48,597 bases of DNA, from NCBI GenBank assembly GCA_025355855.1, contig JANXYU010000034.1, positions 1 to 48,597 of the forward strand, in the 5' to 3' direction. Origin of the DNA: Actinomycetota bacterium (GTDB lineage Bacteria > Actinomycetota > JAHEXW01). A program made the position numbers and the translations under genes. How positions within the stretch are numbered: the first letter of the stretch is position 1; each line of letters starts with the position of its first letter. The notes under the pieces were generated by a model, which saw only the letters and a program-made list of their open reading frames with translations, did no database searches and was not told the origin of the DNA. Below, in pieces: positions 1 to 48,597 of the stretch.

Positions 1-60
1 TTGGGATTGTAGCTGGCCGCTTACGTGCGAGGCGCATCTTCCATGTTCTCCTGAATGGCG

Positions 61-66
61 TATAAT
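61..66 (+). promoter_or_regulatory. Probable -10 box of hgcA, leaderless start
   Basis: A perfect TATAAT lies 7 nt before the ATG at 74, so the predicted transcription start falls on or next to the A of the start codon. No Shine-Dalgarno precedes the ATG, which fits a leaderless mRNA, common in Actinobacteria. No convincing -35 box is seen. The element supports ATG 74 as the hgcA start and therefore reading through the TGA at 107. Confidence 0.6.
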
Positions 67-73
67 ATAAATC

Positions 74-1177
74 ATGGTTGATACACTTAACACGACCGAA
101 CTCTGCTGAGGCCCTCCCGTTACGCCGGCAGGCGAACGGCAGGCGCCCGGTCGGGACCAGTCATTTGTTATCGATAATATTGAAACGGCGGCGGGCCCGG
201 TCCCAACAGTCGCGACTCGTTTAAACCTTGCCGACCGCCTGGGACACTACCGCGTTCGCTGGGGGATTGGCCGCGACCACTATAAGGTCGACCCTGGTTT
301 GTACGCTGTCGGAAACCCGACGGCTGAATCTCCCGTACTGGTGACCGCCAACTATAAACTCACCTTCGACGTGGTGCGATCGCGGCTGGACGGCCTGGAC
401 GCCTGGCTCATGGTTCTGGATACGCGAGGCATCAACGTCTGGTGCGCGGCGGGTAAAAGGACGTTCTCCACGGAAGAGGTAATCGGGCGGATCGAGTTCG
501 ACCGTTTAGCGGATGTCGTTTTCCACCGGCGGCTGATCCTGCCGCAGCTGGGCGCGCCCGGCGTGTCAGCGCACGAGGTCAAGAAGGCAACCGGCTTCAC
601 GGTCAAATACGGGCCGGTTAGAGCGACGGACATCCCGGCGTACCTGGCCGCCGGCCTGCAGACGACTCCGGAAATGCGCGAGGTAACTTTCAGCCTGCGG
701 GAACGAGCGGCTTTGACTCCGGTTGAATTGTCCGGGGCTTGGAAATACATTCTGGCGGTCTTGGCCGCGTTTATCGTCTTCGGCCTTTTTACTACCCATC
801 CGCTGACAGCCGGCGGTTTCTTTAGAACTCTGTCCGAGGATCTGGCGCCGTTCGCAGCCGGCGTTATTGGGGGCGCCGTGTTAACGCCGCTCTTGCTGCC
901 GTGGTTGCCGCCCCGGATGTTCGCGGCCAAAGGCGCGATTATCGGAATTATCGTCGGGGCCGGGGTTGCCCTGCTTATACACCCAACCTTGATGGTAGGC
1001 CTGGCGGTAATCCTGGTCACGGTGGCTATTACTTCCTATATGGCCATGAACTTTACCGGCTCCACGCCGTTTACTTCTTTGTCCGGCGTCGAGCGCGAGA
1101 TGCGCCGTTGGATGCCTATCCAAGCCGGCGCGGCCGTGATCGCTCTGCTGGCCGTATTGTTCCGGGGGATTATCTGA
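74..1177 (+). CDS. hgcA: HgcA, corrinoid mercury-methylation protein, putative selenoprotein (in-frame TGA 107-109)
   Basis: HgcA is the membrane corrinoid protein that transfers a methyl group to Hg(II), working with the ferredoxin HgcB. With TGA at codon 12 read as selenocysteine the product is 367 aa. The cap-helix motif NVWCAAGK spans residues 121-128; Cys124 is the expected lower cobalt ligand. Other hallmarks are TANYKLTFD, HRRLILPQLGAPGV and YGPVRATDI. About five membrane helices follow (roughly 223-239, 257-276, 286-303, 305-323, 351-365), with the HgcA-typical SYMAMNFTGSTPFTSL at 321-336. The N-terminus reads MVDTLNTTELC, then TGA, then GPPVTPAGERQ. Between the TGA and TTG 299 there is no ATG, GTG or TTG in frame, although conserved sequence (ETAAGPVPTV, VRWGIGR) is encoded there. 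Starting at 299 would lose it. The true stop is TGA at 1175-1177, sharing one base with hgcB. Family assignment is nearly certain; Sec decoding is inferred. Sequencing error or a non-canonical start are the alternatives. Confidence 0.93.
117..139 (+). promoter_or_regulatory. Candidate SECIS hairpin in hgcA mRNA
   Basis: Starting 7 nt after the TGA at 107-109, CCG (117-119) can pair with CGG (137-139). A bulged T120, a T121-A136 pair and an A122/A135 mismatch follow, then CGCC (123-126) pairs with GGCG (131-134) around a GGCA loop (127-130). The guanines of the loop sit 18-19 nt after TGA. The E. coli fdhF SECIS likewise has a bulged U and a G-rich apical loop at about this distance. The folding was done by eye. 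Confidence 0.45.
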
Positions 1178-1461
1178 TGGAAACATTCAAATATATCGAG
1201 GGCGGCACGACGCTGTCACTGGACAAGAATAAATGCACGGGATGCGGCATGTGCCCGCGGGTCTGCCCGCACGCCGTGTTGGAAATGAAAGACAAGAAAG
1301 CCGAAATTGTCCGTCGGGACCGGTGTATGGAATGTGGGGCTTGCGCGATGAATTGCCCTGCCGACGCTCTGTCGGTCCGCCCCGGCGTCGGCTGTGCCAG
1401 CGCCGTTATCGCCAGCTGGTTTCCGTGGCGGAAGAATACCGCCCCGTCCTGCAATTGCTAA
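1177..1461 (+). CDS. hgcB: HgcB, 2[4Fe-4S] ferredoxin of mercury methylation
   Basis: HgcB is the electron donor thought to reduce the HgcA corrinoid and help deliver mercury. The 94-aa product has two 4Fe-4S motifs, Cys20/23/26/30 (CTGCGMCPRVCP) and Cys50/53/56/60 (CMECGACAMNCP). It also has the family-specific lone cysteine in PGVGC (Cys73) and a C-terminal cysteine pair (Cys92, Cys94; here C-N-C rather than adjacent). The start ATG overlaps the hgcA stop by one base, so the two are translationally coupled. The combination of neighbour, length, PGVGC and the tail cysteines separates it from generic ferredoxins. Confidence 0.95.
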   Translation: METFKYIEGGTTLSLDKNKCTGCGMCPRVCPHAVLEMKDKKAEIVRRDRCMECGACAMNCPADALSVRPGVGCASAVIASWFPWRKNTAPSCNC

Positions 1462-1501
1462 TCAGACGGTGTCACCCTTTATTTGACCGTCATCCGTGTG
1501 G

Positions 1502-1873
1502 TTAGTCACTACTCCGCAATATTTCTTTGGCTCGCCAGCGCGATAGGTTGAGCGACTGCCAGCGGGAGAATAACGGCCGACGCTCAAGCAAGATCGTTTC
1601 GCGCAGTCTGTCGCCGTATTGTTTCCTGATGCGGCTGTCCTTGTTCTTCAGGAGGGGTACCGTCACAGGCAACGCGTCATCTGACAAGCTTCCCAGATAC
1701 CGGGCGTCGATCTTGCCGGTTGCTGAATATCTGCGCATGTTTTGGCGAGCAACATAGGCGTCCGGATTGAGCACATTCGTAAACGCTAAGAATGCGATTA
1801 GCAATAAAAAGACCTTGAAGGTGAAATTGCTTTCCCGGCTGTCGAGATAAATCTTTGAGATTAGGAAAGCCAC
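1502..1873 (-). pseudogene. C-terminal remnant of a DUF4173-type membrane protein
   Basis: The 123-residue reading frame resembles the C-terminal end of DUF4173 integral membrane proteins: one hydrophobic segment (VFLLLIAFLAFTNVL), then NPDAYVARQNMRRY and YLGSLSDDALP. The several N-terminal membrane helices of that family are missing. In frame upstream there is only a short stretch before a TAG at about 1910-1912, followed by the divergent dehydrogenase gene. It could be expressed from GTG 1873 (a GGAGGA lies upstream), but a decayed fragment is more likely. It is convergent with hgcB. Confidence 0.55.
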
Positions 1874-1956
1874 GCGGCCCGCCGGTCCTCCTGTCGTGTA
1901 GACATAGTGCTAATCTTAAACGGTATCGAAAAAGACGCTTTGACGAGGAGGTCAAT

Positions 1957-2715
1957 ATGTCAGATTGGGGACCATTCAGTCTACAGGGTAAGAACGCGGT
2001 GGTTACGGGCGGGGCGTTAGGGATCGGGCACGGTATCGCCAGCCGATTGGTGGAGGCGGGCGCGAATGTCCTGATAGCGGACCTAAATAGCGAGGCGGCC
2101 AACGCGGCCGCGGCACAATTGGGAGATCATGCCAAAAGCATACAGGCCAACGTCGCTACTGACGCTGAGAAAATTATTAATGCTTGCGTCGAAACCTTCG
2201 GTTCGATCGACATCATGGTCAACAACGCGGGAATCTACCCTTTCTCACCTATGATGGACACTACTCTCGAGCTTTTTGAGCGAGTGATAAGCGTCAATCT
2301 TACGGGAACCGCTTTCTGTGCGAAAGCGGCGGCGGCCCAGATGCTAAAGCAAGGCGGCGGCGGGAAAATTATCAACGTCGCGTCTATAGACGGTTTCCAT
2401 CCTTCGATGGCCGGACTGGCCGCGTATGACTCTTCCAAGGGTGGCGTCATTATGTTGACAAAAAGCCTCGCTCTAGAGTTGGGCCCGAAGGGCATCTTGG
2501 TCAACGCGATCGCGCCTGGCGGAATCCGCACAGAAGGCACAGGCGGCGAAGCGATGGCCGATGCGGCCGTCAAGGGGTTCGAGGCTCAGATTCCATTGGG
2601 ACGGATGGGGCAGCCGGACGACATCGCCAAAGTCGCCGTATTTTTGGCCTCGGGCGCCAGCGACTACATGGCGGGAACGACAGTAATAGTTGACGGGGGT
2701 TATCTGCTGGGCTAG
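1957..2715 (+). CDS. Short-chain dehydrogenase/reductase (SDR)
   Basis: NAD(P)-dependent oxidoreductase of the classical SDR family, 252 aa. The Rossmann motif TGGALGIG is near residue 16, NNAG near 90, the catalytic Ser in NVASIDG and the catalytic YxxxK as YDSSK. The C-terminal GRMGQPDDIAKVAVFLAS and VDGGY are typical. An acidic residue after the second strand (IADLN) suggests a preference for NAD(H). The start ATG 1957 follows GAGGAGG at 1945-1951; a longer open frame upstream lacks such a site. It could be a 3-oxoacyl-ACP reductase or a sugar/alcohol dehydrogenase; the substrate cannot be told. It stands alone, convergent with the next lipoprotein gene. Confidence 0.9.
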   Translation: MSDWGPFSLQGKNAVVTGGALGIGHGIASRLVEAGANVLIADLNSEAANAAAAQLGDHAKSIQANVATDAEKIINACVETFGSIDIMVNNAGIYPFSPMMDTTLELFERVISVNLTGTAFCAKAAAAQMLKQGGGGKIINVASIDGFHPSMAGLAAYDSSKGGVIMLTKSLALELGPKGILVNAIAPGGIRTEGTGGEAMADAAVKGFEAQIPLGRMGQPDDIAKVAVFLASGASDYMAGTTVIVDGGYLLG

Positions 2716-2722
2716 CCGGACT

Positions 2723-3283
2723 CTATAGCCCCTCGGTCGAACTGGCCGTTTTTGTCGCCTTGCCGGGGGCCGGCTGGAATCCTGCGCAGCTGACTTCGAC
2801 CACAAAATCGACGGCGTTGCGGGACTTGCGATAAATTGATTTGCTGTTCTCGGGATAGTGTTCCGGGCCTTTGCCGCCGTCGAAATGCAGCGTTATTGCC
2901 TTCCCCGGGGCCAATTCAACATCGGTCAGTTTTTGATAATAGCTTTCGCTTCTACCGGTCTTTTTGTCAGTCATCGTATAGAAGACCTCGAACCCTGTCA
3001 TAGTCTCAATAGTGCCGTCATATATGGTCATCTGCAGGTGATCATTCAGATTCTTGCCGGTCGCCGGATCGATGTTGCCCTCGACCATGATGTCCGAAAC
3101 CACCAGACCCGGCTTTGTCGACATGTTTTTGATGGGATTCTCGCTTACCGGATTGACTTGCGAGACCGGGTTTGTCGTTGAAGTCGGCGGCTTGGCGGCC
3201 TTTTGGCAGCCGGCCAAGACAAGGCCGCCCGCGATCGTTAACAACAGAAATGTAATTAGTTTCTTGCTTCGCATCATTGTCAT
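2723..3283 (-). CDS. Lipoprotein, paralogue of the one at 4208-4756
   Basis: Secreted lipoprotein of 186 aa, family not recognised. The signal peptide ends in the lipobox LAGC (Cys25), followed by a Ser/Thr/Pro linker. The mature part shares NPIKN, a V-x-N-x-DPAT motif, the MTGFE/MSGFE strand, a KMTD/TMTD turn and a YPEN...YR motif with the lipoprotein at 4208-4756, so the two are paralogues. The content looks like a small beta-sandwich. The start may be ATG 3283 or ATG 3277; AGGAG lies just upstream. It flanks uppP divergently. A cell-envelope role is only guessed from location. Confidence 0.8.
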   Translation of the reverse strand: MTMMRSKKLITFLLLTIAGGLVLAGCQKAAKPPTSTTNPVSQVNPVSENPIKNMSTKPGLVVSDIMVEGNIDPATGKNLNDHLQMTIYDGTIETMTGFEVFYTMTDKKTGRSESYYQKLTDVELAPGKAITLHFDGGKGPEHYPENSKSIYRKSRNAVDFVVEVSCAGFQPAPGKATKTASSTEGL

Positions 3284-3392
3284 TGGTCTCCTTTCTCATC
3301 TAATATACCAGTCTGCAAGGGTATCGCGCATCATGTTAAGCTTAATTGGTCGCCGCACCGCGATTGTCCGCCCGTACTGTAAGGGAGCTTAC

Positions 3393-4196
3393 TTGACCAT
3401 TTTCCACGCCATCATTCTCGGCATCGTCCAAGGGCTGGGAGAATTCCTGCCCATCAGTTCGTCCGCCCACTTAATCCTGGCGCCCTGGCTGCTCAGGTTT
3501 CCCGACCCGGGCTTGACGTTTGACGCCGCCCTGCATTTCGGCACCGCCTTAGCGGTGATTGTCTTCTTTTGGAACGATTTGTGGCGGATTGCAAAAGCCT
3601 GGTTCGCCAGCCTGGTGAAGAGGAAAGCGTCGACCTTTGACGAGAAGTTCGCGTGGTACATGCTGATCGGTTCGATTCCAGGAGGCATTTTCGGTGTCTT
3701 GTTGGAGAAGAAAGCCGAAACGGCCTTTCGCGCCCCACTGCTCATCGCGGCGACGTTGGCGGTCATGGGTGTCGTGTTGTACGCGGCCGACCGCTACAGC
3801 AAGAAGACCAAGGACATCAAACACGTCAGCTGGAAAGATGCTGTTCTCGTCGGAACGGCTCAAGCAATCGCCATCATTCCCGGCGTATCGCGGTCCGGAA
3901 TTACCATGACGACCAGCCTGTTCCGCAACTTTAAGAGAGAGGACGCCGCCCGTTTTTCCTTCCTGTTATCGGCCCCGATAACCGTAGGCGCGGCGCTGTA
4001 CGAGGCGCGCAAATTGCTCCACGGCGGCCTGGACGCGGCCTTCTTTATCGGCGTCGTAGTCAGCGGAATCGTCGGCTACTTGAGTATCAAATACCTGCTT
4101 AAATATCTGCAGAAAAGCAGTTTCGCGGTTTTCGCGGTCTACCGGCTGCTGCTGGCGGCGACCATTGTCACGTTAATCGTTGCCGGTATCAGATAG
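3393..4196 (+). CDS. uppP: Undecaprenyl-diphosphatase
   Basis: Integral membrane phosphatase (BacA/UppP family) that dephosphorylates undecaprenyl diphosphate to regenerate the lipid carrier for peptidoglycan and other wall polymers. The 267 aa match the family length. Both signature regions are present: QGLGEFLPISSSAHL near residues 13-27, containing the catalytic Glu and the Ser-rich motif, and PGVSRSG near 165-171 with the catalytic Arg. About eight hydrophobic helices are seen. TTG 3393 is chosen as start because GGGAG stands 5 nt upstream and the family begins with this helix; longer upstream frames are not conserved. Confidence 0.93.
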   Translation: MTIFHAIILGIVQGLGEFLPISSSAHLILAPWLLRFPDPGLTFDAALHFGTALAVIVFFWNDLWRIAKAWFASLVKRKASTFDEKFAWYMLIGSIPGGIFGVLLEKKAETAFRAPLLIAATLAVMGVVLYAADRYSKKTKDIKHVSWKDAVLVGTAQAIAIIPGVSRSGITMTTSLFRNFKREDAARFSFLLSAPITVGAALYEARKLLHGGLDAAFFIGVVVSGIVGYLSIKYLLKYLQKSSFAVFAVYRLLLAATIVTLIVAGIR

Positions 4197-4207
4197 AGGT
4201 CGTTAGG

Positions 4208-4756
4208 CTAGTCCTGTTTCTCGCTCGTTCCGACGGACTTCGTCGCCTGCGCCGTCGCCAGCTTAAATCCGGCCGCGCTAACTTCGATGTCAAAAGTAAC
4301 TTCGTTCTTTGACGTCCGGTAAAGGCTATAGATGTTCTCCGGGTACTGCCCGGCGCCGTGACCGTTGTTGAAGTCGATTGTCTTGGTCTCGCCCGGATTC
4401 AACGTTAGGCCTGTCAGTTTCAAATAGTAAGCCTCGGTCTTCTTCGTCTTCACGTCTGTCATTTTGTAGTAGATCTCAAAACCGCTCATCGTCGCGGTAG
4501 AACCGTTTTTGAAAGATACCTGCAGGCGATCGCTGATGGCCTTCTTGGTCGCGGGGTCAACGTTGTTTTCGACAGCCGCGTTGGTGATCGCTAAACCGGC
4601 AAGTACGGATGTATTCTTGATGGGATTCTCAGTCACCGGAAGAACCGGCGGCGCTTGCGTCGCTGTCTTGTTGGTCGCGCTGCCCGAACACCCCGCAACA
4701 ACAACCCCGAATAAGACCGCCATTGCCGCCGTGATTATTATGTGTTTGAATCTCAT
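4208..4756 (-). CDS. Lipoprotein, paralogue of the one at 2723-3283
   Basis: Secreted lipoprotein of 182 aa with a signal peptide ending VAGC (Cys23), a Thr/Pro-rich linker and a mature domain related to the lipoprotein on the other side of uppP. Shared elements are the NPIKN motif, NVDPATKK, MSGFEIYYKMTDVKTKK and QYPENIYSLYR. No family with known function is recognised. It ends 12 nt after the uppP stop, convergent with it. The two copies probably arose by duplication around uppP. Confidence 0.8.
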   Translation of the reverse strand: MRFKHIIITAAMAVLFGVVVAGCSGSATNKTATQAPPVLPVTENPIKNTSVLAGLAITNAAVENNVDPATKKAISDRLQVSFKNGSTATMSGFEIYYKMTDVKTKKTEAYYLKLTGLTLNPGETKTIDFNNGHGAGQYPENIYSLYRTSKNEVTFDIEVSAAGFKLATAQATKSVGTSEKQD

Positions 4757-4757
4757 G

Positions 4758-5729
4758 CTACTCCTTTCGTAGTAGTCGTCTTTTGCTGTTTACGATGAGG
4801 GCTAGAATGGCAGCCAGCGCGCTAACGCCCGCCAACCAAGCCACGTTGGCCCACTGGTTGTTCCAAATGTAGCCCAGGGACCTCTGATTAAACTCTTCCT
4901 TGACGCCCAGATACGCAAACCCGGCCCGCTCGAAACGTTTACTGAGCGACGTCTCTTCAAGCAAGTTACGCGTCGACTCATAACCCGTGAAATGGGCTAA
5001 GACCGCTTTCTCGTGCGCTTTGTTGACCTGAAGGCTTTTAAATAACCCGCCGGGCACTTGATTATCAGGGTCCATTGTATCGCCAATCTGCGGGATAATC
5101 AGCACCACCACCAACCAAATAACCAACCCGGCTATAAGGGCTGTTCCTAAACGCCTTGTTCCTCCGGCTAAAGCGATCGCGCCGGCGCTCCAGGCAAATA
5201 GATAAAGCCAAGACAAGCTTAACGCAATCAGAAGTTTGGCGACCTCTACCCCGGACAAAGCGGCGCCACCGATCACGCCCAAAGCCGCGAAAATGACCAA
5301 GGCAAGCAGGGCGAGAACCACGCCCCAGATAACCGCAACAGCCAGCAGCTTACCGCCGGCGAGTTCGGCGCCCGTGACCGGACGGCTGAAAAGAAGACGT
5401 ATGGTGCCGCGGTTCTTCTCTTTCGCAATCAACCCATAGCCCATGACCACGGCAACAATGGCACCTATAATCTCAAGATACTCGACCGAACTGCGCAACA
5501 GCTGCAGGGCAAAGAATGTGGGCGGTAGATTGGCGACGGAGCCGCCCGCCGCTTTGAGTGCGTGGATATAACGCTGATAATCGGCGACCTTGCTGTGGAA
5601 CTCGATAGAGGCGACCGCCAACGAAAGAATAATCACCGCGGCCAGGCCAAGCACGAGCAGCAGAGTGAATGGGCTGCGGGTCGCGTCCTTAAGTTCTTTG
5701 CGGAATACCACCATTGCCGGGCTATTCAT
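4758..5729 (-). CDS. ABC-2 type transporter permease
   Basis: Membrane subunit of 323 aa with about six hydrophobic segments and the ABC-2 pattern of a large extracytoplasmic loop after the first helix. The stretch KEKNRGTIRLLFSRPVTGAEL is the cytosolic motif typical of NosY/GldF-like permeases. The start ATG 5729 (MNSPAMVV) is preferred over an upstream codon because AAGGG lies just before it and it overlaps the preceding permease stop by 8 nt. It forms one operon with the permease at 5722-6627 and the ATPase at 6624-7361. The substrate is unknown. Confidence 0.85.
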   Translation of the reverse strand: MNSPAMVVFRKELKDATRSPFTLLLVLGLAAVIILSLAVASIEFHSKVADYQRYIHALKAAGGSVANLPPTFFALQLLRSSVEYLEIIGAIVAVVMGYGLIAKEKNRGTIRLLFSRPVTGAELAGGKLLAVAVIWGVVLALLALVIFAALGVIGGAALSGVEVAKLLIALSLSWLYLFAWSAGAIALAGGTRRLGTALIAGLVIWLVVVLIIPQIGDTMDPDNQVPGGLFKSLQVNKAHEKAVLAHFTGYESTRNLLEETSLSKRFERAGFAYLGVKEEFNQRSLGYIWNNQWANVAWLAGVSALAAILALIVNSKRRLLRKE

Positions 5730-6627
5730 ATAGATCCCTTTTAGCCACTCGGGAGGACACAAAAACAAATAACGCGGCTCCCAAGATCCCTAAAGCGATA
5801 ATCGAAGCGATGTCGCCCCCGACGACGCGGCTGCCCGCGCCGGCCAGGCCTAGAAAAACCGATCCAGCGTGCTTGAAGTGTTCGGTGATGGCGATAGGCT
5901 GTAATATGCTTCTATTGAACTGGAAGAATGCGCCAGATGTGCTAACGGCGGATGGAACCGGGTTTAAGAGAGCCGTCGGATGTTCGGCGGTACCCAACTG
6001 CGGTATCACAAATGTAAAGGCAACCCAGATTAGGATGGGGATCAGCAAAGCTGTCGACTCATAATGACTGTAGGCTCCCGCGAGCAAGCCTAGGGCCGTG
6101 AACGGAGCCAAGAACAGCCAGGCTAGGCAGAAGAACGCCAACAGCGAGGCTGTAGCTGCAGACGTAAGGACTTGGCCCGTTACCAGCCAAACACTAAGCC
6201 AGCTCAAGACACCGGCGGCGGCGAGCACAAATCCCAGCCATACTTGGACGCCGATCAGCTTGCCGGCCGCATATGACCAGTTACCCAAGGGTCGCGAAAA
6301 TATCAGCTCGGCAACGCCGGCCTTACGATCGCGAATCGACGACCGTGTTCCAGCGACAATTGCGAGAAGCGAGCCGATTAAAACTATGTAGATTATTGTG
6401 TTCTTGAGACTGTCGAGGGAGGAGACTCTATCGAAAGGGTTGACCAGTTTCTGCCCTGTGACACGCACGGTCTCGTTGAAAACACTGGTTACCGTATGGT
6501 GTGTCGCCCAGCCGATGCCGCTGGAGACTAACACCATACCTAAGAAAACTGCCAACAAAACGATTGCCAGCCGTTCCCGGCCGGCCGCCTTTAGTTCCAG
6601 TCCGGCGACCGTCAAGACAACTCTCAC
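5722..6627 (-). CDS. ABC-2 type transporter permease
   Basis: Second permease of the operon, 301 aa with about six membrane helices. The cytosolic motif IRDRKAGVAELIFSRPLGNW parallels that of the 4758-5729 protein, so the transporter is probably a heterodimer of related permeases. The start overlaps the ATPase stop by 4 nt (translational coupling). ATPase-permease-permease operons of this kind export lipids, peptides or drugs, or support membrane protein assembly; nothing here narrows the substrate. Confidence 0.85.
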   Translation of the reverse strand: MRVVLTVAGLELKAAGRERLAIVLLAVFLGMVLVSSGIGWATHHTVTSVFNETVRVTGQKLVNPFDRVSSLDSLKNTIIYIVLIGSLLAIVAGTRSSIRDRKAGVAELIFSRPLGNWSYAAGKLIGVQVWLGFVLAAAGVLSWLSVWLVTGQVLTSAATASLLAFFCLAWLFLAPFTALGLLAGAYSHYESTALLIPILIWVAFTFVIPQLGTAEHPTALLNPVPSAVSTSGAFFQFNRSILQPIAITEHFKHAGSVFLGLAGAGSRVVGGDIASIIALGILGAALFVFVSSRVAKRDLYE

Positions 6628-7361
6628 GCGCTTTGCGCCTCGATTGCAAAGTAGACGTCTTCCAGCGATTCCAGCCCCGGAAAAGCTTTCTCCGTATTCG
6701 CTAGAGAATCATGATAGATTAGGCGGCCGGCTCGAAGAATACCGATGCTGGTACATGTCTTCGTAACCTCGCTCAAGAGGTGCGTGTTCATGAAGACGGT
6801 CAATCCCAGTTCTTGGTTCAGTCGCACAATCGTGTCGCGCAACAGCTTTACGCCCTGGGGATCCAATCCCGATGTCGGCTCATCGAGAAACAGCACGTCA
6901 GGTTCGTGCAAGATGGCCTGGGCGATTCCGACCCTCTGCCGCATCCCTTTACTGAATGTCGCCATTCTTTTCCCTTCGAAGCCCGTGAAATCAAGGAAGC
7001 CAAGCACCTCGGTGATTCGTCTAGCCGGATGCGCCAACCCCGACAACCGCGCGAAGAAAGTCAGATTCTCACTTAGGGTAAGGTCGTCATAAAACTGGAC
7101 ATTCTCGGGCAAGTATCCGATTGATCGACGGACCGTCGCGCCTTCTTTCACTATGTCATGACCGAGCACGGACGCCGAACCCGATGTAGGTTTAAGAATG
7201 GTTGTGAGCAGGCTAACCGTTGTCGTCTTGCCGGCGCCGTTATGACCAAGGAAGCCAAATATCTCGCCGGCAGGTATCTCAAGCGTGAGATCATCAAGGG
7301 CTGGTGCGCCTTTGGCATACGATTTGGCAAGTCGGTGAGTAGCGATTGCTGTACCTGGCAT
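6624..7361 (-). CDS. ABC transporter ATP-binding protein
   Basis: Cytosolic ATPase of 245 aa energising the two downstream permeases. Walker A is GHNGAGKTT near residue 40, the signature is a degenerate FSKGMRQRVG, and Walker B is VLFLDEPTSGLDPQG followed by the switch His in NTHLLSE. The FSKGM signature in place of LSGGQ is common in the CcmA/NosF-like branch. It is the first gene of a three-gene operon transcribed towards lower coordinates, with overlapping stops and starts. Confidence 0.9.
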   Translation of the reverse strand: MPGTAIATHRLAKSYAKGAPALDDLTLEIPAGEIFGFLGHNGAGKTTTVSLLTTILKPTSGSASVLGHDIVKEGATVRRSIGYLPENVQFYDDLTLSENLTFFARLSGLAHPARRITEVLGFLDFTGFEGKRMATFSKGMRQRVGIAQAILHEPDVLFLDEPTSGLDPQGVKLLRDTIVRLNQELGLTVFMNTHLLSEVTKTCTSIGILRAGRLIYHDSLANTEKAFPGLESLEDVYFAIEAQSA

Positions 7362-7443
7362 TCGGTTCTCCCTACCGTGGACCGGTTAGACGTAGTTTAA
7401 GAAAGTCTATCATTCCGTCGGGTGCCGCCGCCGTTACTGCTTG

Positions 7444-8556
7444 TCAGATAGCTAGGCGGAAACCTGCTCGATTCAGCCGTCGGACGACGAGCCAAACCAC
7501 CCCAATCATGGTCACTGCCAGCGGTATCCCTAACCAGGCGACCAGCTTGCCGTAGGTATTGAAATACCAGATAAGGTAAGCGGACAAACCGTACTGCAGC
7601 AGCCAAGCCAGCAGGGCCGCCCGTCCGAACTCGTTTAGCGGACTCAAACGCTGTATTAGCCTGGCGCCTGCCCGCGTTTCAATCAAGTAATAGGCCAGCA
7701 TAAACGCGATAGCCGCGCCGCCAGCGGTAATGAGCGCGTAGCTGGATGACACCAGGTCCTTCCGGGCCGGCGTAAAGAGGCCGACAATGGTGCCGATTAT
7801 AATCAGACTGCCACCCAACCGATAAAGGTACTGTTCGTAATTTTGCCGGTTGCGCATCAAACGGTCCCCGGCAATCATGCCGAACGCAGCGATGGTCGAC
7901 CAGGAAATGATGGACAGCGGGCTGCCGTGCGAATGCGATTGGACGAAGTGCGCGAACCAGGCGTCAGTCATCAAACCCATATAGCCGGCCAGCAGGCCAG
8001 CGATTACCACGAATCTTGCCTTGACCCCGAAACGCATGATGAAGTATGAAATCAGGTAGCTGGCGCCCAAGGTCTCCAGAACGCCCCATTTGATGTAGTA
8101 GCTCCCACCCAAACCGATATTGCCGCCGATCAAGGGTCCCCGCAAATCGTCAATCAAGACGCCGATTAAAACCAACAGAACCGCCCGGCGCGCTACTTGC
8201 CAGAACACATTTGATTCGCTGACACCGGCGGCGCGGCGTTTGTCTATCGACATGGCCAGAGAAAGACCCATTATGAAAAGGAAGAAGGGAGCGATAAAAT
8301 CGCCGAATAGAAGCATATCCGGCCGGCCATGCTGCAGAAACAACGGGACCGTGCGGGAAAAGAACGGGACATAATCGTAGACGAGCATGAGGAGCACGGC
8401 CGCGCCGCGAAAATAGTCAACGCTTAACAGCCGGGGACTTTTGGGAGCTCGTACCGTTAAATCTATGACGGGCGCGAACTGGCCGATCTCTTCTTGTGAC
8501 GCGGTTTTCCTAGACGCGACAGCTTGCTGCACTGCGCCCTCCTTGCCAAAACTCAT
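7444..8556 (-). CDS. HGSNAT/DUF5009-like membrane acyltransferase family protein
   Basis: Polytopic membrane protein of 370 aa with about ten helices. It opens its membrane domain with RLLSVDYFRGAAVLLMLVYD, matching the R-x-x-S-x-D-x-x-R-G signature of the heparan-alpha-glucosaminide N-acetyltransferase-like and related acyltransferase-3 families. These proteins move acyl groups across the membrane onto sugars or glycans; the actual substrate is unknown. The N-terminal 45 residues are polar and probably cytosolic. It stands alone between two ABC operons. Confidence 0.65.
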   Translation of the reverse strand: MSFGKEGAVQQAVASRKTASQEEIGQFAPVIDLTVRAPKSPRLLSVDYFRGAAVLLMLVYDYVPFFSRTVPLFLQHGRPDMLLFGDFIAPFFLFIMGLSLAMSIDKRRAAGVSESNVFWQVARRAVLLVLIGVLIDDLRGPLIGGNIGLGGSYYIKWGVLETLGASYLISYFIMRFGVKARFVVIAGLLAGYMGLMTDAWFAHFVQSHSHGSPLSIISWSTIAAFGMIAGDRLMRNRQNYEQYLYRLGGSLIIIGTIVGLFTPARKDLVSSSYALITAGGAAIAFMLAYYLIETRAGARLIQRLSPLNEFGRAALLAWLLQYGLSAYLIWYFNTYGKLVAWLGIPLAVTMIGVVWLVVRRLNRAGFRLAI

Positions 8557-8609
8557 GAATTAAGTATGACAGGTATGGCGGAGCGAATTGTAAAGATTAT
8601 GCTGACAGT

Positions 8610-9827
8610 TTATTCATATTTCAAGAAGAAGACACCCGCGACCAAGAAAACGACGCCAAACCCAAGCAAAACGGCGCCGGGCAGCCAGACGGCGTCCCAA
8701 CCGTAGCCCCTGGTTATCAGGTCAGTCAGGCCGTGCATCATCCAGCCTGAAGGCAGGAATTTCGCCGCGGTCTGCATGAAAGGCGGCGTGATTTCAATGG
8801 GCCAGTAGCAACCGCCGATCATCGCCATGCTGATAAGCAAGATGGGCGTGGTGCTATTGGCCTGGGCGGCCGTCCGGGCCACGGAGGCGATTAGAATTCC
8901 CATGGACGCGATACTGAAGATAAAGGCAATCATCAGGACGATCAGCGGCAACGGGTCCCGTCCCCAATCAACGTTGAAGATGAATCGCCCGACGGCTATC
9001 AGGATAGTCGCTTGCACGGCGGCCGTCGCGAACATGCCCAGCATCTTGCCGATGACAAACGTCTGTTTTCCGGTCGGGGTTGTCAGCAGCCGGCCTAGCG
9101 TGCCCTTTTGCCGGTCTTCCAGAATCGTGACCGCGCCTCCTACCAGTAAGAACATGACGAACGTGATGGTGAATCCCATGGACGATTGATTGAAACCGCC
9201 GGCCAACGTCTTCTGGCCGCGCACCGCGGAGCGAGTGACCGTGCGAACGTCAACCGTGACCGGTGGCGGACTCCACTTGGCGTCCGCTGCTTCAAACGAT
9301 TCTTCCCAAGCGGCCTGTTGCGGCCCGGGGCTGAGGTTAGTCGGCGTCTGCCCGGCGGTCAGGCCAGCCGTTATCCTCGCCGCCGCGAAAGCATCGGCGG
9401 AGTATCTCTCCGTTAACCCCGTCACTACCTGGGATAACAGAGCCGCGCTGCTGTCGCCGGTCGTGTTAAGGACTTCCACGCTTACCTTGCCGCCGGAAAC
9501 GATCTTCTCACTATAGCCGGCCGGTATTATGACCGCGCCGGACACGGTTCCCTTCTTGACCCGGCTCCGCGCTTCCGCCTCCGAAACAAGGGCGACCGCG
9601 AAGACCTTGTCCTTCTTGAGCTGGGCCAGAAATATCCGGGAAAGCACAGTCTTATCGCCGTCGGATGCCGCCAGGCTGACCTGCTTGGGGCCGCTGCTCG
9701 TTCCGCCGAAGGCGACACCCATTATTAAAGTCAGTAAGATGGGAATGAAGATCAGCTGAATCCAGAAGGAACGATCCCGGATATGTTCCAATAGCATTAG
9801 CCGGCCGATCGCGATGGATTTATTCAT
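8610..9827 (-). CDS. ABC-2 (DrrB/YhgE-like) multidrug-type permease
   Basis: Permease of 405 aa: one N-terminal helix (IQLIFIPILLTLIMGVAFGG), an external domain of about 180 residues, then five C-terminal helices. This is the ABC2_membrane_3 layout. The motif EDRQKGTLGRLLTTPTGKQTF before the second helix is typical. The start overlaps the preceding permease stop by 8 nt. It pairs with the permease at 9820-11028 and the ATPase at 11036-11971, making a heterodimeric exporter. The substrate is unknown; relatives export antibiotics or lipids. Confidence 0.88.
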   Translation of the reverse strand: MNKSIAIGRLMLLEHIRDRSFWIQLIFIPILLTLIMGVAFGGTSSGPKQVSLAASDGDKTVLSRIFLAQLKKDKVFAVALVSEAEARSRVKKGTVSGAVIIPAGYSEKIVSGGKVSVEVLNTTGDSSAALLSQVVTGLTERYSADAFAAARITAGLTAGQTPTNLSPGPQQAAWEESFEAADAKWSPPPVTVDVRTVTRSAVRGQKTLAGGFNQSSMGFTITFVMFLLVGGAVTILEDRQKGTLGRLLTTPTGKQTFVIGKMLGMFATAAVQATILIAVGRFIFNVDWGRDPLPLIVLMIAFIFSIASMGILIASVARTAAQANSTTPILLISMAMIGGCYWPIEITPPFMQTAAKFLPSGWMMHGLTDLITRGYGWDAVWLPGAVLLGFGVVFLVAGVFFLKYE

Positions 9828-11028
9828 AGCGGAACCTGGCTACGCCCAGGGTCATAAACAAAATCGCGATGCCGACGAGAATTAAACAATTTACGACGAT
9901 GTTGCCCGCGCCTTTGCCCAACATCAGGTCGTTGAAGCCGGATATCGCCCAGTAGTTTATGGTGAACTTGCTGAAGTTTTGCATCGCTGGGGGCATGGCG
10001 GACAGAGGAATCATGGAACCGCCCAACGCTGCCATTCCTTGAATCAAACCTTGCGACAAGCCCGCCGCCGTCCCTTGCGTTTTAGCAATCGACGCGATGA
10101 AGATGGCCATGCCTGTCGCCGCGAACACCGTCGCCGCTGCCAGCGCGACCACGCCCACGACCGACGGACCCCAACTGACCCCGAATAACACGCGCGTCGA
10201 GGCGACAATGACGGCGAATTGCAGGGAGCCAATTACGAACACACCGCCCAGCTTCCCGCCCAGGATTCCCAGGCGCGATACTGGCGCCGCCATCATCCTG
10301 GCCAGCGTGATCTGGCGCCTCTCATCCAGCAGCGAAAACGCGCCGAACATGGAACCGAACAGAATGAACATCACGCCCATGCCTGCGGAGTAGTATTGCA
10401 GCGCAGAGACCGATTTTTCGCTGGCGGTTGATTTCTTGGCCACGTTGATTTGAGGATCATGCAGCTCGGCTTGGGCTTGAGCGGTAAGGGTCTTCGACAA
10501 CTCGGGAATCCGCGCCGGCGGAACGGCTCCTGTAGTTACGAGGCCACCGACAGATGTTTCAACGCTGATCAAGACGGAGCTGGCGTGCGTAGCAAAAGAC
10601 TCCGTCACGCTGCGCACGACCCCAGCGCGTATCTGTTGACCGGGATCACCGATGACCTCTAGTTGCGCCGCTTGTCCTTTATTGATGGCCGCGGAGAAAC
10701 CGGCCGGAATGATAATGGCGGCGGCCAGGTCGCCGTTGGCAACAGACGCGCGCGCCTGTTTTTCGGTCGGACTGGTCAGCGTCAGAATCTTCTTCATGTC
10801 CCGCGACTTCAGAATGTCGTTGACGAATACCCGGGAGATGCTGCCGTGGTCATGGTCGATGACGGCCACGTCGAACTTGTTGATGGCGGCCGTCCCACTC
10901 CAGAGACCGCCAAGCGCCAGGCCCAGGATCGCGATGATGGTCAGCGGCATCGCCAACAAGATAAGCAGCGCCCGCCGGTCCCGGACGATTATCTTCGTGT
11001 CTCTGAGGGCGATAGCCAGCGGTCGCAT
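9820..11028 (-). CDS. ABC-2 (DrrB/YhgE-like) multidrug-type permease
   Basis: Partner permease of 402 aa with the same architecture as its neighbour: N-terminal helix (LLILLAMPLTIIAILGLALGG), a long external domain, and five C-terminal helices preceded by LDERRQITLARMMAAPVSR. Similar length and shared motifs indicate an old tandem duplication. It begins 7 nt after the stop of the ATPase gene. Confidence 0.88.
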   Translation of the reverse strand: MRPLAIALRDTKIIVRDRRALLILLAMPLTIIAILGLALGGLWSGTAAINKFDVAVIDHDHGSISRVFVNDILKSRDMKKILTLTSPTEKQARASVANGDLAAAIIIPAGFSAAINKGQAAQLEVIGDPGQQIRAGVVRSVTESFATHASSVLISVETSVGGLVTTGAVPPARIPELSKTLTAQAQAELHDPQINVAKKSTASEKSVSALQYYSAGMGVMFILFGSMFGAFSLLDERRQITLARMMAAPVSRLGILGGKLGGVFVIGSLQFAVIVASTRVLFGVSWGPSVVGVVALAAATVFAATGMAIFIASIAKTQGTAAGLSQGLIQGMAALGGSMIPLSAMPPAMQNFSKFTINYWAISGFNDLMLGKGAGNIVVNCLILVGIAILFMTLGVARFRYE

Positions 11029-11035
11029 GAGCGCC

Positions 11036-11971
11036 CTAGTCCCTTAGACTGCGACCCGTCAGATGGAGGAAGACGCTCTCCAAATCGGGTTCTTGAACTT
11101 CAACCGAAGCAATCTTTACCTGGCGGTCGTAGAGACCTTTGATGACCGAGGCCAACACCTCACGACCATGGGGGCTAAGTATGTCGATCTCGCCTTCCTT
11201 CAGCGTCACACCGTCGACGTCTTTGATCTTCTTCAGGTCGGCGGCCACATCTTCCGGAACTTCGGGCGCCTTGACTCTGATGACGTCTTTGTTGCCAACC
11301 AAAAGCCGCAGTTCTTCCTGGGTTCCGACGGCGATGACGCGGCCCTTGTCGACGATGGCGATGCGGTCGCAGAGGAATTCGACTTCCTCCATATAATGGC
11401 TGGTGTAGATAACGGTCAGGCCGTCTTCGTTGAGCCGCTTAACCGTTTCCAGAATGTGGTTGCGGCTTTGCGGATCGATGCCGACGGTCGGTTCGTCCAT
11501 GAACAGCACCTTCGGGCTGTGCAGCAAGCCCGCCGCGATGTTGATCCGGCGTTTCATGCCGCCCGAGTAGGTATCGATTCTCTCGTCGGCGCGATCGGCC
11601 AAACCAACAATCTCCAACACGTTGTCGGCGCGCTCCTTGATATCGGGAGTTGAGAGACCGTACATCTTGCCCCAAAAGACAAGGTTCTCCCGCGCGGTAA
11701 GCGTGGGATAAAGCGCTATTTCTTGCGGTACGACGCCGATCAGCCGTTTCACCGCCATGGGTTCTCTGACGACGCTGTGGCCGTCAATGATGATGTCGCC
11801 GCGCGTTGGTTTGAGAAGAGTCGACACCATCCCCACCAGCGTCGATTTGCCGGCGCCGTTCGGGCCGAGTAAGCCGAAGATCTCTCCCGCCTCGACGTTG
11901 AAAGTTACGTCGTCTACCGCTTTGTTGGAGTTGAATGTTTTGGATAGACCTTTTACTTCAAGCAAGGACAC
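11036..11971 (-). CDS. DrrA-like ABC transporter ATP-binding protein
   Basis: ATPase of 311 aa with Walker A GPNGAGKST near residue 37, Q-loop in GVVPQE, signature YSGGMKRRINIA, Walker B VLFMDEPTVGIDP and switch His in TSHYMEE. The C-terminal 80 residues form the accessory domain of DrrA-type daunorubicin-resistance ATPases, ending EPDLESVFLHLTGRSLRD. It leads the operon with two permeases behind it. It is annotated as an exporter of unknown cargo. Confidence 0.92.
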   Translation of the reverse strand: MSLLEVKGLSKTFNSNKAVDDVTFNVEAGEIFGLLGPNGAGKSTLVGMVSTLLKPTRGDIIIDGHSVVREPMAVKRLIGVVPQEIALYPTLTARENLVFWGKMYGLSTPDIKERADNVLEIVGLADRADERIDTYSGGMKRRINIAAGLLHSPKVLFMDEPTVGIDPQSRNHILETVKRLNEDGLTVIYTSHYMEEVEFLCDRIAIVDKGRVIAVGTQEELRLLVGNKDVIRVKAPEVPEDVAADLKKIKDVDGVTLKEGEIDILSPHGREVLASVIKGLYDRQVKIASVEVQEPDLESVFLHLTGRSLRD

Positions 11972-12020
11972 AAGGCACCCCCGTCGCGCACGATTACGTT
12001 ATTAGATTATTGCCTAGCAA

Positions 12021-12698
12021 CTACAGAACGTAAAGTACGATGGCTAGAAAATGCAGTATGCTGCCACCTAAGACAAACAGATGCCAAATCGAGTGCAGGT
12101 AGGGAACGCGGCGCGGGATATAGGTAACCGCCCCCAACGTGTAGCAGAGGCCGCCGGCAATCAGCAACCAGACGGCTTGAGGCGGCGCCAGCGCGATCAG
12201 CGGTTTGATAGCCAAGACGGCAATCCAGCCCATGATGACATAGACGACCACCGACAACCACTTTGGCCGATATACCCAGAAAGCTTCGGTGGCTATGCCG
12301 ACCGCGGCAAACACCCAGATTCCGATTGACACCCAAAGACCGACGGTGGTGCCGCGCAATGTAACTAGCATGAATGGGGTGTAACTGCCGGCGATCAGGA
12401 AATAAATGCCCGCATGGTCTAGGATCTTAAAAATGTGCTTTACCTTTGACCATGGGAAACTGTGATAGAGGGTAGAGAATGTATACTCGATTACCAGCGA
12501 CGATCCGTAGATTATGGCCGCCGCTAGACGCCAGCCGTCGCCGCCATGCAGGACAGCGGTAACAATCAGTAATGTCATCGCGACAATAGAGAAGACAACA
12601 CCGATACCGTGTGTGATCGCGTTGGCGACTTCTTCGCCAACGGTGTAAGATCGCTTTTCTTTCCTATCGCGCTTTAATATTCTCTCCGGCTCTGTCAT
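12021..12698 (-). CDS. Hemolysin III family (PAQR-type) membrane protein
   Basis: Seven-helix membrane protein of 225 aa of the HlyIII/PAQR superfamily. Family residues are visible: EEVANAITHGIG at the N-terminus, STLYHSF after the second helix, DHAGIYFLIAGSYTPF, and the C-terminal HSIWHLFVLGGSILHF. The conserved Ser, His and Asp residues are a zinc-site pattern known in PAQR proteins. ATG 12698 is chosen because it overlaps the stop of the upstream permease (ATGA), and a longer upstream frame is not conserved. Bacterial members are poorly characterised; the haemolysin name is historical. Confidence 0.9.
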   Translation of the reverse strand: MTEPERILKRDRKEKRSYTVGEEVANAITHGIGVVFSIVAMTLLIVTAVLHGGDGWRLAAAIIYGSSLVIEYTFSTLYHSFPWSKVKHIFKILDHAGIYFLIAGSYTPFMLVTLRGTTVGLWVSIGIWVFAAVGIATEAFWVYRPKWLSVVVYVIMGWIAVLAIKPLIALAPPQAVWLLIAGGLCYTLGAVTYIPRRVPYLHSIWHLFVLGGSILHFLAIVLYVL

Positions 12699-13888
12699 TC
12701 GTACCGCAACGCTTCGATTGGATCCAAACGAGCCGCCTTCCAGGCTGGATACACGCCGAAGAAAACGCCTACGCCGGCGGAGAAACAAAATGCTAATATG
12801 ATTGACCACGTGCTGATCTGGGCCGGCAGCCAGTTATTGATTATAAGAGCCGCTCCGACGCCCAAAGCGATACCGAGAGTGCCGCCCAGCGCGCTCAACA
12901 TAATCGCTTCGATAAGGAACTGAACCATGATATCAGCCGTGCGCGCTCCCACAGCCTTGCGGATACCGATCTCACGGGTGCGCTCGGTCACCGACACCAG
13001 CATAATGTTCATGATGCCGATACCGCCGACCAGCAAAGAGATACTGGCGATGCCCGCGAGCATTAAGGTCATGATGCCTAATATATTGTTCATTATCGAA
13101 AGTGTCTCGCCTTGGCTAAAGACAGTGAAATCGTCTTTAGAATACTTCTTCAGTAAGATGTTCTCGATCTCCTTTTTTGTTTCCGGGATCATGTCGGCGC
13201 TTTTCGCCTTAACGACTATCTCGCTCAACCGTTCATGCCCGACGAGGTTGTTCGCCACCGTGATCGGAACATACGCGCCATTGTCGAAATCTTGACCCAT
13301 CATCATGCCTTTTTGCGACATCGTGCCGACGACTATGTATTTCTGCCCGGCAATAGATATCTGTTTGCCGACAGGATCGTTGCTGCCGAACAGATTGTCT
13401 ACGACGGTTTTGCCAAGAACGGTCACGTGACGGGCGCCGGTGATTTGCGACTGAGTCAAGAAACGGCCGGTAGCAATCGGCCTGGTCATGACATCTGGGT
13501 AACTCTCGTTGGTACATACGGCTACCGTTTTTGACGTTCGATTCTTATAACCAACCGTCACTGGCGCTTCGATAATGCCAATGACACCCGCCGCCAAACT
13601 CGATCGCCGCTTAATCATGTCGACGTCAGCCGGCCGCAGTTTATAGGTCGGCAACCCGCCGGTACCGGAGGTATCGTTAACGTCAAAATGGCCGGGCATA
13701 ACAAACAGCAGGTTCGAGCCCAGACCCGAGACCTGTCCGGTTATCTCCGCCGTAACACCCTGGCCCATGCTGACCAGCAGAATAACCGCCATAACGCCGA
13801 TGATTACGCCCAACATGGTTAGACCGGCTCGCATTTTGTTAGCGCGCAAAGCGTCAGCGGCCAGACGGAAGCTTTCGAGCAGGCTCAT
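12695..13888 (-). CDS. MacB-like ABC permease (FtsX fold)
   Basis: Permease of 397 aa: helix 1 near residues 21-42, then a MacB periplasmic core domain of about 200 residues, then three helices in the FtsX domain with SVTERTREIGIRKAVGARTADI before the penultimate pair. It ends ARLDPIEALRYE, the classic MacB tail. Unlike E. coli MacB, the ATPase is a separate protein encoded just upstream with a 4-nt overlap. With the fusion protein at 14567-15880 it forms a MacAB-like exporter or mechanotransmission complex, with no TolC-like gene here. Confidence 0.92.
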   Translation of the reverse strand: MSLLESFRLAADALRANKMRAGLTMLGVIIGVMAVILLVSMGQGVTAEITGQVSGLGSNLLFVMPGHFDVNDTSGTGGLPTYKLRPADVDMIKRRSSLAAGVIGIIEAPVTVGYKNRTSKTVAVCTNESYPDVMTRPIATGRFLTQSQITGARHVTVLGKTVVDNLFGSNDPVGKQISIAGQKYIVVGTMSQKGMMMGQDFDNGAYVPITVANNLVGHERLSEIVVKAKSADMIPETKKEIENILLKKYSKDDFTVFSQGETLSIMNNILGIMTLMLAGIASISLLVGGIGIMNIMLVSVTERTREIGIRKAVGARTADIMVQFLIEAIMLSALGGTLGIALGVGAALIINNWLPAQISTWSIILAFCFSAGVGVFFGVYPAWKAARLDPIEALRYE

Positions 13889-14565
13889 TTTGTCACCGCC
13901 GAATCCGATACGATCAGTCCGTCCTTCATCCTGATTATCCGATTCGTATAGTTGGCGATGTATTCTTCGTGCGTGACAAGGATTACCGTCTTGCCTTGTT
14001 TGTTAAGTTCGCTAAGGATAGCCATGATCTCGTCGCCGCTTGTGCTATCTAACGCGCCGGTCGGCTCGTCGGCCAGAATCATGGAGGGGTTAACGCTCAA
14101 AGCTCGCGCTATCGCGACCCGCTGCTGTTGTCCGCCGGATAGTTGATTTGGACGGTGCCACATCCGGTCGCCGAGGCCGACGTTCTCGAGGGCTGCCGCT
14201 GCCTTTTGACGTCTTTCTGACGGCCCAAGACCTGCGTAAACTAAAGGTAGCTCAACGTTTTTCACGGCGCTGGCGCGCGTCAAGAGATTGAAGTTCTGGA
14301 AGACAAATCCTATCTTCTGATTGCGCACCCCAGCCAACTGATTGTCGGTCAGGTCGGAGGTAAATTGGCCATCCAGGACGATTGTGCCGGATGTTGGCCG
14401 GTCGAGGCACCCGATCAGGTTCATCAGAGTCGACTTGCCGCTGCCGGAAGGCCCCATGATGGCCAAGAATTCCCCTGGGTCGACACGAAACGTGACTCCC
14501 CTTAAGGCCTCGACATCGACGCCTTCCAGCTTGTAGGTTTTTTTCAGGTCATCGACAACGAGCAT
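13885..14565 (-). CDS. MacB/LolD-like ABC ATPase
   Basis: ATPase of 226 aa with Walker A GPSGSGKST near residue 39, Q-loop FVFQNFNLL, signature LSGGQQQRVAIARAL, Walker B MILADEPTGALD and switch His in VTHEE. This is the canonical MacB/LolD/FtsE set. The gene lies between the fusion protein (1 nt gap) and the permease (4 nt overlap). Confidence 0.93.
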   Translation of the reverse strand: MLVVDDLKKTYKLEGVDVEALRGVTFRVDPGEFLAIMGPSGSGKSTLMNLIGCLDRPTSGTIVLDGQFTSDLTDNQLAGVRNQKIGFVFQNFNLLTRASAVKNVELPLVYAGLGPSERRQKAAAALENVGLGDRMWHRPNQLSGGQQQRVAIARALSVNPSMILADEPTGALDSTSGDEIMAILSELNKQGKTVILVTHEEYIANYTNRIIRMKDGLIVSDSAVTK

Positions 14566-14566
14566 C

Positions 14567-15880
14567 TTACCGCCGCGTGACAGTCACGTTGGCCTTGCCG
14601 ATGCCCTTTAACTTGTCTATTCCTTTTGTAACGACCTCTTCGCCCTCGTTGACGCCCGCGAGTACTTCATAGAAATCGCCGCTCAACAGGCCGATTTTGA
14701 TGGTCGTTTTTTCCGCTATGTTATTTTTGACGATATATGTGGCGTCTTTGCCTCCGTCCGTGGTAACAGCTGTTACCGGAACCCGGAGCGCGTCATCGCG
14801 CGTTCTAATAATTATGTCGGTGTCGGCACTCATCCCGATGCGCAAGTCAATTGCCTTAGCTTCGGTGACTCTGATCTTGACGGGAAAAGCTGTTCCGCCT
14901 GTCTGAGTGGCCGCAGCCACCAGGCCGATCTCAATCACGTCTCCCCGGATTATCTTGTTCGGATACGCGTCCAGGGTCATCTCGGTTTTCTGCCCGATTT
15001 TTATTTTTGAGATATCGGTTTCATCAACGTTCGCGACGACATAGGTCGGGTCCATATTCGCCACCGTCATCAGCAGCGTCGCCGTCTGGGATGTTTGCGT
15101 TTGCGTAATTGAAGTCGTCGGGGTAGTTATTGTCGGCGTCGTGATATCGGTTGCCGGCGGCGTAGTCGTCGTCGGATTCGTTGAAGGCGTTGTTATCGAC
15201 GGCGTCGTCGTCAGGGGTTGCACTTTACCGGTGACCTTGTCCCCCGATTGAACCGCGATATTCGTCACCTTACCAGCGATGGAAGTGGTGACGAACCCGC
15301 CGCCATCCAGCGAGACAAGGTTCTGACCGGCGATCACAGAGTCGCCCTCTTTCACGAGCACCTCACCGACCGTGTCATTCTGGACCGCGTAAATAGGCAC
15401 CATCTGACTGGCTTCAACTTTGCCGGTCGCGTTAACAACGTCGCGTACCGTCCCGCGCAGAACCAACGTCGCGGTTACATTCACGGGGACGCTGCGTATG
15501 AAATAATACCAGACGCCGAAGACGGCGGCGGCCAACAGTATAATTACTGCCGCAATCGCGCCAATTCTCTTGATCAAAGCCTTTTGTTTCGCCTTTTCCT
15601 TAGCTGTTTTTGGTATCTTGGGCGGTCGAGGCGGTTTCGGCTCTCTAGGTGGTTTTGGCTTCTTGGGTGGTTTCGGCTGTTTTGGCGGTTTTGGTGGTTT
15701 TTCTTTGCTTAAAACCTCGTCGACCGGCGGGATTATTTCATTCCCAACCGGCTCATCGGCTGGTGGCGCCGGTGAATCGGCTATCGAAAATTCATCTTGA
15801 ACGGGGGCTTCCAGGTTGTCGGTTGCTGCCTGTTCCCCTTGCTGCTCAGGCTCAATGGGAGCCTTAAACTCATCTGCCAT
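14567..15880 (-). CDS. MacA-like membrane fusion protein (HlyD family) with Pro/Lys-rich cytosolic tail
   Basis: Periplasmic-adaptor-type protein of 437 aa. Order: acidic N-terminal stretch (1-60), a striking Pro/Lys repeat (about 60-100, units like KPPKPP), one membrane helix (about 104-127), a biotinyl-lipoyl-like hairpin (VPIYAVQNDTVGEVLVKEGDSV), a Thr/Pro/Ser-rich insertion of about 50 residues, then beta-barrel and membrane-proximal domains ending KGIDKLKGIGKANVTV. The long coiled-coil hairpin of Gram-negative MacA appears replaced by the Thr/Pro linker, as expected if no outer-membrane TolC is contacted. ATG 15880 is chosen for its AAAGGGG upstream. It is first in the operon with the ATPase and MacB permease. 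Confidence 0.85.
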   Translation of the reverse strand: MADEFKAPIEPEQQGEQAATDNLEAPVQDEFSIADSPAPPADEPVGNEIIPPVDEVLSKEKPPKPPKQPKPPKKPKPPREPKPPRPPKIPKTAKEKAKQKALIKRIGAIAAVIILLAAAVFGVWYYFIRSVPVNVTATLVLRGTVRDVVNATGKVEASQMVPIYAVQNDTVGEVLVKEGDSVIAGQNLVSLDGGGFVTTSIAGKVTNIAVQSGDKVTGKVQPLTTTPSITTPSTNPTTTTPPATDITTPTITTPTTSITQTQTSQTATLLMTVANMDPTYVVANVDETDISKIKIGQKTEMTLDAYPNKIIRGDVIEIGLVAAATQTGGTAFPVKIRVTEAKAIDLRIGMSADTDIIIRTRDDALRVPVTAVTTDGGKDATYIVKNNIAEKTTIKIGLLSGDFYEVLAGVNEGEEVVTKGIDKLKGIGKANVTVTRR

Positions 15881-15904
15881 AATTACCCCTTTCGCTGGCG
15901 CGAT

Positions 15905-15952
15905 AAAAAAGTTTTGCCAGAGGAAACGCAAAAATATTGTCCTCTGGCAAAA
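15905..15952 (-). terminator. Intrinsic terminator after the PC4 gene
   Basis: A perfect 13-bp inverted repeat (TTTTGCCAGAGGA at 15912-15924 with its complement at 15940-15952) encloses a 15-nt loop. Read on the minus strand the hairpin is followed by six T (15910-15905), the form of a Rho-independent terminator. It ends the operon that includes the PC4 gene and sits only 25 nt before the MacA-like start codon, so any transcription of the MacAB operon from upstream would have to pass it. Confidence 0.85.
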
Positions 15953-15985
15953 GCCCTGCGTCCAGCCATAATTGTATCATAGGGT

Positions 15986-16189
15986 TTATGACTTGTTCAT
16001 TTGAGCCGCGAGCTCGGCGTACAAATCAGCCGGAATCCGTATCCCTCGTTTGGTAAACCCCTCAAAGGATTCGGCCTTCAGATACTCACGAATGTCGACG
16101 TACGCTTTCCCCATAAATTCGCCCTTACGAATGACGATGTCGACCTGATCATCTCGTTTTACCCGACCCAACTCTGACGCGTTATCCAT
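15986..16189 (-). CDS. PC4/p15 coactivator-like ssDNA-binding protein
   Basis: Small protein of 67 aa resembling the transcriptional coactivator PC4 (YdbC-like) fold. The core GKAYVDIREYLKAESFEGFTKRGI matches the family pattern, a beta-strand with the K-Y-V-D-I-R-E-Y motif followed by KKGI. PC4 domains bind single-stranded DNA or melted duplex. ATG 16189 follows AAGGGGGTGA. A longer version from ATG 16210 overlaps the preceding stop as ATGA, so coupling is also possible. Its job at the end of a pilin/envelope operon is not evident. Confidence 0.72.
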   Translation of the reverse strand: MDNASELGRVKRDDQVDIVIRKGEFMGKAYVDIREYLKAESFEGFTKRGIRIPADLYAELAAQMNKS

Positions 16190-16206
16190 ATAGTCACCCC
16201 CTTTCA

Positions 16207-17484
16207 TCATCTCTTAAACAACCAGGCTAGCGCCCCCAGCAACACTGCCAAGGCGGTGGCGCAAGGAAAATAGGGGAGAACGTCATCCATCAGGCCGCCT
16301 GCGGCGCCTTTACCGGACGATCGTCTCCCCGCTTCCCTAATGCTCTGGCTAACTTGGCGTAGATCAGTCGTATGTTTATCAGTCAAACCCGCCGCCGCGA
16401 TTGCCCACGCGCGCTCCTCGTCGGGCAAACTATTTTCCGCCGCCAACTCGGCTGCTGCTTTCCGCACACTCTCTTTGTCTATCCGACCTTGTCCTATCTG
16501 GCTGGCTCTTATGCTCAGCCGATTCAGATACCTGTAGTAGTCTGTCGGTTCCCCGGTCCCTTCGCCGCCTTGCTGAGAACTGCCGTCTGCTGCCAAAACG
16601 ATGCCGACCGGCAGCAGCGCAGCTAAGCCATCCCAAACAGAATCATTGCAGCCGACCGGGATTACGACCGCAACTGGGCTGGCTGGGTTCGTCGCATCTG
16701 CTAAACGACCGCCAACAAGACTCACAGATTTTGAGAACAGCGGTCGGAAATCGGCAAATTCCCGCCGGACGCTGGCAAACCAAGGTTCGTCGATCAATAG
16801 GGACGCGAGATATTTGTTCGTGTTTAAACACAAGTCCCACCGGAAAGCGAGATTAGCCGCCGTGTGGCAATTGATTATGGTTGAACGCGGAATTCTCTTT
16901 CCTGCCGGCAAGGCTTCATTGTAGAAACGCACAGTGGTTTCGTGAATCAGCTCTGAGCGCTCCGGCACAGAGAGTTCAACCTGTCCGCCGAAGACCTCGT
17001 CCAAGACGATAGCGTCAACAATCAGCTCGACGGCCCCGTGACTTAAAGTGGTCTTATACTGCTCAGGTATGTCGCGAAAGACTTGCTTTCTGTTGGAATA
17101 GCCGTCAACTCCGTGGACAACACTATCCGCCAGCTGGTGGGCCGCCCAACCGCGGGAAAATGATGTATCTTGCACCTCAACCATGAGATCGCCGAAGACC
17201 GGTTCGCGTCCCGCGCCATAATAGTTGTGTGTGTAATCGAACGACGCGTCGCCGGTCGTCACTGAATATAAGGCGATCATGTCTGGCGCAACACCGCCCA
17301 GAGCGAATTCATCACCACCACCCGCCGCGCGACATATTGCATTGTGTGTGACAGAACCCCAAGCCAGCGCTTGGTAGGGGAGTATTAGGATTATAAAGAG
17401 CATAGGGATTATAAAAACCAAGAGCATTTTTATACTCCCTATAATCCTCATACTCTTCATAATCTCGCGCTTTAGCTGTGCCAT
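16207..17484 (-). CDS. Secreted zinc-dependent phospholipase C-like protein
   Basis: Product of about 425 aa with an N-terminal hydrophobic signal and a C-terminal membrane segment (CATALAVLLGALAWLFK). The mature domain has the PF00882/S1-P1 pattern: AWGSVTHNAICR at the start, GGVAPDM, FDYTHN, GWAAHQLADSVVHG and LSHGAVELIVDAI. These supply the Trp1 amine, His and Asp ligands of a three-zinc site. These domains hydrolyse phospholipids or act as nucleases in relatives. ATG 17484 follows GGAAG; ATG 17502 and ATG 17460 are alternatives. The signal-peptide region is built from an imperfect inverted repeat (17380-17466), which is odd. Confidence 0.75.
   Translation of the reverse strand: MAQLKREIMKSMRIIGSIKMLLVFIIPMLFIILILPYQALAWGSVTHNAICRAAGGGDEFALGGVAPDMIALYSVTTGDASFDYTHNYYGAGREPVFGDLMVEVQDTSFSRGWAAHQLADSVVHGVDGYSNRKQVFRDIPEQYKTTLSHGAVELIVDAIVLDEVFGGQVELSVPERSELIHETTVRFYNEALPAGKRIPRSTIINCHTAANLAFRWDLCLNTNKYLASLLIDEPWFASVRREFADFRPLFSKSVSLVGGRLADATNPASPVAVVIPVGCNDSVWDGLAALLPVGIVLAADGSSQQGGEGTGEPTDYYRYLNRLSIRASQIGQGRIDKESVRKAAAELAAENSLPDEERAWAIAAAGLTDKHTTDLRQVSQSIREAGRRSSGKGAAGGLMDDVLPYFPCATALAVLLGALAWLFKR
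17380..17466. repeat. Imperfect inverted repeat of AAGAGTAT/GGATTATA units
   Basis: Arms of about 38-40 nt (17380-17417 and about 17427-17466) carry the units GAGTAT, AGGATTATA and AGGGAKTATAAAAA in opposite orientation around a loop of about 9 nt. It lies inside the start region of the zinc-PLC gene. The words resemble those flanking the small gene at 37069-37299. Confidence 0.6.
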
Positions 17485-18638
17485 ATGACTTCCGCTACGC
17501 ATCCCGCGACCGAGCCGTTGGTTCGACGAACGATTATTGTATAAAGCCCATCGGGGACAATCCGGCCGGAATCATCTTCGCCGGTCCATGAGATTTCTCG
17601 GGCGCGACTTTCCCAGCTCTCGACAACCCTTATCCTGTCGCCATCGCGGTTGAAAACCTCCAGCTCCCTGACCGGGTTATCCGAGTCGAGAGAAATCGTC
17701 AATCTGTCGACCGGGAAGGCCGCGTCACCGCTGGGATCAAGTCGGTAAACGGCAACGGCTGGCGTCAGGGAGCCCAAAAGACGCCCAAAGCCTGGCCGCG
17801 AAATACCGCGGACCGCCGGCCAAAATGCTTGGCTCTTGCCAGCGACGAAGACGTGCTGCCCAAAAAATGTAAATGATGATTTCCATAGCGATTTAGACCA
17901 CTGAAACGCGCCGGCCCCAATATCGATCAAACGTGCCAAAAACGCCTCACCAGACTGCCACAATCCGGATACGAACCCTCGTGCATCTTGCCAAAGACCA
18001 GCCAACCAAGTAAGAACCGAGGCCCTACTGCCCGCGTTGATCGAGAGCGGATCCGCCCCCGCGAGACTATTACCAGTTGAAGCAATTGAGACCCCAGCCG
18101 GGGGAATATCCGCGCGCCTTATCAGACGACTGAAGTCGGCGCGAAACTCCCCGCGCCACAAGGTCTCCGGATTGATATATTTCCCACCGAATATGGCTCC
18201 GGCATGCAGATGAAACCCGGATGACGAACCATCGCCCGCGGCGCTAACATAGCCGATGGTTTGACCTCGTTGGACGGAATCGCCTGACGAAACCGTTATC
18301 TTCTCCAAGGGCAGATATGTCGTCTTGACGCCATTCTCGTGTTTAATGCTGACGCAATTGCCCAGTGGCGTATGACCGGCGAATGAAACCCGGCCGGAAG
18401 CAGAAGCAGTCACGCGCGACCCAGGCGACGCGGCGATATCACTGCCGCAATGAGCGCGTATTTTGCCCGAGGCAACATCAGTGTATCTTTGGCCAAAGCG
18501 CAACACGACGCTGCCGTTAAGTGGTCGAACAAATATTTTGTCTTCAGCCGGGGCAGTTTGCCCGGGAGCCGAAGCGCTAAGACCGAACAATAGCAAGAAC
18601 ATCGAGCCCGCTATGCGAGACTTAGTAGTCGGGCTCAT
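17472..18638 (-). CDS. Secreted M23 (LytM) family peptidase
   Basis: Product of 388 aa with a signal peptide (FLLLFGLSASAPG) and an M23 metallopeptidase domain at about residues 38-165. Zinc-site motifs are HCGSDIA (HxxxD) and GFHLHAG (HxH), with the family strand GRVSFAG between. M23 enzymes cut peptidoglycan cross-links or act as structural LytM factors. The C-terminal about 90 residues look like a FlgD-type Ig domain (REISWTGEDDSGRIVPDGLY). It overlaps the TadG-like stop by 17 nt. Its position suggests it opens the wall for the envelope structure encoded upstream. Confidence 0.87.
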   Translation of the reverse strand: MSPTTKSRIAGSMFLLLFGLSASAPGQTAPAEDKIFVRPLNGSVVLRFGQRYTDVASGKIRAHCGSDIAASPGSRVTASASGRVSFAGHTPLGNCVSIKHENGVKTTYLPLEKITVSSGDSVQRGQTIGYVSAAGDGSSSGFHLHAGAIFGGKYINPETLWRGEFRADFSRLIRRADIPPAGVSIASTGNSLAGADPLSINAGSRASVLTWLAGLWQDARGFVSGLWQSGEAFLARLIDIGAGAFQWSKSLWKSSFTFFGQHVFVAGKSQAFWPAVRGISRPGFGRLLGSLTPAVAVYRLDPSGDAAFPVDRLTISLDSDNPVRELEVFNRDGDRIRVVESWESRAREISWTGEDDSGRIVPDGLYTIIVRRTNGSVAGCVAEVIWHS

Positions 18639-18975
18639 CGATTTCCTTTAGCTCCGCCTTGCCGCGGCCCCTTGCGGGACCGACATTAATCCCAAGGCGG
18701 CTGGCAATGATCGTGGGGCAGTCTTCCTGCACAGTCACCGTTACGCTCTGGTCATTAGCGACCACCGAAGAAAGGGCCCCGCCGTTCTTCGTTACGTAGT
18801 CGGCCGCTGCGGCGGCGGGGTCACCCCCTCTTACCATTTCTTGAGCCGCCGCTAATGACGCGGCGTCGGCAATGCTCTCAGCACGAGCGCGAGATTGGTT
18901 AACGATTCCTATATCTGCGATCATGGGGACCAAGAACAGCGACAATACTAGGCAGCCAGCCAGTAAAGGGCTCAC
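18622..18975 (-). CDS. TadG/Rv3654c-like secreted pilus-assembly protein
   Basis: Product of 117 aa: one N-terminal hydrophobic helix (LLAGCLVLSLFLVPMIADIG), then QSRARAESIADAASLAAAQ, the alpha-helical pattern seen in TadG-like and Rv3654c-like proteins, then a short variable domain. It overlaps the TadE-like stop by 4 nt. In tad loci such proteins are pseudopilin-like or anchor components. Function is inferred from fold and neighbours. Confidence 0.7.
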   Translation of the reverse strand: MSPLLAGCLVLSLFLVPMIADIGIVNQSRARAESIADAASLAAAQEMVRGGDPAAAAADYVTKNGGALSSVVANDQSVTVTVQEDCPTIIASRLGINVGPARGRGKAELKEIDEPDY

Positions 18976-19364
18976 CGGTCTTTCTCCAATCGCATCGTGG
19001 TGGTCGCTTTGGCCTGGAATGCATGTGGCCAGACAGTGGCGAGCAGGGGAAAGAGACAGGGGACGGATGTTTGAGCGGAGACCGTTATCGGACTGCCCGC
19101 CTGTCCTCCCTCCGGCATACTCCAGGTAACGGACACCGCGTCACCGCTCATGCCCGCGCCTGCTACATTCGCGGCGGTAACGATCTCGGCGTCGCTTGCA
19201 GCGGTAGTCGCCTGTCTAGCGCCTTCGCGGGCGGCTTGCGCGACCATAAGGTGAGCCCGCATCACCGCGCCCGTTTGGACAACGGCCAGTAGCGAGATCA
19301 AGACAAGCGGTAAGACCAACGCGAATTCCACAGAGATACTGCCGTGCTCATGTCGCAGGCTCAT
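18972..19364 (-). CDS. TadE-like pseudopilin
   Basis: Product of 130 aa with the TadE N-terminus: HEHGSISVEFALVLPLVL, a Glu inside a hydrophobic helix after a Gly, followed by AQAAREGARQAT. TadE proteins are minor pilins of the Flp/Tad secretion system cleaved by the prepilin peptidase. The gene starts 3 nt after the stop of the Flp pilin gene. Confidence 0.85.
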   Translation of the reverse strand: MSLRHEHGSISVEFALVLPLVLISLLAVVQTGAVMRAHLMVAQAAREGARQATTAASDAEIVTAANVAGAGMSGDAVSVTWSMPEGGQAGSPITVSAQTSVPCLFPLLATVWPHAFQAKATTTMRLEKDR

Positions 19365-19367
19365 CTC

Positions 19368-19541
19368 TTATTTGATTCCTGCGACCAGTTTGGCGAAAAC
19401 GCCGGCCAAGAAATCCGTCATTCCCGCGACTCCCACCTTGCTCAGCACGCCCGCAATGGCGACAACCGCCAGTAAAACCAGCGCATACTCCGTCGTGCTC
19501 TGTCCATCCTGCCTTGCTAAAAACTCTTTTACCCTTTTCAT
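19368..19541 (-). CDS. Flp/type IVb pilin-like protein
   Basis: Short gene of 57 aa with a strong ribosome site (GGAGGAGAGGG) right before ATG 19541. The N-terminus MKRVKEFLARQDGQSTTEYA is a prepilin leader: cleavage after Gly13 would leave Glu at position +5, followed by a hydrophobic helix (LVLLAVVAIAG). This is the type IVb pilin pattern. It heads the operon TadE-like, TadG-like, M23, zinc-PLC, PC4. No ATPase (TadA), TadB/C or prepilin peptidase is within the window, so assembly must rely on genes elsewhere. Confidence 0.85.
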   Translation of the reverse strand: MKRVKEFLARQDGQSTTEYALVLLAVVAIAGVLSKVGVAGMTDFLAGVFAKLVAGIK

Positions 19542-19632
19542 ACCCTCTCCTCCCGGGCGCCCCCGTGCGGCAAACGGGGACGCCCCCTGCCCTTTTTATA
19601 TCCTTTGGTGTTCCCAATTTATCTAACTATTT

Positions 19633-19685
19633 CCAATATGTCAAGATATATTGGACACTTTCTGTGATATTGGAACGGGTATAAT
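19633..19685 (+). promoter_or_regulatory. Promoter of the methyltransferase gene with three ATATTGG boxes
   Basis: TATAAT at 19680-19685 stands 6 nt before ATG 19692, again a leaderless arrangement. Upstream, the heptamer ATATTGG occurs at 19648-19654 and 19667-19673, exactly 19 nt apart, and inverted as CCAATAT at 19633-19639. This suggests a regulator site in the region shared with the divergent pilin gene. No good -35 box at 17 nt. Confidence 0.45.
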
Positions 19686-19691
19686 TGAGTC

Positions 19692-20456
19692 ATGACTGAA
19701 CAGGAGCATCTAAAGTGGAAATCGTTTTGGGAAGACCAAGCGGCCGTTGTCGATGCGCATCAGGCGGTGCGGGGCGACAGGATAATGACGCCCGACGTCC
19801 AAGCATTTCATGACCGAGAGCTTATCAAACTAGTCGATCCAACGCCTGAGGATAGAATCTTGGACGCGGGATGCGGCGCCGGAGATCAGATTCTGTTACT
19901 GGGCTCGTTGGTCGCCCGGATTACCGCAATTGATTTCTCGCCGGCTATGGTGGCCCGTTGCCAGGCGAGGATCGCGGCAGAACCTGATGTCACCGCTGAA
20001 ACAATTATTGAGGTCGCTGACGTTACGGATTTGCCTTACGGCGACGATACCTTCGACAAAGCCGTTAGCATCGCGGTGCAACAATACCTGAACCCTGAGG
20101 AGTGTGACCGCATGCTGACCGAATTGGCGCGCGTTGTGAAACCGGGAGGCGTGATTGTCTTTCACGTCAAAGACCTCTGGAGTCCAACCGGAATCATGAT
20201 CACATTTGGGCGTTGGCTGCGCGCTTCAATCAAGGGTCGTCCGCCGTTGGAGTATCAATATAGAACTCACTGGTGGTACAAGAAAAGAGCCCGCCGGATC
20301 GGCAAGATAACCGGCTCTTACGCTTATGGCACTTGGACGCCTTTTATGCCAAAGGCTCTGATGGCAGCGATCGCTAGCTGGGAGAGCAAGTATCGATTCG
20401 TGCAAAAACGCTGGCCGCACGGAAAAGAATACTTTATTAGAGTTACGGTCAATTAG
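19692..20456 (+). CDS. SAM-dependent class I methyltransferase
   Basis: Product of 254 aa with a Rossmann methyltransferase core: motif I ILDAGCGAGDQ near residue 56, motif II acidic AIDFS, motif III VADVTDLPYGDDTFDKA, and the post-motif LARVVKPGG. This is the Methyltransf_11/25 pattern. The substrate is not evident; relatives act on lipids, quinones or small molecules. It is a single gene, convergent with the DUF4430 gene, overlapping it by 8 nt at the 3' ends. Confidence 0.85.
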   Translation: MTEQEHLKWKSFWEDQAAVVDAHQAVRGDRIMTPDVQAFHDRELIKLVDPTPEDRILDAGCGAGDQILLLGSLVARITAIDFSPAMVARCQARIAAEPDVTAETIIEVADVTDLPYGDDTFDKAVSIAVQQYLNPEECDRMLTELARVVKPGGVIVFHVKDLWSPTGIMITFGRWLRASIKGRPPLEYQYRTHWWYKKRARRIGKITGSYAYGTWTPFMPKALMAAIASWESKYRFVQKRWPHGKEYFIRVTVN

Positions 20457-21234
20457 GCTTGACGCTTTGTCTGTTCTTGCGCTGATAGTAGACAAAGCCG
20501 GCGCTCAAACCGGCTAGCAACATGGCGAACGAGGCATAATTCCAGAAGTTCCCATCCTTTTGCACCTTTTTGTCTGCCGGGTGGCGGGCGGCCATCGCAG
20601 TCACTGCCTTTTTGCCCGCGCCGGACCTAACGTTTGTCGTTGTCGCGCCAGAGTTGGAGGCTCCGGCAGGATTGGCTGCAGCAGCGGTACTGGCGTTTGT
20701 TGCGCCAGGCGTTGCGGGCGCCGTTGTCGCGCCATTTGCCGGTTGAACATTGGTGTTGGCTGGTGGGGGCGCAGGGGCGGGAGCCCCATAGGCGTCGCGA
20801 TAAAGCTGACCGAAAGAGTATGCCGGGGGCGGGGTTGGGCCGGTCTGCGAGCCCCATGACCAACCGTCGACATCACCTTGTTTGACACTATAGCTGCTGG
20901 CTCCGATCGGCGAGAACACCCAGCCGCCTCGCACGTGCCAGTACGACCAGGAGGCTCGTCCCGAACTCCAGTCCTCAGCGGTTCCCTCGCCGTCGATTCC
21001 ATATACAGAAGCGCCATAGCCGGATGTCGGGGCGTCAACCGCCAGACCGGAGCGATAAAGAAGCTCAATGCCGGATATCGACGACTCCTCAAAGGCAACA
21101 CAGCGCGTCACTACACTGCCGTCGCCATGCCGGATGACCAGGCCCGCATAGTTCGTCGCCCTAGCGGTTTCAGCTAGGCCCACGACACACAGGAGCGCGA
21201 AAGCAACAACGGCAATTTTAACGAACTCTCTCAT
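20449..21234 (-). CDS. DUF4430 (transcobalamin C-terminal-like) secreted membrane-anchored protein
   Basis: Product of 261 aa: signal peptide (IAVVAFALLCVVGLAETARA), a DUF4430 domain at about residues 28-135 with the typical WSYWHVRGGWVFSPIGASS and VKQGDVDGWSWGSQTGP, then a long Ala/Pro/Thr spacer and a C-terminal membrane helix (YASFAMLLAGLSAGFVYY) with a basic tail. DUF4430 is the beta-domain that closes over B12 in eukaryotic transcobalamin and intrinsic factor. The start overlaps the upstream gene by 4 nt (ATGA). With that gene, behind a cobalamin riboswitch, it probably forms a surface corrinoid-binding receptor. The ligand is inferred. Confidence 0.8.
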   Translation of the reverse strand: MREFVKIAVVAFALLCVVGLAETARATNYAGLVIRHGDGSVVTRCVAFEESSISGIELLYRSGLAVDAPTSGYGASVYGIDGEGTAEDWSSGRASWSYWHVRGGWVFSPIGASSYSVKQGDVDGWSWGSQTGPTPPPAYSFGQLYRDAYGAPAPAPPPANTNVQPANGATTAPATPGATNASTAAAANPAGASNSGATTTNVRSGAGKKAVTAMAARHPADKKVQKDGNFWNYASFAMLLAGLSAGFVYYQRKNRQSVKPN

Positions 21235-22298
21235 CGGCCAGTGTAGGGTAGGTAGTCCTGGCCTTGTACCAGGGTCTGTGTTGACGTCTCCGCCGGCGCG
21301 GTGACCGAATCGGGACTGCTCTTCACCGGTTCAGCGTAGCCCAGCGGAAAAACCTTGCCCATAAGCGCGGGAATTGCTTGATATGTGCACATAAGGTTGT
21401 CGTCCGCCCAGCTTGTTTGATACCCGAACGCGCCGCTGGCATTCTGCATCCCGAGCAGAAACGTGACGGGCGTGTTACCGGAAATGGTCCAAGCGGGTCC
21501 AGTTTGGTCTTCGCCGGCCGCAATCAAGGCCTGAATGACCCATGACGTCGAGCTGCTGTCCGAATCGGTTCCCCACAATGACGGCTTAGCCCAAGGAAAT
21601 CCGCCGTCGGAGTTCTGCTGCGTATGAAGATAGGCAAGGGCCTGTTGAACTGTTGTCGAGCTGGTCACCACGCCCGCCGCGGCCAGCGCCTCAAGGCAGA
21701 TTGCTGTCGTGTTCGTATCGGACCCGGAGCCGAGTCCGTTCACGCCAAAGCCGCCGTTGGCTTCCTGGTTGGCAAGCAAATAATCGAGCGCGTTGGCGGG
21801 AATAGTCTCACCGGCGGAATGCAAAGCCATTATTATCCAGGGGTGCCGGATAAAGGCTGTGCCGTAGGCGCCGGTCGTCGCATTCTGCGTTCCCGTCAAT
21901 ATTGCCACCCAGTCGACACCGGCGAAGGCGCGCGGATCGTTGTTACTGGCGACAAGCAGCATCACCAGCTGGGCAATTTTAGCGGAATTGGTATCGGCGT
22001 CCGCCGCGTTACTTAACGAATCCTTCTGTGCCAGCAAGAAATCGATTCCCGAAAGCCCGGATTTCTTCCAGGTATTTACGTCCAGCCCCGCAGCAGCGAT
22101 GGCTAATCCGGCGCCGCAGGTCGCGTTAATCGGTCCGTCAAATTCCGTATAGCTGCCGTCGTTTTGTTGCTGTGTCTGCAAATAGGCCGTGGCCTTGTTA
22201 ACGGCCGCGCTCGTTGACGTGCCGCCCAAGACTCCGACCGCAGGCCAGGCCAGCAGACAAACCATCAAAACTAATGTTGCCGCGGTAAACCTTCTCAT
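21231..22298 (-). CDS. Secreted prenyltransferase-repeat (alpha6/alpha6) protein, transcobalamin alpha-domain-like
   Basis: Product of 355 aa with a signal peptide (LVLMVCLLAWPAVG) and repeated squalene-cyclase/prenyltransferase motifs: ATAYLQTQQQNDGSYTEF, ALDYLLANQEANGGFG, ALAYLHTQQNSDGGFPW, FLLGMQNASGAFGY. These build the alpha/alpha barrel that in human intrinsic factor and transcobalamin forms the B12-binding alpha-domain. It ends YLPYTGR, an LPxTG-like motif right at the stop codon without the hydrophobic sorting tail. ATG 22298 follows AAAGGAG; a longer frame runs into the terminator and riboswitch and is rejected. The B12 link rests on the riboswitch and on the DUF4430 partner. Confidence 0.8.
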   Translation of the reverse strand: MRRFTAATLVLMVCLLAWPAVGVLGGTSTSAAVNKATAYLQTQQQNDGSYTEFDGPINATCGAGLAIAAAGLDVNTWKKSGLSGIDFLLAQKDSLSNAADADTNSAKIAQLVMLLVASNNDPRAFAGVDWVAILTGTQNATTGAYGTAFIRHPWIIMALHSAGETIPANALDYLLANQEANGGFGVNGLGSGSDTNTTAICLEALAAAGVVTSSTTVQQALAYLHTQQNSDGGFPWAKPSLWGTDSDSSSTSWVIQALIAAGEDQTGPAWTISGNTPVTFLLGMQNASGAFGYQTSWADDNLMCTYQAIPALMGKVFPLGYAEPVKSSPDSVTAPAETSTQTLVQGQDYLPYTGR

Positions 22299-22335
22299 AT
22301 CGCTCTCCTTTAAGACGCAAGCGTCCTCGTATCCC

Positions 22336-22372
22336 AATAAAAATGCCCTTCGGGCTCTCCGCCGAAAGGGCA
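22336..22372 (-). terminator. Riboswitch-controlled intrinsic terminator
   Basis: On the minus strand TGCCCTTTCGG (22372-22362) pairs with CCCGAAGGGCA (22354-22344), with one bulged T, followed by a T-rich run (ATTTTTATT). It lies between the cobalamin aptamer and the start codon at 22298, the position expected for a transcription-terminating expression platform. Confidence 0.85.
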
Positions 22373-22416
22373 ATAAAAATAAGCCTTCTCTCATCTCGCG
22401 AAGAGTAGCTATTATG

Positions 22417-22534
22417 TGGGGTGTTCGGTTAGGTTCCTGACTCCCGGCGAGGGCCTTTTAGTAGGCAGACTTTCCGGTTACAGTGGCGCGACCGTGCCCG
22501 ATTCTCACGAGCTTCCCTTGGCGCCAAACACCGC
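22417..22534 (-). promoter_or_regulatory. Cobalamin riboswitch aptamer
   Basis: Read on the minus strand the sequence has the conserved cobalamin aptamer blocks in order: GGTGTT (P1 5' arm), CAAGGGAAGC, CGTGAGAATCGGGCACGG, the B12-box-like CGCCACTGTAA, CCGGAAAGTCTGCC, GAGTCAGGAACCT, and AACACC closing P1. Total about 118 nt. It controls the transcobalamin-like pair downstream, presumably switching it off when cobalamin is bound. Assigned from motif order by eye; a covariance model would confirm. Confidence 0.9.
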
Positions 22535-22549
22535 TCTTAGATTGGTCTT

Positions 22550-22578
22550 TTTATAGCACGCCTCTAATCTCGTGTCAA
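22550..22578 (-). promoter_or_regulatory. Consensus sigma-A promoter of the riboswitch operon
   Basis: On the minus strand TTGACA (22578-22573), a 17-nt spacer, and TATAAA (22555-22550). The predicted transcription start near 22543 lies a few nucleotides before the riboswitch aptamer. Confidence 0.85.
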
Positions 22579-22592
22579 TTGATTAACTCAGA

Positions 22593-25310
22593 TCAAATAG
22601 GGGTCGCTTGCATCTTGACGCGAACGTCGACGGCCCGGCAGCCGCGGTCTTTATTGCCAACCATCAGGGGGTTTATCTCAATCTCGGCAATCTCGGGGAA
22701 ATCCTCGATCAGCATGGAGAAACGCAACAGTACTTCTTTGAGAGCGGGAACGTCACGAACCGCCGCGCCGCGCCAGCCTTGCAGAATCGGCAATCCTTTT
22801 AGTTGATTGAGCATCCAGTCGACGTCCACGTCAGTCAGGGGCTGCAGAGAAAACGCCACGTCCTTCTGCAGCTCCACGTGCACACCGCCCAACCCGACCA
22901 TCAACAACGGTCCGAAAACGGGGTTCTGCGACATGCCCACGATAACCTCTTGCGCGTCCTCGATCATGGCTTGCACAATGACGCCGTCGACGTGGTCGAG
23001 CAGGTCCGCCTGCTTGAGGCGCCGCATCATTTTGCCGTAAGCCGCCTTGACCTTGGTCTCGCTGGTTAAGCCGAGCGCGATTCCGCCGACATCCGTTTTA
23101 TGCACGATGGTTTCAGACCTGATCTTCAAAGCGACTGGGAAGCCTATTTCCGACGCGCTTTTGGCGGCGGCGGCAGCCGATTCCGCAACCCGCGTCGGCA
23201 CCATCGAAATTCCGTATGCCTCCAGCAAGCCGGCGGCCACTTCGGGAAGCAGCCACGCACCCGCCTCGCTGATGGGATTGGAGCGGAAGAATTTGTATCG
23301 GATATGGTTCGCGATTATGTCCGGGAAATCAGGCAAGGCGCCTTCCGGCTCCTGCCGGTACTGGGAGTAGTTATAGGTGTGGGCCAGCGCCTGCGCAGCG
23401 CTTTCCGGGAACACATAGGACGGCACATACCGTTTGGGTCCGATCTGCAGGTCGGGCGTGGAGCCGGCCGACATCATGAAGTTGGCCAAAACGGGCTTGT
23501 CGCCCGCGTAGTCTTTTAGAACTTCCTTGATCGCCTTGGCCACGTCTTCCGGCCGGGTAACAAGCGGCGGGATATAAATGAGAATGATGGCGTCCAGGTC
23601 GGGGTCTTCCAGCATCGCCGCGAGCGTTTGTTTGTAATATGCCGCTGTGGCGGAGGCCATCATGTCAACTGGATTACTGAGCGCGGCCTCGGCCGGCAGG
23701 AAAGCTTTTAGTCTCTTTTGCGCTTGGGGAGACAACTTGGGCACTTTAAGCCCCAGACCTTCACACGCGTCTGCGACCAGGACTCCCGGTCCGCCGGCGT
23801 TCGTCAGGATGCCGACATTGGGACCCTTTGGAACCGGTTGATTTGCCAACGCGGCCGAAACGCCAAACATCTCGTCAATCGTATTGACTCTAATGACTCC
23901 GGCCTGCCGGAACAAAGCATCGGACCCGACGTCGGCAGCGGCCAAAGCGCCGGTATGAGACGACGCCGCCCTGGCTCCGGCTTCCGACCGTCCCGCTTTG
24001 ACGGCGATAATCGGCTTCTTCCGGGACACGCGGCGCGCAATCCTGGTGAAACTGTATGGATTTCCGAACGATTCGACGTACAGTAGAATCACGTCCGTCT
24101 TGTCGTCGTCCTCCCAGTATTCCAGGAGGTCGTTATTGGAGATATCGACGCGGTTGCCGATGCTGACAAAGTCGGCAATCCCCAGGTTGATGTTGTTGGC
24201 GTAATCGAGCAGCGCCAGTCCCAGTGCCCCGCTCTGCGTGCCGATGCTCAAGTTCCCCGCCGGCGGAGTGACCGGGGAGAAAGTGGCGTTCAGCCGGACG
24301 TCGGGGTCGGAATTCAAGACGCCAAGACAGTTGGGACCGATGACGCGCATGCCGTACGCGAGAGTCTTCGCTTTCAGCAGGCGCTCCCGCTTTTTGCCCT
24401 CCGGACCGGCCTCGCCGAACCCGACTGAGATTATGACCAAGCCGCGAACGCCTTTCTTGCCGCATTGGTCGACCACGGCCAGCACCTTATCGGCGGGAAC
24501 GACGATCACAGCCAGATCGATGTCGCTCGGCACGTCCAGAACCGTTGGGTAAGACAAAACTCCGGCCACCGATGTGGTGTTCGGGTTTATGGGGAAAACG
24601 GGCCCATTGAAATTGGTGGATAGCAGATTGTGAAACAGCGCGCCGCCGACGCTCTCCGCATTACGAGAAGCGCCAACCACCGCGATGCTGTGCGGGTAGA
24701 GGAATGTCCCGACTCCCGCGGTCCGCGCGATGTGCTCTCGCGCCGCTTGCCGTTTGGCGAACTCTTCCTGCTGTTCAAGATTGATTGAAATATGGTAGAC
24801 GCCATCGGAGAATTTCTTGGTTGTTTTGAAGCCGCTTTGGTCGAACAAAGCGAGCATCCTGGTATTTTCCGGCAGGACCAGCGCAACGAACCTCTTAATT
24901 CGATAATGAGCCGCCGTCTCGACGAGTTTCTCCAGTAGGGCCGTCCCGACACCGCGCGTTTGGTAACTCGTCCCAACAACGAAGGTGACCTCCGCGCTCT
25001 TCATGTCGGAAGTCGCGTCGTAGCTGGCCACCGCCAGGATCCGCTCTTGGCGGCCTTCGCCCTGGGTGGCGACGTAGACACAGTTTTCAGGCAGTTTGGC
25101 CGCTGTGAACCTGGCGATTTCTTCGTCGCCGGTATGGTGTTTGGCATACTGCCAGCGGTAATAGCTGGTCAGGGGGCTCATTCTGTTGAAGAGCCGTTTC
25201 AGGTTGACGCTGTCATCAGGCTCGACCGGCCGAATACGCAGCGCTTGTCCGTTGCGAAGAATCGCTTCGTCGGGCTGATCCGGCCGCCCGCTCTTCTCAA
25301 TAAATATCAT
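22593..25310 (-). CDS. GNAT - acyl-CoA synthetase (NDP-forming) fusion
   Basis: Large protein of 905 aa. Residues about 10-165 are a GNAT acetyltransferase domain (acetyl-CoA loop in SYQTRGVGTALLEKLV). Then comes a CoA-binding domain (YPHSIAVVGASRNAESVGG), succinyl-CoA-ligase-like domains with the phospho-His motif SSHTGALAAADVG, and a C-terminal ATP-grasp domain (GFPVALKI...HKTDVGG, EIEINPLMV). The architecture matches Pat-type protein acetyltransferases in which the ligase part is often catalytically dead. The conserved phospho-His suggests it may still be an active acetate/acyl-CoA ligase (ADP-forming). The GNAT is N-terminal here, not C-terminal as in E. coli PatZ. Monocistronic. Confidence 0.88.
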   Translation of the reverse strand: MIFIEKSGRPDQPDEAILRNGQALRIRPVEPDDSVNLKRLFNRMSPLTSYYRWQYAKHHTGDEEIARFTAAKLPENCVYVATQGEGRQERILAVASYDATSDMKSAEVTFVVGTSYQTRGVGTALLEKLVETAAHYRIKRFVALVLPENTRMLALFDQSGFKTTKKFSDGVYHISINLEQQEEFAKRQAAREHIARTAGVGTFLYPHSIAVVGASRNAESVGGALFHNLLSTNFNGPVFPINPNTTSVAGVLSYPTVLDVPSDIDLAVIVVPADKVLAVVDQCGKKGVRGLVIISVGFGEAGPEGKKRERLLKAKTLAYGMRVIGPNCLGVLNSDPDVRLNATFSPVTPPAGNLSIGTQSGALGLALLDYANNINLGIADFVSIGNRVDISNNDLLEYWEDDDKTDVILLYVESFGNPYSFTRIARRVSRKKPIIAVKAGRSEAGARAASSHTGALAAADVGSDALFRQAGVIRVNTIDEMFGVSAALANQPVPKGPNVGILTNAGGPGVLVADACEGLGLKVPKLSPQAQKRLKAFLPAEAALSNPVDMMASATAAYYKQTLAAMLEDPDLDAIILIYIPPLVTRPEDVAKAIKEVLKDYAGDKPVLANFMMSAGSTPDLQIGPKRYVPSYVFPESAAQALAHTYNYSQYRQEPEGALPDFPDIIANHIRYKFFRSNPISEAGAWLLPEVAAGLLEAYGISMVPTRVAESAAAAAKSASEIGFPVALKIRSETIVHKTDVGGIALGLTSETKVKAAYGKMMRRLKQADLLDHVDGVIVQAMIEDAQEVIVGMSQNPVFGPLLMVGLGGVHVELQKDVAFSLQPLTDVDVDWMLNQLKGLPILQGWRGAAVRDVPALKEVLLRFSMLIEDFPEIAEIEINPLMVGNKDRGCRAVDVRVKMQATPI

Positions 25311-25432
25311 GCCCCTATTATGGCACTAGGCTGAAGCAGGAAACCATAGAGCGGTCCCGGGGGAGACGCGGTTTTGTTTTATGTTTCTGACTCTCTGGGT
25401 TCGCGGCACCAAACGTCGCGGGTGAGTCGCCC

Positions 25433-25481
25433 TTGACATCTGTTCTCCTATTTGAGTACGCTTGTTCTCAGAAACGAGAAC
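25433..25481 (+). promoter_or_regulatory. MNT-HEPN promoter and inverted-repeat operator
   Basis: TTGACA at 25433-25438 is a clean -35; the -10 is weak (TACGCT, 18-nt spacer). A perfect inverted repeat GTTCTC-N6-GAGAAC covers 25464-25481, over the expected start site, and another GTTCTC half-site is at 25442-25447. This is the expected form of an autoregulatory operator for the winged-helix domain of the MNT protein. Confidence 0.65.
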
Positions 25482-25485
25482 GGAT

Positions 25486-26085
25486 ATGGAGAACATAAAC
25501 GCTATGCCTACCAGCCTGTTTCGCTCCAAGCTCCGACAGCGCCTGCTGGCGTTGTTCCTGACCAATCCGCAAGACCGCTATTACGCCCGTCAGCTCCACC
25601 AAATGTTGGGGGGCTCGATCGGCAGTCTGCACCGCGAGCTGATCTATCTCGAAACTCTCGGCGTCTTATCTTCAGAGAAAGTCGGCAACCTTAAGTTCTA
25701 CGGCGCAAACCGGCACTACCCGATGCTTCAAGAGATTACCGGGATTACCGCCAAGACTGTCGGTATCTACGGGTCACTGACAACGGCCCTGCAAGCCATC
25801 AAAGGCATCCGCCTCGCGCTCGTTTACGGTTCGTTTGCGGCGGGCGAGGAAAAAGCCGCCAGCGATGTGGATCTTTTCATCGTCGGCGATTTCGACCACG
25901 GGACCTTGAATAAGAGCCTTTCCGACGTTGAGAAGATTCTTATACGCGAGGTCAACTATACAGCTATGTCTAACGCGGAATTCTCGGAAGCCGTGCGTGA
26001 CAGCAACGCTTTCGTCTTAAATGTCGCGGGTGCCGCCAAAGTCTGGTTGATCGGCGGTGAGCGTGAACTTAAGGGCCTGGCTTAG
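25486..26085 (+). CDS. MNT nucleotidyltransferase antitoxin with N-terminal winged helix
   Basis: Product of 199 aa. Residues about 10-85 form a winged helix-turn-helix (RYYARQLHQMLGGSIGSLHRELIYLE). Then a minimal nucleotidyltransferase domain has the polymerase-beta motif GSFAAGEEKAASDVDLFIVG (GS...DxD). MNT proteins neutralise HEPN toxins, often by AMPylating them; the fused DNA-binding domain points to autorepression through the operator just upstream. The start may be ATG 25486 or ATG 25504, which has GGAG before it. The 3' end overlaps the HEPN gene by 29 nt. Confidence 0.82.
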   Translation: MENINAMPTSLFRSKLRQRLLALFLTNPQDRYYARQLHQMLGGSIGSLHRELIYLETLGVLSSEKVGNLKFYGANRHYPMLQEITGITAKTVGIYGSLTTALQAIKGIRLALVYGSFAAGEEKAASDVDLFIVGDFDHGTLNKSLSDVEKILIREVNYTAMSNAEFSEAVRDSNAFVLNVAGAAKVWLIGGERELKGLA

Positions 26086-26509
26086 AGATGGATCGGTTAA
26101 AAGGTTTCACCCCCAGCCTGTACAGATTGATGACCTGCTAACGAGCTCGTATAATGACATCGATACGGCGCGCGAACTGATCAAGTTGCACCGTTTCGGT
26201 TTTGCTCGGGACGCGAGCTACGACGCGATGTTGAAAGCAGGAATGGCGATGATGTTTGCCCATGGCGTTCGGCCCGTCATCGGCGGCCACCACGTGACAA
26301 TCGTGCGCTTCACCGAGAGTGAGCTTGGTAAAGGTCACGAGGAACTGATCACCAGCTTCGACCGATTTCGACGCACGCGGCATGAAAGGTTGTACGAGGG
26401 GAAAGATACGTCCACGAAATCTCAAGCGCTCCACGCCATTGCCTGCGCGGAAGAATTATGGGGTATCGCTCGAGACAGAGCGGTTATAAGGGAGGATTCT
26501 TATGAGTGA
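26057..26509 (+). CDS. HEPN domain protein (putative toxin of MNT-HEPN pair)
   Basis: Product of about 150 aa, mainly helical. The stretch DIDTARELIKLHRFGFARDASYDAMLKAGMAMMFAHG is the HEPN four-helix pattern seen in partners of MNT proteins. A canonical RNase motif R-x4-6-H is not obvious, so it may be a non-canonical HEPN. The frame opens with GTG 26057 or GTG 26063 inside the MNT gene; no better start is visible. The overlap implies coupled translation. Confidence 0.72.
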   Translation: MSVNLRAWLRDGSVKRFHPQPVQIDDLLTSSYNDIDTARELIKLHRFGFARDASYDAMLKAGMAMMFAHGVRPVIGGHHVTIVRFTESELGKGHEELITSFDRFRRTRHERLYEGKDTSTKSQALHAIACAEELWGIARDRAVIREDSYE

Positions 26510-26783
26510 GAAGAAAACCGGCAGCACCGACGCGCCGGACATGCAGGAAATCGGCGACAAGCTGAAAGAGCTAGGCAAACTCGTGCAACAAGCCATCGAA
26601 AAAACGCACAAGAGTGACGAGGTCAAGAGGATAAACGAAGACGTCGCTAACGCGTACGCGGACGTCAAGGAACAGATCAAAAGCGGCGAGTTCAAAGCGA
26701 ATGTCAAACGCGAGGTGAAAGACGCCCTGTCGTTCGTTAACCAAAAACTTGACGAATACCTCAAGGAAGACGAGCCGAAATAA
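26502..26783 (+). CDS. Small charged helical protein, unknown function
   Basis: Product of 93 aa with a strong ribosome site (AAGGGAGGA) before ATG 26502. The sequence is almost entirely charged, helix-forming residues (DKLKELGKLVQQAIEKTH, REVKDALSFVNQKLDEYLKE), consistent with a coiled coil. No signal, no cysteine. It overlaps the HEPN stop by 8 nt, so it may be co-transcribed with the MNT-HEPN pair. The family is not recognised. Confidence 0.75.
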   Translation: MSEKKTGSTDAPDMQEIGDKLKELGKLVQQAIEKTHKSDEVKRINEDVANAYADVKEQIKSGEFKANVKREVKDALSFVNQKLDEYLKEDEPK

Positions 26784-26820
26784 GCAAGGCAGCTGCAGAT
26801 CTTTAGGTCGGCAGACTCCT

Positions 26821-26846
26821 GCTGGTCTAAAGACCCGCAGCTACAT
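26821..26846 (+). repeat. Diverged copy of the GGTCTAAAGACC intergenic repeat
   Basis: GGTCTAAAGACC with a flanking GCTACAT resembles the repeats at 29833-29862 and 47289-47318 but the outer arms are mutated. It lies between two convergent small genes. Confidence 0.5.
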
Positions 26847-26868
26847 AACGGTCAAGGAACTTTGCCTT

Positions 26869-27210
26869 CTACGAGCGAATCGCTTGACGTGCCTGGTGAG
26901 CCGTTCGACGAGTCCACATTCGATCGGCAAACCAAAATCCCACATAGATGATCATCGCGTACAAAGCGGCCGCAAGCAGAATCAGCGGCATCGCGTAAAC
27001 GACTACGCCTAATGAATCCAGCTGGTAAGCGGGGTACCCTATCAATACCAACGCCAGCAGGAACATGATTAAACCGGCGTAGGTCGCCCATCTAGCGCGT
27101 TTGCGGGGATTGGTCACGATGTGATGTTTCTCTAACGCTTGAAGAACGCTTGGTCCGAGGATTCCAATCAGAATAGCTACCCCTGTAAAAGCCGCAAGCA
27201 CGGTGAACAT
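26869..27210 (-). CDS. Small membrane protein, unknown function
   Basis: Product of 113 aa with three predicted membrane helices (about residues 4-24, 45-63, 72-95), the basic loop NPRKRARWA between helices 1 and 2 and a basic C-terminal tail. ATG 27210 follows GGGGGGTGA. No family is recognised. It lies just downstream of gyrA on the same strand, separated by about 90 nt. Confidence 0.7.
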   Translation of the reverse strand: MFTVLAAFTGVAILIGILGPSVLQALEKHHIVTNPRKRARWATYAGLIMFLLALVLIGYPAYQLDSLGVVVYAMPLILLAAALYAMIIYVGFWFADRMWTRRTAHQARQAIRS

Positions 27211-27298
27211 AGAATCACCCCCCAGGATGTTACCTAGCGCTTGTCAGACACCTCTGTAATAGCACTAAAAGGGGCTAAATGCAACGGTTTTGCGTGGC

Positions 27299-29791
27299 TT
27301 AGGAGCCGGACGGCAGCTTCTGGTCGACCGCCGTGGGCGACTCTTCCTCTTCTTTATCCGTCATAATGCGCGCAATTGCGGAAACGGCGTCGGACTTATT
27401 CATCTTCATGACGCTGACCCCGCGTGAATCCCGGCCTTGCCGGGAGATACTCTTGGCTGGCGTTCGTATCATCGTCCCTTGCGCCGATATGATCATGACT
27501 TCCTCGGTCTGTTCGACGATCATGGCACCCGCCACAAAATCCTTCGGGGTTAACCTAAGCGCGATCATGCCTTTTCCGCCGCGATGGTGCGGGGTAAATT
27601 GAGTGATTGGCGTCCTTTTGCCTCGCCCTTTTTCCGTGATGATAAACAAGAACGTGTCGGGCAAGGCTATGCCCATCGACAAGACCTTATCTTCGGCATT
27701 GAGCCGCATGCCAATGACTCCGGCAGCCGATCGGCCCATCGATCTGACATCCGTTTCCGGAAACCTGATGGCTGCTCCCTTACGGCTAACCAGCATGACA
27801 TTTGCGTCCCCATTGGTCATTTTCACGCTCATCAGTTCATCGCTGTCACGCAGCTTCAGGGCGATCAAACCGCCGCGTCGGGCCGTCGCGTAGTCTTCGA
27901 TAGGCGTCTTTTTAACGATACCGTTTTTGGTCGCCATGATCATGAACCGTCCGGGACTAAAGTCCTTGGTGGTAATTACGGCCGCGACCTTTTCCTCGCT
28001 GGATAGCGGCAGCAGGTTAACAATATTTTGCCCTTTGGCGGTCCGGCCCGCGAGCGGCAGCTCGTGCACTTTGAGGCGATAGACCTTGCCATAGGTCGTA
28101 AAGAATAAAACGTGATAGTGGGTGGAGGCGACAAACAGATGCTCGACGAAATCCTCGTCCTTTAAGTCCATGCCGATGACGCCCTTGCCGCCCCGTCCCT
28201 GACTTTTATAGGCGGTTACGGGCTGGCGTTTTACATAACCCGTGTGCGACACGCTGACCACCATGTCTTCCTCGGCGATGAAATCCTCAACGTCCAAGTC
28301 GGTGGCCGCCGACGTTATCTGGGTCCGCCGTTTGTCGGCATATTTATCGCGGACTTCTTTAAGCTCGTCTTGAATGATCCCCAAAACCAGTTTCTCGTCG
28401 GCCAAAACGGACTTCAGGTACTCAATCAGCTTCTTCAGTTCGTTATATTCGTCGATTACTTTCTGGCGCTCCAAGCCGGTCAGCTTGGCCAAACGCATGT
28501 CCAGAATCGCCTGGGCCTGTTCGGTCGAGAGTTTAAACTTCTCCATCAAGCCTGTGTGGGCGATCTCTACCGTTTTTGAGCCGCGGATCAAGGCAATGAC
28601 TTCATCCAGATGGTCGAGCGCGATCAGTAAGCCTTCCAGGATGTGCGCGCGTTTTTCCGCCTTGTCCAGCTCGAACTTTGTCCGGCGAGTAATGACGTCG
28701 ACTTGGTGGTCGATATAGTGTCTTAACATGTCGGGCAGCGACAGAACCTTCGGTACCGCGTCAACCAGCGCCAGCATAATGATCCCAAATGTCTCTTCCA
28801 ATTGGGTATGTTTGAAGAGTTTGTTCAGCACGACTTGCGGAATGACGTCGCGTTTTAGCTCGACGACCAGGTGCATGCCCTTACGGTCGGATTCATCGCG
28901 CAAGTCGGCGATCTCCGGTATTTTTTTCTCCCGCACCAGGTCGGCTATGGCTTCGCTCAACCGGGCCTTGTTTACCTGGTAGGGCAATTCCGTAATAACA
29001 ATGCGTTGCTTGTTATTTTTACCCTCTTGGATCTCGGCCACACCGCGCACCCGGATAATGCCCCGCCCAGTTTCATACGCTTTTGAGATGCCGTCGCGGC
29101 CCATGATAATACCGCCGGTCGGAAAATCAGGACCCTTGACGATTTTATTCAGCGCCGCGGCGTCTACCTCGGGATCATCGATTACCGCGATTGTCGCGTC
29201 GATGATTTCTCCTAAATTATGCGGCGGGATATTCGTAGCCATGCCGACGGCGATACCGGAGCTGCCGTTTACCAGCAGGTTAGGATAGCGCGAGGGCAAA
29301 ACCGCCGGTTCCTCCAACGATTCGTCGAAGTTCGGCACCCATTCAACGGTGTCTTTGTCGATGTCGCGCAACAATTCTTGCGTCAGCTTGCTCAATCGGG
29401 CTTCGGTATAACGCATGGCCGCGGCGGAGTCGCCGTCGACCGAACCAAAGTTGCCATGCCCGTCCACCAACATATAGCGTTGGCTGAAATCTTGAGCCAT
29501 CCGAACCATGGCGTCGTAGACGGCGGTATCGCCATGCGGGTGATATTTACCTAACACTTCGCCGACGATGCGGGCCGATTTCTTGTGAGGTTTATTTGAC
29601 TGCATACCCAAGTCATGCATGGCGTATAGAATGCGCCGGTGCACTGGCTTAAGCCCGTCACGCACATCCGGCAACGCCCGGCCTACGATGACGCTCATCG
29701 CGTATTCGAGGTAGGAGGACTTCATCTCGTCCTCGATCTCGATCGGCAATACGTTTTTCGCGCTTAAATCAAATAACTTGTCTTCTGCCAA
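27299..29791 (-). CDS. gyrA: DNA gyrase subunit A
   Basis: Type IIA topoisomerase subunit that cuts and rejoins DNA to add negative supercoils, working as A2B2 with GyrB. The 830 aa are full length. The catalytic Tyr is Tyr128 in [11 protein letters not shown]. The quinolone-determining region reads [19 protein letters not shown]. The GyrA box QGRGGKGV in the C-terminal beta-pinwheel identifies it as gyrase, not ParC. The start is TTG 29791, preceded by AAGGGA. It lies downstream of gyrB, with a palindromic repeat between them. Confidence 0.97.
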
Positions 29792-29832
29792 TGTTCCCTT
29801 TCGTTACTTCTCGACACCTAGATTGTTCGGGT

Positions 29833-29862
29833 CGCCGGTCTAAAGACCGGCGCCTACACTTA
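29833..29862 (+). repeat. Palindromic intergenic repeat, core CGGTCTAAAGACCG
   Basis: A 30-nt copy matching 47289-47318 at 29 of 30 positions. The core CCGGTCTAAAGACCGG is a palindrome that can form a hairpin, followed by the tail CGCCTACACTTAC. Next to it is a short GCCTCGTGCC motif. It sits between gyrB and gyrA. Confidence 0.85.
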
Positions 29863-29884
29863 CAAAACTTGTGCCTCGTGCCTA

Positions 29885-31822
<1,938 letters not shown>

Positions 31823-31841
31823 CTAACGGGATTACTAAAGA

Positions 31842-31850
31842 ATTATACCA
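31842..31850 (-). promoter_or_regulatory. Extended -10 promoter element of gyrB
   Basis: On the minus strand TGGTATAAT (31850-31842) is an extended -10 (TGnTATAAT). A TTGACA lies upstream but only 12 nt away, too close to act as the -35. The element is about 50 nt before the gyrB start codon. Confidence 0.55.
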
Positions 31851-31891
31851 TAACGGACTTGTCAATGTTGCGTTTTATCTGCTAAAACAAG

Positions 31892-32194
31892 CTATATTTG
31901 CCCTGTTCGGAAACGTATGTCCGTGACGATTCCGGGACCGACGGCAGCGCGGATTTTCGGCAGCATCTGGGGCTTCAACATGCCCAATTCTTGAGCCCAA
32001 ACAGGGCTGGAACATGTCACAAATAATATCGTGTTGCGAATCTGGTCGGCACGGGTCTCCCGGGCGATTTTTGGTCCGACAATCTCAGGCCAACTGTCGA
32101 GCACCTGAGCCCGTTTAAGCGGTTTCTTAATGCCAAGGCGGGTGGCGATCGTCTCCAAAACGGACCCGATCTTTTCAACCTCGCCCCTAGTCAA
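31892..32194 (-). CDS. DUF721 / DciA-like protein
   Basis: Product of 100 aa with the DUF721 core: LKRAQVLDSWPEIVGPKIARET followed by LFVTCSSPVWAQELGMLKPQ. DUF721 includes DciA, the loader of the replicative helicase DnaB in bacteria lacking DnaC/DnaI. It overlaps the recF stop by 8 nt (TTG start) and lies between recF and gyrB, as in Actinobacteria. Confidence 0.85.
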   Translation of the reverse strand: MTRGEVEKIGSVLETIATRLGIKKPLKRAQVLDSWPEIVGPKIARETRADQIRNTILFVTCSSPVWAQELGMLKPQMLPKIRAAVGPGIVTDIRFRTGQI

Positions 32195-33296
32195 CGAGCT
32201 TACCGCCCTTGATGCGCATAATGTTGTGACCGGCGATATCGGCGGGCGCGAACGAATCCAAATGCGTCGCGGTTATGAAGACCTGGTTGCCGTCCCGCAC
32301 CATCTGCATCAAGTAAGACTGCCTGTCTTCATCCAATTCGCTCATGACATCATCCAGCAAGAGCAGGGGTTTGGCCTTTACCTCTTGTTCAATCAATTTC
32401 ATCTGGCCGAACTTAAGCGACAGGGCGACCGTGCGCTGCTGACCTTGGGAGCCAAAAGAACGTACGTCAAGACCGTTGATGTTCATCATGAGATCGTCGC
32501 GGTGCGGCCCGACTAGAGTTATCTTTCGGTCCAGCTCTTCTTTGCGCCGGCGGATCAGTTCCTTGATAAAACGGCGCTCGATCTCTTCCGGTCCTTCGAC
32601 GCCCCCCTCGGATACCCGGCAGATATAGTTCAGCTCAAGCGTTTCGGTCCCCTTTGTTATTTTCTTATGCGCCTCGGCGCTTAATTGCGACAGCCGTTCC
32701 GTAACATGAATCCGGTTGACGATGACTTTTGTGCCAACCTCGGCCAGGTTGCGGTCCCAAAGTTCGAGACTCTCGATGTCGACGTTCCGGTTCATCGTTT
32801 TCAACAAGATATTGCGTTGGCGCAACACCCGGTCGTATTTTCGGCGCCAGTAATGATATGTAGGAGAAATCTGTACGATCGTATCGTCCAAGAACGCGCG
32901 GCGACGTTCCGGCCCGCCCTTGACTATCTGGAGATCTTCCGGGGAGAAAATAACGGCGTGGAGATTGCCGAGAAGGTCGCTGAACCGGTATTTCTCGACT
33001 CCGCCAACCTTGATGCGCTTCTTCTCATTTGTCGATATAAATACCTCGAGCGACAAACGGCGTCCGTCGCGCTCGACCTCAGATCTAATGGACGCTAGGT
33101 TTTCACCTTGCTTAACCAATAGAGCGTCGGAACCGGCGCGATGGGAATTGCCAGCGGACAGGAAATAGACGGCCTCGAGGATGTTGGTTTTACCCTGAGC
33201 GTTTCCGCCGACGATGATGTTTACGTCGGGGCTGAATTCAAACGTCGCGCCGCCGTAGTTGCGGTAGTTGGTGAGCTCTAACTTTTCTAAATGCAT
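32187..33296 (-). CDS. recF: DNA replication and repair protein RecF
   Basis: SMC-like ATPase of 369 aa that helps load RecA at gapped DNA. The N-terminus MHLEKLELTNYRNY is canonical. Walker A is GGNAQGKTN, the signature lies in VRSFGSQGQQRTVALSLK, and Walker B is LLLLDDVMSELDEDR followed by the switch ITATH. ATG 33296 is chosen by alignment with the family; a 24-nt upstream extension is not conserved. dnaN and dnaA, its usual neighbours, are absent upstream. Confidence 0.95.
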   Translation of the reverse strand: MHLEKLELTNYRNYGGATFEFSPDVNIIVGGNAQGKTNILEAVYFLSAGNSHRAGSDALLVKQGENLASIRSEVERDGRRLSLEVFISTNEKKRIKVGGVEKYRFSDLLGNLHAVIFSPEDLQIVKGGPERRRAFLDDTIVQISPTYHYWRRKYDRVLRQRNILLKTMNRNVDIESLELWDRNLAEVGTKVIVNRIHVTERLSQLSAEAHKKITKGTETLELNYICRVSEGGVEGPEEIERRFIKELIRRRKEELDRKITLVGPHRDDLMMNINGLDVRSFGSQGQQRTVALSLKFGQMKLIEQEVKAKPLLLLDDVMSELDEDRQSYLMQMVRDGNQVFITATHLDSFAPADIAGHNIMRIKGGKLVD

Positions 33297-33335
33297 CACC
33301 ACAATAATAGCACACGTCACACGCTCGACGAGGGG

Positions 33336-33800
33336 CTATTCGGCGATGTCAGCCACGGTGGCGCCGGTCGCAGCGATAAGATCGGCCGCCCTGATTTTCA
33401 GCACTATGTTTACTTGTCCGCCCGCCGCATAGACAATGTCATTTTTCAGAACGAGCGAGTCGACGTAAACCGTCGTCTTTGTCCTCCAACCGCACGGCGG
33501 TATCGCGCCCATAAGGTAGCCGGTAATATCACTGACTTCGTCGTCGTTGGCAAAACGGAGTTGTTCTGTTCCGATAACCTTTTTCAGTTTGCGGGAGTCG
33601 ACTTTACAATCGCCGGCCACGATGGCCAGAATCGGGTCGCCTCCAGCCAGCCAAACAAGCGTCTTAATGATGCTGTGCGGTTCCAGGCCGAGTATCTCGG
33701 CCATGCGGGCGGAGTTTTTAACCGAACCTGACAAGGTTACAAGTTCGTGTTGAATCTCTTTTTCTTGGAGAAGGTTATGAACATCGACACTAGACCGCAT
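33336..33800 (-). CDS. YbaK/EbsC-like aminoacyl-tRNA deacylase
   Basis: Product of 154 aa of the YbaK/ProX superfamily, which removes misacylated amino acids from tRNA in trans. Family features are the N-terminal ARMAEILGLEPHSIIKTLVW, the Lys in VDSRKLKKVIG, and GAIPPCGW followed by VLKNDIVYAAGG. The tRNA substrate is unknown. It sits where dnaN would be expected, 40 nt upstream of recF on the same strand. Confidence 0.85.
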   Translation of the reverse strand: MRSSVDVHNLLQEKEIQHELVTLSGSVKNSARMAEILGLEPHSIIKTLVWLAGGDPILAIVAGDCKVDSRKLKKVIGTEQLRFANDDEVSDITGYLMGAIPPCGWRTKTTVYVDSLVLKNDIVYAAGGQVNIVLKIRAADLIAATGATVADIAE

Positions 33801-33816
33801 CGAATGCCACCTTTGC

Positions 33817-34689
33817 CTAGGATATTACCTCGACGGGAGAGAAGACGCTCCGATATTTCTTGAGCGTGCCCTCGCTGATCTCACTGGTTACCGGGTCTTC
33901 CAGCGCGGCATGGAAGCGCTCCTGGTAATGGTTCTTGATGTACGTTAAAACGTTCTCGATCTCGGCTTCTTTGCTGGGTATGACGTGAACCTTCAGGCGA
34001 GCCGCGATCCGCCCGTCGGTGAGAAGCTCCGGTTCGACGACGCGCGGCCGTTCCACGATTATCTTGCTCAAACGCTCCAAATCAACGACCAGGTCGTCCA
34101 GCCACTGCTTAAGACTCTTGCGTCCGATATCCCCGGGCAGAACGAGATTGATGAAATGAGGCACGTAACCGAGGGGATAGCGAGTCACGTTGATGACGAT
34201 TCCGTTCGGCACAACGACACTGGCGCCGTTGACCAAAGCGATTTTCGTCGTCCGCACATTCAATTCCTCAACCAAGCCCACGGCATCGGGTGCGCCAGCC
34301 AGATGCAGAATGACGAAATCACCGGCGGAATAGATGCCTTCCAATAATATGAAGAAGCCGGCAATGATGTCCTTGACCATACTTTGCGCGCCTAGACCGA
34401 CCGCGATGCCCAGTAAGCTAAGACCGGCGACCAGAGAGACAGGGTCCAGCCCGAACTCCCTCAGAATCATGGCTATAGCGACAAACCCGACGAAGTATTT
34501 CAGCAGTCCGCGAGCTACACCGCGCAAAGTTTGGAACCGCTTGCTGTTTGGCTTGACTCCAACCAAGGCGCGGCCGATTACGCCGCGGCCGATCAAATAG
34601 GCAATGAGCGCAACTATCAGGATCAACCCGATGCGAGAACCATGAATGATGAAGGTGTCTAGGGACACCTTGAAAGAACCTATACTCAT
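33817..34689 (-). CDS. MscS family mechanosensitive channel
   Basis: Small-conductance channel protein of about 290 aa. There are three N-terminal helices, the third being the pore helix region (AGLSLLGIAVGLGAQSMVKDIIAGFFILLE), followed by the beta domain (IYSAGDFVILHLAGAPDAVGLVEELNVRTTKI and VVPNGIVINVTRYP) and an alpha/beta C-terminal domain. It opens under membrane tension to release osmolytes. ATG 34689 is placed 6 nt after TATAAT on the minus strand, again a leaderless layout; TTG 34707 is an alternative. Confidence 0.9.
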   Translation of the reverse strand: MSIGSFKVSLDTFIIHGSRIGLILIVALIAYLIGRGVIGRALVGVKPNSKRFQTLRGVARGLLKYFVGFVAIAMILREFGLDPVSLVAGLSLLGIAVGLGAQSMVKDIIAGFFILLEGIYSAGDFVILHLAGAPDAVGLVEELNVRTTKIALVNGASVVVPNGIVINVTRYPLGYVPHFINLVLPGDIGRKSLKQWLDDLVVDLERLSKIIVERPRVVEPELLTDGRIAARLKVHVIPSKEAEIENVLTYIKNHYQERFHAALEDPVTSEISEGTLKKYRSVFSPVEVIS

Positions 34690-34734
34690 GAGGAGATTAT
34701 AATCCAAACGCGACGCCCATAGGGGCGTACTTGT

Positions 34735-35991
34735 TTATAACGCTTCTTTGTCGGCGGCATCCAAGACGTGGTCGATATACGTCTTTAGAACCGGCGGCAG
34801 GCCCGGGATATCGATATTCAGGAAACCGCGCGTAATCGTCGACATTGCCTCGTCTTTGGTTAGGCCGCGAGTTTGCAGGTATTCGACTTCTTCCTCGGCG
34901 ATCGGTGAAATGGCCGCTTCGTGCGAGAGCTCCGCTTGCGGCGCGCCAACGGCTGCCAGAGCGGGTATAGCCCATATTTGCGCTTTATCTGAAAACAACA
35001 TGCCCCGGCAATCCAGGTGCGCTTTTGATTCGTTGACATAGCTGATCAAGTCGCCGCGCGCGTAGATCTGGCTCTCGTCATAGCCTACGGTACGGGCGAT
35101 CGATTCAGCGCTGGTGTCCTTGCCCTTAAGAACGGCTTTCGACCCGACGTCGATATAGGAGTCTTTCTTGCCGGAGATGATCGTGTTAAACCGAGCGCGA
35201 GAGTTATCGCCGTTGAGGTAGGCGGCTGGGAACATCTGAATGGATCTTACCGGTTTCATAAGGATGTAGTTGTTGATAAAGGTTGCGTTCTCCTCGATTA
35301 TCGTGCCGCTGCGAGGGCGAACGTCAAAGCTTTCCGCCCAGTTGTGAATCATTGTGAACATCATGCTCGCGTTCTTGCGAACGAAGAATTCCGAGATACC
35401 CAGGTGTATGCCGTGTTCGACTTTTGTATTAACCGTGCAACCGGTTATTATCTGGCAATCAGCGCCTTCGTCGACAACAATCATGTTGTGGACGTTCTGG
35501 CTGACGTTATTCTCCGCGAGCAGCAGGCAAGCTTGAATCGGCTTTTCTATTTTTTGCCCAGGAAACACGTGGATGAAATAACCCCCGGTGTGTTCCATCT
35601 CGGCTTTAGCGGTGTATTTATCCTGGTCGACAGGCACTGCGGTCCACCACAGGTCTTGCACCCATTCGTACTTTTCTAGGGCCTCATTTGTGGACATGAT
35701 TTCCAGTTGTCCTTCGTAAGCTTCCTGGACTTTGCGGTAAATCGGGGTATGATCGACTTGAAAATAGCTGCCGGACCGGTATGTCTCATCCGCGTCCACC
35801 CCGGCGTACAGCGCCGCTTCGCGCATTTGGTTATCCAGAGATTTAAGTGTGGCAACCTCAGGCCGTTCGGCCGGGTCAATAAATGTAGACAGGTCAACGT
35901 CGGGTCCGAACTTAGCCGGCTTATCTTTTACCTTTTCGGCCGCCGCTCGCCACTCCGCCCTCTTACCTTTAAGTCTCTCTATTGCTGACAT
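34735..35991 (-). CDS. sufB: SufB/SufD-family Fe-S cluster scaffold protein
   Basis: Product of 418 aa with the right-handed beta-helix core of SufB/SufD proteins (MIVVDEGADCQIITGCTVN, GTIIEENATFINNYI, ISGKKDSYIDVG) and the C-terminal LSHEAAISPIAEEEVEYLQ with the conserved His/Glu of SufB. It ends with a helix after RGFLNIDIPGLPP. With SufC it builds Fe-S clusters. It overlaps SufC by 13 nt. No SufD, SufS or SufU is present, the minimal SufBC layout seen in archaea and early-branching anaerobes. Confidence 0.88.
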   Translation of the reverse strand: MSAIERLKGKRAEWRAAAEKVKDKPAKFGPDVDLSTFIDPAERPEVATLKSLDNQMREAALYAGVDADETYRSGSYFQVDHTPIYRKVQEAYEGQLEIMSTNEALEKYEWVQDLWWTAVPVDQDKYTAKAEMEHTGGYFIHVFPGQKIEKPIQACLLLAENNVSQNVHNMIVVDEGADCQIITGCTVNTKVEHGIHLGISEFFVRKNASMMFTMIHNWAESFDVRPRSGTIIEENATFINNYILMKPVRSIQMFPAAYLNGDNSRARFNTIISGKKDSYIDVGSKAVLKGKDTSAESIARTVGYDESQIYARGDLISYVNESKAHLDCRGMLFSDKAQIWAIPALAAVGAPQAELSHEAAISPIAEEEVEYLQTRGLTKDEAMSTITRGFLNIDIPGLPPVLKTYIDHVLDAADKEAL

Positions 35992-36725
35992 TTGTTGCAC
36001 CTCACACATTCCTCGTAGCCGTTCTCGCGTATCTCGGCGAACAGGTCGCGTGGATTTCCGTTGCACACGATGCTGCCGTGCATGAAGATGTGGCCAAAGT
36101 CAGCGTTAACGAATTCCAGGATATGGCCGGTGTGGGTGACGATCAAGCCGGCTTTGTTTCTATCGCCGGTCCGCCGCATTTCTTTCGTCTCAAGGATCTC
36201 AGCCATGGCGCCGCCGACGATGGCCATGTTGTCCAGGTCAACACCCGATTCAGGCTCGTCGAACATGGCAAAGTCCGGGTTTTGGGCCAGCAATTGCAGC
36301 ATCTCGGCCCGCTTGGCCTCGCCGCCAGAAAAGCCTTGATTGATATCGCGGTCCAACATCGGCACTAGGTTTAGACGCTCGGCTAAGGCCATCGTCTTGC
36401 CCTCGTCCTTGACGCCGCTGCAGATTTCGACCATTTGCCGGGTGGTAACGCCTCGCACGACCGGAGGACGTTGGAAAGCCAGGCCAATACCTGCTCGCGC
36501 CCGTTCATCTATTGTAGCGTTCGTGATGTCTTTTCCTTGAAAAGTGATTGTCCCTGCGGTGACCTCGTATCGCGGCATACCCATGATGACCATTAACAGC
36601 GTCGTCTTGCCGCTGCCGTTCGGGCCGAGCAAAGCATGAATCTCGCCCTTATTAATGGTGAGGTTGACTTTGTCTAGAATCGGTTTGCCGGCGATAGAAG
36701 CGGAGAGGTTCTTGATTTCAAGCAT
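35979..36725 (-). CDS. sufC: SufC ABC-type ATPase
   Basis: ATPase of 248 aa partnering SufB. Walker A is GPNGSGKTT near residue 34, the signature FSGGEAKRAEM, Walker B FAMFDEPESGVD and switch His in VTHTGH. SufC-specific spacing around GIGLAFQRPP is present. The C-terminus is extended by GYEECVRCNKCQQ, a C-x2-C-x2-C tail not found in E. coli SufC, which could bind metal or a cluster. Confidence 0.93.
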   Translation of the reverse strand: MLEIKNLSASIAGKPILDKVNLTINKGEIHALLGPNGSGKTTLLMVIMGMPRYEVTAGTITFQGKDITNATIDERARAGIGLAFQRPPVVRGVTTRQMVEICSGVKDEGKTMALAERLNLVPMLDRDINQGFSGGEAKRAEMLQLLAQNPDFAMFDEPESGVDLDNMAIVGGAMAEILETKEMRRTGDRNKAGLIVTHTGHILEFVNADFGHIFMHGSIVCNGNPRDLFAEIRENGYEECVRCNKCQQ

Positions 36726-36812
36726 CGCGCCCGCCTCCTTGCCTTGCTTATTGGGGATAGTAAAAAAACTATAGCATAGACTGCTTCACGAGCAATCTTC
36801 TTGGCAAGACAT

Positions 36813-36995
36813 TCAACCCGGCGCCCAGGCGGGCGAAGAATCGCAACCATTCAGGATGCCTATGGGGGAAAATTTCTGGGTTAAATCGCGGCTGCCGCAA
36901 TCCGGACAGGGCAAACCAGCTTCTTTTTCCTTAATTGTCGCCCGGACGGTTACCGTCTTGCCGCAACCACCGCATTCGAAATCATATTCCGGCAC
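36813..36995 (-). CDS. FmdB-family zinc ribbon protein
   Basis: Small regulator-like protein of 60 aa with two CxxC knuckles, ECGGCGK and CPDCGS, and the FmdB pattern MPEYDFEC...GLPCPDCGSRDLTQKFSP. The GTG start at 36995 follows GGAGG. These proteins are putative zinc-ribbon regulators of unknown target. It follows the small gene at 37069-37299 by 74 nt and may be the last gene of the arsR operon. Confidence 0.8.
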   Translation of the reverse strand: MPEYDFECGGCGKTVTVRATIKEKEAGLPCPDCGSRDLTQKFSPIGILNGCDSSPAWAPG

Positions 36996-37012
36996 TAGCG
37001 CACCTCCGGTGC

Positions 37013-37047
37013 GAGATTACAAAGAGTACAAGGAGTACAAAGATGAC
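37013..37047. repeat. AAGAGTACAAGGAGTACAAAG repeat, left arm
   Basis: Purine-rich tandem of GATTAC, AAAGAGTAC, AAGGAGTAC units just after the stop of the small gene at 37069-37299. The inverted counterpart is at 37304-37341. Related words occur at 17380-17466. It may be a small mobile or recombinogenic repeat. Confidence 0.6.
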
Positions 37048-37068
37048 GTGGGCGTAAAACCCTAGCAC

Positions 37069-37299
37069 TCATTCTTGCTCATTTGTCGGGTCCAGCGCTT
37101 CTCCATCAGAGCAGCAGCCTGAGCCGCGCCCAGGTCGCGTCGTTCCGTCATTGCGAGGAGCCTCATCTTTCGACGCGGCAAACTCCCCTTCATCTTCGTC
37201 GTTCCCGACCGGGAACCAGTTGATAGGTCCTCAACCACCGCCGAAGTCGCCGAAGTCTTCCGTTAATTTCTTCAAGATTTCCTCCCGTCTGCCTTCCAT
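37069..37299 (-). CDS. Putative small selenoprotein of unknown function (in-frame TGA 37233-37231)
   Basis: Unannotated by ordinary ORF rules because of one internal TGA. The start ATG 37299 has a perfect AAGGAG 6 nt upstream. The frame encodes MEGRREEILKKLTEDFGDF, then GGG, TGA (codon 23), GPINWFPVGN, an acidic middle, and a C-terminal GSGCCSDGEALDPTNEQE before a TGA at 37069-37071; 76 residues with the first TGA read. Sec23 in GGGUGP and the Cys62-Cys63 pair could form a redox or metal site. A 6-bp hairpin with a GGTC loop follows at the SECIS distance. The middle (37147-37189) resembles a common REP-like element. It lies directly downstream of ccdA (stop 37340) on the same strand. No family is recognised. 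Confidence 0.65.
37201..37216 (-). promoter_or_regulatory. Candidate SECIS hairpin (GTTCCC-GGTC-GGGAAC)
   Basis: On the minus strand GTTCCC pairs perfectly with GGGAAC around the loop GGTC. The loop begins 21 nt after the TGA at 37233-37231. Bacterial SECIS elements carry G in the first two loop positions, and E. coli fdhF has GGUC about 19 nt after UGA. This is the best SECIS match in the window. Confidence 0.65.
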
Positions 37300-37303
37300 A
37301 ATG

Positions 37304-37341
37304 AACTCCTTGTAATCCTCGTACTCTTTGTACTCTTGGTC
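37304..37341. repeat. AAGAGTACAAGGAGTACAAAG repeat, right arm (inverted)
   Basis: Reads on the minus strand as AAGAGTAC, AAAGAGTAC, GAGGATTAC, AAGGAG units, inverted relative to 37013-37047. The last unit supplies the Shine-Dalgarno of the small gene, and the first overlaps the 3' end of ccdA. The two arms thus bracket the small gene exactly. Confidence 0.6.
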
Positions 37342-37990
37342 ACACCCGCCACAGATAATATAGTCCTACGGCAATCAACGCAACGCCGCTTACAATATCG
37401 ACGTATTTCTTAGCCGACTGCATCTTTTTCAACCAAACCGTCGCCGCCCCGGCCACCGTGCCCAGGAATATCAGTGGAACGCCGTGGCCAATGCCAAAAA
37501 TAAACGCCAGAACCCCGCCAAACACCAGCCTACCCTCGCGCAGCGCCACCGCCAGGACCGGCGTTAAGTAGGAAATCCCGCACGGCCCCATAACAAAAGC
37601 GCCGATGACCCCCAGAATAATCGCCCCGAGTATGCCTCTGCGTTTAGTGGGGCCGAGATTGCCGTTCATAAAGCGCGGCAGGGGCAAACGATATACGCCC
37701 AAAAAACTTAAGCCGATCGCAATCAATATTATTCCGGCGAGGAGCGAAATCAAATACTGTTGCGTCCGAAAGAAGCCGCTTACCAGAGATATCGCCGCGC
37801 CGAGCAATCCAAAAACAACCGCCATGCCGAGTACAAACGCGCTGGACAAGACGAATCCCTGGCTCTTAGGAGCGTCGCCTTCCGAGGTTTCGTAAGCGAC
37901 ATACGTAAGAACGATCGGAAACATCGCCCACATGCAGGGGCTTAGAACCCCCGAGACGATACCCCAGCCGAGAGCTGCCAAATACGCCAT
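37340..37990 (-). CDS. ccdA: CcdA-family thiol-disulfide transmembrane protein
   Basis: Membrane protein of 216 aa with six helices that carries reducing equivalents from cytosolic thioredoxin to extracytoplasmic thioredoxin-like proteins. The two redox cysteines are in SPCMWAMFP (helix 1) and GPCGISYLTP (helix 4), both standard for CcdA/short DsbD. The start overlaps the stop of the Sec-thioredoxin gene by one base, and that protein is its obvious partner. Confidence 0.92.
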   Translation of the reverse strand: MAYLAALGWGIVSGVLSPCMWAMFPIVLTYVAYETSEGDAPKSQGFVLSSAFVLGMAVVFGLLGAAISLVSGFFRTQQYLISLLAGIILIAIGLSFLGVYRLPLPRFMNGNLGPTKRRGILGAIILGVIGAFVMGPCGISYLTPVLAVALREGRLVFGGVLAFIFGIGHGVPLIFLGTVAGAATVWLKKMQSAKKYVDIVSGVALIAVGLYYLWRV

Positions 37991-38430
37991 TACTTCACCA
38001 GCGCTTGAATCTCCGCGACCAGCGCGTCCTTAGCGACTTGCCCCGTCCAGTTCTTTGCCTCGCTGCCTTTGTTGTCAAACAAAAAGGTCATTGGGACGTA
38101 TTGGACATTATATTTGGACGCGACCGGCTCTTCCGAAGCGTTATCAACGAAGACGACCACGAAATTCATCTTGGATTTGTACTGGGGTTTCAACTCATCG
38201 ACCAACTGGCCCATCGCGATGCAGGTCGGTCAGGTCGCGCTCCGCAGTAACAACAACGTGGGTTTACCGCTGGCCAACGCCTTGTCGATGACCGGCTGAG
38301 ACGAGCCGTCGGAACCCCTGCCCGTCGAGGTAGAAGTCTGTTGGCTAAGCCGCGGCACCACGATGATCGCGGCGATTATCAGCACGCCGATAACGACGGC
38401 CGGTTTCCAATAATTTTTCACTGTTCGCAT
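37990..38430 (-). CDS. Membrane-anchored thioredoxin-like selenoprotein (UxxC active site)
   Basis: With the TGA at 38232-38230 read as selenocysteine this is one frame of 146 aa: signal anchor (VVIGVLIIAAIIVV), Ser/Thr/Gly linker, strand KPTLLLLRSAT, then the active site U-P-T-C (Sec67, Cys70), helix IAMGQLVDELK, strand MNFVVVFVDN and the cis-Pro loop YVPMTFLFD. The TGA falls exactly on the first Cys of CxxC, the nucleophile, the classic Cys-to-Sec position. Splitting it at TGA would leave two fragments, neither with an active site. ATG 38430 is very close to AGGAGGG; GTG 38421 may be the true start. It overlaps arsR and ccdA. Presumably extracytoplasmic, recharged by CcdA. Confidence 0.88.
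38196..38221 (-). promoter_or_regulatory. Candidate SECIS hairpin of the thioredoxin gene
   Basis: On the minus strand CATCG (nt 9-13 after TGA) pairs with CGATG (nt 30-34). After a 2-nt G-T bulge on the 3' side, CGA pairs with TTG (one G-U), leaving the loop TGGGCCAG. A G-rich loop at about nt 18-20 fits bacterial SECIS rules, but the stem is less perfect than that at 37201-37216. Confidence 0.4.
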
Positions 38431-38717
38431 CCCTCCTGGTATCTGGACTGAAGTTCACTGTGAATCGTCGTGCAAAACCATTTGAGTTTCTCACCGCACG
38501 CCGAGTACAGAATGCTGTTTCCGGCGCGGCGGCAGTTCAACAAACCGATCAGACGAAGATGGCGAAGGTGGTGCGATGTCAAAGGCTGTGATAAACCGGT
38601 GCGGGTCGCGATATCGCCGACACTTAGTTCCCCTTCGCCCACTAAGAGCAGGAAAATGTTGAACCGGTTCTCGTCTGAAAGATTTTTGAAGACCGCCAGC
38701 AATTCATCTGTTTTCAT
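38418..38717 (-). CDS. ArsR/SmtB family transcriptional regulator
   Basis: Winged-helix repressor of 99 aa: MKTDELLAVFKNLSDENRFNIFLLL, recognition region ELSVGDIATRTGLSQPLTSHHLRHLRLIGLL, then a beta-wing. The ArsR-type ELCVCDL metal site of helix 3 is absent (GELSVGD); cysteines instead occur in NCRRAGN, SACGEK and WFCTT, plus GCEQ at the tail. The inducer could be metal, metalloid or redox. ATG 38717 sits exactly at the predicted transcription start (leaderless). It overlaps the thioredoxin gene by 13 nt and heads that operon. Confidence 0.9.
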   Translation of the reverse strand: MKTDELLAVFKNLSDENRFNIFLLLVGEGELSVGDIATRTGLSQPLTSHHLRHLRLIGLLNCRRAGNSILYSACGEKLKWFCTTIHSELQSRYQEGCEQ

Positions 38718-38723
38718 TACTCT

Positions 38724-38752
38724 AGTATATAAACTTACCTTTATATTGTCAA
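38724..38752 (-). promoter_or_regulatory. arsR promoter with palindromic operator in the spacer
   Basis: On the minus strand TTGACA (38752-38747), 17-nt spacer, TATACT (38729-38724), then 6 nt to the arsR ATG, so the mRNA is leaderless. The spacer holds a perfect inverted repeat ATATAAA-N6-TTTATAT (38727-38746) overlapping the -10, the expected place for an ArsR repressor site. Confidence 0.85.
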
Positions 38753-38769
38753 CGGTTGGGCTTGGCCGG

Positions 38770-38797
38770 TTGCGTTTCATCCGCATCGGAGTAGAAT
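38770..38797 (+). promoter_or_regulatory. Probable dedA promoter
   Basis: TTGCGT (38770-38775), 16-nt spacer, TAGAAT (38792-38797), about 38 nt before the dedA start and divergent from the arsR promoter. AGGGGGT near 38817 could serve as its ribosome site. Confidence 0.45.
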
Positions 38798-38835
38798 AGG
38801 AAGTTGATTGTTTTTTAGGGGGTAAACCCGGACAT

Positions 38836-39444
38836 ATGGAAGCTTTCACCAACGCCATTTTAAACACCATCTCTCATTGGGGTCTCCCCGCAATCTTTCT
38901 ATTAATGACGCTAAGCAGTATGTGCATCCCCATTCCCAGCGAAGTAGTCCTGTTGTTCTCGGGCTATCTAGCCTTTCAAGGGCGTATGGACATCACCTGG
39001 ATCATAGTCATCAGCGTTCTCGGTAATGTGCTGGGCAGCCTTATCGCCTACTATATCGGGCTGGTGGGCGGACGGCCGCTCTTCCTGAAATACGGCAAAT
39101 ATGTCTTTGTCAAGGAACGTGAGCTTGATTGGGCTGAGCATTGGTTCGCGCGGTTCGGCCACGAGACAGTCTTTTTTGGCCGTATGGTACCGATGATAAG
39201 GGCGTTTATAAGCATACCGGCGGGCATCGCGGAAATGAACTTCGCGAAATTCAATATATACACGATATTGGGTTCGCTGCCGTGGTCGATTGGCCTAGTC
39301 TATGGCGGTTACGTGTTAGGCAGCCGTTGGCATCAAATCACCCAGTATTTTACGCTTGTGAGCGTAGTAGCCCTGGTGTTGGTGCTTGGTCTGGTCGCGG
39401 GTTTTTTGATTTGGCATGTAAGGAGAGGCGACCGTGTCAGATAA
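38836..39444 (+). CDS. DedA family membrane protein
   Basis: Product of 202 aa, SNARE-associated/VTT domain family. Typical features are the N-terminal re-entrant segment IPIPSEVVLLFSGYLA, the GxxLGxxxxYYxG motif (GNVLGSLIAYYIGLVGGRP), RFGHETVFFGRMVPMIRAFISIPAG with the essential Arg, and GSLPWSIGLVYGGYVLG. DedA proteins act as lipid-carrier (undecaprenyl phosphate) or phospholipid translocases. The 3' end overlaps the P-type ATPase gene by 11 nt. Confidence 0.9.
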   Translation: MEAFTNAILNTISHWGLPAIFLLMTLSSMCIPIPSEVVLLFSGYLAFQGRMDITWIIVISVLGNVLGSLIAYYIGLVGGRPLFLKYGKYVFVKERELDWAEHWFARFGHETVFFGRMVPMIRAFISIPAGIAEMNFAKFNIYTILGSLPWSIGLVYGGYVLGSRWHQITQYFTLVSVVALVLVLGLVAGFLIWHVRRGDRVR

Positions 39445-42241
39445 TCTTTCAATTGCCCGTCTAACTCCGGATAAGGTCTTCGCCGAACTTAACACGGCGC
39501 GGCGGGGTCTGACGACTGCCGAAGCGCAGGCGCGGTTGGAAGAATATGGGGCCAACCGCATCCCCGAGCTTAAGAAACGCTCCCTGGTATGGTCATTCCT
39601 CGCCAATTTCTATCACACGTTCGCTCTTTTGCTTTGGTTCTCGGCGGTCCTTGCCTTTGTGGCGGCGATGCCCGAACTCGGTTGGGCAATCATTGGCGTT
39701 GTAGTGATTAACGCCCTCTTCAGCTTCTGGCAGGAATTCAAAGCCGAAAAGGCAACCGAAGCGCTTAAGAAAATGGTGCCGCAATTCGCCAAGGTCATTC
39801 GCGATGGTGATATGCAGCAGATACTTGCCGCTGAGTTGGTTCCCGGAGACTTGATCGTCCTGGAGGAAGGCGACAGTATTTCCGCCGACGCCAGGCTGAT
39901 CGAGGAGTACGAGCTGCGCTGCAACAATGCCACCTTTACTGGTGAATCAGAACCCGCGAATCGTACAGCCGATGCGATCGGGCAAAAAGAGATCACAATC
40001 CTGGAAGCACCCAATTTTGTTTTCTCAGGGACCAGTATAGCGGCGGGCGGCGGGAAAGCGATAGTCTTTGCTACCGGTGAGGAAACTCAGTTCGGGCATG
40101 TCGCGCTGTTGACCCAAACCGTGCACGTTGATCTGAGTCCTCTGCAAAAGGAGGTAAAACGTGTCGCCCTAATCGTCGCCTTCCTGGCCATAGCGGTCGG
40201 TGGCGCTCTGTTCGTCGCGGGTTATTCAATCGCTAAGCTGGCTTTGGCTGATGCCGCCATTTTCGCCATAGGCATGATTGTCGCCAATGTCCCGGAAGGT
40301 TTACTGCCGACCTTGTCACTGGCGTTGGCGGCCGCTGTTCAGAAAATGGTGAAAGAGAACGCCCTTGTCAAAAAGTTAAGCTCGGTCGAAACGCTGGGTA
40401 GCGCCACGGTCATCTGCACGGATAAGACTGGCACATTAACCCAAAACGAAATGACCGTGCGCAAGATATGGACGAATCAAGAGGAGATTGATGTCTTGGG
40501 TGTCGGGTACGATCCGGCGGGTTCATTTACCAAAGACGAACAACCTCTAGAGGCCACCGACGCGGCGGAACGACTCTCAGCTGTATTGAAAGCATCCAGC
40601 TACTGCAATAATGCTAGATTAAGCGCGCCTAACGAAGAGAAACCTGGCTGGACGATTCTGGGCGACCCCACCGAAGCCGCTCTCTTGGTCGCCACCCGCA
40701 AAGCCGGATATGACTACATGGCGGCGATGGAAACCGAAACACGGCTGTATGAGCTGCCGTTTGAGTCGATCAGAAAACGGATGTCGGCCATTCACACGGT
40801 CCACGACGTCGCCCGCTTCCCCGAAGCCGGCGCTAAGGAGAAAGCCACCCATGAAGTCGCGTACATTAAGGGCGCGCCGCGGGAGGTCATTGACCTCTGC
40901 ACACATGTCTGGATAAACGGGAAGGCTGAGAAGCTCACCGACGCGGCCCGTAATAAGATATTAGAGCGCAACGACACCTTTGCCAGGGAAGCGCTGCGCG
41001 TACTAGCCTTCGCTTATCGGGAAAACCCGACAAAAGAGAAGAATTATACCGTTGAGGCCGTTGAAAACAATCTCACTTTTGTTGGCTTGATGGCGATGAT
41101 AGATCCGCCGCGACTAGAGGTTGAGGAAGCGGTTAAGAAGTGCCAACGAGCGCATATCCGCGTCATTATGATCACGGGTGACTATGGCCTAACCGCCGAA
41201 TCGATTGCCCGACGCATCGGCATAGTTAAAGGTGAAAATGTCAGAATCCTAACCGGCACTGATTTAGACAAAATGGAAAATGAGGAACTGGACCACATTT
41301 TAAAAGAGGAAGAGGTGCTCTTCGCCCGAGTCGCCCCGGACCACAAATTGTTGATCGCCACGCGGCTAAAGGAAATGGGTGAGGTCGTCGCCATGACGGG
41401 TGACGGAGTCAATGACGCTCCGGCTCTCAAGAAAGCCGACATCGGCGTGGCGATGGGCATCGCCGGGACCGATGTCGCTAAAGAGGCGGCCGATGTCATT
41501 CTGTTGGATGACAACTTCGCGACGATCGTCAACGCGATTTCAGAAGGTCGCGCGGTCTACGACAACATTAAGAAATTCATCGTCTATATCTTCGCTCATC
41601 TTGGCCCTGAAGCCATCCCGTTCATTATCTTCATTCTTTTCAGAACACCTCTGCCAATCACGCCGATGCAGATCATTGCCATCGACCTTGGAACTGAAAC
41701 ATTGCCGGCCCTCGCTTTGGGCGTGGAAAAAGCCGAGCCGGACATAATGCAGCGGCCGCCGCGCAGCAATAAAGACACCTTGCTAAACAAAAGTGTACTG
41801 TTCCGCGCGTATCTCTTTATCGGCCTGATCGAGGGTGCTCTCGTCGTGTTGGCTTATTTTTGGGTCCTGCTGCGCAGCGGCTGGCATATGGGCATGGTTA
41901 TTCCGATCGGACATCCATTAATGGTTGAAGCCAGTACAATGAGTTTCTTGGCAATTGTCGCAACCCAGGTCGGAACGGTCGTGGCCTGCCGCACCAACCG
42001 GGAATCGGTCTTCCGAATCGGCCTCTTTTCGAATCCCTGGATCATCTGGGGCCTTGTATTTGAGATCGGTATTACAATCGCGTTGATATATGTACCACCG
42101 GTCGCGAAGTTCTTCGGCATGTTTCCATTGGGTTGGCACGATTGGCTTTTCGTAGCGCCATTCCCGTTCGTCGTATTCTTCGCCGAAGAGGCAAGGAAAT
42201 GGTTTTCAAGACGGCGGGAAGTCGCCAATACTAGTGTATAA
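39434..42241 (+). CDS. P-type ATPase, P2 (Na+/K+-ATPase-like, P2C) cation pump
   Basis: Cation pump of 935 aa. The actuator domain has TFTGES, the phosphorylation site is Asp330 in CTDKTGTLTQNE, the nucleotide domain has KGAPREVIDLC, and the hinge is MTGDGVNDAPALKKADIGVAMG. Membrane helix 4 carries VPEGLLPTLSLAL. Helices 5-6 read LGPEAIPFIIF and IDLGTETLPALALGVEKAEPDIM, much closer to animal Na+/K+- and H+/K+-ATPases (IDLGTD...AEPDIM) than to SERCA. The transported ion is probably Na+/K+ or H+/K+; this is inference. GTG start with GGAGAGG upstream. The two TrkA genes follow. Confidence 0.88.
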   Translation: MSDNLSIARLTPDKVFAELNTARRGLTTAEAQARLEEYGANRIPELKKRSLVWSFLANFYHTFALLLWFSAVLAFVAAMPELGWAIIGVVVINALFSFWQEFKAEKATEALKKMVPQFAKVIRDGDMQQILAAELVPGDLIVLEEGDSISADARLIEEYELRCNNATFTGESEPANRTADAIGQKEITILEAPNFVFSGTSIAAGGGKAIVFATGEETQFGHVALLTQTVHVDLSPLQKEVKRVALIVAFLAIAVGGALFVAGYSIAKLALADAAIFAIGMIVANVPEGLLPTLSLALAAAVQKMVKENALVKKLSSVETLGSATVICTDKTGTLTQNEMTVRKIWTNQEEIDVLGVGYDPAGSFTKDEQPLEATDAAERLSAVLKASSYCNNARLSAPNEEKPGWTILGDPTEAALLVATRKAGYDYMAAMETETRLYELPFESIRKRMSAIHTVHDVARFPEAGAKEKATHEVAYIKGAPREVIDLCTHVWINGKAEKLTDAARNKILERNDTFAREALRVLAFAYRENPTKEKNYTVEAVENNLTFVGLMAMIDPPRLEVEEAVKKCQRAHIRVIMITGDYGLTAESIARRIGIVKGENVRILTGTDLDKMENEELDHILKEEEVLFARVAPDHKLLIATRLKEMGEVVAMTGDGVNDAPALKKADIGVAMGIAGTDVAKEAADVILLDDNFATIVNAISEGRAVYDNIKKFIVYIFAHLGPEAIPFIIFILFRTPLPITPMQIIAIDLGTETLPALALGVEKAEPDIMQRPPRSNKDTLLNKSVLFRAYLFIGLIEGALVVLAYFWVLLRSGWHMGMVIPIGHPLMVEASTMSFLAIVATQVGTVVACRTNRESVFRIGLFSNPWIIWGLVFEIGITIALIYVPPVAKFFGMFPLGWHDWLFVAPFPFVVFFAEEARKWFSRRREVANTSV

Positions 42242-42273
42242 TCAGGCTATATTAGGCTAGATAAGAGGTGGGT

Positions 42274-42921
42274 ATGAAGATAATAGTGGCGGGCTGTGGC
42301 CGTGTCGGCGCCGCATTAGCTAAGAAACTGTCGCTTGAAGAACATGACGTCAGCGTCGTGGATAAGAATACGGATACGTTTGAGCGTCTTGGCAAATCGT
42401 TCAAGGGCAAGACCGTCAAGGGTATGGTTTTCGACGGTGAGGCCCTATTGAAGGCAGGCATCGAGAAATGCGATGTGTTCGTCTCCGTTACCAGCGGTGA
42501 CAACTCCAACGTTGTCTCCGCTACCATTGCCAAGGATATCTACAAGGTACCACGCGTAATCGCCCGGATCTATGATCCGCGGCGAGCCGAAATCTATCGC
42601 CGGTTTGGTATCCCGACGGTCGCCAGTGTTTCCTGGGCGTCAAATGAAATTCACACGATGATCACGCATACCAGTTCCATTCGGGACGCATCACTGGGCG
42701 ACGGCGAGGTCCAAATCACACGTTCTGAGATCCCGGCGCGTTTTGCCGGTCACTCCGTGAGTGAACTTAACGTACCGGGCGAAATCATGGTTGTCGCCAT
42801 TATCCGCGGCGGCAAAGCTTTCATCCCGACCAGCGAGGCTGTTTTTCAGGAACATGAGCAGGTCGAGACCGCGGTCTTGACGACGTCTCTGCCCCGTCTA
42901 AAGAATATGCTTACCCCCTAA
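42274..42921 (+). CDS. TrkA-type potassium channel/transporter regulatory protein (first copy)
   Basis: Product of 215 aa with a Rossmann TrkA-N (RCK) domain starting KIIVAGCGRVGAALAKKL and a C-terminal TrkA-C domain (GHSVSELNVPGEIMVVAIIRGGKAFIPTSE). These subunits bind NAD(H)/ATP and gate K+ uptake systems. ATG 42274 follows GAGGTG. The second copy begins 20 nt downstream. No TrkH/KtrB membrane subunit is in the window. Confidence 0.9.
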   Translation: MKIIVAGCGRVGAALAKKLSLEEHDVSVVDKNTDTFERLGKSFKGKTVKGMVFDGEALLKAGIEKCDVFVSVTSGDNSNVVSATIAKDIYKVPRVIARIYDPRRAEIYRRFGIPTVASVSWASNEIHTMITHTSSIRDASLGDGEVQITRSEIPARFAGHSVSELNVPGEIMVVAIIRGGKAFIPTSEAVFQEHEQVETAVLTTSLPRLKNMLTP

Positions 42922-42941
42922 GGGGACACAAGGAGGACACT

Positions 42942-43610
42942 GTGTACGTTGTAATTGTCGGTGGCGGAAAAGTGGGTTCATATCTCGCCCGGATGTTGTC
43001 CGAAAGCGGTTATGAAGTCACGCTGGTTGAGGAACGCAAAGAGCAAGTCGCCAAGGTCCGCGAGGACCAACCTGATTTGAATATCGTGACAGGTGACGGC
43101 TGTGAACCTGACGTTCTGGATGTCGCCCGCGTGTTGAAAGCCGACGCGGTCGTTGCCGCTACCGGTCATGACGAAGACAATATCGTCGTCTGCATGCTCG
43201 CCAAACACGAGTATGAAGTACCGCACACCATCGCCCGTATTAATAATCCCAAGAACGAGTGGCTGTTCCGCGATTCGTTCGGGGTCGACATATCCTTATC
43301 CAACACTCATATGATCGCCAAAATTCTGCAAGAGGAGATCGCTCTGGGTGATCTCGTAACCCTGTTGAAGCTCAAGAAAGGCGACGTTTCTCTGGTTGAG
43401 CTCACGCTGGAAGACACTAGTCCGGCGCTCGGTAAGGCCGTTAAGGACCTGGCTCTGCCCAGCGGAGTAATCCTGGTCAGCATTATCCGCGGCAGCGAAT
43501 TGATTCTACCGAAAGGCTCGACAGTTCTCCAGACTGGGGATGAGATCCTCGCGGTTACCGCGAGTCACGGTGAGGCCACACTTAAGAAAGCACTCGGCTC
43601 ACCGAAGTAA
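42942..43610 (+). CDS. TrkA-type potassium channel/transporter regulatory protein (second copy)
   Basis: Product of 222 aa with an N-terminal YVVIVGGGKVGSYLARML NAD-binding fold, acidic VEER at strand 2, and TrkA-C (LGKAVKDLALPSGVILVSIIRG). GTG start at 42942 with AAGGAGG upstream. Together with the first copy it likely forms a heteromeric RCK ring for a K+ transporter encoded elsewhere. Paired single-domain TrkA genes are common in Actinobacteria. Confidence 0.9.
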   Translation: MYVVIVGGGKVGSYLARMLSESGYEVTLVEERKEQVAKVREDQPDLNIVTGDGCEPDVLDVARVLKADAVVAATGHDEDNIVVCMLAKHEYEVPHTIARINNPKNEWLFRDSFGVDISLSNTHMIAKILQEEIALGDLVTLLKLKKGDVSLVELTLEDTSPALGKAVKDLALPSGVILVSIIRGSELILPKGSTVLQTGDEILAVTASHGEATLKKALGSPK

Positions 43611-43614
43611 CCCG

Positions 43615-44844
43615 GTGAAATCCGCCAAAGACACTTTTTTCGGACTTAAGAAGAACGTTTTTTGGCTGGGGTTAACCAGCCTCTTTACCGACATCTCGTC
43701 TGAGATGATCTATCCCCTGGTGCCTATCTTCGCGACGACTGTTCTGGGCGTGTCCGTGGCTTTCGTCGGCCTGATCGAGGGTATCGCCGAATCAACCGCC
43801 AGCTTGCTGAAAGTCTTCTCCGGCTGGTTGTCCGATAAAATCGGACGACGCAAACCACTGACGTTGACCGGTTACATTCTCTCCGCGATTGCCAAACCCT
43901 TGCTGGTACTCGCTACGGCAGGTTGGCATATCCTGGGTATTCGCTTCTTGGACCGAGCCGGCAAAGGAGTTAGAACGGCGCCGAGAGACGCGTTAATCGC
44001 CGATTCCTGCGACCCGGGCGCAGCCAACTACGGCCGGTCGTTCGGGTTTCACCGCGCTATGGATACCGTCGGCGCGATGGCCGGGCCTGCTTTGGCGTTC
44101 TTACTGCTGCCTTTCCTCGCCACCCACTCAAGCTCTCACGGTTACCGTGAACTGTTCGGTCTGGCGATAATTCCCGCTCTTATCGGCATTATTGTCTTGG
44201 CCGTTTACGTCAAAGAGCCCCGGCTCTGCGATACGTCCGGCACCGCCGTGCCGTTAAGCCTAAAACCTTTCGACCGGCGGTTTAAGGTCTTTCTACTCGT
44301 AGTTTTGGTTTTTACCCTAGGCAACTCGTCGGACGCTTTCTTGATTTTGCGCGCCAAAAATGCCGGCCTGGCGGTCGCGATGATTCCACTGGCCTACCTT
44401 TTGTTCAATACCGTTAACGCCGCTTTGGCGGTTCCGGCCGGAATCGTTTCGGACAAACTCGGGCGGCGCGGGGTAATGATTTTGGGCTTTCTCAACTTCG
44501 CCGTTGTTTACCTCGGCTTTGCCCTGGCCAACAGCACCCTGACAATCTGGATCATGTTTGGGGTCTACGGTTTCTACTACGCGTTTACGGAAAGCATTTT
44601 TAAGGCCTACACCGCCGATCTGGTTGCCGAAAACCAACGCGGCCTAGCTTACGGACTCCTGAATACGGCCATGGGAATAGCTCTCTTGCCGGCCAGCCTG
44701 GCAGCGGGTTGGCTGTGGCAAAACGTCAGTGTCCGCGCGCCTTTCTACTATGGGGCGCTAACCGCTCTGATTGCCCTGGTTATGTTGGTTGTGCTTGTGC
44801 CTCAAGGCCGAGTAGATAACGGTCAAGAAATAAGGACCAAGTAA
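43615..44844 (+). CDS. Major facilitator superfamily transporter
   Basis: Twelve-helix transporter of 409 aa. The motif A loop after helix 2 reads GWLSDKIGRRKPLT, with its repeat GIVSDKLGRRGVM in the second half. Also seen are DRAGKGVRTAPRDALIADS and the N-terminal FTDISSEMIYPLVPIF, typical of a conserved subfamily of uncharacterised bacterial MFS proteins. GTG 43615 is used because the ORF upstream overlaps the TrkA gene. The substrate is unknown. Confidence 0.88.
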   Translation: MKSAKDTFFGLKKNVFWLGLTSLFTDISSEMIYPLVPIFATTVLGVSVAFVGLIEGIAESTASLLKVFSGWLSDKIGRRKPLTLTGYILSAIAKPLLVLATAGWHILGIRFLDRAGKGVRTAPRDALIADSCDPGAANYGRSFGFHRAMDTVGAMAGPALAFLLLPFLATHSSSHGYRELFGLAIIPALIGIIVLAVYVKEPRLCDTSGTAVPLSLKPFDRRFKVFLLVVLVFTLGNSSDAFLILRAKNAGLAVAMIPLAYLLFNTVNAALAVPAGIVSDKLGRRGVMILGFLNFAVVYLGFALANSTLTIWIMFGVYGFYYAFTESIFKAYTADLVAENQRGLAYGLLNTAMGIALLPASLAAGWLWQNVSVRAPFYYGALTALIALVMLVVLVPQGRVDNGQEIRTK

Positions 44845-44858
44845 ACTGCCCGCAGCGG

Positions 44859-44887
44859 TTGTCTTATTTACTTTTACTCTCTATAAT
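44859..44887 (+). promoter_or_regulatory. hppA promoter
   Basis: TTGTCT (44859-44864), a 17-nt spacer, and a perfect TATAAT (44882-44887), about 60 nt before the pyrophosphatase gene, which also has a strong AGGAGG. Confidence 0.75.
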
Positions 44888-44949
44888 GGTAAAAATCGTT
44901 TAAGCAGGCACTTTCTTATTCAACCGCACGTCACCTAGGAGGTAAATGT

Positions 44950-46992
44950 ATGGAGTTATTTAGGATCGTCGAGCTCATCGCGATCGCGGCCGGACTTTTG
45001 GCTATCGCTTTCGGCGCATTGCTGATCAACATGGTGTTGAAACAACCGGACGGCGATGACAAGATGCGCGCTATCGCCAAGGCCATCCAGGAAGGCGCGC
45101 AAGCCTACCTGAACCGTCAGTATACGACAGTCGCAATCGTCGCCGTTGTCTTGGCGCTGGCGTTGCTGGGGCTTGGTTGGAGAACGAGCGTCGCCTTCCT
45201 TGTCGGTGCCATCGCCAGCGCGGCAGCCGGCTATATTGGTATGAACGTCTCTGTGCGAGCCAATGTCCGCACAGCCGAAGCGGCTCGTAAGGGTCTTAAC
45301 CCCGCCCTGCAGACAGCTTTTCGGGGTGGCACGGTTACGGGTCTGATGGTGGTCGGTTTAGGCTTGTTGGTTGTCACAGGCGTTTATATGGCCTTCGGGG
45401 ACGTTAAAATCCTGGTTGGTTTGGGCTTTGGTGGCAGCCTCATTTCGATTTTCGCTCGCCTGGGCGGAGGAATCTACACGAAGGCCGCCGATGTCGGAGC
45501 CGACCTGGTCGGCAAGGTGGAAGCCGGTATTCCGGAAGACGACCCGCGCAACCCGGCGGTCATCGCCGATAACGTTGGCGATAATGTCGGCGACTGCGCC
45601 GGTATGGCAGCCGACCTTTTTGAAACATATGTAGTAACCGCGGTCGCGGCCATGTTGCTGGGAGATATCCTCTTCCATGCGGTCAACGCGATCGTCTTCC
45701 CGCTGGCTCTGGGAGCTCTGGCGATTGTCGCCAGTATCATCGGTACCTTTTTTGTCCGCATTAAAAGAGGCGGCAGCATCATGGGCAGCCTATACAGAGG
45801 CCTTATCGCTGCGGGCGTTCTGGCGGCTATCGGTTTCTATCCCATTACCTTCTACGTAATGAAAGACATGTCCATTTTGGGCGCTGTTGTCGATACAACG
45901 AGACTTTACCTGGCGGCCCTGGTCGGACTGGGGGTCACGGGCGCCATTGTTGTCATCACCGAGTACTACACGGCTACCAAGTTCCGGCCGGTAAAAAGTA
46001 TCGCTAAAGCGTCCACCACGGGACACGGCACGAATGTCATTCAAGGCTTAGCTATCGGTATGCAGTCAACGGGTTGGCCGGTTGTAATCATTATCATTGG
46101 TATCGGGGTGGCATATCTGTTAGGTAACGGGCTTTATGGCGTCGCTGTGGCGGCTATGGCCATGCTCTCGATGAGCGGCATCATCGTCGCCATTGACTCG
46201 TATGGACCGATCACGGACAACGCCGGCGGCATCGCTGAGATGGCCGATATGCCAGAAAGCGTTCGCGCCATCACGGATCCCCTGGACGCGGTCGGCAATA
46301 CAACCAAAGCTGTAACGAAAGGCTACGCCATCGGCTCGGCTGCTCTAGCCGCGCTTGTTTTGTTCGCTTCGTTTACGCAGGAATTGCCGGGAGGTCTGGC
46401 CGTCAAGTTCGATCTGAGTAACCCGCTGGTCTTGATCGGCCTGTTCATCGGCGGTTTGCTGCCATATATGTTCGGCAGCCTCTGCATGGAAGCAGTCGGC
46501 AAATCCGCCGGCAGCGTCGTTGAGGAAGTCCGTCGTCAGTTCCGGGAGATCCCCGGCATCATGGAAGGCACCGGCAAACCGGACTACGCCCGCTGTGTCG
46601 ACATTGTTACAAAAGCGGCCATCCGCCAAATGATCGTTCCGGCGCTGATTCCGGTCGCGACTCCAATCTTGGTCGGCTTTATTCTGGGTCCGGCCGCGTT
46701 GGGCGGCGTCCTGGTCGGCACTATCATCGTCGGGTTCTTCATGGCGGTCGCCATGACCAGCGGCGGCGGGGCTTGGGACAACGCCAAGAAGTTCATTGAA
46801 GACGGCAACTACGGCGGCAAGGGCAGCCCGGCGCACGCGGCGGCTGTCACGGGCGACACGGTCGGCGATCCCTACAAAGATACCGCCGGTCCGGCGATCA
46901 ACCCGATGATTAAGGTGACGAATATTGTCGCTCTCCTCATCGCGCCGCTACTAGCGACCCATGGCAGTCTGCTGGGAGGGTACTTTAAATAG
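44950..46992 (+). CDS. hppA: K+-independent proton-pumping membrane pyrophosphatase
   Basis: Integral membrane H+-PPase of 680 aa, about 16 helices, coupling PPi hydrolysis to proton export. The catalytic motifs are [20 protein letters not shown] and [19 protein letters not shown], with the C-terminal [20 protein letters not shown]. The subclass residue is Lys453 in GNTTKA, the mark of K+-independent enzymes (Ala in K+-dependent ones). It would conserve energy from biosynthetic PPi, which fits an anaerobe with a tight energy budget. Followed by a strong terminator at 47051-47085. Confidence 0.96.
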
Positions 46993-47050
46993 GCGCGAGG
47001 CATGAGGCGCGAGTTTGTGTCGATAGATATTGGTCGATAGCACGAAATAC

Positions 47051-47085
47051 AAAAAGAGCCGCCCGGGTTGGGCGGCTCTTTTTTT
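47051..47085 (+). terminator. Intrinsic terminator of hppA
   Basis: AAAAAGAGCCGCCC (47051-47064) pairs with GGGCGGCTCTTTTT (47070-47083) around a 5-nt loop, with a T run to 47085. The A run on the other side makes it potentially bidirectional. Confidence 0.92.
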
Positions 47086-47191
47086 CAATCCTCTCACCCA
47101 CTAGCGCGCATTATCGCGCGGGTCCTGCCGCCATTTTTCCGACCCACCGGTTATCGTCTTCGGCAACGACTCGTTCGTGTCGTTGGTTTAT

Positions 47192-47217
47192 CTTTACTCC
47201 ATTTAAATGGAGTAAAG
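47192..47217. repeat. Perfect 26-bp palindrome
   Basis: CTTTACTCCATTT is followed directly by its own reverse complement, without a loop. No T run follows, so it is not a terminator. It could be an operator of a dimeric protein or a cruciform site. Confidence 0.8.
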
Positions 47218-47240
47218 GCGGTTACGGTGTTCACGGTAAA

Positions 47241-47277
47241 CAAAAGAGGCCGCCGGTTTCCCGAACGGCCTCTTTTG
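47241..47277. terminator. Bidirectional intrinsic terminator
   Basis: CAAAAGAGGCCG (47241-47252) pairs with CGGCCTCTTTTG (47266-47277) around a 13-nt loop, with A/T runs inside the stem ends. It lies between two convergent transcription units (hppA and the aldolase/phosphatase), so it can end both. Confidence 0.82.
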
Positions 47278-47288
47278 GTGGTTCTTGC

Positions 47289-47318
47289 GCCGGTCTAAAG
47301 ACCGGTGCCTACACTTAC
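47289..47318 (+). repeat. Palindromic intergenic repeat, core CGGTCTAAAGACCG
   Basis: Second copy, 29 of 30 nt identical to 29833-29862. Flanked downstream by GCCTCGCGCCTCACGGCTCG, a second short repeat also found in part at 29871-29886 and, inverted, at 46993-47012. Confidence 0.85.
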
Positions 47319-47361
47319 CTACTCATGGCCTCGCGCCTCACGGCTCGTGGCTAACCGGGTT

Positions 47362-48495
47362 TTATATGTGCTTTCCGCTGCCTTTGGCTTTGTTCTCGCC
47401 ATCGTCGACCCAGCGGTCTTTCAGCGTCTCCATAATCAGAGGCATGTTGGTGTACTCCATGTCCTCAAGCGGCAGACGATGCGGCTCGAACGGACCGTGC
47501 GCCTTCAGATAATCGGCCATCTCGTTGGCGATCTGGCGGGCGCGATCGTAGCTGACGTCGGCGAACATATCGCGCGGGCCATTCAACTTACCGTCCTTGA
47601 GCTGGAAGCCTAACGCGACAACCCGCGGCGGACCGTCAAAACGGGTCGGATGGTCCTGCGTCATGCTGACCGGCATCAACGGACCGTTGTGCGAACCGCG
47701 CATCCAGCCCGCGACGATATGCGGGAAGGCGAACGGGTTCAGAACCTCGCCCACGGCCGGCAGACCGCTCTGGCAACGTACAGCCATGACCGGATCGTCC
47801 TTGCCCACGTACTTGCCGGCGATGAACGACAGGCGCTGCGTCGAGGTAACGGCCGCGACTTCACCGTCTTTGGTATAGACATGCTTGATTACGAAGCGGC
47901 CCGGAGCGCCGATGAATGAGAGCATCGGGTATGTTTCCAGCGGCGTGTCGAAAATGACTTTTTTCGCGTTAACCAGGTCGTCGACTTCGATATCAAAACC
48001 CTTGAACATGCTCTGGTCGATAACTAGACCGGCCGTATTGAACGGATCGCAGAACATCTTATAGAGAGGCATGTTCCAGGCACCCGGCTCCGTTTTGTCA
48101 GCCAGGAAGACGATGATCGGCTCGCTCTTGCGCTCTTCGAACTCAATCTCCGCGTAGCCCGGACCCATGCCGCGCAGGTTGCCCGAGAAAGCGTCGCTCA
48201 GAATGTCCTGGCCAGCGCCGTAGAGGCCCAAGTTGTGAGCCAGGTCGGTCATGTCAAGAAAAGCGTCCCAGCACATCTTGTGAATCTCCGTGTTCTGAAT
48301 GCCTTTCTTGTGCGTCAGAATAAACGCGTGGTCGTCGCCGCAGTGTCCGACGAAGTAGTCGATGACGATGCCTGCCTTCTTGGCTTTAGCGGCATGTTCC
48401 ACCGCTAAATCATGCATCTCCGGATGGATCGCCGAGTGGCCGACCCAGCCGCCGACATCGGCCTTGATGATACTAAGGGTGATCTTTTCCCCCAT
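47362..48495 (-). CDS. fbp: Bifunctional fructose-1,6-bisphosphate aldolase/phosphatase
   Basis: Archaeal-type (class V) enzyme of 377 aa that condenses triose phosphates to fructose-1,6-bisphosphate and hydrolyses it to fructose 6-phosphate, making gluconeogenesis one-way. The family signatures are TLSIIKADVGGWVGHSAIHP at the N-terminus, GHCGDDHAFILTH with metal-binding Asp/His, YGAGQDILSDAFSGN, DPFNTAGLVID, NPFAFPHIVAGWMRGSHNGP and GFQLKDGKLNGPRDMFADVSYD. ATG 48495 follows AAGGAGG; a 48-nt upstream extension is not conserved. Found in thermophilic and deep-branching anaerobic bacteria as well as archaea. It fits autotrophic or acetate/CO2-based growth. Confidence 0.95.
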   Translation of the reverse strand: MGEKITLSIIKADVGGWVGHSAIHPEMHDLAVEHAAKAKKAGIVIDYFVGHCGDDHAFILTHKKGIQNTEIHKMCWDAFLDMTDLAHNLGLYGAGQDILSDAFSGNLRGMGPGYAEIEFEERKSEPIIVFLADKTEPGAWNMPLYKMFCDPFNTAGLVIDQSMFKGFDIEVDDLVNAKKVIFDTPLETYPMLSFIGAPGRFVIKHVYTKDGEVAAVTSTQRLSFIAGKYVGKDDPVMAVRCQSGLPAVGEVLNPFAFPHIVAGWMRGSHNGPLMPVSMTQDHPTRFDGPPRVVALGFQLKDGKLNGPRDMFADVSYDRARQIANEMADYLKAHGPFEPHRLPLEDMEYTNMPLIMETLKDRWVDDGENKAKGSGKHI

Positions 48496-48597
48496 ATTCC
48501 AACCTCCTTGTGGACGTTCGCGCGCAGGCGCGCTGTTAACCAATGGATAAGCCGTTTAATTCTATCGCAAGGCTGTCAAAATCTCAAGGAACTTAGC

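Follow-up and report, generated by a model that had tools for sequence, protein, structure and literature searches.

Predicted selenocysteine in the mercury methylation protein HgcA of an Actinomycetota bacterium and further candidate selenoproteins of its genome

The window analysed here, a 48,597-nucleotide stretch of DNA from an Actinomycetota bacterium, was the entire contig C2 of a 35-contig, 1.34-Mb bin with 91% completeness, which places hgcA at a contig end. The hgcA gene was located at positions 74-1177 of the forward strand with ATG 74-76 as the start codon. An in-frame TGA (107-109) was found at codon 12, directly behind a TGC codon, and the frame downstream of it was uninterrupted up to the stop codon TGA 1175-1177. 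With codon 12 read as selenocysteine (Sec), the gene product had 367 amino acids and scored 440.9 bits (2.6e-132; cut-off 275) with the NCBIfam HgcA profile NF040863, with profile position 1 at residue 43. A TATAAT sequence (61-66, forward strand), a putative -10-like element, ended 7 bases ahead of ATG 74. This short distance and the lack of a Shine-Dalgarno sequence in between suggest a leaderless hgcA transcript. The coordinates agreed with the preliminary description of this locus, which had reported ATG 74 behind TATAAT followed by 11 codons, TGA and an open frame. The hgcB gene for the ferredoxin partner (1177-1461, forward strand; NF040864, 117.7 bits, cut-off 99) adjoined hgcA and was intact, and its product had the motif GVGC and the C-terminal end CNC.

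The cap-helix motif N(V/I)WCAAGK was present in HgcA as INVWCAAGK, with Cys124 (TGA-read numbering) as the Co-facing Cys. The AlphaFold model showed five long C-terminal helices in residues 208-366, which correspond to the five-transmembrane-helix C-terminal domain of HgcA, and confidently modelled strands in residues 32-46, while the tail of residues 1-20 had a pLDDT below 50. The earliest in-frame ATG, GTG or TTG past TGA 107-109 was TTG 299. Starting at this codon would cost HgcA approximately 75 residues, including the conserved DQSFVI..T..GPVP.V sequence and the strands 32-38 and 41-46 (pLDDT of about 95). Alignments showed that homologues retain DQxFV...T.xG.VP.V, which is encoded between the TGA and TTG 299. 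The earlier observation that conserved HgcA sequence is encoded there ahead of any usual start codon was thus upheld by the NF040863 alignment, the homologue block and the modelled strands, and this stretch is coding, conserved and confidently folded HgcA.

The codons TGC-TGA (104-109, forward strand) would encode Cys11-Sec12, a CU motif. The TGA column held Cys in most homologues. About 49 HgcA genes spread over many phyla encoded Cys-Cys there, and 11 genes besides that of the window had TGA. The resulting 12 TGA-carrying genes comprised three from this phylum (window included) and nine from Desulfobacterota/'Deltaproteobacteria', the latter drawn from 80 GTDB loci. The sites within the phylum were ELC-TGA-GPPVTP in the window, APC-TGA-GPPDTP in genome G056 and KPR-TGA-GPPETA in genome G122, and the two phylum mates shared the pattern C/R-TGA-GGC-CCN-CCN. 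In the automatic alignment, gap placement shifted the U of some rows by a few columns; in a second alignment with U shown as C, the TGA rows shared one invariant Cys column. Cysteine at this column in homologues, as anticipated in the preliminary description, was therefore found. The window HgcA stood at only 55% to the nearest HgcA found, so that purifying selection right at the site was hard to gauge, and this was counted against the Sec reading. The HgcA tree placed the window sequence apart from G056 and G122, and on its supported branches the Sec label had to change five times or more, for which reason one vertical origin of Sec in HgcA was rejected. Judged from this tree, exchange between Cys and predicted Sec at the HgcA site has happened repeatedly, as is usual among selenoproteins.

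Folding and stem scoring located a SECIS-like hairpin at 110-147 (forward strand) with the apical loop GGCA (127-130) 17 nt past the TGA. The stem consisted of 123-126/131-134 (CGCC/GGCG) and 117-121/135-139 (CCGUU/AACGG) with a bulged A122, in line with the bulged G-loop hairpin at SECIS distance that had been noted before. Hairpins were scored with a rule that required a perfect stem of at least 4 pairs, a loop of 3-7 nt with G among the first two loop bases, and a position 13-26 nt downstream of the codon, with a pass at a score of 12 or more. This score was reached by 12 of 12 TGA-carrying hgcA genes, by 5 of the 49 Cys-Cys genes and by 12% of shuffled sequences, and the evidence lies in the contrast between these groups and not in a p-value because the rule was formulated after the folds were seen and the scored rows are related. 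The window hgcA just reached the threshold, with the full hairpin adding five pairs across the bulged A. Both stem arms varied together among relatives (GGCUC/GAGCC, GGUUC/GAACC and GGCCC/GGGCC). The fold z value was -2.7 for 107-150 and -1.6 for wider cuts; the RNA fold by itself was only moderately unusual and was also counted against the Sec reading. A search of Rfam gave no match to a SECIS model.

The bin was scanned for in-frame TGA codons between coding stretches, with the four small contigs C5, C14, C25 and C35 (9.3 kb) reading as N. Two genes for formate dehydrogenase alpha subunits (FdhA; C30:129556-132450 and C20:9223-12678, both on the reverse strand), identified from motif and sequence, had TGA in the classic site (NNIDNCARL-U-HSPTVAGL and NNVEHQARI-U-HSSTVAGL). 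A glutaredoxin gene (C23:20927-21181, reverse strand; PF00462) had the site STPT-U-PYC. All three carried a Sec-type TGA with a SECIS-like hairpin; the FdhA hairpins scored 17 and 19 and the FdhA and glutaredoxin hairpins together spanned 15-19, a score of at least 15 being reached by 3% of ordinary TGA stops. In the window, a second predicted selenoprotein gene, for a membrane-anchored thioredoxin-like protein with a UPTC active site (37990-38454, reverse strand; PF00085, 3.4e-10), had TGA at 38232-38230 in the site RSAT-U-PTC and a hairpin score of 10. The standard code breaks this gene into two. Overall, TGA terminated 216 of the 845 long ORFs of the bin, and genome-wide reassignment of TGA was rejected for this reason.

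Profile and tRNA searches of the 91%-complete bin found no SelA, SelB, SelD or tRNA-Sec. Sub-cut-off tRNA-Sec matches were ordinary tRNAs, and sub-cut-off SelB and SelD matches were partial, far under the cut-off and taken as translation GTPases and PurM-like proteins. Also missing from the bin were tRNA-Asn, tRNA-Ile, tRNA-Trp and all but one of the four tRNA-Ser, so the absence of sel genes from it means little. A selD-selA-selB cluster was found in a congener (genome G001, contig C13; L077:7487-11171), where it runs off a contig end, and the SelD of this congener has an in-frame TGA itself (GKSG-U-ASKLGPADL). With the three genes clustered in this way, a single missing stretch would take all three. 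DNA comparison gave no location for the congener sel region in the bin, and its proteins FdhE, HgdB-like, LysR, SelD and SelA had zero matches there. The preliminary description had held that absence of selA, selB, selC and selD from the genome would speak against Sec. The absence itself stood in the bin, but its reading as a refutation is unlikely to hold, as the other classic Sec genes of the bin and the congener cluster point to an assembly gap.

Taken together, the Cys-Cys/Cys-Sec column, the hairpin in all TGA-carrying hgcA genes and the Sec-type TGA codons elsewhere in the genome argue that hgcA encodes a selenoprotein with TGA 107-109 as Sec, at a probability of about 0.93. SelB and tRNA-Sec would decode UGA codon 12 at the hairpin immediately downstream, and the product would carry Cys11-Sec12 on a flexible N-terminal tail ahead of the corrinoid domain, with Sec where most HgcA have the second residue of a Cys-Cys pair. 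The alternative that survives best, though it is very improbable, is that the TGA is a true stop and HgcA begins at a rare codon (ACG 122, ATC 173 or ATT 179) or at TTG 299. The lack of sel genes in the bin and the use of TGA as a stop in its ORFs would fit this alternative. However, TTG 299 comes after both DQSFVI (from residue 28) and the strands of residues 32-46, the ATC and ATT codons lie at or past these features, the C-TGA-GPP block and the hairpin are kept in other HgcA genes, and in-frame coding of CU-GPP would be unexpected in an untranslated 5' leader. Slightly less probable again is reading of UGA as Cys or another standard residue through a suppressor tRNA or near-cognate decoding, with the Sec machinery truly absent. 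This would agree with the bin lacking sel genes and with the missing tRNA-Trp, whose anticodon was hence not seen, but no tRNA with a UCA anticodon was found in the bin, SECIS-typical hairpins were present in FdhA, glutaredoxin and HgcA, and the congener has selA, selB and selD. A sequencing or assembly error or a recent nonsense mutation giving a pseudogene, conceivable for a gene at the contig end of a metagenome-assembled genome, is equally improbable given the same TGA in the same motif in independent genomes, the 355 codons intact past the TGA and the intact hgcB.

Two further candidate selenoproteins were found. The first was a lipoprotein of the EB_dh family (PF09459; L210:742-1809, that is bin C8:60742-61809, forward strand) with an in-frame TGA at C8:61297 in the site FWGW-U-SIPELYG and the hairpin CUCUAC-GGUC-GUGGAG 18 nt past the TGA. 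The congener gene showed the same TGA and hairpin at 85% identity, and the adjacent paralogue had Cys at the TGA column. This lipoprotein is likely an undescribed selenoprotein. The gene clusters with multihaem cytochromes. The second was a GAF/HD-GYP-like sensor with domains named from sequence (L229:8214-10652, that is bin C16:28214-30652, reverse strand), with the TGA at C16:28897 in the site FSGDPGL-U-DEEEVRLL. The TGA of this sensor (L229 and L256) was kept in the congener, and the stem of the hairpin CGACUCU-UGGA(U/G)-AGAGUCG was unchanged there though the intervening codons differ. No Cys was found at the TGA column in the paralogues checked, and the sensor is a possible undescribed selenoprotein. 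The words ethylbenzene, GAF and HD-GYP did not occur in the text of a 2026 review (PMC13188914), and these two genes may be a more novel result than the Sec-containing HgcA.

Hg(II) favours thiolate and selenolate ligands, and the Cys-Cys or Cys-Sec pair sits in the modelled disordered tail, ahead of the corrinoid domain and the five C-terminal helices. The C-terminal Cys pair of HgcB matters for methylation (PMC11588087). From the ligand preference of Hg(II) and the HgcB pair, the tail pair would most likely serve either to capture Hg(II) and hand it over or to set the product free by thiol/selenol redox, two roles between which the present results do not distinguish. As a soft-metal or redox site, it could capture Hg(II) or release methylmercury and pass Hg(II) between the C-terminal cysteines of HgcB and the Co of HgcA. 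That the Cys-Sec pair is a mercury ligand is put forward tentatively, at somewhat below an even chance. A broader proposal, in which the tail pair would be a high-affinity Hg(II)/methylmercury shuttle with repeated exchange of Cys and Sec and the selenoproteome of the genus would be enlarged to include Sec-containing EB_dh-family and GAF/HD-GYP proteins, both missing from the published list, is a little more doubtful still. The Cys/Sec toggling of a conserved N-terminal pair in several lineages speaks for a directly testable soft-metal or redox role, and such a role, if true, would tie selenium supply to methylmercury formation. In addition, surveys can mis-annotate Sec-containing HgcA, as gene callers that stop at the TGA clip the N-terminus.

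The preliminary description knew of no described Sec-containing HgcA, which did not hold, since this prediction was in print in 2023 according to a passage of the 2026 review (PMC13188914) and to PMC11588087. The passage has HgcA (NF040863; motif CU) among the predicted selenoproteins and HgcB (NF040864) with the motif GVGU, and refers to Haft & Gwadz 2023. PMC11588087 considers it possible that some homologues of hgcA and hgcB are selenoproteins. The literature searched gave no experimental demonstration of Sec in any HgcA, and the terms searched in the main text of PMC2398784, which appears to be the review's reference 61 for HgcA, gave no mention of HgcA. The window HgcA is thus not the first but a further, well-supported Sec-containing HgcA on a distant branch. 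Like the published ones, it has Cys-Sec ahead of the corrinoid domain; it differs from them in its separate branch and in the form C-U-G-P-P. While some published HgcB proteins have GVGU, the HgcB of this locus has Cys instead of Sec. Compared with the Cys-Cys HgcA of Desulfobacterota, the window HgcA showed the same N-terminal motif (CCGPPQGP in L096 and CCGPPPGP in L155) and the same spacing to NVWCAAGK (111 versus 109 residues). However, the Cys-Cys genes have TGC or TGT where the window hgcA has TGA, and most of them are without the SECIS-like hairpin that the window hgcA has.

Follow-up and report, generated by a model that had tools for sequence, protein, structure and literature searches.

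The window analysed here, a stretch of 48,597 nucleotides from an Actinomycetota bacterium, encodes a functional-looking hgcAB pair that is predicted to form methylmercury, and its HgcA is, with a probability of roughly 0.87 on the sequence evidence, a selenoprotein in which the in-frame UGA at 107-109 would be decoded as selenocysteine (Sec, U). This assignment is made because the TGA sits at the column that reads Cys-Cys (CC) or Cys-Sec (CU) in related proteins, and because the CU loci carry a GG-loop hairpin 17-19 nt past the codon.

The hgcA gene (74..1177, forward strand) runs from ATG 74 to the stop TGA 1175-1177 and, translated with TGA as U, encodes a corrinoid membrane protein of 367 amino acids with Sec at residue 12. 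The hgcB gene (1177..1461, forward strand), whose ATG at 1177 shares one base with the hgcA stop, encodes a two-cluster ferredoxin of 94 amino acids. Profile searches under NCBI curated cut-offs scored HgcA at 440.9 bits against a cut-off of 275 (NF040863, profile positions 1-323 of 325) and HgcB at 117.7 bits against 99 (NF040864), confirming the pair that an earlier note on this DNA had placed at 74-1461. The motifs on which that identification was built are likewise present: NVWCAAGK, which fits the cap-helix pattern N(V/I)WC(A/S)AGK, and the membrane motif SYMAMNFTGSTPF in HgcA, and two CxxCxxCxxxCP motifs, PGVGC and a C-terminal CNC in HgcB. The cap-helix region TRGINVWCAAGK (421..456, forward strand) holds the corrinoid-ligand cysteine, and N121, W123, C124 and A126 are invariant in an alignment of 22 homologues. 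The HgcB tail reads SCNC rather than CC, and its GVGC motif contains no Sec. A leaderless promoter at the TATAAT box (61-66) before ATG 74 was unsupported by a promoter scan.

The locus is genuine HgcAB. Placement of these proteins among CFeSP/CdhD paralogues, the outcome against which the earlier note had cautioned, does not occur, as judged by the family cut-offs and by the best PDB match of the HgcA model, the HgcAB model 9a0b (E 4.5e-21). CFeSP gamma chains do match in sequence and fold, with PF03599 reaching 54.5 bits and with CFeSP chains following 9a0b among the structural matches, over the corrinoid domain. The CFeSP gamma model, however, gives only 80 bits on this protein against 440.9 for the NF040863 equivalog, the membrane domain and the hgcB partner are both present, and the real CFeSP gamma of the source bin is a separate gene on contig C30. 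That the protein is a CFeSP/CdhD paralogue instead of HgcA is refuted by the family cut-off and the structural match, and retains practically no probability.

The pair had been described as complete, a description that passed over the fact that hgcA reads through TGA 107-109 (forward strand). This codon is the sole internal stop in 367 and lies in the context C-U-G-P-P, giving the N-terminus MVDTLNTTELC[U]GPP and a Cys-Sec pair at C11-U12. It falls exactly at the Cys/Sec column of named relatives, which reads CC in L020 and L022-L025 and CU in L021, L026-L029, L032, L033 and L039, mostly in a C-C/U-G-P context. Among other actinobacterial genomes, U occupies the column in G055 (CUGPP) and G121 (RUGPP). 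In the latter protein (L119, G121:C35) Sec has been kept and the adjoining Cys lost, which offers a natural test of a Cys-Sec pair versus Sec alone.

Translation table 11 ends the hgcA frame at TGA 107-109, and the longest standard open reading frame begins at TTG 299. If the TGA were a true stop, hgcA would be decaying after a loss of Sec decoding, or would yield a shortened HgcA from a downstream start, either a non-standard codon or TTG 299, the first common start past the TGA. Starting at TTG 299 would, however, delete residues 1-75, and with them two strands and one helix of the corrinoid domain in the structural model and the first ~33 profile positions. The position of the stop at the exact Cys/Sec column and the lack of any further lesion in the 367 + 94 codons of the pair also argue against a true stop.

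A SECIS-like hairpin is predicted by folding directly after the TGA (110..147, forward strand), with the apical loop GGCA at 127-130. The bacterial SECIS criterion applied was a G in the apical loop of a hairpin located 16-37 nt past the TGA, and the GGCA loop lies at 17 nt, on a bulged stem (four contiguous apical pairs, a bulge and five pairs) that fails a strict five-pair filter and whose fold energy alone is unexceptional (z -1.1 to -1.7). The case for a SECIS element rests on the pattern across the family and not on the window hairpin by itself. GG-loop hairpins with at least 5 contiguous base pairs and a loop 15-19 nt after the codon occur at 9 of the 11 U loci, compared with a mean of 0.27 and a maximum of 3 of 11 in 1000 trials on shuffled sequences, and at none of the seven CC loci at the same distance. 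The stem pairs covary, with compensatory changes across loci.

The remaining question is whether the host decodes Sec. In the source bin (G000; 1.34 Mb in 35 contigs, 91% complete, contamination 0.04%) no selA, selB, selD or tRNA-Sec was found above cut-off, and no remnants of a sel cluster were found at the bin contig ends with proteins of the two nearest relatives, G001 and G002, or with DNA as queries. Weak tRNA-Sec matches in the bin proved to be ordinary Leu, Ser, Arg, Cys and other tRNAs. The bin nevertheless encodes two FdhA-type genes (L188, G000:C30:129568-131583; L190, G000:C20:11734-12501) with canonical Sec contexts (ARLUHSPTVAGL and ARIUHSSTVAGL, respectively), each with a GGTC-loop hairpin after the TGA. 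The window itself contains a membrane-anchored thioredoxin-like gene (37990..38430, minus strand; Pfam Thioredoxin, 40 bits) with TGA at 38230-38232 in the context ATUPTC (UxxC). It is 91% conserved in the congener G001, TGA included, further actinobacterial genomes carry UPAC counterparts, and the gene is an independent sign of Sec use by this genome. An ArsR-type regulator, this UxxC protein and CcdA stand in a row on the minus strand (37337-38717).

At one contig end the congener carries selD-yedF-selA-selB, and G002, from the same order, holds selA-selB-tRNA-Sec together in one cluster; with such clustering, a single gap can eliminate the whole set. The likeliest explanation of the missing genes is therefore an assembly gap, given the FdhA and thioredoxin Sec genes in the bin and the sel cluster in the congener. 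SelB was found in all 10 other U-bearing genomes and, over cut-off, in 29 of 31 genomes overall, including almost all CC genomes, and its presence therefore does not discriminate U from CC. The failure to find sel genes in the bin would fit a true stop at 107-109, while the Sec codons of FdhA and the thioredoxin, intact in the same bin, speak against it; a true stop is thus held to be quite unlikely, and Sec decoding of hgcA is the preferred reading.

Several further TGA codons were encountered. The SelD proteins of the two relatives (L112, G001:C13; L113, G002:C3) are apparently selenoproteins themselves (GKSGUASKLGP and KAGUAAKIGP), with the TGA near the start. The single TGA reported for FlpD (PF02662) in G000 and G001 is an ordinary stop at the gene end and was discarded as Sec evidence. 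A small open reading frame at 37070-37299 (GGGUGP, with a GGTC-loop hairpin) was considered as a new selenoprotein and set aside, as it belongs to no family and its segment (37014-37340) is missing from G001. Inverted repeats of 30 nt with 87% complementarity flank this segment, which is probably a small mobile-element-like insert; its reading frame is possibly a lineage-specific small selenoprotein.

The host is a sparsely sampled deep lineage of Actinomycetota, as only G001 (congener) and G002 (same order) were found to be closer to it than phylum level. A genome of the same phylum, G023, matched Streptomyces, Nonomuraea and Nocardia records exclusively, which places the host in Actinomycetota. 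The window's GyrB shares 95% identity with that of G001, 78% with that of G002 and ~70% or less with the next. Both results bear out the actinobacterial host proposed earlier. Window positions 1523-46992 are collinear with contig C16 of G001, local differences aside. The first shared sequence to the right of hgcAB, from 1523, lies in the downstream gene (1502..1873, minus strand), which is conserved in G001 (76% identity by blastn). Left of the window, G001 sequence resumes at the start of bin contig C31 after ~5 kb of unrelated genes, and a profile search found no hgcA in G001. Since G001 synteny flanks hgcAB on both sides, the pair lies in a variable interval of ~5 kb between conserved blocks, and is absent from the congener. 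Elsewhere in the window, the translation of 22593-25310 (minus strand) gives a 905-aa fusion of an acetyltransferase-like N-terminus with an apparent ADP-forming acyl-CoA synthetase.

The hgcA start is 73 bases from the contig end. This edge position of the pair (bases 74-1461), the onset of G001 synteny only at 1523 and the branching of HgcA beside Desulfobacterota would all fit a chimera or contamination, in which hgcAB of another organism, for example a desulfobacterium, was joined to an actinobacterial contig. Such a join would, however, need to fall exactly in the intergenic stretch, hgcAB resembles its neighbouring genes, and the contig generally, in codon usage, the contamination of the bin is 0.04%, and the nearest HgcA relative is 52% identical, on a long branch (0.8) with no known donor near. 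A chimeric origin is accordingly rated very unlikely, and hgcAB is taken to belong to the actinobacterial genome.

Across the phylum, HgcA was found over cut-off in 9 of 396 genomes, the one from which the window derives included, and in one further genome, G218, it is split in two frames. In a tree of 30 sequences some actinobacterial HgcAs grouped with Leptolinea (Chloroflexi) and others with Nitrospirae/Fibrobacteres, and the window protein alone took a third position, beside a Desulfobacterota clade with moderate support (86/94). A single actinobacterial HgcA clade was rejected (p-AU 1.8e-7), and grouping of the window with the Leptolinea-type actinobacterial group alone was rejected less firmly (p-AU 0.028). 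Comparison of the HgcA phylogeny with genome taxonomy, as proposed in the earlier note, thus pairs an Actinomycetota host with an HgcA from beside Desulfobacterota; the reading of HgcAB in an actinobacterial genome stands, but it had overlooked the Sec, this branching and the nearness of hgcA to the contig end. The branching beside Desulfobacterota suggests that hgcAB was probably gained laterally, from or with a Desulfobacterota-like branch, into the variable interval. Actinobacterial hgcA has been known from the literature since 2020, when it was reported in 17 MAGs, and lateral transfer of hgcAB is proposed in that report (PMC7438021).

The AlphaFold model of HgcA (mean pLDDT 83) combines a corrinoid domain with five membrane helices (208-238, 246-277, 283-302, 306-326 and 339-364). 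Residues 1-18, which include the Cys-Sec pair, form an unstructured tail with pLDDT below 50, and this predicted tail is consistent with a second flexible arm for binding metal. In published HgcAB work, HgcA-bound Co(I) cobalamin receives its methyl group from SAM, electrons come from the HgcB clusters, and the flexible HgcB cysteine tail is proposed as a shuttle for Hg(II)/methylmercury (PMC11588087, PMC7305189). Under the mechanism proposed here, UGA 107-109 would be decoded by SelB and tRNA-Sec, directed by the hairpin at 110-147, to give a flexible N-terminal HgcA tail ending in the C11-U12 pair. By extension from the published work, HgcA would carry cobalamin with the cap-helix C124 as lower ligand, the two [4Fe-4S] clusters of HgcB would reduce it to Co(I), and SAM would supply the methyl group whose transfer to Hg(II) would give methylmercury. 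The Cys-Sec pair may provide an extra ligand for Hg(II)/MeHg or act as a redox pair, by analogy with the HgcB cysteine tail. A wider proposal is put forward only tentatively, and is rather doubtful: that the N-terminal selenolate is a functional Hg/MeHg ligand making methylation Se-dependent, that Sec-hgcA circulates laterally among Sec-decoding phyla, and that this genome alone represents a third, distinct lineage of actinobacterial HgcA.

Selenium binds mercury very tightly, and a selenolate in a methylating enzyme therefore raises a testable link between Se supply and methylmercury. Standard gene callers either end this hgcA at codon 12 or place its start 75 codons too far downstream; metagenome surveys may therefore undercount or mis-score Sec-type methylators. 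With the present locus, a deeply branching actinobacterial lineage joins the potential methylators.

HgcAB, its actinobacterial carriers and Sec-containing HgcA have each been described already, and what is new is their combination in a deep actinobacterial lineage. With reference to Haft & Gwadz 2023, a 2026 selenoproteome catalogue (PMC13188914) assigns HgcA (NF040863) the motif CU and HgcB the motif GVGU, and a Sec variant of HgcA is also mentioned in PMC11588087. The window HgcA shares with the catalogued form the N-terminal Cys-Sec pair, in the CUGP context of several desulfobacterial genes, and differs from it in its Actinomycetota host and its own long branch; the window HgcB has Cys (GVGC) where the same catalogue gives GVGU for some selenoprotein HgcBs. 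The biochemically studied HgcAB of Pseudodesulfovibrio mercurii ND132 is alike in the cap-helix Cys, the corrinoid domain with five membrane helices and the two-cluster ferredoxin, whereas the window pair has Sec in the HgcA tail and an HgcB ending in SCNC, compared with the C94-C95 pair of ND132. The CFeSP gamma subunit (AcsC/CdhE) has a homologous corrinoid domain but is without the membrane domain and hgcB partner. The hgcAB pairs that McDaniel et al. 2020 (PMC7438021) reported from Actinobacteria likewise derive from poorly described anaerobic lineages for which lateral transfer was proposed, and the sections of that report used here do not mention Sec, in contrast to the Sec of the window HgcA, which belongs to neither of the other two actinobacterial HgcA clades in this sample.
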